Assembly (NCBI GenBank): GCA_025056865.1
Contig: JANWVO010000028.1
Span: 1-54,262 of the forward strand
Direction of reading: 5' to 3'
DNA: 54,262 nucleotides
Origin: Bryobacteraceae bacterium
GTDB lineage: Bacteria; Acidobacteriota; Terriglobia; Bryobacterales; Bryobacteraceae
Part shown: piece after piece, positions 1-54,262 of the stretch
How the letters are laid out: each line of letters starts with the position of its first letter
How positions within the stretch are numbered: the first letter of the stretch is position 1
Notes under the pieces: model-generated
What the model saw: the letters and a program-made list of their open reading frames with translations, nothing else
The model's database searches: none
What the model was told of the DNA's origin: nothing
Position numbers and translations under genes: made by a program

Positions 1-926
1 ACCCCCGAAGGCAAGGCCCGCAGCGCCCTCAACGCCCTCAAGCACGGCCGCTACTCCCGCCTCGCCACCCTCCTGCACTCGGAAGACGCCGCCGAGTTCG
101 AATCCCTCTACGCCTCCCTGCTCGACCGCTTCCAGCCCCGCCACCCCCACGAGGCGCTCCTCATCCGCCAGCTCGCCGCCCTCGAATGGCGCAAGCTCCG
201 CTACGACTCGATCGAAACCCGCCTGCTCGACCGCGAATTCGCCGCCCAGCGCGCCCTCAGCCGCTCGCGCGGCCAGCCCGACGACGCCGACTTCGACATG
301 ACGCGCGCGCTCCACGACCTGCTCCTCAACTCGCGCGTGCTGCAATTTCTGTCGACCCGTCTGGCCCGTCTGACCCACGAGCGGGCGGCGCTGCTGCGCG
401 CCTTGGAAACCGGGCGCCGCGCCTTCCCGCTGCCGGAGGCGCAGCCCCAGCCGCCGATCCCCGAACCCGCGGACGCCTTTCCGCCGCCTCCCCCGGAAGA
501 CGCCCCCGGCCCGCAGGAACCCGCCACCCAATGGGAGTTCCCCTCGCCCTCCGGCGAGGACCCCGCGGCCGCCCCCGGCATCTCCCCCTCCGACCCGTCC
601 CACGGTCTCCACGGGCCCGGCAGGAGCTGCCAGCAGGAAATTCCTCCCCGCGCCCGCGCGGCGCGCCGCCCCGCATCCGGAGCCCCTCCGGCGGCCTCCG
701 CCCCCGCGCCACGCTTCCCCCGGCCAGCCCGCCGCCGCGAGGCTTCCGCTGCCGCCACCGCACAGGCCGGCACCCCCGCCGCCGGAATGCCCGCGCGGAA
801 CGCCAATCCGCATCGCGGGCAAAATCGCCCGCAAATCTCTCCAGATCCGCGCTTTAAAAACAAAAATCCGCGCAAAAACGAACTTGAAACGAACTCCTTG
901 CAGCACGAAAATCCATTCCGACAGCC
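1..926 (+). CDS. Terminase-associated hypothetical protein, 5' truncated, 3' end unresolved
   Basis: The frame is open from base 1. It reads TPEGKARSALNALKHGRYS and then a charged helical stretch rich in LARLTHERAALLRALE, followed by a long Pro/Ala-rich tail. TPEGK..NALKHG proteins accompany terminase-like genes in Acidobacteriota and Planctomycetes; a small-terminase-like DNA-binding role is only an inference. The start lies outside the window. The frame has no stop before 1741-1743, which would make the gene cover the whole downstream nuclease gene. The true end is therefore probably near 860-930, after an unseen frameshift (a TAA sits at 855-857 in another frame). The end given is the base before the next start codon, not a stop codon. 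Confidence 0.5.
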
Positions 927-1577
927 ATGCTTTTTCCCGTCGAAACGCACGCTCCCGGACCGGAGCCCCATCTCTTCTTCGGGCTTGACCTCGGCCGCCG
1001 CCACGACCCCTCCGCCCTCGTCGCCCTCGAGCGCGCCGCCCTCCCCGCCAACCGCATCGACCCCGTCACCTTCCAGCCCGAAACCCGCGTCGTCTTCCGG
1101 CTCCGCCTCGCCCACCGCTTCCCGCTCGGACTCCCCTACCTCGAGCTCCTCCGCCGCCTCCCGGCGCTTCTGTCGACGCCCGCCACGCCCGCGTGGCCCG
1201 TCCTCCCCGGACACCCCGCGCGCCCGCACAAGACCCTCGCCGTCGACGCCTCCGGCGTCGGCGCGCCCATCGTCGAACTGCTCCGCCGCCTCCCGCTCGA
1301 CGCCGCCATCCTCCCCATCACCATCACCGCCGGCCACCATCCCGCGCCCGATCCGCACGGCGGCGAACTCGTCCCCCGCCGCGACCTCCTCTCGCGCCTC
1401 CGCATCCTCTTCGAATCCGGCAGGCTCCGCATCCCCCGCCACCTGCCCGCCCGCCGCGACATCTTCGAAGAACTCACGCGGCTTTCCGATACGCCCGGCG
1501 CAAAACACGACGACCTCGCCCTCGCGCTCGCCCTCGCCGCCTGGCCCGCCGCCCGCTCCATCCCCCTCCTCGAATGA
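927..1577 (+). CDS. Terminase large subunit, nuclease (RNase H-like) half as a separate gene
   Basis: This 216-residue protein has the three acidic blocks of a terminase nuclease fold. They are FFGLDLGRRHDPSAL near residue 17, LAVDASGVGAPIVELL near residue 104, and KHDDLALALALA near residue 198. In phage terminases this domain resolves concatemeric DNA and sits C-terminal to the packaging ATPase. Here it is a free-standing gene lying upstream of the ATPase half (1731-2618). There is no ATPase motif in this protein. Base composition matches the neighbours, so the module is either old or native to this lineage. The assignment comes from motif layout by eye; a profile search for Terminase_6C would settle it. 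Confidence 0.65.
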   Translation: MLFPVETHAPGPEPHLFFGLDLGRRHDPSALVALERAALPANRIDPVTFQPETRVVFRLRLAHRFPLGLPYLELLRRLPALLSTPATPAWPVLPGHPARPHKTLAVDASGVGAPIVELLRRLPLDAAILPITITAGHHPAPDPHGGELVPRRDLLSRLRILFESGRLRIPRHLPARRDIFEELTRLSDTPGAKHDDLALALALAAWPAARSIPLLE

Positions 1578-1730
1578 GCGCTCCCGCTCGAGGGCCACGC
1601 CAGCGGATTTCCCCTCGCCTTTCCGCGGGCGCCCGGCGGCCCCAGCCGCGCCGTCCCCCAGAAAGCACGGACAAAATCATGACGCCCCCGCCCGAAAATC
1701 GCCGCCTGTTTTTCGTCCTGTTCGCGAAAA

Positions 1731-2618
1731 ATGGATTCCATGACGCGCCGTGTCATTCCCCTCGCTCTCAGCCGGCCCGGCTCCGCGCCCGCCGCGCGCC
1801 CCGCGCCCGCCTGCCCGCCCGGCCTCCCCGTCTCCCAATGGGCGGCGCGGTTCCTTCTCTTCCACCCCGACCCCCTCCAGGCCGCCATCCTCGACTCGCC
1901 CGCCCACCGCCTCATCCTCCTCTGCGCGCGCCAGTTCGGCAAATCCACCCTCGCCGCCATCAAGGCCCTGCACTTCGCCCTCTCGCGCCCGAACGTCACC
2001 GTCCTCTGCGTCTCGCCCACGCTCCGCCGCTCCACCGAATGGCTCCGCCTCGTCCAGCACTTCTGTTCGATCCTCGCCGCGCACCACAGCAATGCCCCCG
2101 CCAGGGATGCCGGACTCGCCGCCTCCACCGCCGCCGAGGCCGCCAGCAGGCATTGGGCCAAAGCCACCACCACCGCTCTCTTCCTCCCCAACCGCTCCCG
2201 CATCCTCGCCCTCCCCGGCACCGCCCACACCAACCGCGGCTACTCCGCCCACCTCCTCCTCTTCGAAGAAGCCGCCTTCATCCCTGACCCCGTCTTCACC
2301 GCGCTGCTGCCCTCCGTCGCCGCCACCGGCGGAGCCGTGTGGCTCATCTCCTCCGCCGGCGCGCCCTCCGGCTTCTTCCACGACATCTGGACCCGCGCCA
2401 ACCTCCCCTACGCCCGCTTCCGCGCCGACGCCACCCAGTGCCCGCGCATCACCCCCGGACACCTCGAAGAAGCGCGCCTCGCCCTCGGCGATCTCCGCTT
2501 CCGCCGCGAATATCTCTGCGAATTTTCCCCCGATGCGCTCCCCGTTTTCTCCGCCGAACTGCTCGAATCGGCGCTCGACGATTCCTTCGATCCGTGGCTC
2601 GCCCGGGAGGCCGCCTGA
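1731..2618 (+). CDS. Terminase large subunit, ATPase half as a separate gene
   Basis: This 295-residue protein carries a terminase-type Walker A (LLCARQFGKST, near residue 64) and a Walker B with catalytic acid (HLLLFEEAAFI, near residue 175). It also has a coupling-type segment, GAVWLISSAGAPSG. The helicase-like ATPase core of a large terminase ends at about residue 290 and the protein stops there, so the nuclease domain is missing. That domain is found in the gene just upstream, giving an order opposite to the usual fusion. No portal, capsid or tail gene follows: the next gene is an MFS carrier on the other strand. It may be a domesticated or mobile module rather than a prophage. Confidence 0.75.
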   Translation: MDSMTRRVIPLALSRPGSAPAARPAPACPPGLPVSQWAARFLLFHPDPLQAAILDSPAHRLILLCARQFGKSTLAAIKALHFALSRPNVTVLCVSPTLRRSTEWLRLVQHFCSILAAHHSNAPARDAGLAASTAAEAASRHWAKATTTALFLPNRSRILALPGTAHTNRGYSAHLLLFEEAAFIPDPVFTALLPSVAATGGAVWLISSAGAPSGFFHDIWTRANLPYARFRADATQCPRITPGHLEEARLALGDLRFRREYLCEFSPDALPVFSAELLESALDDSFDPWLAREAA

Positions 2619-2644
2619 TGCCCGCCCCCTCCGCCCGCCCGCGC

Positions 2645-3913
2645 TCAGCCGCCCGACGCGGCCGTGCCCTCCTCGCCGTGCCGCGGCCGGATCAGCAGCA
2701 CCAGAATCACCGAAAACGCCGCCACCCCCGCGAAAATGCCGAAAATCATCAGCAGCGGCACGTGGTGGTCCCGCAGCAGCCCGAAGCCCCAGTCCGCCAC
2801 CCCGCCGCAACTGATGCTCACCAGGTTCATCAGCCCGTAGCCTGTCGCCCGCACCTCCGGCCGCGCCACCTGGCACAGGATCGGCATGTTGTTCGCATCG
2901 AAAAAGCCCCAGCCCGCGCCGAACAGCACCAGGAACGCCACCGCCACCGGCAGCAGCCCCGTCTGCGGAGAAGCGCCCACCCCCATCATCGCCACCGCCA
3001 TCAGCAACACGCCGATCGCGCTCGTGTAAATCCGCCCGCGCACGTTGCGCCGCGTCCAGCGGTCCGCCAGCCATCCGCCCCCCAGCGCCGCCGCAATCGC
3101 CGCCAGCATCCAGTACAGCGTCGCCGACACCCCCGCCTGCCCCTGCCCGATGCCAAACTCCGCCTTCAGGATCGCCGGCATCCAGTCCCGCACAATCCAG
3201 CCCGCCATCGCCGGCAGCGTGAAATAGGCTGCCAGCAGGAGAAACGAACCATTGCCGAGCAGCTCCCGCAGCGCCGCCAGCGGAGCCGTCTGCCGCGCGC
3301 CCTCCGCCGCGCCAGCCGCCGGCGCGTTCCGCACCAGCACCAGCAGCGGCAGCGCGTACAGCGCCCCCGCCAGCCCGCAGATTTCAAACATCCAGCGCCA
3401 CCCCAGCTCCGGATGGTCCGCCGCATATCCGCTGAATCCCCCCAGAATCACCCCGGCATAAATCCCCATCTGATGCGCGCCCACCGCGCGCGACCGCGTC
3501 CGCCCCGGATGATAATCGGCAATCAGCGCCAGCGCCGCCGGAATGTAAAACGCCTCGCTGATGCCCATCAATGCCCGCGTCGCCAGCAGTTGCCCATACG
3601 TGGTGGCGTGCGCCGTCGCCCACGTCACCGCGCTCCACACGAACAGGCTGCCCGCAATCACGTGCCGCCGGCTGAACCGGTCCGCCAGATATCCGCCCAC
3701 CGGGCTCAGAAATGCGTACGTCCACTTGAAAAAGGCAAGGATTTTTCCCCAGTTGGCTTCGCTGCCGATGTCCGGGATGTCCTGCATCACCGAAAATTTC
3801 ATCGCCGCCAGCATCTGCCGGTCGAGATAGTTCAGCAGCGCCACCGGCACCAGCAGCGCCACCACGAACCAGGCATAGCCGGAACGGCGCGGATCAGGCC
3901 AAAGCATCGCCAC
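2645..3913 (-). CDS. MFS transporter
   Basis: This 422-residue protein has about twelve hydrophobic segments. It carries the Major Facilitator motif A in the loop after TM2 (GGYLADRFSRRH, near residue 79) and a related copy in the second half (GGGWLADRWTRRN). The N-terminal LNYLDRQMLAAM resembles the anion:cation symporter and Spinster-like branches, which carry organic anions or sugar acids. The substrate cannot be read from the sequence. It converges on the terminase ATPase gene with 26 bp between the stops. The next gene upstream on the same strand, an aldo/keto reductase, ends 258 bp away, so an operon is possible but not shown. Confidence 0.85.
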   Translation of the reverse strand: MAMLWPDPRRSGYAWFVVALLVPVALLNYLDRQMLAAMKFSVMQDIPDIGSEANWGKILAFFKWTYAFLSPVGGYLADRFSRRHVIAGSLFVWSAVTWATAHATTYGQLLATRALMGISEAFYIPAALALIADYHPGRTRSRAVGAHQMGIYAGVILGGFSGYAADHPELGWRWMFEICGLAGALYALPLLVLVRNAPAAGAAEGARQTAPLAALRELLGNGSFLLLAAYFTLPAMAGWIVRDWMPAILKAEFGIGQGQAGVSATLYWMLAAIAAALGGGWLADRWTRRNVRGRIYTSAIGVLLMAVAMMGVGASPQTGLLPVAVAFLVLFGAGWGFFDANNMPILCQVARPEVRATGYGLMNLVSISCGGVADWGFGLLRDHHVPLLMIFGIFAGVAAFSVILVLLIRPRHGEEGTAASGG

Positions 3914-4171
3914 CAGACTACCGTACCGGCTGCCCCCGCGCGCCCGCCGCGCCTCCCGCTCCGCCTCCGCCCGCCCGCGCAGCCCTTCCGCACGTCCCCG
4001 CAGCCACGCGCCGCGCTCTGCCCCCTCCGCCGGATCCGCACCGCCCGCCCGCGCCCCGCCGCCGCGCAGGAAACGACGGGGCAGGCAACCGCCCTGCCTG
4101 CTCCCGCCGCCCCGCCACCGCCCGCCGCCGCACTCCCGCTCGCCGCGCCGCCTCCGCCTGCCGCCCTTCGC

Positions 4172-5095
4172 TCAGGCGCGGAAAATCGGCTCGCGGCTGC
4201 GCGCCATCTGCGCCACCTGCTCCATCTGCCGCCGCGTCAGCGGCACAAACGAAGCCCCGATCTGCATCGCCAGCTCGAACAGGCTCGCCTCGCCCGGCGG
4301 TATCGCCGCCGTCACCTCCTGCGAAAGCGTCCAGCTCAGCGCCAGCCGCGCCTTCTCCGGCTCGTCCAGCGGCTCGTACCAGCACTTCCTGTACTTGCGC
4401 TGCTCCGCCGGCAGGTCCTTCGGCCACGTCGTGTGCGCCATCCCCTTCAGCGCCAGCCGCGCCACCTTCTTCTCGCGCGCCTTCTCGAGGATCTGCGGCC
4501 CGAAATACCCTTCATGCCAGCAGACGAAATTCACCGGAAAAAGCACCGAATCCACCGGAAACCGGTCCATCAATTCCAGCGCCGCGCCCGCATGATGCGC
4601 GGAAAATCCCAGAAACCGCGCCTTGCCTTCTTTCTTGATCTTCAGGAAAAACTCGCCCGCTCCCCCCGGAGCCAGGATCTTTTCCACGTCCTCCATCGAG
4701 GAGACCGCATGAAACTGGTACAGGTCGAAATAGTCCGTGCGCAGCCGCCGCAGCGACTGCTCGAACTCCCTCTGCGCCCCGGCGGCGTCCCGCCGCGTCG
4801 TCTTGCACGCCAGAAAGGCCTTCTTCCGGTAAGGCTCCAGCGCCGGCCCCAGCTTCGTCTCCGCCTCGCCGTCCCCATACGACGGGGCCACGTCGAAGTA
4901 GTTCACTCCGCGGTCCCACGCCGAGGCGGCCAGCCGGTTGGCCTCCTTCTGCTCGCATCCCATCACGACAATTCCGCCAAAGCCGATGATCGAAAGCTCC
5001 ACTCCGTCCTTGTACGCGCGTTTCGGCAGGGCGGCGGCAGCGCCTTTCCCCAGCGGAGCCGCCGCCGTGGCTGCAACAAAAGTCCGGCGATCCAT
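4172..5095 (-). CDS. Aldo/keto reductase with N-terminal export-like signal
   Basis: This 307-residue (alpha/beta)8 oxidoreductase would reduce carbonyls with NAD(P)H. The AKR tetrad is visible: Asp and Tyr in VNYFDVAPSYGDGEAE, Lys in FLACKTTRRD and His in YQFHAVSS. The start is placed at the ATG giving MDRRTFVAATAAAPLG, which looks like a twin-arginine or lipoprotein-like leader with a short hydrophobic stretch. A longer frame upstream would run into the divergent promoter region. A Tat leader on an AKR is common in bacteria that export cofactor-loaded oxidoreductases. It is divergent from the dienelactone hydrolase gene, with 73 bp between starts. Confidence 0.8.
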   Translation of the reverse strand: MDRRTFVAATAAAPLGKGAAAALPKRAYKDGVELSIIGFGGIVVMGCEQKEANRLAASAWDRGVNYFDVAPSYGDGEAETKLGPALEPYRKKAFLACKTTRRDAAGAQREFEQSLRRLRTDYFDLYQFHAVSSMEDVEKILAPGGAGEFFLKIKKEGKARFLGFSAHHAGAALELMDRFPVDSVLFPVNFVCWHEGYFGPQILEKAREKKVARLALKGMAHTTWPKDLPAEQRKYRKCWYEPLDEPEKARLALSWTLSQEVTAAIPPGEASLFELAMQIGASFVPLTRRQMEQVAQMARSREPIFRA

Positions 5096-5168
5096 GCCTC
5101 CAAGCATAGCCCGCCCCGCGCCGGATGCAAGCCGCGTGATACCATACGCCCTGTCAGGGAGGGCTGCC

Positions 5169-6059
5169 ATGGAACGGAAAAAAGCGGGCGATTTCCCCCA
5201 GGAACTCCTCGATCTGTTCGACCGCTACGTGCACGGCGACATCGACCGCCGCGCCTTCCTCGACGGAGCCCAGCGCTTCGCCTCCGGCTCCGTCACCGCC
5301 GCCATGCTCTGGGAAAGCCTCCGGCCCAACTACGCGTGGGCCCAGCAGGTGCCCCCGGCCGATCCCCGCATCCGCGCCGATCGCGTCGACGTCCCCTCGC
5401 CCCAGGGCCACGGCTCCATCCGCGGCTACCTCGTCCGCCCCGCTCCGCCCGGCCCAAAGCGCCCCGGCGTCCTCGTCGTCCACGAAAACCGCGGCCTCAA
5501 CCCCTACATCGAGGATGTCGCCCGCCGGCTCGCCGTCGAGGGCTTCCTCGCCCTCGCCCCCGACGGGCTCACCAGCAGGGGAGGCTACCCCGGCGACGAC
5601 GAGAAGGGCGTGCAACTGTTCCGCGAAATCGACCGCCAGAAGCTCAACGAGGATTGGATCGCCGCCGCGCGGTGGCTGAAGTCCCACCCCGAATGCACCG
5701 GCAGGATCGGCGTCGTCGGCTTCTGCTACGGTGGCGGCGTCGCCAACATGCTCGCCGTCCGCCTCGGCGAGGAGCTTTCCGCTGCCGTCCCCTTCTACGG
5801 CGGCCAGCCCCCCGCCGAAGACGTGCCCAGGATCCGCGCCCCGCTCCTGCTGCACTACGCCGCCCTCGACAAGCGCGTCAACGACGGCTGGCCCGCCTAC
5901 GAAGCCGCCCTGAAGCAGCACGGCAAGGAATACGCCGTCTACTTCTACGAAAACGCCAACCACGGCTTCCACAACGACACCACGCCGCGCTACGACGAGG
6001 CCGCCGCCAGGCTCGCCTGGCAGCGCACCCTCGACTTCCTGCGCGCCAGGCTGCGCTGA
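5169..6059 (+). CDS. Dienelactone hydrolase family protein, Tat-type leader
   Basis: This 296-residue alpha/beta hydrolase has the DLH catalytic cysteine in VVGFCYGGG (near residue 184) and the histidine in NANHGFHND near residue 269. The aspartate is probably in HYAALDKRV. DLH proteins hydrolyse enol-lactones such as dienelactone; several homologues act on other esters. The N-terminus has a twin-arginine signature (DIDRRAFLDGAQRF) followed by a hydrophobic stretch ending at AWA, suggesting export. The ATG is preceded by GGGAGG at 5158-5163. It is convergent with the patatin gene, with 14 bp between the stops. Confidence 0.85.
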   Translation: MERKKAGDFPQELLDLFDRYVHGDIDRRAFLDGAQRFASGSVTAAMLWESLRPNYAWAQQVPPADPRIRADRVDVPSPQGHGSIRGYLVRPAPPGPKRPGVLVVHENRGLNPYIEDVARRLAVEGFLALAPDGLTSRGGYPGDDEKGVQLFREIDRQKLNEDWIAAARWLKSHPECTGRIGVVGFCYGGGVANMLAVRLGEELSAAVPFYGGQPPAEDVPRIRAPLLLHYAALDKRVNDGWPAYEAALKQHGKEYAVYFYENANHGFHNDTTPRYDEAAARLAWQRTLDFLRARLR

Positions 6060-6073
6060 CTCCGCCCGCAGCC

Positions 6074-8251
6074 TCAGAACACGCGCCCAAGCCGGAAAAA
6101 CAGCCGCCGGTCGCCGCGGTCGCCCGCGCCGCCGCCCAGATACACCACCCCGAACGCCGTCTCCGCCAGCAGACCCGCCGAGCCGCTCCACCGCGGCAGC
6201 GGACTCGCGCCGGCGCGCCACGCCCGGCCGCTCTCGGCCGCCGCAAACAGATGGAAGCGCCCCAACAGCCCCAGCGGCTCGCTCGCCAGCGTGCGCAGCA
6301 CCCGCACGCCCCCGTAGTAATACCGGTTGCCCGTCTCCCGCGCCCGGTTCAGCGCGTCCAGCCGCCCCGCGCCTCCCACCGCAAAACGGCTGTTCAGCCC
6401 CTCCGCCCAGCCCGTCATCCCGCCCGCCGTGTCCGCCAGCAGCGACCACCGCGGCCCCAGCGGCCGCGCGTAGCTCAACGTCGCCTCCCCCAGCGGCGGC
6501 CGGCCCTCCACGCCCGGATGATTCAGCAGCCACGACCCCCGCAGCGTCGCCCGCACGCCCCGCCGCGGCACCAGCGCGCTGTCCTGCCCCTCGTACGCCC
6601 AGCGCACATGCACGTCCGTGAACCGGCCCCGCAGCAGCTCCACCTCTTCGGCCGCCTTCGTCACGCTCACCTGCGCCCGCCCCGTCGCCATGCCCACGCG
6701 CAGCTCCTGAAACCGGCCAAAGGCGTATCCGGCGTCCATCGCCGCGCCGCCCTGCCACGTGATGAACTCCGCAATCTGATCCTTTCTCCGGTACAGCGGC
6801 CGCGTCTCCTCCCCATAGAACGCCTGCGGAGCCAAAAACCACTTGCCGCCCCCGATCCGCCAGTAATACTCGCTCGCCGCCCGCTGCGTCGGCCCAAGCA
6901 GCAGATCCGTGCGCCACTCCGACGCCGGCCCGCCAATGTCGAGAAACGTCAGCCGCCCCCCAAGGCCAAAGCGGAATCCCTCCTGCCGCGACGCGTCCAG
7001 CAGAAACGCCAGGTTCAGAAACGGCGGCCCGTGCGTCTTCGCATGCGGGCGGATCACCAGCCCCTCCGTCTGCCCGTCCCGCAGCAGCGAATACGAAACC
7101 GCATCGTAGCGGCCCATCCCCGCGATCTTGTTCAGCTCCGTCTCCAGCCGCTGCCGGTCCAGCGGCCGCTTCGGGTCCGCCGCCAGCGCCTCCACCAGCG
7201 CCCGCCGGCGCTTCTCCGCCAGCACGCCCTGCACCTCGATCCGCTGCGGCTTCACCGTCTCCGGCTGCTGCCGCCGCCGGCGCTCCGCCAGATACCGCTC
7301 ATACTCCTCCTCCGGCACGGCAAGCTGCGCCAGCCACATCGCCTTCCGCTGCGCCGCCTCCCGCCCGCGCCGGATGAGCTCGCCCGCCTTCGCATAATCG
7401 TTCGGCTCCAGCCCCGTCAGATCCGGCATCAGCACCAGGTCGGCCAGGCCCATGCTGCGGCGCTCGTTGGCCGCCACCATCACCGAAATGCTCCGGCCCG
7501 CCACCCCCACGAGCGACGTGATCCGGTCTTCGCTGTACGGCCTGTCCAGCGCCACCGCGATCACCACGTCCGCCCCCATCTGCCTCGCCACATCCACCGG
7601 CAGGTTGTTCAGCAGCCCGCCGTCCACCAGCAGCATCCCGTCCAGCTCCACCGGCGCGAACAGCGCCGGCAGGCTCATCGACGCCCGCAGCGCCACCGTC
7701 AGCGGCCCCTTCGCAAACACCACCTCCCGGCCCTGCTTCAGGTCCGTCGCCACGCAGCGGAACGGCGTCGGCAGCTCGTCGAACGACGCCAGCGAATCAT
7801 AGGCCGCCGCGAAACGGCTGATCGCCAGCCCCGCGCCATGTCCCGCAGACACCCCGGGCGGCAGCTTCAGCCCCTTGCGGAGGCCGAACTCGATCGTCGA
7901 GGGAAAGTCCCGCCGGTCCTCCTTGCGCCGGAACGCCAGATGCCGGAACGGCACCGACGGCTCGAACGCCGCGCTCCAGTCCAGCTCGCGCACAAACCGC
8001 TCGATCTCACCCCCGTCCCGTCCCGTCGCGTACAGGCCGCCCACCAGCGCGCCCATGCTCGTGCCCGCGAGGAAGTCCACCGGAATGCGCTGCTCCTCCA
8101 GCCACTGAATCACCCCAATGTGCGCCAGCCCGAGCGCGCTGCCCCCGGAAAGCGCCAGCCCGACCTTCTTCCGCGGCCGCGCCTCCGGCTCCGCCGCTGC
8201 CGCCGCTGCCAGCAGCAGCACCCCCGCCGCCGCTGCCTTCCAATGCCGCAT
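6074..8251 (-). CDS. Patatin-like phospholipase with C-terminal outer-membrane barrel (PlpD type, secretion type Vd)
   Basis: This is a 725-residue protein. A signal peptide is followed by a patatin domain at about residues 28-225 with the oxyanion loop LSGGSALGLAHIG, the nucleophile elbow GTSMGAL and the dyad aspartate in LVDGGLLNN. A POTRA-like segment (near residues 345-410) follows, and then a beta-rich domain ending in a terminal phenylalanine (LFFRLGRVF). This order is that of PlpD autotransporters, where the lipase is passed through its own Omp85-type barrel. Expected substrates are membrane phospholipids. It is divergent from the DAHP synthase gene, so the promoters of both must lie in a very short gap or inside coding sequence. 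Confidence 0.85.
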   Translation of the reverse strand: MRHWKAAAAGVLLLAAAAAAEPEARPRKKVGLALSGGSALGLAHIGVIQWLEEQRIPVDFLAGTSMGALVGGLYATGRDGGEIERFVRELDWSAAFEPSVPFRHLAFRRKEDRRDFPSTIEFGLRKGLKLPPGVSAGHGAGLAISRFAAAYDSLASFDELPTPFRCVATDLKQGREVVFAKGPLTVALRASMSLPALFAPVELDGMLLVDGGLLNNLPVDVARQMGADVVIAVALDRPYSEDRITSLVGVAGRSISVMVAANERRSMGLADLVLMPDLTGLEPNDYAKAGELIRRGREAAQRKAMWLAQLAVPEEEYERYLAERRRRQQPETVKPQRIEVQGVLAEKRRRALVEALAADPKRPLDRQRLETELNKIAGMGRYDAVSYSLLRDGQTEGLVIRPHAKTHGPPFLNLAFLLDASRQEGFRFGLGGRLTFLDIGGPASEWRTDLLLGPTQRAASEYYWRIGGGKWFLAPQAFYGEETRPLYRRKDQIAEFITWQGGAAMDAGYAFGRFQELRVGMATGRAQVSVTKAAEEVELLRGRFTDVHVRWAYEGQDSALVPRRGVRATLRGSWLLNHPGVEGRPPLGEATLSYARPLGPRWSLLADTAGGMTGWAEGLNSRFAVGGAGRLDALNRARETGNRYYYGGVRVLRTLASEPLGLLGRFHLFAAAESGRAWRAGASPLPRWSGSAGLLAETAFGVVYLGGGAGDRGDRRLFFRLGRVF

Positions 8252-8278
8252 GAGTCTACAATGCTACGCTATAAGCAA

Positions 8279-9625
8279 ATGGGAGTAGACTGGTCGCCGG
8301 ATTCCTGGCGGAAATTCCCGGCGCTCCAGCAGCCGGAATACCCCGATCCGGAGGCGCTTCAGAAGGTTCTCAGCGAGCTCGCGGCCCTGCCCCCGCTCGT
8401 CACAAGCTGGGAAATCGTCGCCCTCAAGGAACGCTTCGCCCAGGCTGCCGCCGGGCGCTGCTTCGTGCTCCAGGGCGGCGACTGCGCCGAACGGTTCGCC
8501 GACTGCAACTCGCGCCGCATCGCCAACCAGCTCAAGGTCCTCATCCAGATGAGCCTCGTGCTCGTCCAGGGCACCGGCAAGCCCGTCGTCCGCGTCGGCC
8601 GCTTCGCCGGCCAGTACGCCAAGCCGCGCTCGGCCGACTTCGAGGAAATCAACGGACACCGCCTCCCCGCCTACCGCGGCGACCTCGTCAACCGGCCCGA
8701 GCCCACCCTCGAGGCGCGCACCCCCGACCCCTCGCTCCTGCTCCGCGGCTACGAGCGCGCCGCCCTCACCCTCAACTTCATCCGCGCCCTCGTCAAGGGC
8801 GGCTTCGCCGACCTCCACCACCCCGAATACTGGGACCTCGACTGGACGCAGCACTCGCCGCAGGCCGAAGAATACCGCCGCATGCTCCGCTCCATCACCG
8901 AGAGCCTGCGCTTCATGGAAAACATCCTCGGCGCCAGCGCCGCCGGCAGCGACCGCATCGACTTCTACACCTCCCACGAGGCCCTGCTGCTGCCCTACGA
9001 ACAGGCGCAGACGCGGCGCGTGCCGCACCGCCCCGGCTGGTTCAACCTCTCCACCCACTTCCCCTGGGTCGGCATCCGCACCGCCTCGCCCGACGGAGCC
9101 CACATCGAATACATGCGCGGCATCTCCAACCCCGTCGGCGTCAAGATCGGCCCCAGCCTCAGCCTCGACGACATCCTCCGCATCGCCGAAAAGCTCAACC
9201 CCGGCAACGAGCCCGGCCGCCTCGTCTTCATCCACCGCTACGGCGCCGCCCGCATCGCCAATGAGCTGCCCCCCGTCATCGAAGCCCTCCGCCGCGAGGG
9301 CCGCACCGTGCTCTGGATCTGCGACCCCATGCACGGCAACACCCGCCGCACCGTCAACGGCTTCAAGACGCGCAGCTTCGACGACATCGAAAGCGAGCTC
9401 AGCCAGGCCCTCGACATCCACAAGCAGTGCGGCTCCATCCTCGGCGGCATGCACGTCGAGCTCACCGGCGAAAACGTCACCGAATGCACCGGCGGCGCGC
9501 GCGGGCTCTGCGAAGAGGACCTCGCCCGCGCCTACGAAAGCGAGGTCGATCCGCGCCTCAACTACGAGCAGGCGCTCGAACTCGCCCTTCTGGTGGCGCG
9601 GCGATGGAAAACCAACGGCCGCTGA
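8279..9625 (+). CDS. Class II 3-deoxy-7-phosphoheptulonate (DAHP) synthase
   Basis: This enzyme catalyses the first step of the shikimate pathway, condensing phosphoenolpyruvate with erythrose 4-phosphate. The roughly 448-residue protein shows the class II (plant/Mycobacterium-like) blocks: RCFVLQGGDCAERF, KPVVRVGRFAGQYAKPRS, DFYTSHEALLLPYE, NPVGVKIGP and CDPMHGNT. Most class II proteins begin close to W.PDSWR.KPALQQP, so the ATG giving MGVDWSPDSW is preferred. An in-frame ATG at 8261 is possible but leaves only 9 bp to the divergent gene. TACAAT at 8257-8262 could serve as a -10 box if the later start is right. The last 22 bases overlap the next gene. Confidence 0.9.
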   Translation: MGVDWSPDSWRKFPALQQPEYPDPEALQKVLSELAALPPLVTSWEIVALKERFAQAAAGRCFVLQGGDCAERFADCNSRRIANQLKVLIQMSLVLVQGTGKPVVRVGRFAGQYAKPRSADFEEINGHRLPAYRGDLVNRPEPTLEARTPDPSLLLRGYERAALTLNFIRALVKGGFADLHHPEYWDLDWTQHSPQAEEYRRMLRSITESLRFMENILGASAAGSDRIDFYTSHEALLLPYEQAQTRRVPHRPGWFNLSTHFPWVGIRTASPDGAHIEYMRGISNPVGVKIGPSLSLDDILRIAEKLNPGNEPGRLVFIHRYGAARIANELPPVIEALRREGRTVLWICDPMHGNTRRTVNGFKTRSFDDIESELSQALDIHKQCGSILGGMHVELTGENVTECTGGARGLCEEDLARAYESEVDPRLNYEQALELALLVARRWKTNGR

Positions 9626-10074
9626 AGCCGGGCGCGCCCCGCCCCGGATATCATGTTGGCGTGCTGCTGCCTCTGCTGATCGCGGCTGCCGCCCTCTCCG
9701 ACCAGACCGCGGCCCCCTCCTGCGCGCTCGCGCAGTGGGCCATGGGCCGCGCCGCCCGGCCCGAAGTGCTCGACGTCGCCGTGATGCAGGTGGAAGAGCG
9801 CGCCGCCGGGCCCGCCCGCCTCGCCTGGCAGGACCCCGACGGCGAGATCTGGCTGCGGCCCCTCGACGACGGCGAGACCGCCATCCTGCTGGTCAACCGC
9901 ACCGGCCGGCCCGTCAGCCTCGACGTCATCTGGAAGGAGCTCGGGCTCGGAGGCACCCGCGCCACCCTCCGCGTCTTCGACGTGCTGCGCCGCCGCAACC
10001 TCGGCAAGGTCCACGGCGGCTTCGCCCACCGGCTCGAGCCGGGAGCCTGCGCCCTGTTCCGGGTGGAGAAATGA
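9604..10074 (+). CDS. Stand-alone GH27 alpha-galactosidase C-terminal domain protein
   Basis: The protein is 156 residues. After a short leader with a hydrophobic segment (VLLPLLIAAAALS) the sequence aligns by eye with the end of GH27 alpha-galactosidases. PEVLDVAVMQVEERAAGPARLAW resembles the last strand and helix of the barrel, and GEIWLRPLDDGETAILLVNR to ALFRVEK resembles the C-terminal beta sandwich. No catalytic barrel is present, so enzyme activity is not expected. The start overlaps the DAHP synthase stop, and the stop overlaps the GH42 start (ATGA), so it is translated as part of a run. It is either a relic of a glycosidase or a small sugar-binding partner of the GH42 enzyme. Confidence 0.65.
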   Translation: MENQRPLKPGAPRPGYHVGVLLPLLIAAAALSDQTAAPSCALAQWAMGRAARPEVLDVAVMQVEERAAGPARLAWQDPDGEIWLRPLDDGETAILLVNRTGRPVSLDVIWKELGLGGTRATLRVFDVLRRRNLGKVHGGFAHRLEPGACALFRVEK

Positions 10075-12269
10075 AACAGAAAATCCCGCTTCTGTTCCTG
10101 CTCGCCGCCGCCGCGGCGGCGCAGCCGGACGCCGTCCTTCCCGTTTCGGTCTGGTACGGCGGCGGCAAGGCGCGCGCGCCGATGCTTGAGCCGGATCCGC
10201 GCCAGAAAAAGGAGGCCTGGCGCGAAGACCTCCGCCGCATCCGCTCGCTCGGCTTCCGCACGTTCCGCTGCTGGGTGGATTGGGCCTCGGCCGAGCCCGA
10301 GCCCGGCCGCTATGACTTCTCCACGCTCGACGTCCTGCTCGAGCTCGCCGAAGAGGAAGGGCTGCGCGTCTTCGTGCAGGTCTACATGGACTCGGCCCCG
10401 GAATGGGTGGGAAAACAGTTTCCCGACTCCCTGTTTGTTTCCTCCAACGGGCAGGCCATCCAGCCCGAATCCTCGCCGGGCTACTGCCGCGACCACCCCG
10501 GCGTGCGCCGCGCCGACACGGCCTTCTACCGCGCCCTCGCCCGAAGGGCCGCGCGCAGCCGCGCCTTCCTCGGCTTCGACCTCTGGAGCGAGCCCCACGT
10601 CATCAACTGGGCCAACCCCACCTACATCCCCAACCCCGAGTTCTGCTTCTGCCCGCACACCCGGCGGCGCTTCCGCGCCTGGCTCCAGAAGCGCTACGGC
10701 ACGCTCGAGGCGCTCAACCGCGCCTGGTACCGCCGCTACCGCTCCTGGGACGAGGTCGAGCCCAGCCGCCTGTCCACGATCCTCAGCTACGCCGACTACA
10801 TCGACTGGAAAATGTTCATCGCCGACAAGCTCGGCGAAGACCTCCGCGAGCGCTACGAAGCCGCCAAAGACGGCGCGCCACAGGCCGTCGCCACCAGCCA
10901 CGCCGCCGGCGTCGGGCTGTTCGCCTCCCCGCACTGGTGGGAGGGCCAATCCGACGACTGGATCATGGCCCGCCAGGTGGACTACTACGGCACCAGCTTC
11001 TATCCGAAGCATTCCGCCTTCGTCGACCGCGACCCCATGTGGCGCGCGGCGCTGCTCGATTTCACGCGCAGCTTCGGCTTCGCCGAAGGCCGCCGCGGCT
11101 TCGTCATCGGCGAGCTCCAGGCCGGCTTCGGCACCATCGCGCTCAACGTGAGCCCTGAGGTCACGCCCGAAGACCTCCGCATCTGGGCGTGGTCGGCGCT
11201 GGCGCGCGGCGCGCGGGGGATCCACTTCTACGCCTTCTATCCGATGAGCACGGGCTACGAGTCCGGCGGCTTCGGGCTCGTCCATCTCGACGGCACGCTC
11301 ACCGAGCGCGCGCGCGAAGCGGGCCGCTTCGCGCAGGCGGTGGCGAAGCACGAAAGGCTGTTCCTGGAGGCCCGGCCGCCCCGCGCGGAAGTGGCCATCG
11401 TCTACAATCCGCTGGCGCACTTCGTCGGCGGACGGCAGCGGCAGACGGCCTACGGCGGGCCGCAGGGCGAGGTGGCGGGCATCGAGCGCGACTCGCTGCT
11501 CGGCGTCTATAAAGCATTCTGGCCGGAAAATGTTCCGGTAGATTTCGTCCACGCCGGGGCGCTCTCGGAGGAATCGCTGGCCCAGTACCGGCTCGTCTAC
11601 CTGCCCTATCCGCCGATGCTGCCCTCGGACGCGGGCGCCGTGCTGCGCGGCTACGTCCGCGCGGGCGGCCATCTCGTGGCGGAGGCGCGCGCCGGATGGA
11701 ACACGGAAAAAGGCCGGGCCTCGGAGATCATCCCCGGCATGGGGCTGCACGAGGTGTTCGGCGCGCGCGAGTCGGCGGTGGAGACCGCGGCGGGAGGCCG
11801 CACCGTGATCCTTTTCGACGGCGGGCTGCGCGTGCCGGCTCGGTGGTTCCGCGAGGTGCTCGAGCCGCTCGGCGGGCGCGTGGTGGCGCGGTTCGAGGAC
11901 GGCGCGCCGGCGGCGGTGGAGTCGCGCTACGGCAAGGGCAGGGCGCTGCTGGTGGGCTCGTATCCGGCAGCCGCCTACCACTCGGCGCCCGCCGAGGATG
12001 CGCGGCGGTGGTTCGTCTCGCTGCTCGAATGGGCCGGCGTGCAGCCGCCGCTCGAGGCCGAAGGCGGCGTCGAGGCGCGCTGGCTGGAAGCGGGCGCCAG
12101 CCGCATCGTGTTCGTCTTCAACCATGACCGCGAGCCGAAGTCCGTGCGCCTGCGCTGGCGCGACCACCCCCGGTGGGCCATCGAGGATCTGCTCGAAGGC
12201 GGCGCGGCGCCGGCCGGGTTCTCTCTGGCGGGAAGGAGCGTGCGGGTGCTGCGGTTCACCCGGCAGTGA
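10071..12269 (+). CDS. Secreted GH42 beta-galactosidase
   Basis: The protein is 732 residues with a signal peptide (MKQKIPLLFLLAAAAAA). The GH42 barrel follows, with WVDWASAEPEPGRYDF near residue 65, the acid/base Glu in GFDLWSEPHV (near residue 172) and the nucleophile Glu in VIGELQAGFG (near residue 348). A trimerisation-like Rossmann domain (EVAIVYNPLAHF onward) and a C-terminal beta sandwich complete the family architecture. It would release terminal beta-galactosyl residues from plant or microbial oligosaccharides outside the cytoplasm. ATGA overlap with the preceding gene indicates coupled translation. The plus strand changes from C-rich to G-rich inside this gene. Confidence 0.85.
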   Translation: MKQKIPLLFLLAAAAAAQPDAVLPVSVWYGGGKARAPMLEPDPRQKKEAWREDLRRIRSLGFRTFRCWVDWASAEPEPGRYDFSTLDVLLELAEEEGLRVFVQVYMDSAPEWVGKQFPDSLFVSSNGQAIQPESSPGYCRDHPGVRRADTAFYRALARRAARSRAFLGFDLWSEPHVINWANPTYIPNPEFCFCPHTRRRFRAWLQKRYGTLEALNRAWYRRYRSWDEVEPSRLSTILSYADYIDWKMFIADKLGEDLRERYEAAKDGAPQAVATSHAAGVGLFASPHWWEGQSDDWIMARQVDYYGTSFYPKHSAFVDRDPMWRAALLDFTRSFGFAEGRRGFVIGELQAGFGTIALNVSPEVTPEDLRIWAWSALARGARGIHFYAFYPMSTGYESGGFGLVHLDGTLTERAREAGRFAQAVAKHERLFLEARPPRAEVAIVYNPLAHFVGGRQRQTAYGGPQGEVAGIERDSLLGVYKAFWPENVPVDFVHAGALSEESLAQYRLVYLPYPPMLPSDAGAVLRGYVRAGGHLVAEARAGWNTEKGRASEIIPGMGLHEVFGARESAVETAAGGRTVILFDGGLRVPARWFREVLEPLGGRVVARFEDGAPAAVESRYGKGRALLVGSYPAAAYHSAPAEDARRWFVSLLEWAGVQPPLEAEGGVEARWLEAGASRIVFVFNHDREPKSVRLRWRDHPRWAIEDLLEGGAAPAGFSLAGRSVRVLRFTRQ

Positions 12270-12290
12270 ATGCGGAGCAGGGCGCGCCCC

Positions 12291-13070
12291 TCAGCGCGAG
12301 AAGGAGCGCGTCAGGCTGACGTGCCAGTAGCGGTTGTCCGGGATGCGGTGCTGGAGGCCCCACTGCTGCCGCCACCCGGCTTCCAGTTGCGTGTTCTTCC
12401 AGGCCAGCACAACGGCGGTCTGGTAGCGGACGACGCGGTGGCCGTGCGTGGCGTAGAAGTTCCAGGAGTAAGTATGCGCCGGGCCGTGGCGGAAGGTGAT
12501 CCGGACCGGGTCCGTCCGGACGATGGGGTGGTCGATCCAGGCCTGCGTGTGCAGCAGCGAACCTTTGGGCAGGCGGCTGGCGAGCAGCGTCCACGAGTCG
12601 CTGGTGACGGTGAGGGGCAGGCGCCCGGCGCGCGCCGTATAGATCAGGTTGCCCGGGATGAGCCAATCCGTGGTGCCGGTGAGCACGGTGGGGAAATTCC
12701 AGTACTGGAGGCCGGAGCCGAGGGCGAGGCTCTGCGAGCCGCGCCGCCACACGGGCGCGCGGTAGCTGAGGCCGGCGACCGTGTTGTTGTCGCCGGTGGG
12801 CGAGTCGGTCGTGTTCCAGCCGTGCAGGTAGAGCAGGTCGCCCGGGCGGAACAGGTTGGCGATGCCGGTGGTGACGCGGTTCTGCCAGGCGGGCCCGTCG
12901 CCGAAGGTGCCGCCAAGGGTGAGTTGGAAAGTGTCGGCGAAGCCCGTCTGCACGGTGGTCACCCAACGTCGCGGCGGGCGGCTGGAGGCGATGCTATGTT
13001 CGGAGACCTGCTGGGCGGAGGCGACGGAGCAGGCCAGCGGGATCCAGAGGGCGAATGCGAGCCGGTTCAA
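12291..13070 (-). CDS. Putative outer-membrane or secreted beta-rich protein
   Basis: The family of this 259-residue protein was not recognised. It has a clear signal peptide (MNRLAFALWIPLACSVASAQ). The rest is rich in aromatic and alternating polar/hydrophobic residues (WVTTVQTGFADTFQLTLGG, ALGSGLQYWNFP, WHVSLTRSFSR), as in transmembrane beta strands. The C-terminal SLTRSFSR has a Phe close to the end, as barrels often do. It converges on the GH42 gene with 21 bp between stops. Location in the outer membrane is inferred. Confidence 0.65.
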   Translation of the reverse strand: MNRLAFALWIPLACSVASAQQVSEHSIASSRPPRRWVTTVQTGFADTFQLTLGGTFGDGPAWQNRVTTGIANLFRPGDLLYLHGWNTTDSPTGDNNTVAGLSYRAPVWRRGSQSLALGSGLQYWNFPTVLTGTTDWLIPGNLIYTARAGRLPLTVTSDSWTLLASRLPKGSLLHTQAWIDHPIVRTDPVRITFRHGPAHTYSWNFYATHGHRVVRYQTAVVLAWKNTQLEAGWRQQWGLQHRIPDNRYWHVSLTRSFSR

Positions 13071-13195
13071 CCCAGCATTTTAGCAAAGAATCAGACCTGA
13101 AACGCTCATTTCCCCGGCAGGCGGCGCGGGCCAGGCGGAAGAGGCGCTCCGTGGGGCGGGCCGGTTTTCGCTATCATGCCCGCTGAGGGGGCCTG

Positions 13196-13483
13196 ATGAG
13201 CCTGGAGCTGCAACGAATCCTGCTTTGGCTGATCCGCAAGGCGCTGCCGTGGGCGGCGATGCTGGCGGCGCTGTGGATGATCCGCGAGACGGCGTCCGCG
13301 CTGCTCGGCAGGGAATCGATGCTGGAAGTCTGGATTGCGTGGATGGGCAGCGCGCGCGTGACGCGGCTGTCGGCCATTCTTTTCGGCCTGGTGGGCGTGG
13401 CCTACGGATTGCAGCAGCGGGCGCTGCGGCGTGAGGCGGAGAAGGCGCTCGGTGAGGCGCTGAAAGAGAGGCGGCAGGGATGA
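13196..13483 (+). CDS. Small two-helix membrane protein
   Basis: The family of this 95-residue protein was not recognised. Two hydrophobic segments are visible, at about residues 15-36 (ALPWAAMLAALWMI region) and 55-73 (TRLSAILFGLVGVAYGL). They are followed by a charged, probably helical tail (REAEKALGEALKERRQG). Its stop overlaps the start of the next gene (ATGA, 13480-13483), so the two are probably one translational unit and may form a complex. Confidence 0.6.
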   Translation: MSLELQRILLWLIRKALPWAAMLAALWMIRETASALLGRESMLEVWIAWMGSARVTRLSAILFGLVGVAYGLQQRALRREAEKALGEALKERRQG

Positions 13484-13890
13484 ACGAGTGGGGCGCGACG
13501 GCGGTCAGTTTCACGCTGCTGTCGTGGGTGCTGCTGGGGTGGGCGCTCTTCGAGCTGTGGCCGGAGCTGCGCGCCGGCAAGCTGCGGCTGCGGCTGAGAA
13601 GAATGCAGCTCGAGACGCCGTGGGAACAGAACAGCGCGGAAATGTTCGCGCGGCTCGAGGCGGCGGCGCGCCACGCGGAGGAGATTCGCTGGCTGCCGCT
13701 GCTGCTGTCGGCCGAGCGCGAGCTGACGCACCCTCTGGAGGAGCAGGCAGCCTGGGAGATGGCGCGGCATGCGGCGTGGGGCGCCCCTTGGCTCTGGCCG
13801 GCGCTGTGGAGCGCGGCGGGGCGGCGCCGGTGGATGCGGCGGGCGCTGGGGCTGGCGGAAACGCTGCGGCGGGCGCAGGATTCCATGTAA
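13480..13890 (+). CDS. Small membrane-anchored helical protein
   Basis: The family of this 136-residue protein was not recognised. One N-terminal transmembrane segment (AVSFTLLSWVLLGWALFELW) precedes a long, charged helical region (KLRLRLRRMQLETPWEQNSAEMF) likely to be cytoplasmic. It ends in a Trp-rich amphipathic stretch. Translation is coupled to the preceding two-helix protein, and the pair forms a short operon with no neighbour that suggests a task. Confidence 0.55.
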   Translation: MNEWGATAVSFTLLSWVLLGWALFELWPELRAGKLRLRLRRMQLETPWEQNSAEMFARLEAAARHAEEIRWLPLLLSAERELTHPLEEQAAWEMARHAAWGAPWLWPALWSAAGRRRWMRRALGLAETLRRAQDSM

Positions 13891-13935
13891 GGCTGCCGCA
13901 GCGGAGGCGCGGCGGGCATCCGCGGGTAGAGGCAG

Positions 13936-15321
13936 TCAGCGGGAGGCCGCGGGGGAGGCGGTTTCCACGCGAGCCGTGGAGGCGGGAATAGAGACCGGGA
14001 TTTCGAACAGGGCGTCGACGGCGACGCGCACGGCTCCGCGCAGGGCGGGCAGGAACGTCCAACGGGTGGCCGCCTCAAGCAGCGGCGCGTTCAGATCGTC
14101 GTCCGGACTGTCGAGGATGCGCAGGTCGGAAAGAAACCCGTCGGCGTTGATCACAGCGGCAAGCCGGAGGGTGCCGCGAATCGGGCGCGGGGAGCGGGAG
14201 CCGGGGCCGAAGGGATCGGTCTGGCGGAAGGGGACGGGGGCGTGCATGGCCTGCCCGCCGGCGGCGGTCTGGCCGCGCTCGGCGAACCACAGCAGGATGT
14301 CGCCGGTGTAGTGGCGCGGGTTGGGCTTCTCGAGGAATGTCAGATAGACCGTGCGGTCGCCAAAGAGCTTCTGCGCGATTTCAGGCACCATGGCGAGCCG
14401 GACGGGGACCGAGACCGCATTGCGGCGCTGCTCGATTTCGGCGCGCGTGAACACCACGGTCTGGGGCGCGAAGACGGGCTTGCCGGCTACGCCTGCGGAA
14501 GATCCGCCGCCGCTGGCGATCAGCTCCACGCCCGAGGCGGGCGACGGGTTGAGGGCTCCGCCGGCAGGACTGCCGCCGTTCGGACCGGCGGAGACGGAAG
14601 CAGGGCGCTGGCCCTCCGGCAACGCGGGCAGGGCGGAGGGCATGGGCCGCGTGCCGGCGACGATGGCGGTGAGCTGGCCGAGAGCCGTGGGGTTGGGCAG
14701 CGCTTCCACTGGCGCTTCCGCAAGCTCCACCGGCCGGGGCTTGCGGGGCGCCGGGGCGGGCGGAGGCGTGAAGGCGCGCACGGGGCGCTTCGGCGGGGCC
14801 GGGGCAGGGGGCTCCTGCACGGGCGGCGCCGGCGGCGGCTCGGGCGGAGGCGGCTGGGGCGGCGGCGGTTGGGGCGGCGGCGTCTGGAAAACGGCAAGGT
14901 TTGGCGAAGGAATGGGTTCGGGGAGCTGCTTTGGATGGGTGGGACGGTAGATCAGTTGATCTATGGCACTCGCGTCGGGAACCGAGGCCTGAAGGGAGAC
15001 TTCCCGGGAGCTCTGGCGGGGTCTTGGTGGCGAGGACCTGCGCACGCGTCCGACAGAAATGTCCGGGATCTGCGTTTCCAGCCGATACCAGACAATCTTG
15101 CGATCCGACCTCGGGGCAGGCAGGACCCTGTGTTGCTCGACGCTGAAAACCCGGGGGCCAACCGCAGGCACCTGTAAAAGCCCCCAGACCAGCGCAGCGT
15201 GGACGGCGAAGGAGAAGACAAGAGAAGGGAAGCCCGGAGAGGCCGCAGTGTTCAAGAGGGAAGAGCCGAGCAGCGGGCGCTTGCCGGCGTTATCCAAATC
15301 CGAAGGAGGCGGCCACAACAC
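13936..15321 (-). CDS. TonB-family protein with proline-rich linker
   Basis: The protein is about 461 residues. The start is set at a GTG with an upstream GAGGAAGG-like ribosome site. A transmembrane segment (FPSLVFSFAVHAALVWGLL) follows a short cytoplasmic tail. A long periplasm-spanning linker contains repeated PPPPQP/PEPP blocks. A C-terminal TonB-like domain contains GTLRLAAVINADGFLSDLRI and ATRWTFLPALRGAVRVAV. This is the layout of an energy transducer, but neither ExbB/ExbD nor a TonB-dependent receptor is next to it. Many acidobacterial TonB-like proteins of this form have no known receptor. An upstream in-frame ATG at 15438 would add an unlikely leader. Confidence 0.7.
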   Translation of the reverse strand: MLWPPPSDLDNAGKRPLLGSSLLNTAASPGFPSLVFSFAVHAALVWGLLQVPAVGPRVFSVEQHRVLPAPRSDRKIVWYRLETQIPDISVGRVRRSSPPRPRQSSREVSLQASVPDASAIDQLIYRPTHPKQLPEPIPSPNLAVFQTPPPQPPPPQPPPPEPPPAPPVQEPPAPAPPKRPVRAFTPPPAPAPRKPRPVELAEAPVEALPNPTALGQLTAIVAGTRPMPSALPALPEGQRPASVSAGPNGGSPAGGALNPSPASGVELIASGGGSSAGVAGKPVFAPQTVVFTRAEIEQRRNAVSVPVRLAMVPEIAQKLFGDRTVYLTFLEKPNPRHYTGDILLWFAERGQTAAGGQAMHAPVPFRQTDPFGPGSRSPRPIRGTLRLAAVINADGFLSDLRILDSPDDDLNAPLLEAATRWTFLPALRGAVRVAVDALFEIPVSIPASTARVETASPAASR

Positions 15322-16756
15322 GCAATTATATCCTTCCTCTGGCTCCCGGAGAAATGGTCGCGCAGGTGTCCCGGCCCGCTTGCTCCCAACAAGGCGGGAG
15401 CACGCGGAGAAGGAATTGCCACTTCTCCCGGGCCACACGGCGCGACCATCCTCCAGCGTCTTCTGCCGCCCGGAGGTTTGCCGGGGGATTTTGAGCGGAG
15501 TGGGGATCGCTTTTGACAGCAGGCAGACTGTGTACAGTCTGGAACTGCCATGTCCACCAATTCAGCTCAGGAACGAGCTTAGGGAACGTACGCTCTTCGG
15601 GAAGGGAGCGCGAGAGCAGATGGGGCAGAGGGAAGTGGAGCGGGCCACCTGGAGCTGCTGGGGCTGGGACGGAGCGCGCGAGTGCACAGGCAAACGACAT
15701 GCGAAAGGCAGACATGACGGCCGTCCTGCGCGGGAGAGGAACTCTGTGGACGCCGAGCGGGTGGGCGATTCCTGGTCTGGCCGCGACAAAGGCACGGGTG
15801 TAAGCACAGAGCACAGAGACCGAGGCAGCGGGAGTGAATTCGCGATTGCATCACCCACGGGCCCGGCAGATGCCGTGGCAGAGGGGCCGGGAAAACGGAA
15901 AGGGCTGGCAACAAGGGTTGAACAGAGTCGGCATGGGTACGACCCCGGGGGATGATGCGGAGATGGGCCGGGGTGTGTTCCCTTGTGTGGACACCTGGGG
16001 CCGCTTGAGACGGATTCGGTCAATGAGGGCGCGAAGCAAGGGAGGCTCGCCACGCAACTCGGGGGAGGGGATGTTGGGGGGCGTGGTGGTCCTGGTCGAG
16101 AAATGACAGCGGCCGAGAGAAAATGTCGGCCCTCGAGGCGGGTCGAGAAGCTCGCCGCAAACGGCAAGAGCCTTTTGCGGCGCTTTCCCGGGGCCTGTGG
16201 GGGCAGGGGACGGCGTGGTCGCGCGTGGTTTGCCGACAGCGAGAAGCGGTGAACTTGGCGGGGGCAACTGACGGGACAAGAGGCACTTGCAGTGACAACC
16301 CTTTGGCAAATGACCGGATCAGCGAGCACTCAGGTGCGGTGGATGCAAACAGCTTACGCAGGGATTTGCCAGGTCATCGGGGGCTTGCAGGGTTGGAGGG
16401 GTGCCGATGGAGCTGCAATTGGCCTTCGTTTGGCGTTATCTCGCGATCACGGCCGGCGTGGGGATTTCAGAAGGGATGGCGAAGGCAGCCGCTGAGGGAC
16501 TTTGGCAGGTGGTCAGGGTATGGTGGGCCCGAAGTAGGCAGAAGGCAACAGTTTGTCCGGGAAGTTTCCTGGTTCGGACCAGCCGGCCCTTCGGAGTGGG
16601 CCGTGGTTGCGGCTAGATGAATGAGCCGTGCCGTTGCAGCGCACCGAAGGTTGCAGTCAAGGGCCTGGCGGTGGGCGAGGCGTTTGGATCAAGCCAGACC
16701 AAGTGCGGGCGGACGCGGCAAAGCTTCCCCGGAAGGCCGACCAAGCCGGTGCCAAT
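15322..16756. other. 1.4-kb stretch without a credible gene
   Basis: Open frames exist on both strands, but the peptides they give are low-complexity, rich in Arg, Ser and Pro, and match no family I know. The plus strand is purine-rich (long GGGAGG/GAGAA runs). It holds a palindrome at 15524-15541 and otherwise nothing I can name. It lies downstream, on the minus strand, of the NusG-like gene and the small gene at 16757-17194. It could be a decayed gene, a long untranslated transcript or spacer. Confidence 0.5.
15524..15541. promoter_or_regulatory. Operator-like palindrome CAGACTG-TGTA-CAGTCTG
   Basis: There are two perfect 7-bp arms around a 4-bp centre. A TTGACA hexamer stands just upstream at 15512-15517. 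No gene begins close by on the plus strand; only a 10-codon frame starts at 15550. On the minus strand the TonB-like gene begins 200 bp away. The symmetry suits a dimeric repressor, but the regulator is unknown. Confidence 0.35.
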
Positions 16757-17194
16757 TCAGATGGGCGGCTGGAGATCTTTGCGCCGAGCGGCGATGTGGG
16801 AAGCGGGTTCCGGCAGTGCTGGGGGTTGGCTGCGAAGGCCAACGTGGGCTGCCAAGGAAAGGAGACTGTCCGTGGTGGCCGGCGCTGGGCAAAGCAGAAA
16901 GCCCGCCTGATGGCAGAATTCTGCAAGCTGTTCAAGGGCAGGGTTCCAGTCCGCGCCGCTTTCATGGGCGCGGAAGAGCGCGTCGCTGAGGGCACGGGCG
17001 TCAGCGCGGGAGACTTCCTGGCCTTCGGCTGGCTCGTACTGGCCGCGCCAGGCCAACGGTGTGCCGTCCCAACGGACTGGTGGGGGCAAGGTGCCGGCGG
17101 GGCGCCATCCATGGGAGGAAGCCAGAGCGAGGGCCTGATTCCAGAGCATTGGGTGGATGAAAAGTCCTCTGCCGTCGGGGTGGAGCAGTGTCAT
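16757..17194 (-). CDS. Hypothetical protein downstream of the NusG-like gene
   Basis: This is a 145-residue soluble protein. It begins MTLLHPDGRGLFIHPMLWNQ, continues LALASSHGWRPAGTLPPP and then has SRADARALSDALFRA. I have seen this general pattern in unnamed bacterial proteins of similar length but cannot give a function. The ATG has a good GGAGG site 7 nt upstream (17202-17206). A perfect 10-bp inverted repeat lies in its leader. It follows the antiterminator gene on the same strand by 95 bp and may be read with it. Confidence 0.6.
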   Translation of the reverse strand: MTLLHPDGRGLFIHPMLWNQALALASSHGWRPAGTLPPPVRWDGTPLAWRGQYEPAEGQEVSRADARALSDALFRAHESGADWNPALEQLAEFCHQAGFLLCPAPATTDSLLSLAAHVGLRSQPPALPEPASHIAARRKDLQPPI

Positions 17195-17207
17195 CCATTA
17201 ACCTCCG

Positions 17208-17268
17208 TGTTAAAGAAGTGTCGACACGGCAGAGAAAGTATCGGCAAAAATTGACAGATTCTTTAACA
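17208..17268 (-). promoter_or_regulatory. Long-range inverted repeat TGTTAAAGAA ... TTCTTTAACA in a leader
   Basis: The 10-bp arms at 17208-17217 and 17259-17268 are perfect inverted copies separated by 41 bp. The loop contains the self-complementary GTGTCGACAC at 17218-17227. The repeat lies between the NusG-like gene and the next minus-strand gene, just upstream of that gene's GGAGG site. Folding in RNA could expose or hide the ribosome site. As DNA, the two arms could be paired protein sites. Confidence 0.5.
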
Positions 17269-17280
17269 AGGATCCGCAGG
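17263..17280 (+). repeat. Flanking repeat copy A, TTAACAAGGATCCGCAGG
   Basis: This element lies just past the stop of the NusG-like gene. A near-identical copy (TTAACGGGATCCGCAGG) stands on the other side of that gene at 17883-17899 in the same orientation. On the transcribed minus strand both read CCTGCGGATCC...GTTAA. Such paired elements could be pause or loading sites for the antiterminator, or traces of the gene's insertion. Confidence 0.4.
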
Positions 17281-17289
17281 AGGCGGAAC

Positions 17290-17838
17290 TCACAGAGGGA
17301 GAATGGCTTCCCGATCAATCTCCACGGCAACGGAGCGCATCAGCAGGGTGACGCTGATGATGAGGCGGAACTCGTTGCGGATCTTGAGCAAGATGCCGGT
17401 GAGGCCGCGCATGGGACCGCGGGCGACCATGACGCGCTGGCCCTCGCGGAGGTAGGGCCATGGGGCGAGCGGAGCGCCAGAAGAGACGGCGGTGCGGAGC
17501 GCATCGATTTCGCTCCTGTCGACCTCGGCCGGTTCGCCATCGAAGCTGACGAAGTGCAGCACGCCAGGCGTCTGGAGGACAGGAAGCCTGCGCTGGATGT
17601 CGAGGCTGCAAAAGACGTAACCGGGAAAGAGGGGCAGCTCGACGAGCTTCACGCGGTCCGACCATCGCCGCCGCTCCTTGTAAAGCGGAAGGAAGGCGCG
17701 GAATCCCTTGGCGGTGAGGTTTTCGTGGACGACCCGCTCGAAGCGCGGCTTCACGCGGATGGCATACCACGGGAAGCCGACTGGATGCGGAAGATCGGGA
17801 GGATCGGCAACGGAGGCTAAGTGTGTACCCTCTTTCAT
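17290..17838 (-). CDS. NusG/RfaH-type specialised antiterminator
   Basis: The protein is about 182 residues. The NGN domain begins at FPWYAIRVKPRFERVVHENL (near residue 22) and includes the diagnostic LPLFPGYVFCSLD. A KOW motif follows (LREGQRVMVARGPMRGLTGIL, near residue 130). RfaH/UpxY/LoaP-like paralogues bind RNA polymerase and let it read through long operons, often for polysaccharides. No such operon is present in this window: downstream lie one small gene and a 1.4-kb stretch without genes. The start at MKEGTHLAS is preferred; a GTG six codons upstream is possible. The divergent neighbour is penicillin acylase. Confidence 0.8.
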   Translation of the reverse strand: MKEGTHLASVADPPDLPHPVGFPWYAIRVKPRFERVVHENLTAKGFRAFLPLYKERRRWSDRVKLVELPLFPGYVFCSLDIQRRLPVLQTPGVLHFVSFDGEPAEVDRSEIDALRTAVSSGAPLAPWPYLREGQRVMVARGPMRGLTGILLKIRNEFRLIISVTLLMRSVAVEIDREAILPL

Positions 17839-17882
17839 GTAAACCGCTCTGCTCACGTTATTCTACGACCTCTCTTCCCTTG

Positions 17883-17899
17883 TTAACGGGATCCGCAGG
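17883..17899 (+). repeat. Flanking repeat copy B, TTAACGGGATCCGCAGG
   Basis: This is the partner of the element at 17263-17280. It lies 45 bp upstream of the NusG-like start, in the divergent promoter region. Confidence 0.4.
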
Positions 17900-17915
17900 G
17901 GCCGTTCGTCCCACT

Positions 17916-17932
17916 ACGATAATACTTATCGT
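17916..17932. promoter_or_regulatory. Operator-like palindrome ACGATAA-TAC-TTATCGT
   Basis: The two perfect 7-bp arms with a 3-bp centre overlap the presumed GTG start of the acylase gene. They contain GATAAT, which could also be a -10 box. An operator here would control the acylase, the NusG-like gene, or both. The regulator is not identified; the LysR gene at 20289 is a candidate only by nearness. Confidence 0.45.
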
Positions 17933-20150
17933 GCTAAAAATCGTTTTCCGGATCGTAAACACGCTGCTGGCGGCGGCGGCCCTGGCCGCGCTCGGCGCGG
18001 GCTACTGGCTGGTGTGGCGTCCCGGCGGGGGGCTTTCCGGGGAGGTGGCCGCCCCGGTGCGGGCCGAAGTCCGGATCGTCCGGGACGGCATGGGGGTGCC
18101 GCACATCGAGGCGGGGTCGATCGAGGACGCGCTGTTTGCACAGGGCTACGCGACCGCGCAGGACCGGCTGTGGCAGATGGACAGCCTGCGGCGGCTGGCC
18201 GCGGGGGAGCTGGCCGAGATTGCGGGCCGGGTGGCGCTGGAGCTGGACATCCGGGCGCGGCAGCTCCGGATGCGGCGCATCGCCGAGCGCTGGGCGGAGA
18301 CCCTGCCGGCGGAGCAGCGGGCGCAACTGGCGGCGTACGCGCGCGGGGTGAACCATTTTCTGGAGCAGAACCTGAGGCGGCTGCCGCCGGAGTTCACGCT
18401 GCTGGGCTACGCGCCGCGGCCATGGCGGGTGGCCGACACGCTGCTGTGCGCACTCCAGATGAACCGGACGCTTTCCGGCAACTGGGAGCACGACCTGCTG
18501 AAGCACCGGATGCTGCGCACGGGGCGGCCGGAGCTGGTGGAGCAACTGTTTCCGGCGAGGCTGGGCACGGAGCCGCTGCCGGGGTCGAATGCATGGGCGG
18601 TGAGCGGGCAGCGGACGGCGACGGGCAAGCCGCTGCTGGCCAATGATCCGCACCTGCCGTGGACGCAGCCGGCCACGTGGCACCTGGTGCATCTGAAGGC
18701 TCCGGGGCTGAACGTGGCCGGGGCGGCGCTGCCCGGGATTCCGGGCATCGTCATCGGGCGCAACGGGCGACTCGCGTGGGGGATCACGGCGTTGCAGTTC
18801 GACAACATGGACCTCTATATCGAGAAGCTGGACATGCGGACGGGGCGCTACGAGCACGCCGGGAGAGTGATGCAGGCGGTGCGCGAGACGGAGCGGATTG
18901 CGGTGAAGGGCGGGCAGCCAGCGCAGCTCGAGCAGTGGGTGACGGTCCACGGGCCGGTGATCCTGGAAGAAGAGGGCCGGCCGATGGCGCTGCGGTGGAG
19001 CGCGGCGGAGATCGAAGGGGCGGAATTTCCGGTGCTCGAATGGAACCGGGCGCAGAATGCGGCGGAGTTCCGCGCGGCGCTGGGCCGGCTGCCGGGGCCG
19101 AACATCAATGTGCTTTTCGCCGACGCGGACGGCAACACGGGGTGGCAGACGGCGGGCCGGCTGCCGGTGCGCGAGGGCTTCGACGGAAGCACGCCCGTGG
19201 ACGGCGCCTCGGGGCGGTTCGAGTGGAAGGGATTCGTTCCCTTCGAGCAGATGCCGTTCTATTCGAACCCGAAAAACGGGCTGCTTGTATCGGCAAATCA
19301 CAACCCGTTTCCAGAAAATACGCCCTATTCTGTGAGCGGATTTTTCTCCTCGCCGGACCGGGCGCTGCAAATCACGAGGAGGCTGGAGGCGGCCGGGAAG
19401 CTGGACGCGGAGAAGATGATGGCCGTGCAGATGGACGTGTATTCGGCGCTGCACCACGGGCTGGCGCGCGCCGCCGTGGAGGCGGCGAAGCGGCGCGGGG
19501 AGACGAATGAAGCGGCACGGGAAGGGGCGCGGCTGCTGGAGGGATGGGACGGGCAGATGCGGGCCGGCTCGGCGGCGGCGTTTCTGGCCCATCTGCTGTA
19601 CCAGCATGTGCGGCGGGCGATTGGCGAGCGGGCGTCGCCGAAGCACGGAGCGGGGTGGCGGACATTCCTGGCGCCGGGCGTGGTAGCGAGGATCGTCGGC
19701 GAGAAGCGGGCGGAATGGTTCGACAATTTCGACCTGATGCTGAGCAACGCGCTGGCCGATGCAGTGGAGGAAGGGCGCCGGATGCAGGGGCGGCGGATGG
19801 AGAAGTGGCGGTACGGGCGGGCCAATCAGGTATCGCTGGCGCATCCGGTGATGGGGAGGATCCCGTGGCTCGGCGGGTACTTCAATTTCGGACCGGTGGA
19901 GATGGACGGCGCGGCGACGACGGTGCGGGCGGTGACGGAGGCCTACGGGCCGTCGATGCGGTTCGTGGCGGATCCGTCGGATGCGGACGGCACCTGGATC
20001 GTGATTCCGACGGGCAATTCGGGCCACCGGCTGACGGGCCATTACGGCGATCAGTGGAAGGCGTATCTGGAGGGAAGGGCGTTCCGGCTGGCGCTGGAGA
20101 AGTTCGAGACGAAGCAGATGCTGCGGCTGGTGCCGGAGGGCAAGCGGTGA
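17931..20150 (+). CDS. Penicillin acylase (Ntn hydrolase)
   Basis: This protein of about 739 residues is made as a precursor that cuts itself. A membrane or signal segment (IVNTLLAAAALAALGAGYWLVW) precedes the alpha chain with VRIVRDGMGVPHIEA and GYATAQDRLWQMD. The nucleophile serine follows the glycine in EPLPGSNAWAVSG, the usual autocleavage site. Asn in FPENTPYSV and LLANDPHL (oxyanion and Ca site) fit the family. Relatives cleave penicillins, acyl-homoserine lactones or N-acyl amino acids; which one cannot be told. The start is a GTG inside a palindrome, and a longer frame upstream gives no better leader. Confidence 0.85.
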   Translation: MLKIVFRIVNTLLAAAALAALGAGYWLVWRPGGGLSGEVAAPVRAEVRIVRDGMGVPHIEAGSIEDALFAQGYATAQDRLWQMDSLRRLAAGELAEIAGRVALELDIRARQLRMRRIAERWAETLPAEQRAQLAAYARGVNHFLEQNLRRLPPEFTLLGYAPRPWRVADTLLCALQMNRTLSGNWEHDLLKHRMLRTGRPELVEQLFPARLGTEPLPGSNAWAVSGQRTATGKPLLANDPHLPWTQPATWHLVHLKAPGLNVAGAALPGIPGIVIGRNGRLAWGITALQFDNMDLYIEKLDMRTGRYEHAGRVMQAVRETERIAVKGGQPAQLEQWVTVHGPVILEEEGRPMALRWSAAEIEGAEFPVLEWNRAQNAAEFRAALGRLPGPNINVLFADADGNTGWQTAGRLPVREGFDGSTPVDGASGRFEWKGFVPFEQMPFYSNPKNGLLVSANHNPFPENTPYSVSGFFSSPDRALQITRRLEAAGKLDAEKMMAVQMDVYSALHHGLARAAVEAAKRRGETNEAAREGARLLEGWDGQMRAGSAAAFLAHLLYQHVRRAIGERASPKHGAGWRTFLAPGVVARIVGEKRAEWFDNFDLMLSNALADAVEEGRRMQGRRMEKWRYGRANQVSLAHPVMGRIPWLGGYFNFGPVEMDGAATTVRAVTEAYGPSMRFVADPSDADGTWIVIPTGNSGHRLTGHYGDQWKAYLEGRAFRLALEKFETKQMLRLVPEGKR

Positions 20151-20288
20151 AGTCCGCCGGCCTATGGGAGGCATTGGCAGGACGGGCTGCGGCGCGGCGC
20201 GCGGGGCGTCTACACTGCGGAGGAAGGGACGCGGCGGGCCGGAGGATTGATTCGGGCGCCGGTTCCCGGTAGTCTCCGGAATAGCGTC

Positions 20289-21227
20289 ATGGATGTCAAG
20301 CAGCTTCGGTACTTTCTGGCGGTGGCGCGCACGGGCAGTTTCGTGAAGGCGGCCGAGGAAGAAGGGGTGGCGCAGCCTTCGCTGTCGCAGATGATCAAGA
20401 AGCTGGAGCTGGACCTGGACGCGCCGCTGTTCGACCGGCTGGGGCGGACGGTGCGGCTGACGGCGCACGGGGAGGCGCTGCTGCCGCACGCCGAGGCGGT
20501 GCTGCGCTCGATCGAGATGGGCCGGAAGGCGGTGGAGGCGGCGCGGTCGGCCTCGAGGGGGACGGTGGCGCTGGGGGTGATTCCGACGCTGCTGCCGGGG
20601 GCCTTCGCGCCGGTGCTGGATGAATTCCGGAAGGCATTTCCGGAAATTCAGGTGCATTTGACGGAGCGGACAACTGAAAATCTTCTGGAAAAGCTGCGGC
20701 TGGGGGAGCTGGACATCGCGCTGCTGGTGCTGCCGATCCGGCACCCGGAGATCGTATGCAGCGAGCTGTTCCGCGAGCCGCTGCTGGCGGCGCTGCCGCC
20801 GGGCCATCCGCTGGCGGGCAACGGGCCGGTGGCGCTGCGGGAGCTGCAAGGAGAGAGGCTGCTGCTGCTCAGGGAAGGGCACTGCCTGCGGGAGAACGTG
20901 CTGGAGGCGTGCACGCGGGCGAGGGCGGATTTCGAGTCCTACTTCGAGTCCGACCAACTGGACAGCCTGCTGGCGCTGGTGGAGGCGGGCTTTGGCGTGA
21001 GCCTGGCTCCGGCGACGGCGGCGCGGCGGAACTCCGGGTGCCGCTTCCTGCCGTTGCAGCCTCCGGCGGTGCGGCGGGTAGGGTATGCGCTGGCGGGGGG
21101 GCATCATCTGCTGCCGGTGCACCGGACGTTCATTCAGTTCCTGCGAAAGTATGACTGGAAGAAGCTGATCGGGGCGCCGGGGGCGGCGGAGGCGGGCGAG
21201 CGGGCTGCTCCGCGGGCGGGCGGCTGA
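20289..21227 (+). CDS. LysR-type transcriptional regulator
   Basis: The protein is 312 residues. The winged helix-turn-helix fills residues 1-60 (MDVKQLRYFLAVARTGSFVK, then QPSLSQMIKKLE and PLFDRLGRTVRLT). A periplasmic-binding-like effector domain follows (GTVALGVIPTLLPG onward). The overall pattern is nearest the OxyR/CynR side, but OxyR-type redox cysteines are not evident. It follows the acylase by 138 bp and precedes GH172 by 66 bp, all on one strand, so it may control either. The C-terminal Ala/Gly-rich tail (GAPGAAEAGERAAPRAGG) is longer than usual. Confidence 0.9.
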   Translation: MDVKQLRYFLAVARTGSFVKAAEEEGVAQPSLSQMIKKLELDLDAPLFDRLGRTVRLTAHGEALLPHAEAVLRSIEMGRKAVEAARSASRGTVALGVIPTLLPGAFAPVLDEFRKAFPEIQVHLTERTTENLLEKLRLGELDIALLVLPIRHPEIVCSELFREPLLAALPPGHPLAGNGPVALRELQGERLLLLREGHCLRENVLEACTRARADFESYFESDQLDSLLALVEAGFGVSLAPATAARRNSGCRFLPLQPPAVRRVGYALAGGHHLLPVHRTFIQFLRKYDWKKLIGAPGAAEAGERAAPRAGG

Positions 21228-21293
21228 GGCGGTGGGCGGCAGCGCCGCGGCGGCGCGGTTGAGGCGGTGGACGGAGCCGCATAGAATTGCGGC

Positions 21294-22448
21294 ATGACGC
21301 GGAAGCTGGCTTTTCTGATTGGCGCATGCGCGGCGCTGCCGGCGGCGGCGCAGGAGCTGTACCGGATGCCGGCGGGGCGGGTGGAGACGCGCTGGGCGAG
21401 TCCGGAGAACCCGAGGGCAGAGAAAGGCGCCGGGGCGCAGGAGAATGGCGGGCGCAAAGGGCGGCCCTTCGTTGCGATCCCGGCGGGGGGCGAGGCGACG
21501 CTGGCCGAGGCGGAGGGCACGAGCGGGACGGTGCGGCGGATCTGGCTGACGTTTGGGGAGCGCAGCCCGCGCATCCTGCGCGGGCTGCGGATCCGGATGT
21601 ACTGGGACGGGGCGAAGAGCCCGGCGGTGGACGCGCCGCTCGGGGATTTCTTCGGGCAGATGATGGGGAGGATGGCGCCGTTCGAGTCGGCGCTGTTTTC
21701 AAGCCCCGAGGGCCGGAGCTTCGTCTGCACGGCGCCGATGCCGTTCCGGCGCGCGATGCGGATCACGGTGCGCAACGAGAGCGGGCGCGACGTGCCGAAT
21801 TTCTACTACGATGTGGATTTCACGCTGGGCGACCGGCATCCCGAGGACATGCTCTATTTTCACGCCCATTTCCGGCGGGAAAATCCGACGATGCTGCAAA
21901 AAGACTACGAATTTCTGCCGCTGGTGCGCGGGAAAGGGCGCTATCTCGGGGTATTTTTCGGCGTAATTGCGGACCAGAAGAAATACAGTCACACGTGGTG
22001 GGGCGAGGGAGAAGTGAAAGTTTACGTGGACGGGGACCGGGAATTTCCGACGCTGGCGGGCACGGGCACGGAGGACTACATCGGCACGGGGTGGGGGCAG
22101 GGCCGGTTCGACCATCTGTATCAGGGGTGCCACCTCGCGGACAGCGAGAAAATGCAATTCGCCTTTTACCGGTTTCACCTGCCGGATCCGGTGTATTTTT
22201 ATGAAAATATCCGGGCGACCATCCAGCAGATCGGATACCTGAATCCGCGCTGGATGGGGCTGGTGCACCAACTGGGGACGAAGCTGCACCGGGCCGGCCC
22301 GGGCCTTGCGGAGCGGGGGCCTCTCGAGGAGGGGCTGTTCGAGCGGCAGGACGACTGGTCGAGCGTGGCCTATTTCTACCTGGACCGGCCGGAGAACGGG
22401 CTGCCGCCGATTGCGGCGGCGGAGGACCGGATCCGGGGGCTGGAATAG
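21294..22448 (+). CDS. Secreted GH172 (DUF2961) glycoside hydrolase
   Basis: This 384-residue protein has a signal peptide (MTRKLAFLIGACAALPAAAQ). The family blocks are RIWLTFGERSPRILRGLRIRM, PLGDFFGQ, FYYDVDF and the acid motif GTGTEDYIGTGWG near residue 261. Characterised GH172 members act on difructose anhydrides or on D-arabinofuranosyl glycans. Here a role in exported sugar breakdown is likely, but the substrate is open. An S9 peptidase gene follows 59 bp downstream on the same strand. Confidence 0.8.
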   Translation: MTRKLAFLIGACAALPAAAQELYRMPAGRVETRWASPENPRAEKGAGAQENGGRKGRPFVAIPAGGEATLAEAEGTSGTVRRIWLTFGERSPRILRGLRIRMYWDGAKSPAVDAPLGDFFGQMMGRMAPFESALFSSPEGRSFVCTAPMPFRRAMRITVRNESGRDVPNFYYDVDFTLGDRHPEDMLYFHAHFRRENPTMLQKDYEFLPLVRGKGRYLGVFFGVIADQKKYSHTWWGEGEVKVYVDGDREFPTLAGTGTEDYIGTGWGQGRFDHLYQGCHLADSEKMQFAFYRFHLPDPVYFYENIRATIQQIGYLNPRWMGLVHQLGTKLHRAGPGLAERGPLEEGLFERQDDWSSVAYFYLDRPENGLPPIAAAEDRIRGLE

Positions 22449-22507
22449 AGGCGGCCGGTCCCTGATATACTCCGGTCATTCCAGGCTTGCCAAAGGATCT
22501 GAAGACG

Positions 22508-24922
22508 ATGAACCGCCGCAGATGGATGCTCGTGCTGGCGGCGTGCGCCGGGCTGGCGCATGCCGATGAGTTCCCGTATCAGAAGCCGCCGAAGGAGATC
22601 CTGGACGTGCTGCACGCGCCGGCTCCGCCGATGACGCTGATCAATCCGGCGGGGACGCACGTGCTGATCGCCGAGCGGGAGCTGATGCCGCCGATCGCGG
22701 AGCTGGCCAAGCCGATGCACCGGCTGGCGGGGCTGCGGATCAACCCGGCCAACAACGGGCGGCACCTGCCGCCGGTGACGCTGACGGGGCTGGCGGTGAA
22801 GGCGGTGGCGACGGGCGCGGAGACGAAGATCGCGCTGCCGGCCGGGGTGCGGTTCACGATGCCGGCGTGGAGCCCGGACGGGAAGCGGTTTGCGCTGCTC
22901 GGCTACACGCCGAACGCGGTGGAGCTGTATTTCGGGGCGGTGGATTCGGGCGCGCTGCGGCGCGTGCCGAACCTGCGGATCGACGACACGATCGACGGGC
23001 TGGTGGGCTGGTGGGCGGGCAGCGAGGAGGTGCTGGTGCGGGCGGTGCCGGCGCGGCGCGGACCGCCGCCGCAGAAGCCGGCGGCTCCGGCGGGGCCGAA
23101 CGTGCAGGAGTCCGCCGGGCAGAGCGGGCCGGTGCGGACCTATCAGGACATGCTGACGAGCCCGTACGACGAGAAGCTGTTCGAGTATTACTGCACGTCG
23201 CAACTGACGATCGTGAACGCGAACACGCTGCGGGCGCAGGCGGTGGGCGAGCCGAGGATTTTCGTGGAGGCGGAGCCGTCGCCGGACGGCCGCTACGTGC
23301 TGGTGGGCTGGATCCACCGGCCGTTTTCGTACCTGCACCCGTATACGGCGTTCCCGCGGGAGACGGAGGTGTGGGACCGCGCGGGCAAGCTGGCGCACAA
23401 GCTGCACTCGGCTCCGTTGCAGGACAAGGTGCCGATCGAGGGCGTGCCGGTGGGGCCGCGCAACGCGGGGTGGCGGCCCACGGAGGGGGCGACGCTGGTG
23501 TGGTGGGAGGCGCTGGACGGGGGCGACCCGCGGCGCAAGGCGCCGCACCGGGACCGGCTGATGATGCAGAAGGCGCCGTTCACGGAGGCGGCGCGGGAGG
23601 TGTACCGGACGCGGCACCGGGCGCGCGGCGTGATGTACGGCGAGCGGGGCGGGCTGGCGCTGGTGACCGATTACGACCGCGACCGGCGGTGGCTGGAGAC
23701 GGTGCGGATCTTTCTGGACGATCCGGGCGCGGCTGCGAAGGTGGTCTGGTCGCGCAACATGCAGGACCGGTACCGGAATCCGGGTACGCCGGTGATGAAG
23801 ACGCTGCCGCACGGCGGCAGGGTGATGCAGCAGCACGGGGACTGGATCTATCTGGCGGGCGAGGGCGCGACGCCGCAGGGCGACCGGCCGTTCCTGGACC
23901 GGTTCCGGATCGAGACGGGCGAGAGCGAGCGGCTGTTCCGCGCGGGCGAGAAGGGCTACGAGAGCTTCGCCGCCCTGCTGAGCGAGGACGGTTCGCGGTT
24001 TCTGACGAGGTATGAGACGCCGGACTCGCCGCCGAACCTTTACATCCGCACGCGCGGCAGCGAGGAGCGGCGGGCGCTGACCGATTTCAAGGACACGACG
24101 CCGCAGTTGCGGGGCATCCGGCAGCAGCTTGTGACCTACAAGCGCAAGGACGGCGTGCAGCTCAGCTTCACGCTGATGCTGCCGCCCGGCTACCGGGAAG
24201 GCGAGCGGCTGCCGACGATCCTGTGGGCGTATCCGCTGGAGTACACCGATGCCGACACGGCGGGGCAGATTGGCGGCTCGACGCAGCGCTACGTGCAGAT
24301 GCGCGGGGCGAGCCACCTGTTCCTGCTGCTGGCCGGGTACGCGATCCTGAACAACGCCACGATCCCGATCGTCGGCGATCCGGAGACGGTGAACAACACG
24401 TATATCGAGCAGCTCATCATGGGGGCCGAGGCGGCGATACAGAAGGCGGTGGAGATGGGCGTGACGGATCCGAACCGGGTGGGGGTGAGCGGGCACAGCT
24501 ACGGAGGGTTCATGACAGCGAACCTGCTGGCGCACACGCGGCTGTTCAAGGCGGGGGTGGCCCGGTCGGGCGCCTACAACCGCACGCTGACGCCGTTCGG
24601 ATTCCAGAGCGAGCGGCGGACGTTCTGGCAGGCGCGGGACACCTACATCAAGATGTCGCCGTTCACCTATGCGGACCAGATCAAGGATCCGCTGCTGCTG
24701 ATTCATGGCGAAGCCGACAACAATCCGGGGACGTTTCCGATTCAGTCCGAGCGGATGTATCAGGCGGTGCGGGGCAACGGGGGAACGGTGCGGCTGGTGA
24801 TGCTGCCGCACGAGAGCCACGGCTACGCGGGACGGGAGAGCGTGGAGCACGCGATCTGGGAAATGCTGACGTGGTTTGACCGTTATGTGAAGAACGCGGG
24901 GCGGAGCGCGCCGAGCGAGTGA
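22508..24922 (+). CDS. Secreted S9 family peptidase (glutamyl-endopeptidase-like branch)
   Basis: The protein is about 804 residues. A signal peptide (MNRRRWMLVLAACAGLAHA) leads into a beta-propeller of roughly 550 residues. An alpha/beta hydrolase domain follows, with the serine in GVSGHSYGGFM, the aspartate in HGEADNNPG and the histidine in LPHESHGY. The LWAYPLEY and ILNNATIPIVGDP segments are typical of the S9D group related to plant chloroplast glutamyl endopeptidase. The propeller gates access, so short peptides are the likely substrates. An in-frame ATG at 22487 gives a poorer leader. Confidence 0.85.
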   Translation: MNRRRWMLVLAACAGLAHADEFPYQKPPKEILDVLHAPAPPMTLINPAGTHVLIAERELMPPIAELAKPMHRLAGLRINPANNGRHLPPVTLTGLAVKAVATGAETKIALPAGVRFTMPAWSPDGKRFALLGYTPNAVELYFGAVDSGALRRVPNLRIDDTIDGLVGWWAGSEEVLVRAVPARRGPPPQKPAAPAGPNVQESAGQSGPVRTYQDMLTSPYDEKLFEYYCTSQLTIVNANTLRAQAVGEPRIFVEAEPSPDGRYVLVGWIHRPFSYLHPYTAFPRETEVWDRAGKLAHKLHSAPLQDKVPIEGVPVGPRNAGWRPTEGATLVWWEALDGGDPRRKAPHRDRLMMQKAPFTEAAREVYRTRHRARGVMYGERGGLALVTDYDRDRRWLETVRIFLDDPGAAAKVVWSRNMQDRYRNPGTPVMKTLPHGGRVMQQHGDWIYLAGEGATPQGDRPFLDRFRIETGESERLFRAGEKGYESFAALLSEDGSRFLTRYETPDSPPNLYIRTRGSEERRALTDFKDTTPQLRGIRQQLVTYKRKDGVQLSFTLMLPPGYREGERLPTILWAYPLEYTDADTAGQIGGSTQRYVQMRGASHLFLLLAGYAILNNATIPIVGDPETVNNTYIEQLIMGAEAAIQKAVEMGVTDPNRVGVSGHSYGGFMTANLLAHTRLFKAGVARSGAYNRTLTPFGFQSERRTFWQARDTYIKMSPFTYADQIKDPLLLIHGEADNNPGTFPIQSERMYQAVRGNGGTVRLVMLPHESHGYAGRESVEHAIWEMLTWFDRYVKNAGRSAPSE

Positions 24923-24986
24923 GGCGTAACGGCCGCGGGGGGCGCGGCGTCGTAAGATAGGGACGGCAAGTCCCTGTTCCAGCCGG

Positions 24987-25012
24987 GGTTCCGCTCCGGG
25001 AGGTGCGGAACC
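24987..25012 (+). promoter_or_regulatory. Leader hairpin GGTTCCGC ... GCGGAACC
   Basis: This is an 8-bp perfect stem with a 10-nt loop, 29 bp upstream of the next start. A second small stem (AGGGAC/GTCCCT, 24958-24975) precedes it. There is no T-run after it, so it is more likely a leader structure or mRNA-stabilising stem than a terminator for the peptidase gene. Confidence 0.45.
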
Positions 25013-25041
25013 ACTTCAGGTGGAGTTCGGGAGGTACAGCG

Positions 25042-25506
25042 ATGAAGGGCCTTCTGTGTGTTCTTGTTCTGGGGGCAGCGCTGGCGCACGGGCAGACGGC
25101 GCCGGCGGCGCGGGATCTGGGCGTAGTGGCCCAGGAAGTGCTGGGGTCGATCCAGAACGTGAAGAACCACACGGGTGCTCTGCTGAAGGAGTTGCAGAAG
25201 CCGCAGCCGGACCGGCAGGCGGTGCAGGCGACGCTGACGGAAGCGCTGGGGCAGGTGAAGCAGATCCGGAAGCTGATCGAGGAGCTGGACGCGTTTTACG
25301 GCTCGATGCCGGAGGCGCAGCAGAGCGCGCTGCGGCGGTCGTGGAGCGTGGCGATGATCCTGAACGGGTGCCTGGAGTCTGCGCTGGAATCGCTGGCGGA
25401 CCCTTCGGCGGACGTGTGGAGCGAGGTGCGGACGGGGGTGGAGTGCGCGCAGCGGCGGGGGGATCAACTGGAAGAGGTGCTGTCGCCGTTCCGGCGCGCG
25501 CGTTGA
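25042..25506 (+). CDS. Small secreted helical protein (first of a pair)
   Basis: The family of this 154-residue protein was not recognised. A signal peptide (MKGLLCVLVLGAALAHGQ) is followed by an almost wholly helical mature part with heptad-like spacing (EVLGSIQNVKNHTGALLKELQ, LTEALGQVKQIRKLIEELD). A GGGAGG ribosome site stands 7 bp upstream of the ATG. It resembles the next gene in length, leader, helical content and ribosome-site surroundings, suggesting tandem paralogues. Location is periplasmic or extracellular by inference. Confidence 0.65.
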   Translation: MKGLLCVLVLGAALAHGQTAPAARDLGVVAQEVLGSIQNVKNHTGALLKELQKPQPDRQAVQATLTEALGQVKQIRKLIEELDAFYGSMPEAQQSALRRSWSVAMILNGCLESALESLADPSADVWSEVRTGVECAQRRGDQLEEVLSPFRRAR

Positions 25507-25640
25507 GCCGGCGGTTGTGAAACCGGGCTGCGCGTCCGATCGTCAATCAGGGTGCGTGGCGGCAGGAACCGCCCGGCAGGGGCGGGCTGCCGGCACGAAG
25601 CTGAGAATCCCAACTTCTGCTTCAGTAAGGAGGTGTAGCG

Positions 25641-26105
25641 ATGCGGAGTGTGTGGAAGCTTTCCCTTGCCCTGCTTTGCGGCGCGACTCTCCTGGCGGCG
25701 GATGCGGATTCGAAAGCCGCGTTGAAGGAGACGGCCCAGAAGCTGATCACGGAGAGCCGGACGACGCGCGACATGGCGATGCAGATTGCGGAGCAGTTGC
25801 GCAAGTCGGCCGATGCGGGAGCGGTTCGTGATCAGATTGCGACGCTGGAGCAGCATGCGGCCTCGATCCGGCAGCTCATTACGGACCTGGAGTCGAAGGG
25901 GACGGAGCTGACGGCGAGGCAGCGGCAGCAGCTTGAGACAGCGCGCAAGGTGGCCGAGATCCTGAACGTGTTCATTGAGAACAAGAAGCAGATGCTGGCG
26001 TCGGTGACTTCGCCGCGCGACCGCGACCAGGTGCGCTATCAGGCGATTGGCGTGGCGCAGCGGGCGGAGATGATCGAGAAGACGATCTCGAAGCTGGGCC
26101 TGTAA
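25641..26105 (+). CDS. Small secreted helical protein (second of a pair)
   Basis: The protein is 154 residues, exactly the length of the preceding gene product. A signal peptide (MRSVWKLSLALLCGATLLAA) precedes a coiled-coil-like mature region (LKETAQKLITESRTTRDMAMQ, QIATLEQHAASIRQLITDLE). It ends in EKTISKLGL. There is a strong AAGGAGGT ribosome site. Function is unknown. A canonical terminator follows directly, so the transcript ends here. Confidence 0.7.
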   Translation: MRSVWKLSLALLCGATLLAADADSKAALKETAQKLITESRTTRDMAMQIAEQLRKSADAGAVRDQIATLEQHAASIRQLITDLESKGTELTARQRQQLETARKVAEILNVFIENKKQMLASVTSPRDRDQVRYQAIGVAQRAEMIEKTISKLGL

Positions 26106-26127
26106 GGCTGAAGGCCGGCGCGAGCAG

Positions 26128-26156
26128 GAGGCTCCGCGAGGAGCCTCGTTTTTTTT
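26128..26156 (+). terminator. Intrinsic terminator
   Basis: The 8-bp stem GAGGCTCC/GGAGCCTC with loop GCGA is followed by G and eight T residues. It ends the transcript of the two small secreted proteins and separates it from the convergent membrane-protein gene. Confidence 0.9.
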
Positions 26157-26182
26157 GTCTGCGGGCGAGGCGGGCGGGCGGC

Positions 26183-27583
26183 TCAGGCCCGGCGGGGCCA
26201 GAGGCGCGCCAGAAGGAAGGCGAGAGAGCCGAGCAGCAGGGGCAGCGCCGGCACGAGCATCCGGTCGAGGGGGTTGAGGACGAGCGCGTTGGCGGCCACG
26301 AAGGCGATGCCAAGCAGGGGCCATGCGACAAGGAGGGTGTCGCGAGCCAGAATCCCGAGGGCGAGGGCGAAGGGCAGGCAGAAGAGGGCGGCGGCGGCGG
26401 CGAGATCGAAGGGCAGCTCGAGAGCGCGGAAGGCGCGCCCGGCGGCGGGGAGGGCGGCGGGGCGGGACAGGGCAGGGGTGACGGCTCCGGTGTAGGGCGG
26501 GATGGCCGGGAACAGGGTGCTGGAGGGCCGGTCGAAGACGATCGTCCGCAGGAGGTGGTTTTCGCTGCGATCCTCCGGAGGGAGCGCGTAGCAGCGCAGG
26601 GTGCGCAGGACGCCGTCGGCATAGCGGGCGGGCGAGGAGCGGATCACGTCCAGAAGCAGCACGAGCGATCCGCGGACGCGGGGGCTGACGGCACCCATGA
26701 GCGGGTATTCGTCGTTGTCGCGCAGGCCACAGGCGGGGAGGCGACCGTGGACGGCGGCGCGGGCGGCGGCTGCCGAATAGCGGGCTTCGACGCCGTGAAG
26801 AAGAGGGTGGCGGGCGTCGAGGACGGCCTGGCGGATGACGCCATAGAGGAGCTGCTGGGCGGATCTGCCGGTGCGCTCGCTCCATTGCAGCCACGGCCAT
26901 GCGGCAAGGGCGGGTGCGAGGGCCACGACGAGGGCGTGAAGCCAGGCCAGGCGGAGGCTGCCTGCGGGCTGGCGCGCGAGATGAAGCTGGATGAGACGCA
27001 GAAGGCCGAGGACCGGGATCAGGGTGGCGAACGTAGGCCGGCAGTAGCAGGCGGCGATGGCGGCGGCGGTCAAGGCCGCCGTGCGTGGCCAGGGGCGGGA
27101 GCCGGGAGCGGCCAGAAGCCAGGCAAGCAGGGTGAGGAAAAAGCCCGAGGCCATTTCGGTGAGCAGCATGTGCTGGTAGGCAACCAGCGTGGGGCAGAGC
27201 GCGACCAGAAGGGCGGCGAGAGCTGCTGCACGGGGATGACCGGCGCGCCGGAGGGCGGAGTGGACCAGCATGGCCGTGGCGGCGGCGAATCCGCCCTGGA
27301 GCAGGAGCCAGGCCCAGGCGTTCCTGCCGAGGAGGAGGAATGCGCCCTTCAGCAGGATCATGAACAGGGGCGTGCGGAGCGGATCCCAACGGGTCCATGG
27401 GGCAGGGCTGCCCAACAGATCGGCCAGGTAGAGGTACTGCTGGCTGTCAAAGGTGAGAACGGTGGGAAGCGCCCAGAGATGGAATGAGGCGATGGCGCAA
27501 ACGGCAGGGAGGACGAAGCCCGGATGGGCGGGCGGGAGGAGCCACGCGGCCCGCGGGCCCTGCGCAGGAGATTTTTTCTGCAT
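26183..27583 (-). CDS. Polytopic membrane protein, GT39/ArnT-like glycosyltransferase family
   Basis: The protein is about 466 residues with roughly ten transmembrane helices. The first periplasmic loop has TVLTFDSQQYLYLADLLGSP, where the aspartate matches the catalytic acid of GT-C transferases that use polyprenyl-phosphate sugars. Later loops (SERTGRSAQQLLYG; LPPEDRSENHLLRTIVFDRP) lie on the same face. It may add sugars to proteins or lipid A; the acceptor is unknown. The ATG chosen has GGGAGA at a proper distance. It is convergent with the terminator above. Confidence 0.65.
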   Translation of the reverse strand: MQKKSPAQGPRAAWLLPPAHPGFVLPAVCAIASFHLWALPTVLTFDSQQYLYLADLLGSPAPWTRWDPLRTPLFMILLKGAFLLLGRNAWAWLLLQGGFAAATAMLVHSALRRAGHPRAAALAALLVALCPTLVAYQHMLLTEMASGFFLTLLAWLLAAPGSRPWPRTAALTAAAIAACYCRPTFATLIPVLGLLRLIQLHLARQPAGSLRLAWLHALVVALAPALAAWPWLQWSERTGRSAQQLLYGVIRQAVLDARHPLLHGVEARYSAAAARAAVHGRLPACGLRDNDEYPLMGAVSPRVRGSLVLLLDVIRSSPARYADGVLRTLRCYALPPEDRSENHLLRTIVFDRPSSTLFPAIPPYTGAVTPALSRPAALPAAGRAFRALELPFDLAAAAALFCLPFALALGILARDTLLVAWPLLGIAFVAANALVLNPLDRMLVPALPLLLGSLAFLLARLWPRRA

Positions 27584-28203
27584 TCGTTCTCCCATTTTGC
27601 GCCAGCGGCGGGCGCGCGATGGAGCGAGCCGGGGCGAGGGGCGAAGCGGGCCGGGGCTGTTGCGGCGGGGCGCCGGGGCAGGGGGAGAGGGGCGGAACAA
27701 GCCGGGCACGGCGCTGGAGCACGGCCGGGAGAGTGTTTAGGTGGAGTCGGGTGGGGCGGCTGCGGGCGGCCAAAAGCAAAGCCGGGAAGGGCCAGCGTTG
27801 TGAGGGCGAGGTCCGGGCGTGGCGCTCCGGCGGCGGCATTCCGGCCAGCGCAGGAAGGCAGCACGGCACCGGCAACGGGGTTGATGCGGTCCGCGTCGTA
27901 TGGAGCGTGGGCCGGGCGAGGGCGAAGTTCCCGCGTGGCGTGGCATCGAACGCAAGGGCGGGGATCGGCATCCCTCGTGCATGGGCAGAGGCGGCGGGGG
28001 CGGAACCCCGCACCCGGGAATCCCGTGCGGGAGGGAGCCGGCGTCCGGGGCCTCCGCATGACGGCATCAAAGAGGCGGTGAGGGCAGCGCCCTGGCGCCG
28101 GTTCCCGTTGCGGGGGCGGATGTCCGCCACAGGAGTCTGGATCGGGCGGGCAGGGCTTCGCGCGAAGGCGGGAGCGGCCCCGACGGGAGATGCAGGAGGG
28201 AGA
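27584..28203. other. 620-bp intergenic stretch
   Basis: No frame here reads as a protein. One hairpin is visible at 28007-28031 (CCCGCAC/GTGCGGG). It must hold the divergent promoters for the membrane transferase and the PrcB-like gene, but no convincing -35/-10 pair could be picked. Confidence 0.45.
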
Positions 28204-28608
28204 ATGCAGGGAGGTTGCGGCGATTCGTGCCTCCGGGCGCTGGCGCTGGGTTTCGCGTTGTGCTTGACTGGCTTTGGCATGGAGGGCGTGCCTTTCGAAG
28301 TGGTGAAGCAGCGGCCAACGCAGCGGAGCGTGGAGCCGTGCTACGAGGCCGTCCGCGAGGGCGAGGCATGGATCGTGACGATCCATGCCGGGCGCAAGCC
28401 CACGGGCGGCTACAGCGTGGAGGTGCGGCGGGTAGAGAAGCAGGGATCGCGCTGCATGGTGCACTACGCCGTGATCGGCCCGCCGCCGGACGCGATGGTT
28501 CCGCAGGTGATCACCTACCCGGCGGTGACGGTGAGGTTCCGGGCCGGATGCGGCGAGGTGGCCGTATCGCCGCCGCTGCCGCGCGGCCCTGCCGCAGAGG
28601 ATCGTTAG
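28204..28608 (+). CDS. Small secreted protein with PrcB-C-like fold
   Basis: The protein is 134 residues with a signal peptide (CLRALALGFALCLTGFG). The mature part includes AWIVTIHAGRKPTGGYSVEV and VPQVITYPAVTVRF, a pattern seen in the C-terminal domain of PrcB, a protease-complex subunit, and in related small secreted proteins. GGAGGGAG precedes the ATG. It stands alone, 62 bp before a tRNA gene. The link to proteolysis is by family name only. Confidence 0.6.
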   Translation: MQGGCGDSCLRALALGFALCLTGFGMEGVPFEVVKQRPTQRSVEPCYEAVREGEAWIVTIHAGRKPTGGYSVEVRRVEKQGSRCMVHYAVIGPPPDAMVPQVITYPAVTVRFRAGCGEVAVSPPLPRGPAAEDR

Positions 28609-28670
28609 AGTTTGACTGGGCGGCTGCACTTCCCTTCACAGCCTGTTTCTGCTTATGATGGAAGGCAGGA

Positions 28671-28747
28671 GCGCCCGTAGCTCAGCTGGATAGAGCGTTT
28701 GCCTCCGGAGCAAAAGGTCGCAGGTTCGAATCCTGCCGGGCGTACCA
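28671..28747 (+). tRNA. tRNA-Arg (anticodon CCG), CCA encoded
   Basis: This is a full cloverleaf. The acceptor arm is GCGCCCG paired with CGGGCGT, the D-arm is AGCTCAGCTGGATAGAGC, and the anticodon loop CTCCGGA gives CCG. The T-arm has GGTTCGAATCC, followed by ACCA. It reads CGG codons. Confidence 0.95.
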
Positions 28748-28949
28748 GCCTCCTTCCATAGCATCTTTTCCTGTCAGCAGCGCCGAAGTGGATGAGCACG
28801 CTCCGCCTGTTGCTCGTGCGGGCTGGCCGGCATGAGAGCGCTTTGCCGGGACGAAGGCAGGCACGGCAGCCGCTGCAGCCGTGCGCAGAGGGATTCCGGT
28901 TGTCTTCCGGACTGCCTCCAAGGATTGTGGGAGCGCCTGCCCGCTCATG

Positions 28950-29315
28950 GACATCCGGGTGCTCCTTTGTGCGAATCCCCGTTCCAGGCGCTCGTAGGCC
29001 GGAGGAGCGCGCCGGACAGAGCGGGCGGCTGGAGGGCACGGCCGGCGGAGGGCACTGCGCGCGGCGCGGGAGTTTTTCGATGGAATGGACTTGCTGGGCC
29101 CGGAGGCTGTCCGGATTCTCGTCGACCAGATCCTCCTGCCGGATTTTGAGCCCCTCTTCGCAGGCCGCCAGGAAGGCCTCGCGCCACTGAGGAGAGAGTC
29201 GCTGCTGGGACGCCGTGCTTGCGGCTCGTAGCCTCCAGATTGGTGCCGGGGAGCAACTCCGGAATCACGCTCATCTTGCGCCTGGCCGGCCAGCGCCTCT
29301 TGCCGCCGCGGCCAG
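28950..29315 (-). pseudogene. Frameshifted remnant of a transposase (IS3/IS911-type OrfA)
   Basis: Read on the minus strand, one frame gives KRRWPARRKMSVIPELL and then EATSRKHGVPAATLS. After a one-base shift near 29188, another gives QWREAFLAACEEGLKIR. Together these form the helix-turn-helix and linker of an OrfA-type transposase (W..RRK...LL, S.K.GVPAATLSQWRE.FL..GEEGLK). No intact downstream catalytic domain is seen. The relic sits between the tRNA-Arg gene and the cytochrome gene, a usual place for insertion debris. Confidence 0.6.
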
Positions 29316-29569
29316 ATTCCGGCCCCGCTTCAGCGGGCCCTCCGAGTCCTTCGCGCGGGCCCGGAATTCACATGTTCCGTGCTAGAAATCCTGATTTTCT
29401 ACTGTTCACAAATCAGGGTCCGGGAAAATTGTGGAGTGGGGGAATTCACTTCTGCACCCTGTGCATCCGATGCCGGCCGGCGTATTCGTCGAGCTCAGGA
29501 GAAACCCGGGTGGCGCAAGGGCATCGGGGCCGGGGTACGGCTTTGGACGCGGAGCTGGGACGAGACGGC

Positions 29570-29601
29570 AAGGCCCGCCGTCGGCGGGGACGGCGGGCCT
29601 T
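29570..29601 (-). terminator. Probable terminator hairpin after the decaheme cytochrome gene
   Basis: A perfect 12-bp stem, AAGGCCCGCCGT/ACGGCGGGCCTT, has an 8-nt loop 22 bp past the stop of the cytochrome gene. It lacks a clear T-run, so it may act as a stability stem or a weak intrinsic terminator. Confidence 0.6.
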
Positions 29602-29623
29602 GGGGTGACGCCGGGAATCGAGC

Positions 29624-31567
29624 CTAGCGGGCGTGCACCCTGCTCACGCTGTAGGTGGAGTTCGCCCCGTGGCAGACTGAGCAGCTCTCGCCGAGCGCGG
29701 TGATGTTGGCCTTCGCGTGAGACCACGCTTCCGGCGTGTTGTGGCAGGACAGGCAGGCGTTGGTTGCAGGCGGCGTGGGGTTGATGGGCGCCTGCGGGTT
29801 GCGCGTGGGGAGCAGGCCCTCGCGCAGCGGAAGATTCTGGGAGTTGCCGGCATGGCACTGGCTGCAATTGGACAGGATGCCCGGATAGCCGCCTTCGGCG
29901 CTGTGGATCTCATGGATCATGGTGGAGTAATTCCAGCTCTGCGCCGGGTTGCCCGCCGTGAGGTTGGGGTTGTGGCAGAAGGTGCACATCTGCGCCTCAT
30001 TGCGGTTGCCGCCGTGGAACTCGAGTACGTAGTGGCACTTCGTGCAATTCTCGGTGGTGACCACGGTGCGCCGCGGCTGGACGGGGCCGCCGGTGGAGGC
30101 GTAGAAGATCACGTTGGGGATGTAGTCGCGGATGGTGCGCTGCTTCAGCGTGCCCTCCAGAACCGTGGTGGTGCGGTAGCCCTCGATGCCGAACTGCCAG
30201 GTGCCGCTGGCATCGGCGGGGAGTTTGGCGGCGAAGGTCCAGAAGTAACGGCCGGTGCCGGCGGGCCCCTGGGCGGCGAGCGCGGTCTCGCGCACGTAGC
30301 TGGGGATGTCGGAAGTGGGCCCGGCCATGTAGATGCGCAGGCTCGTCAGGGTCCGGATGTCGACCGGATTGCCCTTCCTGTCGGTGAGCGTGAAGTCCAC
30401 GGTCGGGCTCCTGCCCGGGGCGACGTCAGCCACGGCGTTGATCTTCGCCCGGATGCCGCTGAGCAGGCTGGACTCGATGGGCACGGTATGCGCGCCGGCG
30501 ATGGAGATGTCGAAGTCGAGCTCGCCGCGGGGCTGGTGGCAGGTGGAGCAGAGGTTGTCGCTGGTCTGCGGGATGCCGGCGTGGTTGGCGCCGGTCTGGA
30601 AGTTGACGTTGTCGTGGCAGGCGCCGCAGGCTTCGCGGTTGGGCTTCGTCATCCAGAAGTCAGACTGCGTGGCGCCGCTGACCTTCTGGTCCTCGTGGCA
30701 GGCCTTGCAGGCCATGGCCGGGGCGGGGAAGACGACCTGGGAGTAGTCGTGGCCGCCGACCACATACTTGCCGCCGGCGCGGACCGACGGCAGGTTGGCG
30801 CCGTAGTGGATCTTGTGGATCATGACCTGCATGCTGGTGGTGACGCCCTCGTTGCGGGCCGGCGTCTGAGGCGTGTGGCAGAGGTTGCAGACCTCCATGC
30901 TCTTGCGGGCGCCGCCATGGAAGCCGAGATCGGAGTGGCATTTGTTGCAGCTCTGCGTGCGGACGATGTCGCGCACGACTTTCACCGGCGAGCCGTCAGG
31001 CACCCAATGGTAGACGGCGTCGTCGTAGTTGGTGCCGAGGTCGAACTCGGTGAGGTTGCGAGAGCCGTAGACGGCCACCGTATGCGTGGCCGATCTGTTG
31101 TAGCCCGCGGGAACCTTCGTAGCGAAGGTGTATCTGTACTCGCCATCGCCGACCTTTGTCCAGGTGCCGGTGTTTTCACCCGTGGCCTGGGTGACCGTGC
31201 CGGCGGCTCCGGTGCGCGTGCGGGTGATGTAGCTGACGTAAGGCCTGTCCGGACCCGGGATGTAGCCGAGCAGGAAGGTTGCGCTGACCGGACCGGGCGT
31301 GTCCACCCCGAGCCGGTCCAGCCCGACGCCGCGCGGATCGGTGATCTTCAGCCAGACGTTGACGGTACCGTCGGCAGAAATCTCGGCTTTTGTAATGGTG
31401 AAGACGAGCCCCGGACGGACGAAGTTCACCGTGGCCTCGTCGGCATAGTAGGCTTTGTCGGCAGGACCGAAGGGAGGCGCGTCCGCGGCCGACAGCAGAA
31501 CCACCGCGAACCCGGCGGCGGCGACAGTGGAGACCGCCAAAGCGAGCAACTGCGTGAATCGCGTCAT
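29624..31567 (-). CDS. OmcA/MtrC-family decaheme c-type cytochrome
   Basis: The protein is about 647 residues with a signal-like N-terminus (MTRFTQLLALAVSTVAAAGFAVVLL). Ten CXXCH motifs are present, from CNKCH near residue 207 to CSVCH near the C-terminus, split into two groups of five by a beta domain. That gives the OmcA/MtrC pattern of alternating beta domains and pentaheme domains. In metal reducers such proteins pass electrons from the periplasm to outside acceptors. No MtrA/MtrB-like partner or lipobox is seen, so the protein may work in the periplasm or with partners elsewhere. The leader contains a hairpin. Confidence 0.9.
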   Translation of the reverse strand: MTRFTQLLALAVSTVAAAGFAVVLLSAADAPPFGPADKAYYADEATVNFVRPGLVFTITKAEISADGTVNVWLKITDPRGVGLDRLGVDTPGPVSATFLLGYIPGPDRPYVSYITRTRTGAAGTVTQATGENTGTWTKVGDGEYRYTFATKVPAGYNRSATHTVAVYGSRNLTEFDLGTNYDDAVYHWVPDGSPVKVVRDIVRTQSCNKCHSDLGFHGGARKSMEVCNLCHTPQTPARNEGVTTSMQVMIHKIHYGANLPSVRAGGKYVVGGHDYSQVVFPAPAMACKACHEDQKVSGATQSDFWMTKPNREACGACHDNVNFQTGANHAGIPQTSDNLCSTCHQPRGELDFDISIAGAHTVPIESSLLSGIRAKINAVADVAPGRSPTVDFTLTDRKGNPVDIRTLTSLRIYMAGPTSDIPSYVRETALAAQGPAGTGRYFWTFAAKLPADASGTWQFGIEGYRTTTVLEGTLKQRTIRDYIPNVIFYASTGGPVQPRRTVVTTENCTKCHYVLEFHGGNRNEAQMCTFCHNPNLTAGNPAQSWNYSTMIHEIHSAEGGYPGILSNCSQCHAGNSQNLPLREGLLPTRNPQAPINPTPPATNACLSCHNTPEAWSHAKANITALGESCSVCHGANSTYSVSRVHAR

Positions 31568-31587
31568 AGCAAGGAATGCCTTTCGTG

Positions 31588-31605
31588 GCGGGCTGCAAGG
31601 CCCGC
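31588..31605 (-). promoter_or_regulatory. Leader hairpin GCGGGC-CTTGCA-GCCCGC before the cytochrome gene
   Basis: A 6-bp perfect stem lies 20 nt upstream of the ATG. Upstream of it the otherwise GC-rich DNA becomes AT-rich (31620-31665), where CATAAT and GATAAA could be -10 boxes. Confidence 0.4.
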
Positions 31606-31800
31606 AAGAATCACGCACCCAGTTTATCAGAGAATCAAGTCTGATTATGCTTAAATTTTCTACAGGCGTGCAGGGATCGCGCGAGGCGGGCGGAATGGGA
31701 AGGCCCCGGACCGGGCGTCATTGTGGATTCGTTCCACACCAGGAGGGATGGCCTGGGGCGCGCGATGCCGCCGAGCGGCGGGCCGGAGAGGCCAGAACAG

Positions 31801-32979
31801 CTATTGGCGGCGCGCCCCCGGCTGGAAGGCGGGCAAGGCCAGAGGGTCTTCGATTTCCTTGAGGCGCTGGAATTCGGCGAGCTCGCGGGCGGCGTCTTCC
31901 TTGCGCCCCGCGCGGCGGTAAGCCTGGGAGAGGTAATAGTGGATCTGCGCGTTGCCGGAGACGAGCCGTGTCGCCTTTTCGAGCTTCGCGATGGCCTGTT
32001 CGACGCGGCCGGCGGTGAGGTGGGCCTGGCCGATGCTGGCGTGGCAGATCCAGCGGTAGCTGACGGGGACGAGTTCGAGGGCGCGTTCGAGGTGCTTCAG
32101 CGCCTCGTCAGGCTGTCCCTGGCGGATTTCGAGGTTGGCGAGCATCAGCAGCGCGGGCCAATGGTCGGGCGTGTTTTCGACTTCCTGCCGGAACTCCTCG
32201 AGCGCCGCTTTGGGGTCGCTTTCCATGAGATAGAGAGCGCGCGCGTAGTGCACGCCGGGGCTTTTGGGGAAGCGGCGGACCAGCTCGTCGTAGCCGGCGA
32301 GCGCGTCGGCGGGGCGGCCGGTGCCGCCCGCCCAGGCGGCCCTGCCCGCCAGCTTCACCATCTCCTGCTGCTCGGGGGTCAGCGCGGAAGGATCCTGGTA
32401 GACGGCCAGGGCGGTAAGGCCCATGATCTCTTCGATGGCCGGATGGTCGACTTTGCGCTTCGACAGGGGATACATCTTGCCCATCGCCTCGTCGAACGAG
32501 CCGCGGGCGATGAGGAGGCGGGCGGCCTTGACGCGGACGGCGACCTCGAAGGCGAGGTTTGGCCCGAGGCCGAGCTGCTCGCCGCGGGCGATATCGGCGA
32601 GGGCCTGCTCGGCGTTGTCGAGTTCCGCTTCGCACAGGCCGAGCAGGGCCCAGGCGGTGCCGATCTTCGGTGCCAGCTCGATGCCTTTGCGCAGAGCATG
32701 GGTGGCCTCGGCGTAGCGCTCGAGCTGATAGAGGGCAGCGCCCATGTAGAGCCAGCCGTCGACCCAGGCGGGGCGGATCTTCAGCGCCTCGCGGTAGAGC
32801 TGGACGGCTTCGGCAGGGTTGGCGTCGAGGACCTGCTCGGCGCGGCGGGCGAGCTGCTCGAAGCGTTCGAACTGGGAAGCCTGGCCTCGTGCCGGAGCGG
32901 CGGCCAGAGCGCAGAGTGCGGCAAGAAATAGCGGGCGCGCCCACCCGCCCCGAAGAAGCCTGCTGCCGCCCTGCCGCAT
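31801..32979 (-). CDS. Secreted TPR-repeat protein
   Basis: The protein is 392 residues with an N-terminal signal (WARPLFLAALCALAAAPARG). At least six tetratricopeptide units follow, for example AVQLYREALKIRPAWVDGW, ATHALRKGIELAPKIGTAW and ALKHLERALELVPVSYRW. TPR arrays hold protein partners; no enzyme domain is present. It lies 233 bp upstream of the decaheme cytochrome on the same strand and is divergent from another TPR gene with a 45-bp gap, so the two TPR genes are probably regulated together. Confidence 0.8.
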   Translation of the reverse strand: MRQGGSRLLRGGWARPLFLAALCALAAAPARGQASQFERFEQLARRAEQVLDANPAEAVQLYREALKIRPAWVDGWLYMGAALYQLERYAEATHALRKGIELAPKIGTAWALLGLCEAELDNAEQALADIARGEQLGLGPNLAFEVAVRVKAARLLIARGSFDEAMGKMYPLSKRKVDHPAIEEIMGLTALAVYQDPSALTPEQQEMVKLAGRAAWAGGTGRPADALAGYDELVRRFPKSPGVHYARALYLMESDPKAALEEFRQEVENTPDHWPALLMLANLEIRQGQPDEALKHLERALELVPVSYRWICHASIGQAHLTAGRVEQAIAKLEKATRLVSGNAQIHYYLSQAYRRAGRKEDAARELAEFQRLKEIEDPLALPAFQPGARRQ

Positions 32980-33024
32980 TCTGATTCCTTCATAGCACAG
33001 CTTGGGCCGGTATCATGAGGAAGG

Positions 33025-34104
33025 ATGCGTCTCCTGGTGCTGCTTGCGGCCATCCCCGCCGTCTGGGCGGTGCAGACGCCGCCGGAGCAGCTTTTCCGTG
33101 AGGCCGTGGAGGCGCAGCAGCGCGGCAACGACCAGCTCGCCATCCAGAAGTATCAGGCGCTGCTGAAGCTGGCTCCCCAAGTGCCGGAGGTCCACGCCAA
33201 TCTTGGGGCTGCGTACGCGCGGCTGGGGCAGTTCGAAAACGCCATCCGGCACTACCGCGAGGCGCTGGCGCTGGATCCACAGAACCAGGCCCTGCAATTC
33301 AATTTGGCGCTGGCCCATTACAAGCAGCAGAACTTCACCGAGGCGGCAAGGCTGCTGGAAGCGCTCTGGAAGGCGGCTCCGGGCGATCTTCGGCTGGCGC
33401 TGCTGCTGGCCGACTGCTACAACCGCACGCGGCAGGAAGCGAAAACCGTGGCGCTGCTCGGCCGTCTGGAGGCGTCGCATCCGGACGAGCTGGCGCTGAA
33501 GTGGCTGCTGGGCACTGCGCTGGTCCGCACCGGCAAGAAGCAGGAAGGGCTGTTGCGGCTGGATGGGCCGGCACGGAAGGGGCGGAGCGCCGAAGCCTGC
33601 CTGCTGGCGGGGCAGACGGCGATGGAGATCCACGAGTACGAGCTGGGGCGCGAGTATGCGGAAATGGCGCTGAAAATCAACCCGAACCTGCCTGGCGTAT
33701 GGACGCTTGCGGGGATGACGCGCCACTATCTGGCCGACAACGAAGGAGCCGTGGAGGCGTTCCGCAAGGCGCTGGCCGCAGACCCGGAGGATTTCGAGGC
33801 GCACCTCGGCATGGGCACCGTGCTGATTGTGAACCGGGAGCTGGAACAGGCGCGATCCCATCTGGAGAAGGCGCTGAAGCTGCGGCCGTCGGACAAGTTG
33901 GCGCATTATCAGATGGGGCGGCTGGAGCGGGCTGCGGGGAATCTGGAGGCGGCGGTGAAACACCTGGAATTCGTGGTCAAGGCCGATCCGGACTGGGCGC
34001 AGCCGCACATCGAGCTGTCCGCGCTGTATTTCCGCCTGAACCGTCCCGAGGATGGCGAGCGCGAGAGGGCGATTTTCGACCGGCTGAACGCGAAGGGGCA
34101 ATAG
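33025..34104 (+). CDS. Secreted TPR-repeat protein
   Basis: The protein is 359 residues with a signal peptide (MRLLVLLAAIPAVWAV). Some eight TPR units are present, with clear ones at AIQKYQALLKLAPQVPEV, AIRHYREALALDPQNQAL, AVEAFRKALAADPEDFEA and ARSHLEKALKLRPSDKLA. It is probably a periplasmic scaffold. A GAGGAAGG site sits just before the ATG. It pairs head to head with the TPR gene at 31801-32979. Confidence 0.8.
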   Translation: MRLLVLLAAIPAVWAVQTPPEQLFREAVEAQQRGNDQLAIQKYQALLKLAPQVPEVHANLGAAYARLGQFENAIRHYREALALDPQNQALQFNLALAHYKQQNFTEAARLLEALWKAAPGDLRLALLLADCYNRTRQEAKTVALLGRLEASHPDELALKWLLGTALVRTGKKQEGLLRLDGPARKGRSAEACLLAGQTAMEIHEYELGREYAEMALKINPNLPGVWTLAGMTRHYLADNEGAVEAFRKALAADPEDFEAHLGMGTVLIVNRELEQARSHLEKALKLRPSDKLAHYQMGRLERAAGNLEAAVKHLEFVVKADPDWAQPHIELSALYFRLNRPEDGERERAIFDRLNAKGQ

Positions 34105-34640
34105 GGGCCTGCTGGAGACTGCCTTTGCGGAGGGAGATGCCCGACCGCGGCGAGGAAGGCGGAGGCGCGCGGCAGCAGGCGGCAGGCCGGGGGCAAAGGA
34201 TGGCGGGCTGCCCGGCACGGGCGCGGCGGGTGAGGACACCGCGCCCCGGGCGTACGGCTTGCGCAAGAGCCGCAGGGGGACACGCACACCGCCCTGCTCC
34301 GGCTTCGGGAAGTTCCGGCAGCGCGGAACGCGAGTGGACCCGGGTGCCGCAACGGGCGAAACGCGGCTGCGGGGGCGAAGCGGATGTTCCCCGCAATTAC
34401 AGTGCCGGATGGAGAGGAAAATTCTCGCCCTGCGCCGGGAACAGCGGAAGCAGGGCGCAGGACCGCCTTCGCCCGGCGGCTGGCCCGCGGCAGTTGCGGG
34501 GCAGCCGGCCGGAAGAGCTTCCCACTGCGGCGAGTTCCCCGGATTCCCCGGGCAGGGGCGAGGCGGGCGCGGCAGCAGGGAGGGGCGGCAACGGACGGTG
34601 CGGGGACAGCATCCCGGGGCGGGCAGGGAGCGAGGGAATC
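34105..34640. other. 536-bp intergenic stretch
   Basis: It lies between convergent genes. Frames exist but give Arg/Pro-rich peptides without family resemblance. I see no RNA gene, and only short GC-rich inverted repeats that are expected by chance at this composition. Confidence 0.4.
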
Positions 34641-35192
34641 TCAGCCGTTGCCTGCTGACCGTGGGGCGGCCTTCCGGGGCGCCGCGCGCTTGCCCGGCGT
34701 CTTGCGCCTCGCGGCGGTGCGCCGCCTTTCCTTCCTGAGGTTGATGGTGCCGCGGCAGTTCGGGGCGCCGCAGCGGCACTGCACCTGCTCGACGTCGGGG
34801 TCGAAGCGGTAGTCGACGGTGAGCTCCTCGCCGGGCTGGATGTCGCGGGCGGCGAAATAGAGGATATGGCCGCGGACGATGCGGGCGACGCAGTTGGGCT
34901 CGCAGCAGTGGTTGATGTATTCGGCGCCGCTGCCGCCGACGCTGCCGTCGATGGTCCAGTAGCTGTCGAGGGTGAAGAGGTAATTGTAGCGGCGCGAGCG
35001 GGCGCGCCGGGCCGTTTCCACACGGCTGATTTTCTCGCCGGTATATTCGATGATTTTCCTGCCTTTCGGGATGAATTCCTCCGCAAATACGCCCCAGCGG
35101 TGGATGCGGGAGGGGCGGATGGAAAGACGGAAACAGGCGTGCTTTTCAGAGATTTCCGGTACGCTTTTCCGGGAATTGCTGCGGTTCGGCAT
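34641..35192 (-). CDS. SET-domain protein methyltransferase with basic tail
   Basis: The protein is 183 residues. The SET core holds NHCCEPN (residues 94-100) and GEELTVDYRF (121-130), the S-adenosylmethionine and active-site motifs. A post-SET cysteine motif (CRCGAPNCRGTI, 139-150) binds zinc with a core cysteine in typical family members. Residues 152-183 form a Lys/Arg/Ala/Pro-rich tail that looks like histone H1 or bacterial nucleoid-protein tails. Family members methylate lysines on proteins. The natural target is not known; the tail suggests DNA association. Confidence 0.85.
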   Translation of the reverse strand: MPNRSNSRKSVPEISEKHACFRLSIRPSRIHRWGVFAEEFIPKGRKIIEYTGEKISRVETARRARSRRYNYLFTLDSYWTIDGSVGGSGAEYINHCCEPNCVARIVRGHILYFAARDIQPGEELTVDYRFDPDVEQVQCRCGAPNCRGTINLRKERRRTAARRKTPGKRAAPRKAAPRSAGNG

Positions 35193-35243
35193 AGAGAGCA
35201 GAGAGAAGAGAACGCAGTGCGGCGCGGCGGCGCGCCGGGGAAC

Positions 35244-35354
35244 TCAGCGATCGGGCGGATTCCGGGTCGTCTTGCGGGCGCGGCGCCGGAGCAGCAGCAG
35301 GAAGCAGAGGACGGCGAGCGCCCCGCTGATCATCCGGATGATGGAGTCGTCCAC
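35244..35354 (-). CDS. 36-residue single-pass membrane protein
   Basis: This frame is too short for usual gene calling. A GTG start gives VDDSIIRMISGALAVLCFLL, then LLRRRARKTTRNPPDR and TGA. A GGAGG ribosome site stands 7 nt upstream. It has one hydrophobic helix (residues 9-22), an acidic N-terminus and a strongly basic C-terminus, predicting an N-out/C-in orientation. It lies between the SET gene and the mdh terminator. Function is unknown. Confidence 0.5.
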   Translation of the reverse strand: MDDSIIRMISGALAVLCFLLLLRRRARKTTRNPPDR

Positions 35355-35411
35355 GGCGGCACCTCCGCAGGAGACTGTATTGTAACGCGGAACGGCCTCC
35401 AGCGGACGAGA

Positions 35412-35437
35412 AGGCCCGCCCCGCAGGGGGCGGGCCT
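35412..35437 (-). terminator. Terminator hairpin after mdh
   Basis: A perfect 11-bp stem AGGCCCGCCCC/GGGGCGGGCCT with a 4-nt loop lies 27 bp past the mdh stop. It has no marked T-run. Confidence 0.65.
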
Positions 35438-35463
35438 GAAGCGCCGGGCCGGCGGGAACCGCC

Positions 35464-36549
<1,086 letters not shown>

Positions 36550-36551
36550 TC

Positions 36552-37547
36552 ATGCAGGTTCCCGAATCGGCGCGCCGCTTCTTCGACCAACAGACGCAGA
36601 GGCTGCGGCAGCAGATGAAGAAGAAGCGGATCGTGTTTCCAGAAGGCGAGGATCCGCGAGTGATCGCGGCAGCCAACCGGCTGTGCACGGAGGAGCTGCT
36701 GATTCCCGTTTTGATGGGGCGGCCGAGCGGGCAGGTGGCCTCGTGCGTGGTGGTGGAGCAGCCGGAGAACAACCCGAAGCTGAACGAGTATGCGCGCCTG
36801 CTGTACGAGAAGCGGCGCGCGCGCGGCGTGACCGAGATGGAGGCCCGGCGGATGGCGCTGGATCCGCTGGTCTTCGCCGGGCTGATGGTGGCCGCCGGGG
36901 ACGCCGACGGCTTCGTGGGAGGAGCGGCCACGACGACGGCGGACACGTTCCGCGCGGCACACCGTACGATTGGCATGCGGACGGACATCAAGACGGCATC
37001 GGGGGTGATGATCGTGTGCACGCATGCCGAGGAATGCGGCGCCGGGGGCGTGCTGGCGATGGCCGATCCGGCGCTGGTGATCGAGCCGACGGCCTCGCAA
37101 CTTGCCGACATCGCCATTGCGACCGCCGACACGGTGCGCAGCGTGATGGGCGTGGAGCCGATTGTGGCGCTGCTGTCGTTTTCGACGAAGGGGTCGGCGA
37201 AGCATCCGCTGGCGTCGAAGGTGATCGAGGCGCGGCGGATTGTGGAGGCGCGGCGCCCGGAGCTGCACGTGGATGGCGAGTTGCAGGCGGACGCGGCGCT
37301 GGTGGAGAGCGTGGGCCGCTCGAAGGCGCCGGGGTCGACGGTGGCGGGGAAGGCCAACACGCTGATCTTTCCCGACGTGGGCAGCGCCAACATTGGCGTG
37401 AAGCTGGTGGAGCGGCTGGGGCGGGCCGTGTGCACGGGGCCGCTGTTCCAGGGCTTCGCCAAGCCCGCCAACGACCTTTCGCGGGGCTGCTCGGCGGAGG
37501 ACATTTACCGGCTGGGCATCCTGACGGCGTTGCAGGCGGGGGAATGA
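36552..37547 (+). CDS. Phosphate acetyl/butyryltransferase family protein
   Basis: This 331-residue protein belongs to the PTA/PTB family, which exchanges acyl groups between CoA and phosphate. Motifs are KRIVFPEGEDPRVIAAAN, DGFVGGAATTTADTFRAA, EPIVALLSFSTKGSAKHP and ANTLIFPDVGSANIGVKL. The length fits a single-domain Pta; the same fold also ends the long malic enzymes. With mdh divergent next door, a link to acetyl-CoA or malate metabolism is plausible. No acetate kinase gene is adjacent. An HDAC-like gene follows 10 bp downstream, so they are probably one operon. Confidence 0.85.
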   Translation: MQVPESARRFFDQQTQRLRQQMKKKRIVFPEGEDPRVIAAANRLCTEELLIPVLMGRPSGQVASCVVVEQPENNPKLNEYARLLYEKRRARGVTEMEARRMALDPLVFAGLMVAAGDADGFVGGAATTTADTFRAAHRTIGMRTDIKTASGVMIVCTHAEECGAGGVLAMADPALVIEPTASQLADIAIATADTVRSVMGVEPIVALLSFSTKGSAKHPLASKVIEARRIVEARRPELHVDGELQADAALVESVGRSKAPGSTVAGKANTLIFPDVGSANIGVKLVERLGRAVCTGPLFQGFAKPANDLSRGCSAEDIYRLGILTALQAGE

Positions 37548-37557
37548 GGCGGGCGAC

Positions 37558-38481
37558 GTGCTGCCTTTCAAGCTGGTCTATCACGAGCGCTACGACCTGC
37601 ACTTTGGGGCGCACATTTTTCCGGCGATCAAATACCGTCTGATCCGCGAGCGGCTGCTCGGCAGCGGGCTGGCCTCGGAAGAGGATTTTCTGGAGCCCGC
37701 GCCGGTGTCCCGGGAGCAACTGCTGCTGGCGCACACCGAAGAATGGATCACCAAGCTCGAGCGCGGGACGCTGAGTTATCAGGAGGTGCTGAAGCTGGAG
37801 GTGCCCTATTCGCGGCGCATGATCGAGGCCGTGTTTCTGGCAGCCGGCGGCACGCTGCTGGCGGGAAGGCAGGCTCTGGGCGACGGCGCGTGCTTCAACA
37901 TCGGCGGCGGGTTCCATCATGCGTTCGCCGGCCATGGCGAGGGCTTCTGCGCGGTGAACGACGTGGCCGTGGCCATCCGCGCGCTTCAGCGGGAGGGCCT
38001 TGTCCGAAAGGCTCTTGTCGTGGACTGCGACGTGCATCACGGCAATGGCACGGCCGCCATTTTCAGCGGCGACCGGGAGGTTTTCACGCTGTCGATCCAC
38101 CACTTCAACAACTACCCGGCGGTGAAGCCCCCCTCGACGATCGACATCCACCTGGAAGACGGGGTGGGCGACGAGGAGTATCTGGCGCGGCTGCGTCCCG
38201 CCTACGAGGCGGCGGTGCTGGGTTTCCGCCCGGAGATCGTGTTTTATGTTGCGGGCGTGGATCCTTACGAAGATGATCAGCTCGGCGGGCTTTCGCTGAC
38301 GAAGGAAGGGCTGTATGAGCGGGACCGGCTGGTGTTCGACATCGCGCTGCGGAAGCATGTGCCGGTGGTGGTGACGCTGGCGGGCGGCTATGCGCGCTGC
38401 ACGGACGACACCGTTGCGCTGCACGTGCAGACGGCGGAAGCCTTGCGAGACAGCATGAAGGAGTGGGCGCGGCGATGGTAG
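37558..38481 (+). CDS. Histone deacetylase / acetoin utilisation family amidohydrolase
   Basis: The protein is 307 residues with a GTG start. It is a zinc-dependent amide hydrolase. The active-site His pair is in IGGGFHHAFAGHGEGFC (near residue 121), the zinc ligands are in VVDCDVHHGNGTAAIF and in AGVDPYEDDQLGG, and AGGYA stands near the C-terminus. The short form and DQLGG resemble the class IV (HDAC11-like) branch. In bacteria such enzymes remove acyl groups from lysines or small amines. Its neighbour makes acyl phosphates, which acylate lysines non-enzymatically, a suggestive pairing. Confidence 0.85.
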   Translation: MLPFKLVYHERYDLHFGAHIFPAIKYRLIRERLLGSGLASEEDFLEPAPVSREQLLLAHTEEWITKLERGTLSYQEVLKLEVPYSRRMIEAVFLAAGGTLLAGRQALGDGACFNIGGGFHHAFAGHGEGFCAVNDVAVAIRALQREGLVRKALVVDCDVHHGNGTAAIFSGDREVFTLSIHHFNNYPAVKPPSTIDIHLEDGVGDEEYLARLRPAYEAAVLGFRPEIVFYVAGVDPYEDDQLGGLSLTKEGLYERDRLVFDIALRKHVPVVVTLAGGYARCTDDTVALHVQTAEALRDSMKEWARRW

Positions 38482-39833
38482 ACCGCAGAACATTTCTCGC
38501 GTCGGCGGCGGCCGCGGCGGGCGGGTCCGGGACCGCGGCGGCGCCCCGTCCGAACATCGTGCTGATTCTGGCTGACGACCTGGGCTACGGAGACCTCGGC
38601 TGCTATGGGCAGACGCGCATCCTGACGCCCAACCTGGACCGGATGGCGGCCGAGGGCATCCGCTTCACCTCCGCCTACGCCGGCTCCACCGTGTGCGCGC
38701 CCTCGCGCTGTTCGCTGATGACCGGGCTGCACACGGGGCACGCGCGGGCGCGGGGCAACCGCTCGCCGGACCTGCCGCTGCGGCCCGAGGACACGACGGT
38801 GGCGGAAGTGCTGAAAGCCGCGGGCTACCGCACGGCGCTGATCGGCAAGTGGAGCCTGGGCGAACTGGGCTCGACCGGATATCCGACGCGGAAGGGCTTC
38901 GACGAGTGGTTCGGGTTTTTCAGCCAGCTTCACGCGCACAACTACTACCCCGAGCACCTGCTGGACGGCGAAACGGCATGGCAGTGCCGCGGCAACATGG
39001 GGATGCAGCGGAAGGATTACGCGCCGGACCTTTTCACCGAGCGCGCGCTGCGATTTCTGGAAAAACAGGACGGAAGGAATCCGTTTTTCCTGCACCTGTG
39101 CTACCCGGTTCCCCACGCCAACAACGAGATGGGCCGGGACACCGGCGATGGCATGGAAGTGCCGTCCTACGCCCCGTACGAGAACCGGCCGTGGCCGCAG
39201 CCGGAGAAAGGCTTCGCGGCGATGATCACGCGGATGGACGCCGACATCGGGCGCATTCTGGGGACTCTGCGGCGGAAGGGGCTGGATGAGAACACGCTGG
39301 TGCTTTTCACCTCCGACAACGGCCCGCACGGGGAAGGCGGCCACGACGCGAAGTTCTTCGAGTCCAGCGGCCCGCTGCGCGGCATGAAGCGCGACCTGTA
39401 CGAGGGCGGCATCCGCGTGCCGATGATTGCGCGCTGGCCTGCGCGCATTCGGGGAGGACAGACAAGCGATTTTCCGTGGGCGTTCTGGGACGTGCTGCCG
39501 ACGCTGGCAGAGCTGGCAGGCGCGAAGGCGCCGCCGGGGCTGGACGGGATGTCCATCGTGGCAGCGCTGACGGGCGCGCCGCAGAAGCCGCACGAGCATT
39601 TTTACTGGGAGTTTCACGAAGGCGGCTTCTCGCAGGCGGTGCGGATGGGCCCGTGGAAGGGCGTGCGCAAAGCCGCTGGCGGCCCGATCGAGTTATACGA
39701 TCTGGAAGAAGACGTCAGCGAGCGGCGCGATCTGGCGCGGGACAGGCCGGAGATCGTGCGGGAGATCGCGCGGCGGATGCGGGAGTCGCGCAGCGAGAGT
39801 GAATTGTGGCCGGTGAAAGAGCCGCCCGGCTGA
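38475..39833 (+). CDS. Type I sulfatase with Tat leader
   Basis: This protein of about 452 residues is an alkaline-phosphatase-fold sulfatase. The leader MVDRRTFLASAAAAAG is twin-arginine type. Metal ligands are in LILADDLGYGDLG. The cysteine in CAPSR (with TG close after) is the one turned into formylglycine. LIGKWSLGE and TSDNGPHGEGG complete the active site. It would cut sulfate esters from glycans or small molecules in the periplasm. The ATG lies inside the HDAC gene's last codons, so translation is probably coupled. Confidence 0.9.
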   Translation: MVDRRTFLASAAAAAGGSGTAAAPRPNIVLILADDLGYGDLGCYGQTRILTPNLDRMAAEGIRFTSAYAGSTVCAPSRCSLMTGLHTGHARARGNRSPDLPLRPEDTTVAEVLKAAGYRTALIGKWSLGELGSTGYPTRKGFDEWFGFFSQLHAHNYYPEHLLDGETAWQCRGNMGMQRKDYAPDLFTERALRFLEKQDGRNPFFLHLCYPVPHANNEMGRDTGDGMEVPSYAPYENRPWPQPEKGFAAMITRMDADIGRILGTLRRKGLDENTLVLFTSDNGPHGEGGHDAKFFESSGPLRGMKRDLYEGGIRVPMIARWPARIRGGQTSDFPWAFWDVLPTLAELAGAKAPPGLDGMSIVAALTGAPQKPHEHFYWEFHEGGFSQAVRMGPWKGVRKAAGGPIELYDLEEDVSERRDLARDRPEIVREIARRMRESRSESELWPVKEPPG

Positions 39834-39913
39834 GGCGGCTGCGGCAGCGACGCGGCCCGGGCCGGCGGGTCCTCCCTGCGGGGTGCAGCGGCGAGGGCGC
39901 GGCGGGCCGGGCG

Positions 39914-40357
39914 TCAACGGGCTTGCCGGATGGCGGCGAGGATGTCTGCCACCGGAGGATCGCCCCGCCATGCGGCGGCGATGCGGCCCCCGGGAGTCAC
40001 CACATACACGGTGCGGCGCACGAAGCGCCAGAAGCCGGCTCGCCAGGCGCGGGCGATGCGGGCGCCTTCGTCCACGAGCAGCGGGAAGGGAAGCGCGAGA
40101 CGCGCAGCGAACCGTGCATGGCTGTCCGCCGAAGCGGGATTGACGCCGTAGACCACGGCGTTGGCGGCCTCGAATTCCGGAAACCGTTCCGCAATCCGGC
40201 CGAGCTGGCTCCGTCAGCCGGGCGAGTCATCGGCGGGATAGAAGACGAGCACGACGGGGCGCCCGCGCAGTTCGCTCAGGCGCACCGTGTAGCCCTGATG
40301 GTCCCGGGCCTCGAAGTCGGGCGCCGGCGCGCCAGCGGGCAGCGTGGGGCCGAACAT
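39914..40357 (-). CDS. Selenocysteine-containing peroxiredoxin (AhpC/TSA-Bcp family), TGA-recoded
   Basis: Read from ATG at 40357, the frame gives MFGPTLPAGAPAPDF, RLSELRGRPVVLVFYPADDSPG and then TGA at 40214-40216. It goes on in the same frame with RSQLGRIAERFPEFEAAN and ends, after 147 codons, at 39914-39916. In Bcp/AhpC-type enzymes the residue after YP.DDTPG is the peroxidatic cysteine, so the TGA stands at catalytic position 48. No other Cys is present, so it would be a 1-Sec enzyme needing outside thiols. C-terminal blocks PFPLLVDEGARIARAW and TVYVVTPGGRIAAAWRG are peroxiredoxin-like. A SECIS-like hairpin follows the TGA. The gene begins 10 bp after argR. Confidence 0.8.
40171..40198 (-). 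promoter_or_regulatory. Candidate bacterial SECIS element
   Basis: The hairpin starts 15 nt after the in-frame TGA. The upper stem is CGGAA/UUCCG with loop CGGU. One G-G mismatch separates it from a lower stem of six pairs (CGGAUU against AAUUCG, one of them G-U). The apical GG lies 29-30 nt past the TGA. Known bacterial SECIS elements place a guanine-bearing small loop at about this distance for SelB binding. Folding was done by eye. Confidence 0.7.
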
Positions 40358-40367
40358 GGCAGCGCGC

Positions 40368-40802
40368 CTACTGATTCACGTAAGACAGCAGGCGCTCGTG
40401 CACGGTCTTGGCGCGCTGGTTGTCCCAGCAGGCAACGAAGACGGTGTCGTCGCCCGCGACGGTGCCGGCGATTTCGGGCCAGTCCTCCTGGTCGAGGGCC
40501 ACGGCGAGGGAGTTGGCGCTGCCCGTCGAGGTCTTGAGGACCACGATGTGCTGCGCCAGCCGGACGTCGAGCAGGTATTCGGCCATGACCTGGGCGAGGC
40601 TCGGCCCCGTCGGATCCGGCAGGATTTCGCGGTAGCCGTCCGCAGTCTTCACGATGCCCATTTCGCGCAGGTCGCGCGAGAGCGTGACCTGGGTGACTTC
40701 AATGCCGAGCGCGCGCAGCTCCTGCGCGAGCTCTTCCTGCGTGTTGATCCTTTTGGAACGGACGAGTTTGAGGATCTGCCCCTGGCGGTAATTCTTCGTC
40801 AT
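40368..40802 (-). CDS. argR: Arginine repressor
   Basis: The protein is 144 residues. The N-terminal winged helix (ILKLVRSKRINTQEELAQEL, VTQVTLSRDLREMGIVK) is typical of ArgR/AhrC. The C-terminal domain for hexamer formation and arginine binding includes AQHIVVLKTSTGSANSLAVAL and GTVAGDDTVFVA. Its ATG overlaps the argH stop (ATGA). It would bind the tandem ARG boxes in front of argF and so control its own operon. Confidence 0.95.
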   Translation of the reverse strand: MTKNYRQGQILKLVRSKRINTQEELAQELRALGIEVTQVTLSRDLREMGIVKTADGYREILPDPTGPSLAQVMAEYLLDVRLAQHIVVLKTSTGSANSLAVALDQEDWPEIAGTVAGDDTVFVACWDNQRAKTVHERLLSYVNQ

Positions 40803-42160
40803 GACAGCGACTCCAGGCGCCGCCGCGCCTCGGAGAGGGCGGCGGCGACGGTTTGCGGCGCCGCGCCGCCGGGCACGGCGCGCGACTTCAGTCCTTCCTC
40901 TGGCGCCAGCAGGCGGGCCATCTCCGGCGTGAAGCGCGGGTCGAAGGCGTGCAGCTCTTCGCCCGTCCAATCCTCCGGTTGCCGCCCGCGGCGGATGCTT
41001 TCGAGCACCAACCGGCCGACCAACTGGTGGGCGTCGTGGAAAGGGACGCCCGTGCGCGCCAGCGCCTCGGCCAGATCGGTGGCCACCAGCCACCCCTCGG
41101 CGGCGGCCCGACGGGCCGGCTCCGGCCTGAGGCGGGCGGTTTCCACGACGGCGCGCGCCATTTCAAGGGACGCCGAGAGCTGGTCGGCGGCCTCGAACAG
41201 CGGCTCCTTATCTTCCTGCATATCGCGATTATAAGTGAGCGGCAGGCCTTTCATCGTCATGAATAGCGACGTGAAACAGCCGAAAACGCGGCCGCATTTT
41301 CCGCGGATGAGCTCGAGCGAATCGGGATTTTTTTTCTGCGGCATCAGCGAAGAGCCGCTGGTGACGCCGTCAGCGAGCTCCAGCCAGCCGAATTCGTCGG
41401 AGGAATAGAGAATCCAGTCCTCGGCCAGGCGCGAGAGGTGCAGCATGAGGATGGACGCGGCGGAGAGGAAGTCGAGGGCCCAATCGCGGTCGGCCGAGAC
41501 GTCCATCGAGTTGGGGGTGATGGCGTCGAAGCCGAGCTCGCGCGCGAGGGCCTCGCGGTCGATGGGGAAGCCGGCGCCGGCCAGCGCGCCCGAGCCGAGA
41601 GGCATGCGGTTGACGCGAGAGCGGGCCTGCGAAAGGCGCTCGTGGTCGCGCCAGAACATTTCGAAATAGGCCAGCAGATAATGCGCCCAGGTGACAGGCT
41701 GCGCGCGCCGCAGATGGGTGTAGCCGGGGATCACGGTTGCGGTGTGCGGCTCGGCCTGGGCGAGGAGGGCGCGCATGAGGGCGCGCAGGAGTCCGGCGCA
41801 GCGGTCGATTTCGCCGCGCAGCCAGAGGCGGGTGTCGAGGGAGACCTGCTCGTTGCGGGAGCGGCCCGTGTGGATCTTGGCTGCCACCTCGCCGGCGAGC
41901 TCGCGGAGCATGCGGATGACGTAGGTGTGGATGTCCTCGTCGGGAGCGTCGGGCGGCGGCGGGGGGATGCGGCCGAGGGCGCCGCAAAGGGCCTCGGCCT
42001 CGGCCGGCGTGAGGACGCCGGCGCGTTCGAGCGCGCGCGCCCAGGCCTTCGAACCGGCGATGTCGGCCTCGAACAGCCGCCGGTCGAAGTGCAGCGACCA
42101 GGAGAAACGCTGAAACGTCTCCGACGGTCCTTCCTCGAATCGTCCGCCCCAGAGCTTCAA
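40799..42160 (-). CDS. argH: Argininosuccinate lyase
   Basis: The protein is 453 residues and splits argininosuccinate into arginine and fumarate, the last step of arginine synthesis. The fumarase-superfamily signature GSSLMPQKKNPDSLELIRG stands near residue 275. It begins MKLWGGRFEEGPSETFQRF as in most ArgH, and the TGRSRNEQVSLDTRLWL block is present. Translation is coupled to argR by a 4-bp overlap. argF ends 16 bp upstream. Confidence 0.95.
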   Translation of the reverse strand: MKLWGGRFEEGPSETFQRFSWSLHFDRRLFEADIAGSKAWARALERAGVLTPAEAEALCGALGRIPPPPPDAPDEDIHTYVIRMLRELAGEVAAKIHTGRSRNEQVSLDTRLWLRGEIDRCAGLLRALMRALLAQAEPHTATVIPGYTHLRRAQPVTWAHYLLAYFEMFWRDHERLSQARSRVNRMPLGSGALAGAGFPIDREALARELGFDAITPNSMDVSADRDWALDFLSAASILMLHLSRLAEDWILYSSDEFGWLELADGVTSGSSLMPQKKNPDSLELIRGKCGRVFGCFTSLFMTMKGLPLTYNRDMQEDKEPLFEAADQLSASLEMARAVVETARLRPEPARRAAAEGWLVATDLAEALARTGVPFHDAHQLVGRLVLESIRRGRQPEDWTGEELHAFDPRFTPEMARLLAPEEGLKSRAVPGGAAPQTVAAALSEARRRLESLS

Positions 42161-42176
42161 TCGTGCCTCCCTGTTT

Positions 42177-43130
42177 CTAGTGTGCCGGACCGTCCAGCAG
42201 CATGAGCAGCAGCGCCTTCTGCGCGTGCAGCCGGTTTTCTGCCTGTTCGAAGACCAGCGAGACCGGCGACTCGATCACGTCCGTGGTCACCTCCTCTTCG
42301 CGGTGCGCCGGCAGGCAGTGCATGAAATAAGCGCCTGGCAGCGCCTTCGCCATCAGCTCCCGGTTCACCTGGTAGGCGGCAAACACGCGGGCGCGCTCGG
42401 CGGCTTCATGCTCAAAGCCCATGGACGCCCAGACGTCGGTGTAAACCGCGCCCGCGCCCCGCAACCCCTCGTCGAGATCGTTGGTCACTTCGATCAGGGC
42501 GCCGGTCTCTACGGCGAACTCGCGCGCCTTTGCCACGATTTCGGGTTTCGGCTCGTAGCCGGGCGGGGTGATGCAGGTGAAATCGAGCCCGAGGCGCGCC
42601 GCGTCGAGCATCAGCGAGTGCGCCACGTTGTTGCCGTCGCCCACGAAAGCAAGCTTGTGTCCGCGCCAGACGCCCCACTGCTCGCGGAGGGTCTGCATAT
42701 CGGCCAACGCCTGGCAGGGATGGTAGAGGTCCGACAGGGCGTTGACGACCGGGATCCTGGCATGGCGGGCCAGCGCATCGACCGTCTCCTGGGAGAACGT
42801 GCGCGCCACGATCAGATCCGTCCAGCGCTCCAGATTGCGCGCCACGTCCTCGACCGGCTCCCTTCCGCCGACCGGGCCGGTGTTTAAAATTGCATCGCCG
42901 CCGAGCTGCTTGGCCGCCACCTCGAACGTCATCCGCGTCCGCAGCGAAGGCTTTTCGAAAAGCAGGCTGAGAATCCTGCCGCGCAGCGCGAGGCGGTAGC
43001 GCTCCGGGTGGCGCTTGACGCGCTCGGCGAGGTCGAGCAACTGGCGCAGCTCCTCTGCGGTGATGTCGAGGTCCGAGGTGAGGTTCCCGGACCGCACCCG
43101 CGGGAAGGTCGAAGGAGGCGGTTCGGTCAT
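42177..43130 (-). CDS. argF: Ornithine carbamoyltransferase
   Basis: The protein is 317 residues and makes citrulline from ornithine and carbamoyl phosphate. The carbamoyl-phosphate loop is FEKPSLRTRMTFE (near residue 58). HPCQALAD and the ornithine-site MHCLPAHR are both present, the latter typical of OTC rather than aspartate carbamoyltransferase. N-acetylornithine-specific relatives cannot be fully excluded without alignment. It is the first gene of argF-argH-argR, followed by the peroxiredoxin. argG is not in the window. Confidence 0.9.
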   Translation of the reverse strand: MTEPPPSTFPRVRSGNLTSDLDITAEELRQLLDLAERVKRHPERYRLALRGRILSLLFEKPSLRTRMTFEVAAKQLGGDAILNTGPVGGREPVEDVARNLERWTDLIVARTFSQETVDALARHARIPVVNALSDLYHPCQALADMQTLREQWGVWRGHKLAFVGDGNNVAHSLMLDAARLGLDFTCITPPGYEPKPEIVAKAREFAVETGALIEVTNDLDEGLRGAGAVYTDVWASMGFEHEAAERARVFAAYQVNRELMAKALPGAYFMHCLPAHREEEVTTDVIESPVSLVFEQAENRLHAQKALLLMLLDGPAH

Positions 43131-43157
43131 GACAGTGTGGCACCGTCCCTGCGTCGG

Positions 43158-43194
43158 AATGTATAACTATTCAACCAATTGTATAATTACACAG
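43158..43194 (-). promoter_or_regulatory. Two tandem ARG boxes upstream of argF
   Basis: TGTATAACTATTCA (43160-43173) and TGTATAATTACACA (43180-43193) are two AT-rich, imperfectly symmetric sites set 20 bp apart, about two helical turns. This resembles the paired 18-bp ARG boxes bound by ArgR hexamers. They begin 28 bp upstream of the argF ATG, in a short AT-rich patch in otherwise GC-rich DNA, and overlap the likely promoter. Confidence 0.65.
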
Positions 43195-43217
43195 CGAGCA
43201 GGTCCGGTCAAGCCGGC

Positions 43218-45410
43218 TCAGCGCAGCGCTTCTTCGAAAAACCGCGTCTGCTCCTGCCAGCGGTGCTGGCTTGCCCTGCCGGTGAGTCCGTGGCTCTTCT
43301 GCGGGTAGATGAGCGTCTCGAAACTCTTGCCCGCCATCTGGAGGGCATTCATCATCTGGAGGGCGTTGGCGAAGAGGACGTTGTCATCCTCGATGTTGTG
43401 GATAAGCAGGAGCCTGCCCTTGAGGTTGGCGGCGAAGTGGACGGGCGAGCTTTCGCGGTAGCCCTGTTCGTTGTCCTCGGGCGGCCCGAGGTAGCGCTCG
43501 GTGTAGATGGTGTCGTAGTTGCGCCAGTCGGTGACGGCGGCTCCGGCAGCGCCGGCGCGGAAGACATCAGGCGCGTGGAGCAGGCAGTAGAGCGTCATGT
43601 AGCCGCCATAGCTCCAGCCGTGGACGCCGATGCGGTCCGGGTCGATGAAGCCGAGGCTTTTCAGGTAGTGGATGCCCTCGAGCTGATCGGCGAGCTCCTG
43701 TTTGCCGAGCCGGCGGTAGAGGGGCGTTTCGAAGCGGTGTCCGCGCCCGCTGGATCCGCGGTTGTCCATCTGCCAGATGACGAAGCCCTTGTGGGCCATG
43801 ACCTGCTCCCAGCTCAGGCCGCCGGGCCAGGCGTTCCGGACGCTCTGCGCGTGGGGTCCGCCGTAAATGGAAACGATGACCGGGTATTTCCTGGCGGGAT
43901 CGAAGTTGGCGGGCCGGATGAGGCGGCCGTAAAATTCGGTGCCGTCCTGTCCTTTGAACCGGTGGATTTCGGTTTTGAGGATTTCGTATTCTTCGAGGAT
44001 TTTCGTGTCCGGCTCGCGCCAGACGCGGAGCTGTTTTCCGCTGGAATCATGGAGCGTGGTCCGCGGGGGCGAGTCGAGGCTGGAAAACGTATCGAGATAG
44101 AAGTCGCAGGCGGGGCTCATCTGCACCGAATGGGTGCCGGCCTCCGCGGTGAGCCGTTTGGGAGCGGCGCCGTCGAAGGTGGTCATGTAGAGGTGCCGTT
44201 CGAGCGGGCTGGCCTGCGTGCCGGTGTAAAAAATCCTTCCCGCGGCAGCGTCGACGCAGGCCAGAGAGCTGACCTCCCAATCGCCGCGCGTGATCTGGCG
44301 CAGCAGCCTGCCGTCGGCGCCGTGCAGGTAGATGTGGCGGAAGCCGCTCTGCTCGCTGGTGCGCAGAATCCGGCCGTCTGACAGCACGCGGAAGTCGTCG
44401 GTGATGTTGATCCAGGCGGAATCGGTCTCCTCAATCAGCAGGCGGGCGCGACCCGTGGACGCGTCGGCAGCGAGAATCCACAGATGATCCTGCACGCGGT
44501 TCATGCGGTGGACGAGTACGGATTTCGAGTCCGCGCTCCAGTGGACGCGCGCGATCAGGTGGTCGCGCGTTTCACCGAGGTCCATCCAACGGGTGGGCCC
44601 GCCGGAGGCGGCAACGACGCCGACGCGGACGTCGGCGTTCGGCTGCCCGGCCTTGGGATAGCGTTGCGGCTCGCCGACGGCGCTCATCTTGAGGAAGTCG
44701 CCGTGCGGGTAAAGAGGCTCGCGGCTGACGTCGAATTGGAGGTAGGCGATGCGGGCCGAATCGGGCGACCACCAGTGGGCGGTGCCGAGGTCGAGCTCTT
44801 CGGGGTAGACCCAATCGAGCATGGCGTTCCAGCGTGTTTCCGAGCCGTCATGGGTCAGCCTGGTCACCCGCTTCGAGGCAATGTCGAGCACATAGAGCTC
44901 GCGCTCGCGCCGGAAGCTGACCTTCGTTCCGTCGGGTGAGAGTTTCGGGTCGCGCTCGGCGACGGGCGTCGACGTCAACTGCTGCACGGTAGAGGAGGCT
45001 TCGTCCCAAAGGAACAGATCGCCTCCGGCGAGGATGAGGAGTTTCGTGCCGTCCTCGGACCACTGCACGCGCTGTTCGCGGACGCGGCGGTTCTCCCAAG
45101 TCATCTGCTCCGGCTGCGGGTAAGGAACCGCCTGTTTGTTGAGCTCGGCGAGCGAGGCGATTTCCTTCTCATCGCCCGAGGCCGCCTCGTGCAGCAACAG
45201 GCGGTCTCCGCGCAGGAGCGCGAGCCGTGCGCCCCGCGGCGACCAGAAGGCCTGCACGGGGGGAGGACCCATCCGCGCGCCCGCCTGCGCCAACGCCTCG
45301 AGCGTCACAGGCTTCTTCGCCTGCGCGGCGCAGGGAGCCGCGGAGGAGCACAGCAGAAACAGGCCAAGAACAACAGAATGCGGAAACAGCGAGACTCTCG
45401 GACGGCTCAT
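43218..45410 (-). CDS. Dipeptidyl peptidase IV (S9B), secreted
   Basis: The protein is about 730 residues. A signal peptide (SVVLGLFLLCSSAAPCAAQ) leads into a beta-propeller with LDWVYPEELDLGT, the double-Glu motif that anchors the substrate's free N-terminus. The hydrolase domain has GVHGWSYGGYMTL (serine), HNIEDDNVLFAN (aspartate) and YPQKSHGL (histidine). It removes X-Pro or X-Ala dipeptides. Start and direction make it divergent from ruvX with only 25 bp between starts. A perfect DnaA-like 9-mer inside the gene is treated as chance. Confidence 0.9.
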   Translation of the reverse strand: MSRPRVSLFPHSVVLGLFLLCSSAAPCAAQAKKPVTLEALAQAGARMGPPPVQAFWSPRGARLALLRGDRLLLHEAASGDEKEIASLAELNKQAVPYPQPEQMTWENRRVREQRVQWSEDGTKLLILAGGDLFLWDEASSTVQQLTSTPVAERDPKLSPDGTKVSFRRERELYVLDIASKRVTRLTHDGSETRWNAMLDWVYPEELDLGTAHWWSPDSARIAYLQFDVSREPLYPHGDFLKMSAVGEPQRYPKAGQPNADVRVGVVAASGGPTRWMDLGETRDHLIARVHWSADSKSVLVHRMNRVQDHLWILAADASTGRARLLIEETDSAWINITDDFRVLSDGRILRTSEQSGFRHIYLHGADGRLLRQITRGDWEVSSLACVDAAAGRIFYTGTQASPLERHLYMTTFDGAAPKRLTAEAGTHSVQMSPACDFYLDTFSSLDSPPRTTLHDSSGKQLRVWREPDTKILEEYEILKTEIHRFKGQDGTEFYGRLIRPANFDPARKYPVIVSIYGGPHAQSVRNAWPGGLSWEQVMAHKGFVIWQMDNRGSSGRGHRFETPLYRRLGKQELADQLEGIHYLKSLGFIDPDRIGVHGWSYGGYMTLYCLLHAPDVFRAGAAGAAVTDWRNYDTIYTERYLGPPEDNEQGYRESSPVHFAANLKGRLLLIHNIEDDNVLFANALQMMNALQMAGKSFETLIYPQKSHGLTGRASQHRWQEQTRFFEEALR

Positions 45411-45435
45411 GGGAACAGCATGGCACAATCGGTTT

Positions 45436-45870
45436 GTGGGAAGGATTCTTGCGCTCGACATCGGGCAACGGCGCATCGGTCTTGCGATTGCGGTGGAAGG
45501 CAGCGCGGCGCACGGGCTGGCGGCCCTTTCGCGGCGCTCGGCGGCGGAGGACATCGCGAGGCTGAAGCGCATCGCCGAAGAGCGCGGAGTGCAGCGGTTC
45601 GTCGTGGGCCTGCCGCTGAACATGGACGGCAGCGAGAGCGAAATGACCCGCCGGGTGCGGGCCTTTGCGGAGCGTCTGGCGCGAGAGACGGGCATCGAGG
45701 TGGCATATCAGGACGAGCGGCTGACTTCGTTCGAAGCGGAACAGCGGCTGCGCGAGCGCGGCATGAGCCTGAGGAAGATGCTGGAGGCCAAGCGGAGAGG
45801 CGCGGTGGATGAGCTGGCCGCGGTGCTGATCCTGGAAGACTACCTGCGAAGGGCGGGCGGGGCGGCATGA
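45436..45870 (+). CDS. ruvX: Putative pre-16S rRNA nuclease / Holliday junction resolvase-like YqgF
   Basis: The protein is 144 residues with an RNase H-like fold. Motifs are RILALDIGQRRIGLA at the start, FVVGLPLNMDGSES in the middle and DERLTSFEAEQRL near residue 95. VDELAAVLILEDYL at the end carries the last acid. The E. coli homologue matures the 5' end of 16S rRNA. The GTG start giving VGRILALDIG matches family starts; an in-frame ATG nine codons earlier overlaps the divergent gene's start. mltG follows with a 4-bp overlap. Confidence 0.9.
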   Translation: MGRILALDIGQRRIGLAIAVEGSAAHGLAALSRRSAAEDIARLKRIAEERGVQRFVVGLPLNMDGSESEMTRRVRAFAERLARETGIEVAYQDERLTSFEAEQRLRERGMSLRKMLEAKRRGAVDELAAVLILEDYLRRAGGAA

Positions 45871-46874
45871 GCAGGCGGATGCTGGCCGCGGCGGCCGCGC
45901 TGGCGGCAGGTGCGGCAGCGATTTTCTACTTCGTGGAGGCGGACCGTTACGCGGGATTCCAGGGGGAAGTCTTCGTCGACATCCCGCGCGGCACGTCTAC
46001 GCCGCGCATTGCGGCGATGCTGGCCGATGCGGGCGTGGTGCGACATCCGCTGCTGTTTCTTGCGGCGCGGGCCGTGCATCCAAGGCTGAGGCCGCTGGCG
46101 GGCGAGTACCGGTTCGTTGAGCCGGCTGCGCCTGCGGAGATCCTGCGGCGGCTGGCGCGGGGCGATGTTTATACGATCGAACTGCGCGTGCCAGAGGGCA
46201 CGGACGTCTACGATCTGGCGCAGCTCGTGGAGGCGGCAGGCCTGGGCAGCGCTCGAGATTTCCTGCGCGTGGCGCTGCCGCACGAGGGCTACCTGTTTCC
46301 GTCCACGTATTTCTTCCGCCGACGCACGACGCCGGAGCAGATTGTCGAGACGATGCGCGCGCAGTTCGAGAAGGTGTGGCGGGAGCTGGGAGGGCCCGAA
46401 GAGCGCAAGCGCGAGACCGTCATCCTGGCGTCGCTTGTGGAGGCCGAAGCGGCGCGGGACGAAGAACGCGCGCGCATCGCCCGCGTCTTTCTGAACCGCC
46501 TGAGGAAAGGGATGCGGCTGGAGTGCGACCCGACGGTGAAATACGCGGCGAAGCGGGAAGGGCGCTGGCGCGGGACGATTTACCGCAGCGACCTGGAGAG
46601 CCGCAACCGTTACAACACGTACGTCTGGTACGGGCTGCCGCCGGGGCCGATTACGAATCCGGGGCGTGCGTCGCTGGAAGCGGCGCTGCGCCCTGCCGAA
46701 ACAAGTGACCTGTATTTTGTTGCGCGGCCCAGGGGCAACGGCGAACACGTCTTCAGCGCGGATTATGAATCCCATCAGAAGGCGGTGAGAGAATATCGCC
46801 GGGGGCAGAACCATGCCAAGGCGGCGCGCGGAAATTCTGGCCTGGCTCCGCAGCCGGGGCGCAAGCCGCGTTGA
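45867..46874 (+). CDS. mltG: Endolytic murein transglycosylase MltG
   Basis: The protein is 335 residues. An N-terminal transmembrane segment (MLAAAAALAAGAAAIFYFVE) anchors it. A LysM-like region (EVFVDIPRGTSTPRIAAML) follows, then the YceG domain with the catalytic Glu in VILASLVEAEAARDEERARIA. CDPTVKYA, RYNTYVWYGLPPGPITNPG and DLYFVA complete the family blocks. It cuts nascent glycan strands during wall growth. It is coupled to ruvX, a common neighbour, and overlaps the next gene by 62 bp. Confidence 0.9.
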   Translation: MSRRMLAAAAALAAGAAAIFYFVEADRYAGFQGEVFVDIPRGTSTPRIAAMLADAGVVRHPLLFLAARAVHPRLRPLAGEYRFVEPAAPAEILRRLARGDVYTIELRVPEGTDVYDLAQLVEAAGLGSARDFLRVALPHEGYLFPSTYFFRRRTTPEQIVETMRAQFEKVWRELGGPEERKRETVILASLVEAEAARDEERARIARVFLNRLRKGMRLECDPTVKYAAKREGRWRGTIYRSDLESRNRYNTYVWYGLPPGPITNPGRASLEAALRPAETSDLYFVARPRGNGEHVFSADYESHQKAVREYRRGQNHAKAARGNSGLAPQPGRKPR

Positions 46875-47244
46875 CGAGGCGCTGGCCGCCGAGCTGCGCG
46901 GCGCCTTCCCGGATGCCAGCGATTCGACGATCCGGCGCGCGCTCCTGGAAAGCGGCCTGGAGCTGGATCCGCTGGTGGAGGGGGTCCGGCAGGACACGCT
47001 GGATCATCTGGAACGCACGCTGCTGGCGCTGGCGCGCGAGTACGAGCGCAGCGCGGCAGAGCGGCGCGCGCGGATCCGCCAGATGGTACTGACTGCCCGC
47101 GAGCACGCGCGGCTGGCGAGCCGGCGCAAGCCGAAGGACGAGGAGCTGCTCTGGCTGCGCACATGGCTGGAGAACCCGCTGGTCTTCGAGACCTGGGTGA
47201 AGCTGCGGCGCCGCGCTTGCTCCGGGCGGGCCGATGCGGTGTGA
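46813..47244 (+). CDS. Hypothetical helical protein
   Basis: The family of this 143-residue protein was not recognised. It is almost wholly helical and strongly charged (EILAWLRSRGASRVDEALAA, AEFRG-like AELRGAFPDASDSTIRRALLE, then ERTLLALAREYERSAAERRA). The first part (STIRRALLESGLELDPLVEGV) could form a helix-turn-helix. It overlaps mltG and ends 8 bp before the next start, so it is co-transcribed. There are no Cys or His clusters and no membrane segment. Confidence 0.65.
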   Translation: MPRRRAEILAWLRSRGASRVDEALAAELRGAFPDASDSTIRRALLESGLELDPLVEGVRQDTLDHLERTLLALAREYERSAAERRARIRQMVLTAREHARLASRRKPKDEELLWLRTWLENPLVFETWVKLRRRACSGRADAV

Positions 47245-47251
47245 TGGACGC

Positions 47252-48373
47252 ATGCAGTTCGACCGCAGGCAGTTCCTCGCGTGGCTGGCTGCCGCGCCCG
47301 CCGCGGGCGCGGGCAGGCAGGTCTGGCTCTACATTGGCGCCTATACGAACGAGAAGAACCGCGGCATTTCCGTGGCGCGGCTCGACCTCGACACGGGCGC
47401 GGTCACGGGCATGATGCTGGCGGCGGAGACGCCGAACCCGACCTTTCTGGAGATCCATCCTGGCGGGCGCTGGCTGTATGCGGTGAACGAAATCGGCAAT
47501 TTCGAGGGTCGGCGCGAGGGTTCGATCACGGCCTATGAGATCGACCGCAGCAGCGGCAGGCTGAGGATGCTGAACCGCGTTTCGACGAAAGGCGCCGGCC
47601 CGTGCCATGTGAGCCTCGACCGCACCGGGAAGATGGCGATGATTGCCAACTACGGTGGCGGTAGCGTGGCGTCCTATCAGATCGGCAGCGACGGCCGCCT
47701 GAGCGAGGCCGTGAGCTTTTTCCAGCACGAGGGCCGGAGCGTGAACGCGAAACGGCAGGAGGCGCCGCATGCGCATTCGATCAACCCGTCGCCCGACAAC
47801 CGCTTTGCCGTCGCCTGCGATCTCGGGACGGACGAAATCGTGATCTATGCAATCGATCCGCCGTCCGGCTCATTGAAGCGGCACGGCGTGGTGAAGCTTG
47901 CCCCGGGCAGCGGCCCGCGGCACTTCGCCTTTCACCCGAACGGGCGCTTCGGCTATTCGGTGAACGAGCTGCTGTCCACCGTGACGGCATTCGAATACAG
48001 GGCCGGCACGCTGAAAGAGATCCAGACCATTTCGACCCTGCCGGAGGGATTCCCCGGCCAGAATACGACGGCGGAGATCCGCGTGCATCCTTCGGGCCGC
48101 TGGCTGTATGCTTCCAATCGCGGCGAAGATTCGATCGCCCTGTTTTCCGTGGACGCGAAAACAGGCCGGATGGCGAGAATCGAAAACACGCCGACGCAAG
48201 GGCAGACGCCGCGGAACTTCTACATTGAACCTTCCGGCCGCTGGCTGCTGGCTGCCAACCAGCGCTCCGACAATATTGCCGTGTTCGAGATTGACGCGAA
48301 GAGCGGAAAGCTGCTGGCGGCGAAGCAGGGCATCACGGTCGGCCAGCCCGTGTGTCTGCGGACGGTTGGTTGA
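47252..48373 (+). CDS. 6-phosphogluconolactonase-type beta-propeller (YbhE/Pgl), Tat-exported
   Basis: The protein is about 373 residues. The leader MQFDRRQFLAWLAAAPAAGAG has a twin arginine. The seven-bladed propeller of the lactonase family follows, with IGAYTNEKNRGISVARLD, NPTFLEIHPGGRWLYAVNE, GPCHVSLDRTGKMAMIANYG and GPRHFAFHPNGRFGYSVNE. Cytosolic members hydrolyse 6-phosphogluconolactone. An exported copy is more likely to act on another lactone or to bind a ligand. An in-frame ATG at 47234 is possible but overlaps the upstream gene. Confidence 0.8.
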   Translation: MQFDRRQFLAWLAAAPAAGAGRQVWLYIGAYTNEKNRGISVARLDLDTGAVTGMMLAAETPNPTFLEIHPGGRWLYAVNEIGNFEGRREGSITAYEIDRSSGRLRMLNRVSTKGAGPCHVSLDRTGKMAMIANYGGGSVASYQIGSDGRLSEAVSFFQHEGRSVNAKRQEAPHAHSINPSPDNRFAVACDLGTDEIVIYAIDPPSGSLKRHGVVKLAPGSGPRHFAFHPNGRFGYSVNELLSTVTAFEYRAGTLKEIQTISTLPEGFPGQNTTAEIRVHPSGRWLYASNRGEDSIALFSVDAKTGRMARIENTPTQGQTPRNFYIEPSGRWLLAANQRSDNIAVFEIDAKSGKLLAAKQGITVGQPVCLRTVG

Positions 48374-48387
48374 GCGGGGCAGGGCGC

Positions 48388-48405
48388 TGGCAGGACCGGC
48401 AGGAC
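48388..48405 (+). repeat. 18-bp copy of a tRNA-Arg 3' end, candidate attachment site
   Basis: TGGCAGGACCGGCAGGAC is identical to 52868-52885, the CCA end, acceptor and first T-arm bases of the tRNA-Arg(UCU) remnant, in the same orientation. It lies 15 bp after the lactonase stop. The pair bounds 4.5 kb with mobile-looking genes. Confidence 0.5.
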
Positions 48406-48656
48406 CGGAGCCCGCGCCCCCGCCCGGAAGCCGGCGGGCTGCTCATCAGCAGCAAGTTCGGCGGATTCTCCTTCATGAAAATCAGATCCCGCCAGTGTTC
48501 CCCAAACAAGATTTCCGGGCTGGCTGGACCCGTGATCTCTCCCATCACGAAAAGGACGCAGGATTTCCGGCTGATGGAGCGAAGAAAAAGCACAGACGCA
48601 GGACTTTCATCGCAGTCTTTGCGGACATTCCGGGGATGAAGATGATGGGAAACGCA

Positions 48657-49880
48657 ATGAGAACTCTTGTCACCTTTCTCGGCCGTGTCAGAAAAAAGGC
48701 TGGCGGCGAATACGAAAGAGCAAAATACAGATTTCCGGACGGGATCCGGGAGACCGAATATATCGGGCTGGAGCTTGCCCGTTATCTGCGTCCGGATCGC
48801 CTTCTGATTCTGGGAACGAGTGGCAGTCAGTGGGAGTCGCTGCTGTCGCATGAGGGCACGGAAGAAACGCTCCAGATGGCCGTCCGGCTGGAAGAGGCCA
48901 TCCAGGACGGGAGCATCGGCCAGCCGATCCTGGACGAGGCGGCCCCGTTGATCAGCGGCCGCCTCGGCTGCGAGGTGACCCTGCGGCTGATTCCGTTTGG
49001 GCGGGATGAGGGCGAGCAGCTTGAGATCCTGCGCATCATCGAGAGGGCGGTCAGGGATGGGGAAGTCCATTTCGATGTGACCCACGCGTTCCGGCACCTG
49101 AGCATGATCGCCTTCACGTCGGCTTTCCTGCTGTCGCGAATCCGCAGGATCCGCGTGTGCGGCCTCTGGTACGGGGCGCTCGATATGAGAGAGGCCGACG
49201 GTGTGGCCCCGCTGGTGGAGTTGAAGGGCCTGCTGAAAGTGGAGTCGTGGGCGGAGGCCCTGGTCCGCTACGACGCCACGGGCGACTATGGCGTCTTCGC
49301 CAGCCTGTTGGAGGAGGATCAATTCGACCGGAATGCAGTCACCGCCCTCCGCGAGGCGGCCTTCCTGGAAAGGATCTCCGACGTGCGCGGCGCTTCCGAC
49401 AGCTTGCGTTCCGTGCTGGCTCCGCTCGGTCAGCCGCTTTCAGGCGCGGGGGAGCTGTTCCGCGAGCCGTTGAGAAGGCGCCTGGAATGGGCCAGTCACC
49501 GCAAACTCGATGATCAGCAGAAACACCTCGCCTGGGCCTACTGCGAAAGGGACGACTATCTGCGCGCGGCGATCTTTTCCGTGGAGGCGTGCTACAGCCA
49601 CGCCTGCCTGATCGAAGGCGTGGATCCGGCCCGGCGCAGTTCCCGGAATGGCCTGCGGGAGGAGGATCTGAATTCGCGGCGGATGTCGCGGCTGATGAGC
49701 GAGTCCTGCCTGCGGTCTTATCAGGAGCTGAGGCGGCTTCGCAACTGCCTGGCCCATGGCTTCACGAAGGAGGATGAACACCTGCGCGAACAGGTGGACA
49801 GCAAGAAGGAGATGAGAGCGTGGTTGAGGCAGCGTCTCCAGGAAGTTCTCGGAGGAGCAAACGGGCGTTGGCCGTGGTGA
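48657..49880 (+). CDS. CARF-HEPN CRISPR-associated protein (TIGR02221/Csx1-Csx2 type)
   Basis: The protein is about 407 residues. The N-terminal CARF-like Rossmann domain reads TLVTFLGRVRKKAGGEYERA, then ETEYIGLELARYL, RLLILGTSGSQWESLL and VHFDVTHAFRHLSMIAF. The C-terminal helical HEPN domain ends with RNCLAH (R362-H367), the R-X4-H RNase motif. Such proteins bind cyclic oligoadenylates made by type III CRISPR complexes and degrade RNA. No cas gene or CRISPR array is in the window. MRTLVTFLG fits family starts; in-frame ATGs exist at 48636, 48642 and 48645. Confidence 0.85.
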   Translation: MRTLVTFLGRVRKKAGGEYERAKYRFPDGIRETEYIGLELARYLRPDRLLILGTSGSQWESLLSHEGTEETLQMAVRLEEAIQDGSIGQPILDEAAPLISGRLGCEVTLRLIPFGRDEGEQLEILRIIERAVRDGEVHFDVTHAFRHLSMIAFTSAFLLSRIRRIRVCGLWYGALDMREADGVAPLVELKGLLKVESWAEALVRYDATGDYGVFASLLEEDQFDRNAVTALREAAFLERISDVRGASDSLRSVLAPLGQPLSGAGELFREPLRRRLEWASHRKLDDQQKHLAWAYCERDDYLRAAIFSVEACYSHACLIEGVDPARRSSRNGLREEDLNSRRMSRLMSESCLRSYQELRRLRNCLAHGFTKEDEHLREQVDSKKEMRAWLRQRLQEVLGGANGRWPW

Positions 49881-50150
49881 AACGGCCCGTTGCGCCGACG
49901 GCGCGCGGTGCGCGGCGGCCAACCCGGCAGGGCCGAACCGGGCTGAAGGCCGGCCGTCGACGGTTGCCGGGCTTCCCGCTCTCCGCCGCTGGCGGAGCGC
50001 GGCGCCGCGGTCCTGACTCCGGGTCTGCGGCATAGGATGCGCGGAAGCTCCCGGGACGAAGCTAGGCCCGCCGCGGAGCGGACAACTGGTGTCCTCATCG
50101 GCTCCTTTTGCCGGCCCGCCCGCGATTGCGCCGGACCGGAATTTCGGGTT

Positions 50151-50987
50151 TCAGCCCGATGCCTCCGCACACTGGCGCCAGGTGGCGGCGAGAGATTCGG
50201 CCGCCGCCTGCACGCGATGCCAGACGGCGCTTTGCTTCGGCGAGGCTGCGGGAATCCGCGAGGCCCCCCAGCGGGCGCCGCTGATGGCGCCAACCAGCAC
50301 CGGGCAGTAATTCGCTGGTCCGGCAAAATCGAGCGACCGGCTCAGGGCCGTCTCGGGATCGGGGCTTGTGTCCACGAAGAAGACGGCGGCCTTCAGCACA
50401 TCCGGAGCAAATCCGCCGCGGCTGATGGACGGTGCGGACCCTGCTTCCCGGGCCTCCCCGCTCCGTGTCTCGCAATAGCTGTCTGCCAGCGCGAGGCAAT
50501 CCTCCCATGCCTTGCCCCGCACAAGCGCCCGGCACAGGACGACCACGGCCGCCGACACCCTGCCAGCGAGCGGATCCCAGTGCGTCAGCCGCGCCTCGCG
50601 GCAGGCGAGTTCCGCCAGCTCTTCGTCGGGCAGATGCGCGGACATGGCCAGCGGGACGGCGCGGTGTGCAGGGTTGCACCCCGCAGTACGCGTCTGAAGC
50701 TCCCAGTGTGTACGCAGCACCGCCTCTTCCGGGGCGACTCCCCTCCCAATTCGTGTGAAAACACGCTCCGCGACCCGGCCAGTGTCAAAGCCTTCCCGGA
50801 GGAACCACGCAACATAGCGTTGCAGCAGCTCCTCGCAGCGGAAGCTCCGTCCGCAGGCAAGCAGATACTCAGCCAGCTCGAGAGCCATCCGGGTGGGCCC
50901 GCCGTTGCGGTCCCCCGCGCACAGGCCGAGCAGGATGCCGCGCACGCGGTCCGCGATGCCGTCCGGCGGGCTTTCCATGGATCCCAT
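50151..50987 (-). CDS. Divergent ADP-ribosylglycohydrolase (DraG-like) protein lacking metal-ligand motifs
   Basis: The protein is about 278 residues. GILLGLCAGDRNGGPTRMAL, CNPAHRAVPLAM and PVLVGAISGARWGAS align with the DraG family blocks (GLALGDA...DDT.MAL, NG...R..PL, DTDTN..AGALAGA.YG). The DDT is GPT here and the DTDTN is PANYC, so the two-magnesium site seems absent. A binding rather than hydrolytic role, or other chemistry, is likely. The start is uncertain (50987, 50978, or TTG at 51011). It is convergent with the CARF-HEPN gene within the candidate island. Confidence 0.65.
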   Translation of the reverse strand: MGSMESPPDGIADRVRGILLGLCAGDRNGGPTRMALELAEYLLACGRSFRCEELLQRYVAWFLREGFDTGRVAERVFTRIGRGVAPEEAVLRTHWELQTRTAGCNPAHRAVPLAMSAHLPDEELAELACREARLTHWDPLAGRVSAAVVVLCRALVRGKAWEDCLALADSYCETRSGEAREAGSAPSISRGGFAPDVLKAAVFFVDTSPDPETALSRSLDFAGPANYCPVLVGAISGARWGASRIPAASPKQSAVWHRVQAAAESLAATWRQCAEASG

Positions 50988-52017
50988 GCTCAGCGCGATC
51001 CTCGACGTCAACCCAACATCATCATAACGGGAGATCGCTTTGAGAGGCTGCCTGGCTCCGATCTCCGCGCGCCGGAATCAGCGCGCGCCGAAAAACGGGA
51101 GGCGCGAAACTGGCGCCGATGATTCTGCACAAGGGGGATTGGGCCATGGTTCTCCGTGGTTGACAGTTGGCGAAGCCCCGAAAGGCGTAGCCCGGAGCAG
51201 CTTCGCATCACGCAGGATGCCTCCCCAGCCGGATTCGGCTCTTCCCGCGCTCCCGCAGGGAAGCCCATGCTGCCTCGATCCAGTTTTCGTGGCTCTCCAT
51301 GGCCAGCGCCCGAACCGGCCGCGTTCGGGAAGATCCTCACCGCCGGTGTCCGGCGCCTGATCTTTTTCTGGCGCCGCTCCATCATCCGGGCCGACCTCTG
51401 AAGCCCCGGAAGCTTCAGCGGGAAGGCAGGAAAGCCCAGCGTCTCCCCGAGGCTGTGCTGCCCCCACTGGCAGAGCTTACGGTCAAGGCTTTGCCAGCGC
51501 CTTCCCGCTCCGGTGGCAACGCCCGAACGCCTCCATCTGATGCCGCCGCTCCGGGGCCTTCGGCACCCGCAGCCGGTCCTGCCCGCCCGCAATTGCCAAC
51601 CGGCGGCTCGAGACCACCCGGGTTCGGCCTCCGTGGATCCTGCGCCGCTCCCGCCGACCCGTCCATTCCCGCTTGCATTCCCTCCCGCAGCACCCGCCGG
51701 ATCCATACCCGATGCTGATGCTCCTGCCACTCCGGCCGCAGCGCCCATGGATCCGCTTTCCTATCGCCCGCTTTGGCGACATTCTTTGTCCGGGGCATGC
51801 GCGTTCCTCGCTGCTTCTCCCGGGAGATCTTCCTTCTTCCCGAATTTCATCGCCCAATCCGGTTTTTGCAGAAAACCGGCGACAGAACGGGACGCCGGCC
51901 TCATCCGGTGGTCAGATGCCGAGAGGGTCTACGCTCAAGCCACGGCTCCGTCTGCCAGGCACGCCGCGGCCTGCAACGGCGGGGTCGAAACATGCGTCCC
52001 TCGGGGGAGGGGTGGCG
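50988..52017. other. 1-kb stretch with transposase debris only
   Basis: There is no intact gene. The plus strand is C-rich here, unlike most of the preceding 35 kb. Remains of a transposase reading on the minus strand are described separately. The rest shows short broken frames. Confidence 0.45.
51220..51420 (-). pseudogene. IS256-like (mutator) transposase C-terminal relic
   Basis: Minus-strand frames give RSARMMERRQKKIRRRTPAV followed by RIFPN. After a frame change near 51325 they give RALAMESHENWIEAAWASLR. The pattern ERxxxxIRRRTxxVxIFPN followed by a LALxMExxxxW helix is the end of the catalytic domain of IS256-family transposases. The frame change and the missing N-terminal part show that it is dead. 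Confidence 0.45.
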
Positions 52018-52530
52018 GTGAAACGGGTCTCGTTGCTGCTTGTGGCGCTGACAGTGCAGGCAGAGGAGACAGTGCGGTTGCCGGCGCCGTGCGCCGCCGT
52101 GCATTGGCCTTCCAATGAAGTCATGCGAGCGCTCGGCTTTGAGACGCAGCCGAGCGGCGGCGCGGCGACGTGGATCTACGCCCACGCTTACCGCACACGC
52201 GACTGGAACCAGGTATGGCGCCAGATCCGGCGGCCGGCCGAAACCAGGGTTGGAGTGCTCGGGTACGTGGCCGGGCTGCGCCCCCGGTTTGCTGAACTGA
52301 CTCTGCATGACGTCAACGTCAACTGGCGTACAGGCGAGCAGCACTGCGACGTGCGGCTGGCGGTAGATTACAACGGATACCGGCGCGGGTTTTTCACGGA
52401 GGGACCGGAGCGGTTCCGAAGCACGGGCGAGCTCGAGCGGAAGATCCTTGAACTGATCCGCTTGCAGGTGTGGGCGAATGGGTTTCTGGAGGAGGAGCAG
52501 GAAAGCCGGCCGTCATGGCCGCAACCCTGA
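52018..52530 (+). CDS. Hypothetical secreted protein
   Basis: The family of this 170-residue protein was not recognised. A GTG start with GGGGGAGG upstream gives a short signal peptide (VKRVSLLLVALTVQAEE). The mature part has AHAYRTRDWNQVWRQIRRP, FAELTLHDVNVNWRTGEQHC and DVRLAVDYNGYRRGFFTEG, a mixed alpha/beta pattern. It ends in helix and acidic tail (ILELIRLQVWANGFLEEEQE). It is the last gene before the tRNA remnant. Confidence 0.5.
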   Translation: MKRVSLLLVALTVQAEETVRLPAPCAAVHWPSNEVMRALGFETQPSGGAATWIYAHAYRTRDWNQVWRQIRRPAETRVGVLGYVAGLRPRFAELTLHDVNVNWRTGEQHCDVRLAVDYNGYRRGFFTEGPERFRSTGELERKILELIRLQVWANGFLEEEQESRPSWPQP

Positions 52531-52867
52531 AGCCTGATTGTCCCCGCTCCAAGGACGGGCCCTGCCGGCCTGGCTCCAGGCGTCCGGCTGACGCTCGAAT
52601 TTTGGTGAAGCCTTCCTTCCGCCGCTGGATGGAGGCCGGTGTCGGGCGCTGCGGGGCGTGCCTGGATCGCAAGAACGAGTGCCGGAAGGCCTGCTTCCGC
52701 CGGCGGCTCGTGGTACTCGCTCGCCAGGTGAGCCTGCGGCAAAGAACATTTCCACCCGTTTGTGTTTCCGACCGTTCTGCCAAACCTTCCGCCACTGGCG
52801 GCACGACCCGCAGGATGACCCGGCCTTTGTGCTGCCCGGGAATCCGCCGACAAGTGATGGAAAGGAT
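52531..52867. other. Intergenic stretch before the tRNA remnant
   Basis: There is no frame with family resemblance and no repeat found. It ends at the tRNA 3' half. Confidence 0.4.
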
Positions 52868-52917
52868 TGGCAGGACCGGCAGGACTCGAACCTGCGACCC
52901 TCTGCTTAGAAGGCAGA
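52868..52917 (-). other. 3' half of tRNA-Arg(UCU), candidate integrase attachment site
   Basis: On the minus strand the sequence has a complete anticodon arm (TCTGC, loop CTTCTAA, GCAGA; anticodon UCU), the variable loop, a perfect T-arm (GCAGG TTCGAGT CCTGC) and an acceptor 3' strand ending in CCA. Upstream there is no D-arm or matching acceptor 5' strand. Tyrosine integrases often use tRNA 3' halves as att sites, and an integrase gene starts 198 bp away. A functional full tRNA is therefore not expected here. Confidence 0.8.
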
Positions 52918-53024
52918 CTGAACCGCATCATTTCAGATCGATGCCCGTAACTGCAACATCCTGTTAGCCTGTGATTTACGTTCTTCTTGCTTCACCCGGC
53001 TTCATCGTGCATAATAAGCCCGAG

Positions 53025-53083
53025 AGTCTCCCTCGCAGTCTCCCTCGCGCCGTAGGCAGATGAACCTCAGGCGAGGGAGACTG
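53025..53083 (+). repeat. 12-bp tandem direct repeat plus inverted copy upstream of the integrase
   Basis: AGTCTCCCTCGC occurs twice in tandem (53025-53036, 53037-53048) and once inverted as GCGAGGGAGACT (53071-53082). With one flanking base, the second and third copies form a 13-bp perfect hairpin with a 22-nt loop. The place, between the tRNA half-site and the integrase start, suits arm-type integrase sites or an operator controlling integrase expression. Confidence 0.6.
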
Positions 53084-53114
53084 GGGCTGGTTGAGCGAAG
53101 GAAGGCAGAAGGAA

Positions 53115-54262
53115 ATGGCGAAGAAGGCTGAAGTGGTGACGATGCCGGCGCGCGAACCCGGCGCGGGCGGCAAGAAGACGGTTCGGTGCCGACAGGAAGA
53201 AATCGACCGCATCCCGCCGGGCACTGGCGACTGGCGCGTCGTGGACGTGCCGGGTTTGTACCTGCGCGCTGGCGCGCGAGAGAGGTCATTCCGGCTCCAG
53301 CGCCGCGTCGCCGGAAAGCTGGTCACTGTTGTACTGGGGCCGATGACCGCGGCCGAGGCCCGGCGGGCGGCGATGAAGCAATGGGCGGCGCTGAAGCCGC
53401 CGACGCGCGAAGGCAAGATCACATTGGCCGAAGCGTGGGCGCGCTTCCTGGACGAACGCCGGCTCGCGGAGCGCACGGTCTTCCTTTACCGCTACAACCT
53501 GTCGAAGTACCTGGCCGGCTGGCAGGACAGGACGCTGGAACAGATCGGCAACGACCGGGCCGGCGTGCGGGCGCTTTGCCTCCGGCTCCAGCGCGAGCGC
53601 GGTATGGCGCTTGCTTCGCAGGTGATGAGGCAACTGCGCGCGGTGTATCAGTACTGGCGACGCGTGCAGCCGGACTTGCCGGAGACGCCGACGGCGGCGG
53701 TGGATATACCAACTGTCGGCTCTCGCAACTGGGCGCTCTCGCCCGATGAGCTGAAGGCCTGGTGGGCCGGCGTTCAGAAGCTGACGCCGCTGAAGCAAGT
53801 GTTCTGGCAGTTGGTGCTGCTGACAGGCTGCCGGCGTGGTTCGGCCGAAGCGCTGCGCTGGCAGGACGTGGACCTCGAGGGGGCAACAATTCACTTCTCG
53901 ACGGCGAAGGCCGGCCGCACCTACACAATTCCCGCCTGCCGGCGGCTGGTGAAGCTGCTGCGAGAGTGGCGCCAGCAATGCCTGCCGACGGAGGCCGGCT
54001 GGGTGTTCCCTTCGCCGTTCAAGCCCGAGGCGCACATTGCGTGCGTGCGTGATGACAAGCGCGGCGTGGCGAGCGCGCATCACCTGCGCCATCTCTACCG
54101 CACTACACTTGCCGGGCTTGGCTGCCCGACGGATCTGGCGCGGCTGCTGCTTGGGCACTCTTTGAGCGGGGACGTCAGCCGGGGCTACATCACGCCGCAC
54201 CTGCTCACCGATGCCCTGCGGCCGTGGGCGGAGGCCGTTGAGCGCCGCTATGCGGAGATTCT
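53115..54262 (+). CDS. Tyrosine recombinase / integrase, 3' truncated by the window
   Basis: The gene is open to the last base (about 382 codons seen). The N-terminal part has a DUF4102-like arm-binding look (WRVVDVPGLYLRAGARERSF, LGPMTAAEARRAA). The core-binding SAM-like domain follows (ITLAEAWARFLDERRLAERT). The catalytic domain shows the first Arg in LLTGCRRGSAEALRW, HHLRHLYRTTLA with the His-X-X-Arg, LLLGHSLSGD, and the likely tyrosine nucleophile in VSRGYIT. It would insert its element at the neighbouring tRNA 3' end. The ATG has AGAAGGAA upstream. Confidence 0.9.
   Translation, partial: MAKKAEVVTMPAREPGAGGKKTVRCRQEEIDRIPPGTGDWRVVDVPGLYLRAGARERSFRLQRRVAGKLVTVVLGPMTAAEARRAAMKQWAALKPPTREGKITLAEAWARFLDERRLAERTVFLYRYNLSKYLAGWQDRTLEQIGNDRAGVRALCLRLQRERGMALASQVMRQLRAVYQYWRRVQPDLPETPTAAVDIPTVGSRNWALSPDELKAWWAGVQKLTPLKQVFWQLVLLTGCRRGSAEALRWQDVDLEGATIHFSTAKAGRTYTIPACRRLVKLLREWRQQCLPTEAGWVFPSPFKPEAHIACVRDDKRGVASAHHLRHLYRTTLAGLGCPTDLARLLLGHSLSGDVSRGYITPHLLTDALRPWAEAVERRYAEI

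Follow-up and report, generated by a model that had tools for sequence, protein, structure and literature searches.

On the minus strand of the stretch of DNA analysed here (the ‘window’, 54,262 nucleotides in all), three arginine genes and a peroxiredoxin gene follow one another in the order argF-argH-argR-prx (Table 1). The prx frame (40357-39914) runs from an ATG start to a terminal TGA and contains one internal TGA, at codon 48; when that codon is read as selenocysteine (Sec, U), the product is 147 amino acids long and carries no cysteine residue. This agrees with the original prediction of an unbroken frame, with a lone TGA just after the segment YPADDSPG and a product devoid of any other cysteine, and the 10 bp that it placed between argR and prx is also the distance we measure from the end of argR to the ATG. 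The expectation that conventional gene finding would see just a short C-terminal ORF was likewise sound: with translation table 11 and a minimum length of 60 amino acids, the sole ORF listed in the prx frame is one of 80 residues, opening on GTG (40156-39914). No Shine-Dalgarno sequence was seen by eye ahead of the prx ATG. Elsewhere in the window, the translation of 34641-35192 (minus strand) resembles a SET-domain protein by eye, and ARAGORN calls three tRNAs, all tRNA-Arg, at 3227-3321 (acg), 28671-28747 (ccg) and 52868-52945 (tct), the first of which is unmatched in Rfam and perhaps spurious.

Table 1. Features of the argF-argH-argR-prx locus, in window coordinates
Feature	Position	Strand	Remarks
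prx (AhpC/TSA peroxiredoxin, PrxQ/Bcp-like)	39914..40357	-	147 aa; predicted Sec at residue 48
Candidate bSECIS hairpin	40165..40202	-	-19.4 kcal/mol; 15 pairs; CGGU loop, 27 nt downstream of the TGA
In-frame TGA (codon 48)	40214..40216	-	at the peroxidatic Cys position of relatives
argR (arginine repressor)	40368..40802	-	10 nt between its end and the prx ATG
argH (argininosuccinate lyase)	40799..42160	-	4-nt overlap with argR
argF (ornithine carbamoyltransferase-type)	42177..43130	-	upstream of argH
ARG-box-like core 2	43160..43173	.	2 mismatches to TGAATWWWWATTCA
ARG-box-like core 1	43180..43193	.	3 mismatches; 20 nt from core 2
Sigma-70-like promoter match	43183..43211	-	over ARG-box-like core 1; 9/12 positions; 1 found against 0.3 expected (shuffles); weak

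The protein matches Pfam PF00578 over residues 9-128 (E 1.2e-32; 112.9 bits, passing the gathering cut-off of 26), and this match spans both sides of the TGA, where peroxiredoxin blocks had been predicted. The best NCBIfam models are PrxQ (73.3 bits, cut-off 260) and thiol peroxidase (58.6 bits, cut-off 140), both of them below their cut-offs, and the PrxU model (NF040737) gives 38.3 bits, far below its curated cut-off of 270. The active-site motif reads P41-A-D-D-S45-P-G-U48, which fits the pattern PxxxT/SxxC/U; all 130 family loci have T or S at residue 45, and 129 of them have P at residue 41. An AlphaFold2 model, built with Cys placed at position 48, has a pLDDT of 96.2 and a pTM of 0.91, and its best PDB matches in Foldseek are Prx, Bcp and AhpE structures, including Xanthomonas PrxQ and Burkholderia 5enu.

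Relatives were drawn from 200 genomes of the family, 180 of them with a prx-like match; roughly the best 130 of these 180 loci were compared, and the 50 weaker ones were left out. Among these best 130, codon 48 is TGA in 24, TGC in 94 and TGT in 12, and no other codon occurs; setting the window locus aside, TGA stands there in 23 of 129. The original prediction had placed the TGA at the peroxidatic cysteine and had suggested looking in homologues for Cys or Sec at this codon, and it is indeed the Cys codons of relatives that align with it, position 48 holding Cys or TGA codons only. A separate scan of named genome contigs, several of which are shared with the 130-locus set, gave 48 loci, with codon 48 readable in 45 of them (TGA in 13, TGC or TGT in 32). 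In every one of the 130 loci the frame is open for at least 48 codons ahead of codon 48 and for 92-111 codons beyond it, with no other early stop in any of them; the scattered stops that would have marked a pseudogene are thus not seen among the relatives. One record (L020) is titled as a Bordetella parapertussis MAG and has a prx near the Bryobacterales ones; the title is probably misassigned.

The substitution pattern bears on the same point, as dN is lower than dS on both sides of codon 48 in six of six close pairs (five Sec pairs and one Cys pair). Between the window gene and that of G099, a same-genus genome in one contig whose prx is 85% identical and also has TGA at codon 48, dN/dS is 0.055/0.741 before codon 48 and 0.100/0.669 after it. 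Judged from these rates, purifying selection acts on the sequence beyond the TGA, which is unexpected for a frame ending at codon 48.

The genome that carries the locus (a 4.18 Mb draft in 61 contigs, with a completeness of 100% by the tool’s figure) has selB (352.5 bits), selA (494.2 bits) and selD (353.1 bits), all over their curated cut-offs, together with a tRNA-Sec (72.6 bits in Rfam; anticodon tca according to ARAGORN), such that the Sec machinery on which the original prediction depended is present in all four of its components; two further Rfam hits over the tRNA-Sec cut-off are tRNA-Ser. The selD gene (L059:1501-2406, minus strand; G000:C47:5348-6253) itself has an in-frame TGA, within AAG*ASKL, which we take to be the active-site position of SelD, and it is probably a second Sec gene of the same genome, the selenophosphate synthetase itself being a selenoprotein.

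Across the 200 family genomes, selA is found over its cut-off in 164 and at E 1e-60 in 166. At the latter threshold it is present in 22 of the 24 Sec-prx genomes, and in 89 of the 106 Cys-prx genomes (17 without); since most Cys genomes also have selA, its association with Sec-prx is weak, and Cys at position 48 is compatible with retention of the machinery. The two Sec-prx genomes without selA at E 1e-60 (G164 and G157) are both 88% complete drafts with selB over cut-off; tRNA-Sec was found in G164, and was not found at E 1e-9 in G157, a TGA-prx genome that counts against the Sec reading. The Cys-prx genome G104 (locus L178, G104:C3; 98% complete, four contigs) shows none of the three components sought, namely selA (at E 1e-60), selB (over its cut-off) and tRNA-Sec (at E 1e-9), and the same is true of G024, G089 and G119, which also have a Cys prx. 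In the tree, the Cys prx of G104 sits within a group of Sec genes, and this genome offers a natural Sec/Cys contrast.

Other readings of the TGA have to be weighed against these findings. For the TGA to be a newly arisen nonsense mutation, or a misread TGC or TGT, a single base change would suffice, and the assembly is a draft; saying this, the recurrence of TGA at this one codon across relatives, with no other early stop, makes a sequencing error unlikely, selection persists beyond it, and the one-contig genome of the same genus shares it, on which account we reject mutation or error and give it next to no credence. Were the TGA a true stop, yielding a 47-residue peptide and an 80-residue C-terminal piece from the internal GTG, or acting in regulatory termination, one could point to the ORF that table 11 provides and to the fact that partial termination is normal at Sec codons. 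Yet neither piece alone would unite the active-site residue with the full fold, relatives exchange codon 48 for Cys codons only, and the Sec machinery is there in the genome; separate N- and C-terminal products are rejected on the selection seen on both sides of codon 48, and we hold termination in either form to be very improbable.

Readthrough with a residue other than Sec, be it through general reassignment of UGA or through near-cognate insertion of Cys or Trp, is harder to tell apart by conservation, as the pattern would look the same. General reassignment is nonetheless rejected, because both argH and prx end in TGA and because Cys codons alone replace codon 48 in relatives; with tRNA-Sec(tca), selA and selB present as well, we consider non-Sec readthrough exceedingly unlikely. 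Given the family assignment and predicted fold, the exchange of TGA, TGC and TGT at one codon, the Sec machinery and the selection past the TGA, it is very probable that prx encodes a functional selenoprotein: a PrxQ/Bcp-like enzyme with Sec48 as the peroxidatic residue, in which UGA would be decoded by SelB and Sec-tRNA with the aid of a downstream hairpin.

A candidate for that hairpin lies just past the TGA and falls inside all four bSECIS limits printed in PMC13188914. Stability was assessed in each gene over a 39-nt stretch starting 15 nt downstream of where codon 48 begins, against 200 synonymous recodings per gene; the mean z is -1.90 for the 24 TGA genes versus +0.10 for the 106 Cys genes, with z below -1 in 22 of the former and 15 of the latter (Mann-Whitney p 2.5e-10, which is optimistic since the loci are related). 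With the stretch shifted to four control offsets and 60 recodings at each, the group difference (TGA minus Cys) is -0.29, +0.18, +0.90 and +0.43. A rule-based bSECIS scan proved unspecific at its default limit, passing 19/24 TGA genes and 72/106 Cys genes too, and at -16 kcal/mol it passes 5/24 and 4/106, respectively. For the window region taken singly, dinucleotide shuffles give a z of only -0.72, with 41 of 200 shuffles folding as well. RNAalifold found no common fold in a gap-free alignment of the 24 TGA genes (0.0 kcal/mol, against a mean of -0.15 for random Cys sets of 24), nor did the 10 Sec genes of the argR-linked clade described below (-1.06 kcal/mol) exceed the mean of -1.31 in random Cys sets of 10; the other 14 TGA genes gave -2.62 kcal/mol, a figure that stands without a control set of that size, and a conserved structure is thus not evident from these alignments.

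In a tree of the prx genes (a quick method; 130 rows, 144 columns and 54 open forks), the window gene falls within a clade of 13 (SH-aLRT 91), ten with Sec and three with Cys. The history of Sec and Cys on this tree needs at least six changes, only one of which is forced by starred branches. What sets the clade apart is position 53, which is Cys in 116 of the 117 genes outside it, forming a C/U-x4-C pair, and is G in seven, S in five and C in one of the 13 genes inside it; the window protein has Gly, and the usual resolving cysteine is therefore absent from 12/13 clade genes. The 14 Sec genes outside the clade all keep C53. No second cysteine occurs anywhere in the window protein or in L075, L080, L081 and L083, whilst other members have cysteines elsewhere (at 107 or 109, for example) that might serve to resolve. 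The three Cys48 genes of the clade (L082, L085 and L086) have Ser53 and cysteines at 88, 107 and 138, which are perhaps a relocated resolving cysteine, and their genomes retain selA, selB and tRNA-Sec. A second Sec-prx clade, with C53 beside U48, comprises L123, L132, L144, L148, L151, L152, L181, L182, L184 and L185, and three of its ten genes lie 64 nt after argR. The proposal that the window enzyme is a 1-Sec peroxiredoxin fits its predicted sequence, as no other Cys is found in the chain.

Of the 130 loci, 21 have argR ending no more than 100 nt ahead of prx, namely 11 of the 13 in the clade and 10 of the 117 outside it (three of the 130, with less than 250 nt upstream, could not be judged); in the remaining two clade members argR lies farther upstream of prx, at a distance of about 0.7 kb (G180) and 1.7 kb (G164). 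Scored against a 14-nt core that we take as the ARG-box consensus (TGAATWWWWATTCA), the DNA before argF has a tandem pair of ARG-box-like cores, the only such pair in the 54 kb of the window. Of 17 genomes, 16 have such a pair ahead of argF and one, G011, has a single core; these 17 were taken from 23 genomes with argR upstream, leaving out G127 (where the sequence ends inside argF), G150, G136, G007, G111 and G133. The pair supports, at the level of sequence, ArgR control of the arginine genes, and the tie to arginine, which in the original prediction rested on position, is now backed by this conserved feature upstream of argF. ArgR sites in E. coli consist of two 18-bp boxes 3 bp apart, according to PMC5839063.

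Whether prx shares in that control is a more evenly contested matter. Prx may well contain Sec and yet sit after argR merely for convenience, with a promoter of its own and no arginine regulation: outside the clade argR adjacency is infrequent, within it two of the 13 members have loosened it, and arginine genes would be expected to have boxes ahead of argF no matter what follows them. Against this, argR and prx are on the same strand with a mere 10-nt gap, in which a simple minus-strand scan, of little power here, found no promoter-like or terminator-like match. We see an independent promoter as a serious possibility that falls somewhat short of an even chance.

We propose the following model for a Sec-containing prx under ArgR. 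SelB and Sec-tRNA would insert Sec at UGA 48, helped by the hairpin just downstream; Sec48, within the motif P41-x-x-x-S45-x-x-U48, would then act as the nucleophile that reduces hydroperoxides, itself becoming a selenenic acid which, as the chain has no resolving Cys, would depend on an external thiol or redoxin for its reduction, in a 1-Sec cycle. As the last gene transcribed in an ArgR-controlled arginine operon, prx would furnish a peroxidase whose level tracks arginine status.

Bacterial Sec-peroxiredoxins are a named family (PMC1794560, PMC13188914), which the latter assigns to PF00578 with the motif PxxxTxxU, citing the Eubacterium acidaminophilum enzyme as its ref. 83. The window protein resembles them in its AhpC/TSA family and in having Sec at the peroxidatic position of P-x-x-x-T/S-x-x-U (with S in this case), but differs in its low PrxU score, in lacking any other Cys and in being encoded last, after argR. 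It is likewise close to PrxQ/Bcp, for which its best NCBIfam match, the Foldseek matches and the C/U48 plus C53 of its out-of-clade relatives all speak, whereas it has Sec in place of Cys, Gly53 and no resolving Cys, with a score below the family cut-off; unlike an atypical 2-Cys PrxQ, it has no resolving cysteine in the chain. The 1-Cys AhpE of Mycobacterium tuberculosis (1xvw, 4x0x) also relies on a single nucleophile and has a fold similar to the predicted one (TM 0.88-0.92), but is about 26% identical, uses Cys, not Sec, and presumably has a different operon setting. The arrangement argF-argH-argR, preceded by two box-like cores at a spacing of 20 nt, is in keeping with ArgR regulon operons that have tandem ARG boxes upstream of their arg genes (PMC5839063), from which it departs in the predicted selenoprotein peroxidase gene that follows argR. 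Our literature search, which covered few subscription papers, found no ArgR-linked peroxiredoxin operon (judged by title) and no paper on a Sec-peroxiredoxin in Acidobacteriota, the matches for Bryobacter selenoproteins being unrelated by title. Sec-peroxiredoxins as such are already known; it is the Sec-only clade and its ArgR setting that we did not find described in the literature searched.

Synthesising the above, we suggest, as a reading that we hold to be evenly poised, that in one lineage of Bryobacteraceae a Sec-containing PrxQ-type enzyme shed its resolving cysteine, leaving a peroxidase that relies on Sec alone, and that its gene came to be fixed at the end of an ArgR-controlled arginine operon, such that arginine status would set both peroxide defence and the demand for selenium. 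Because the standard code shrinks prx to an 80-residue fragment, this clade of active-site selenoproteins will probably be missed or misannotated. The family also provides a natural series in which to ask why Sec is kept, running from Sec with C53, through Sec without C53 and Cys without C53, to Cys in genomes without detected machinery; and, given the ARG-box setting, whether arginine, selenium and peroxide are linked can be tested directly.
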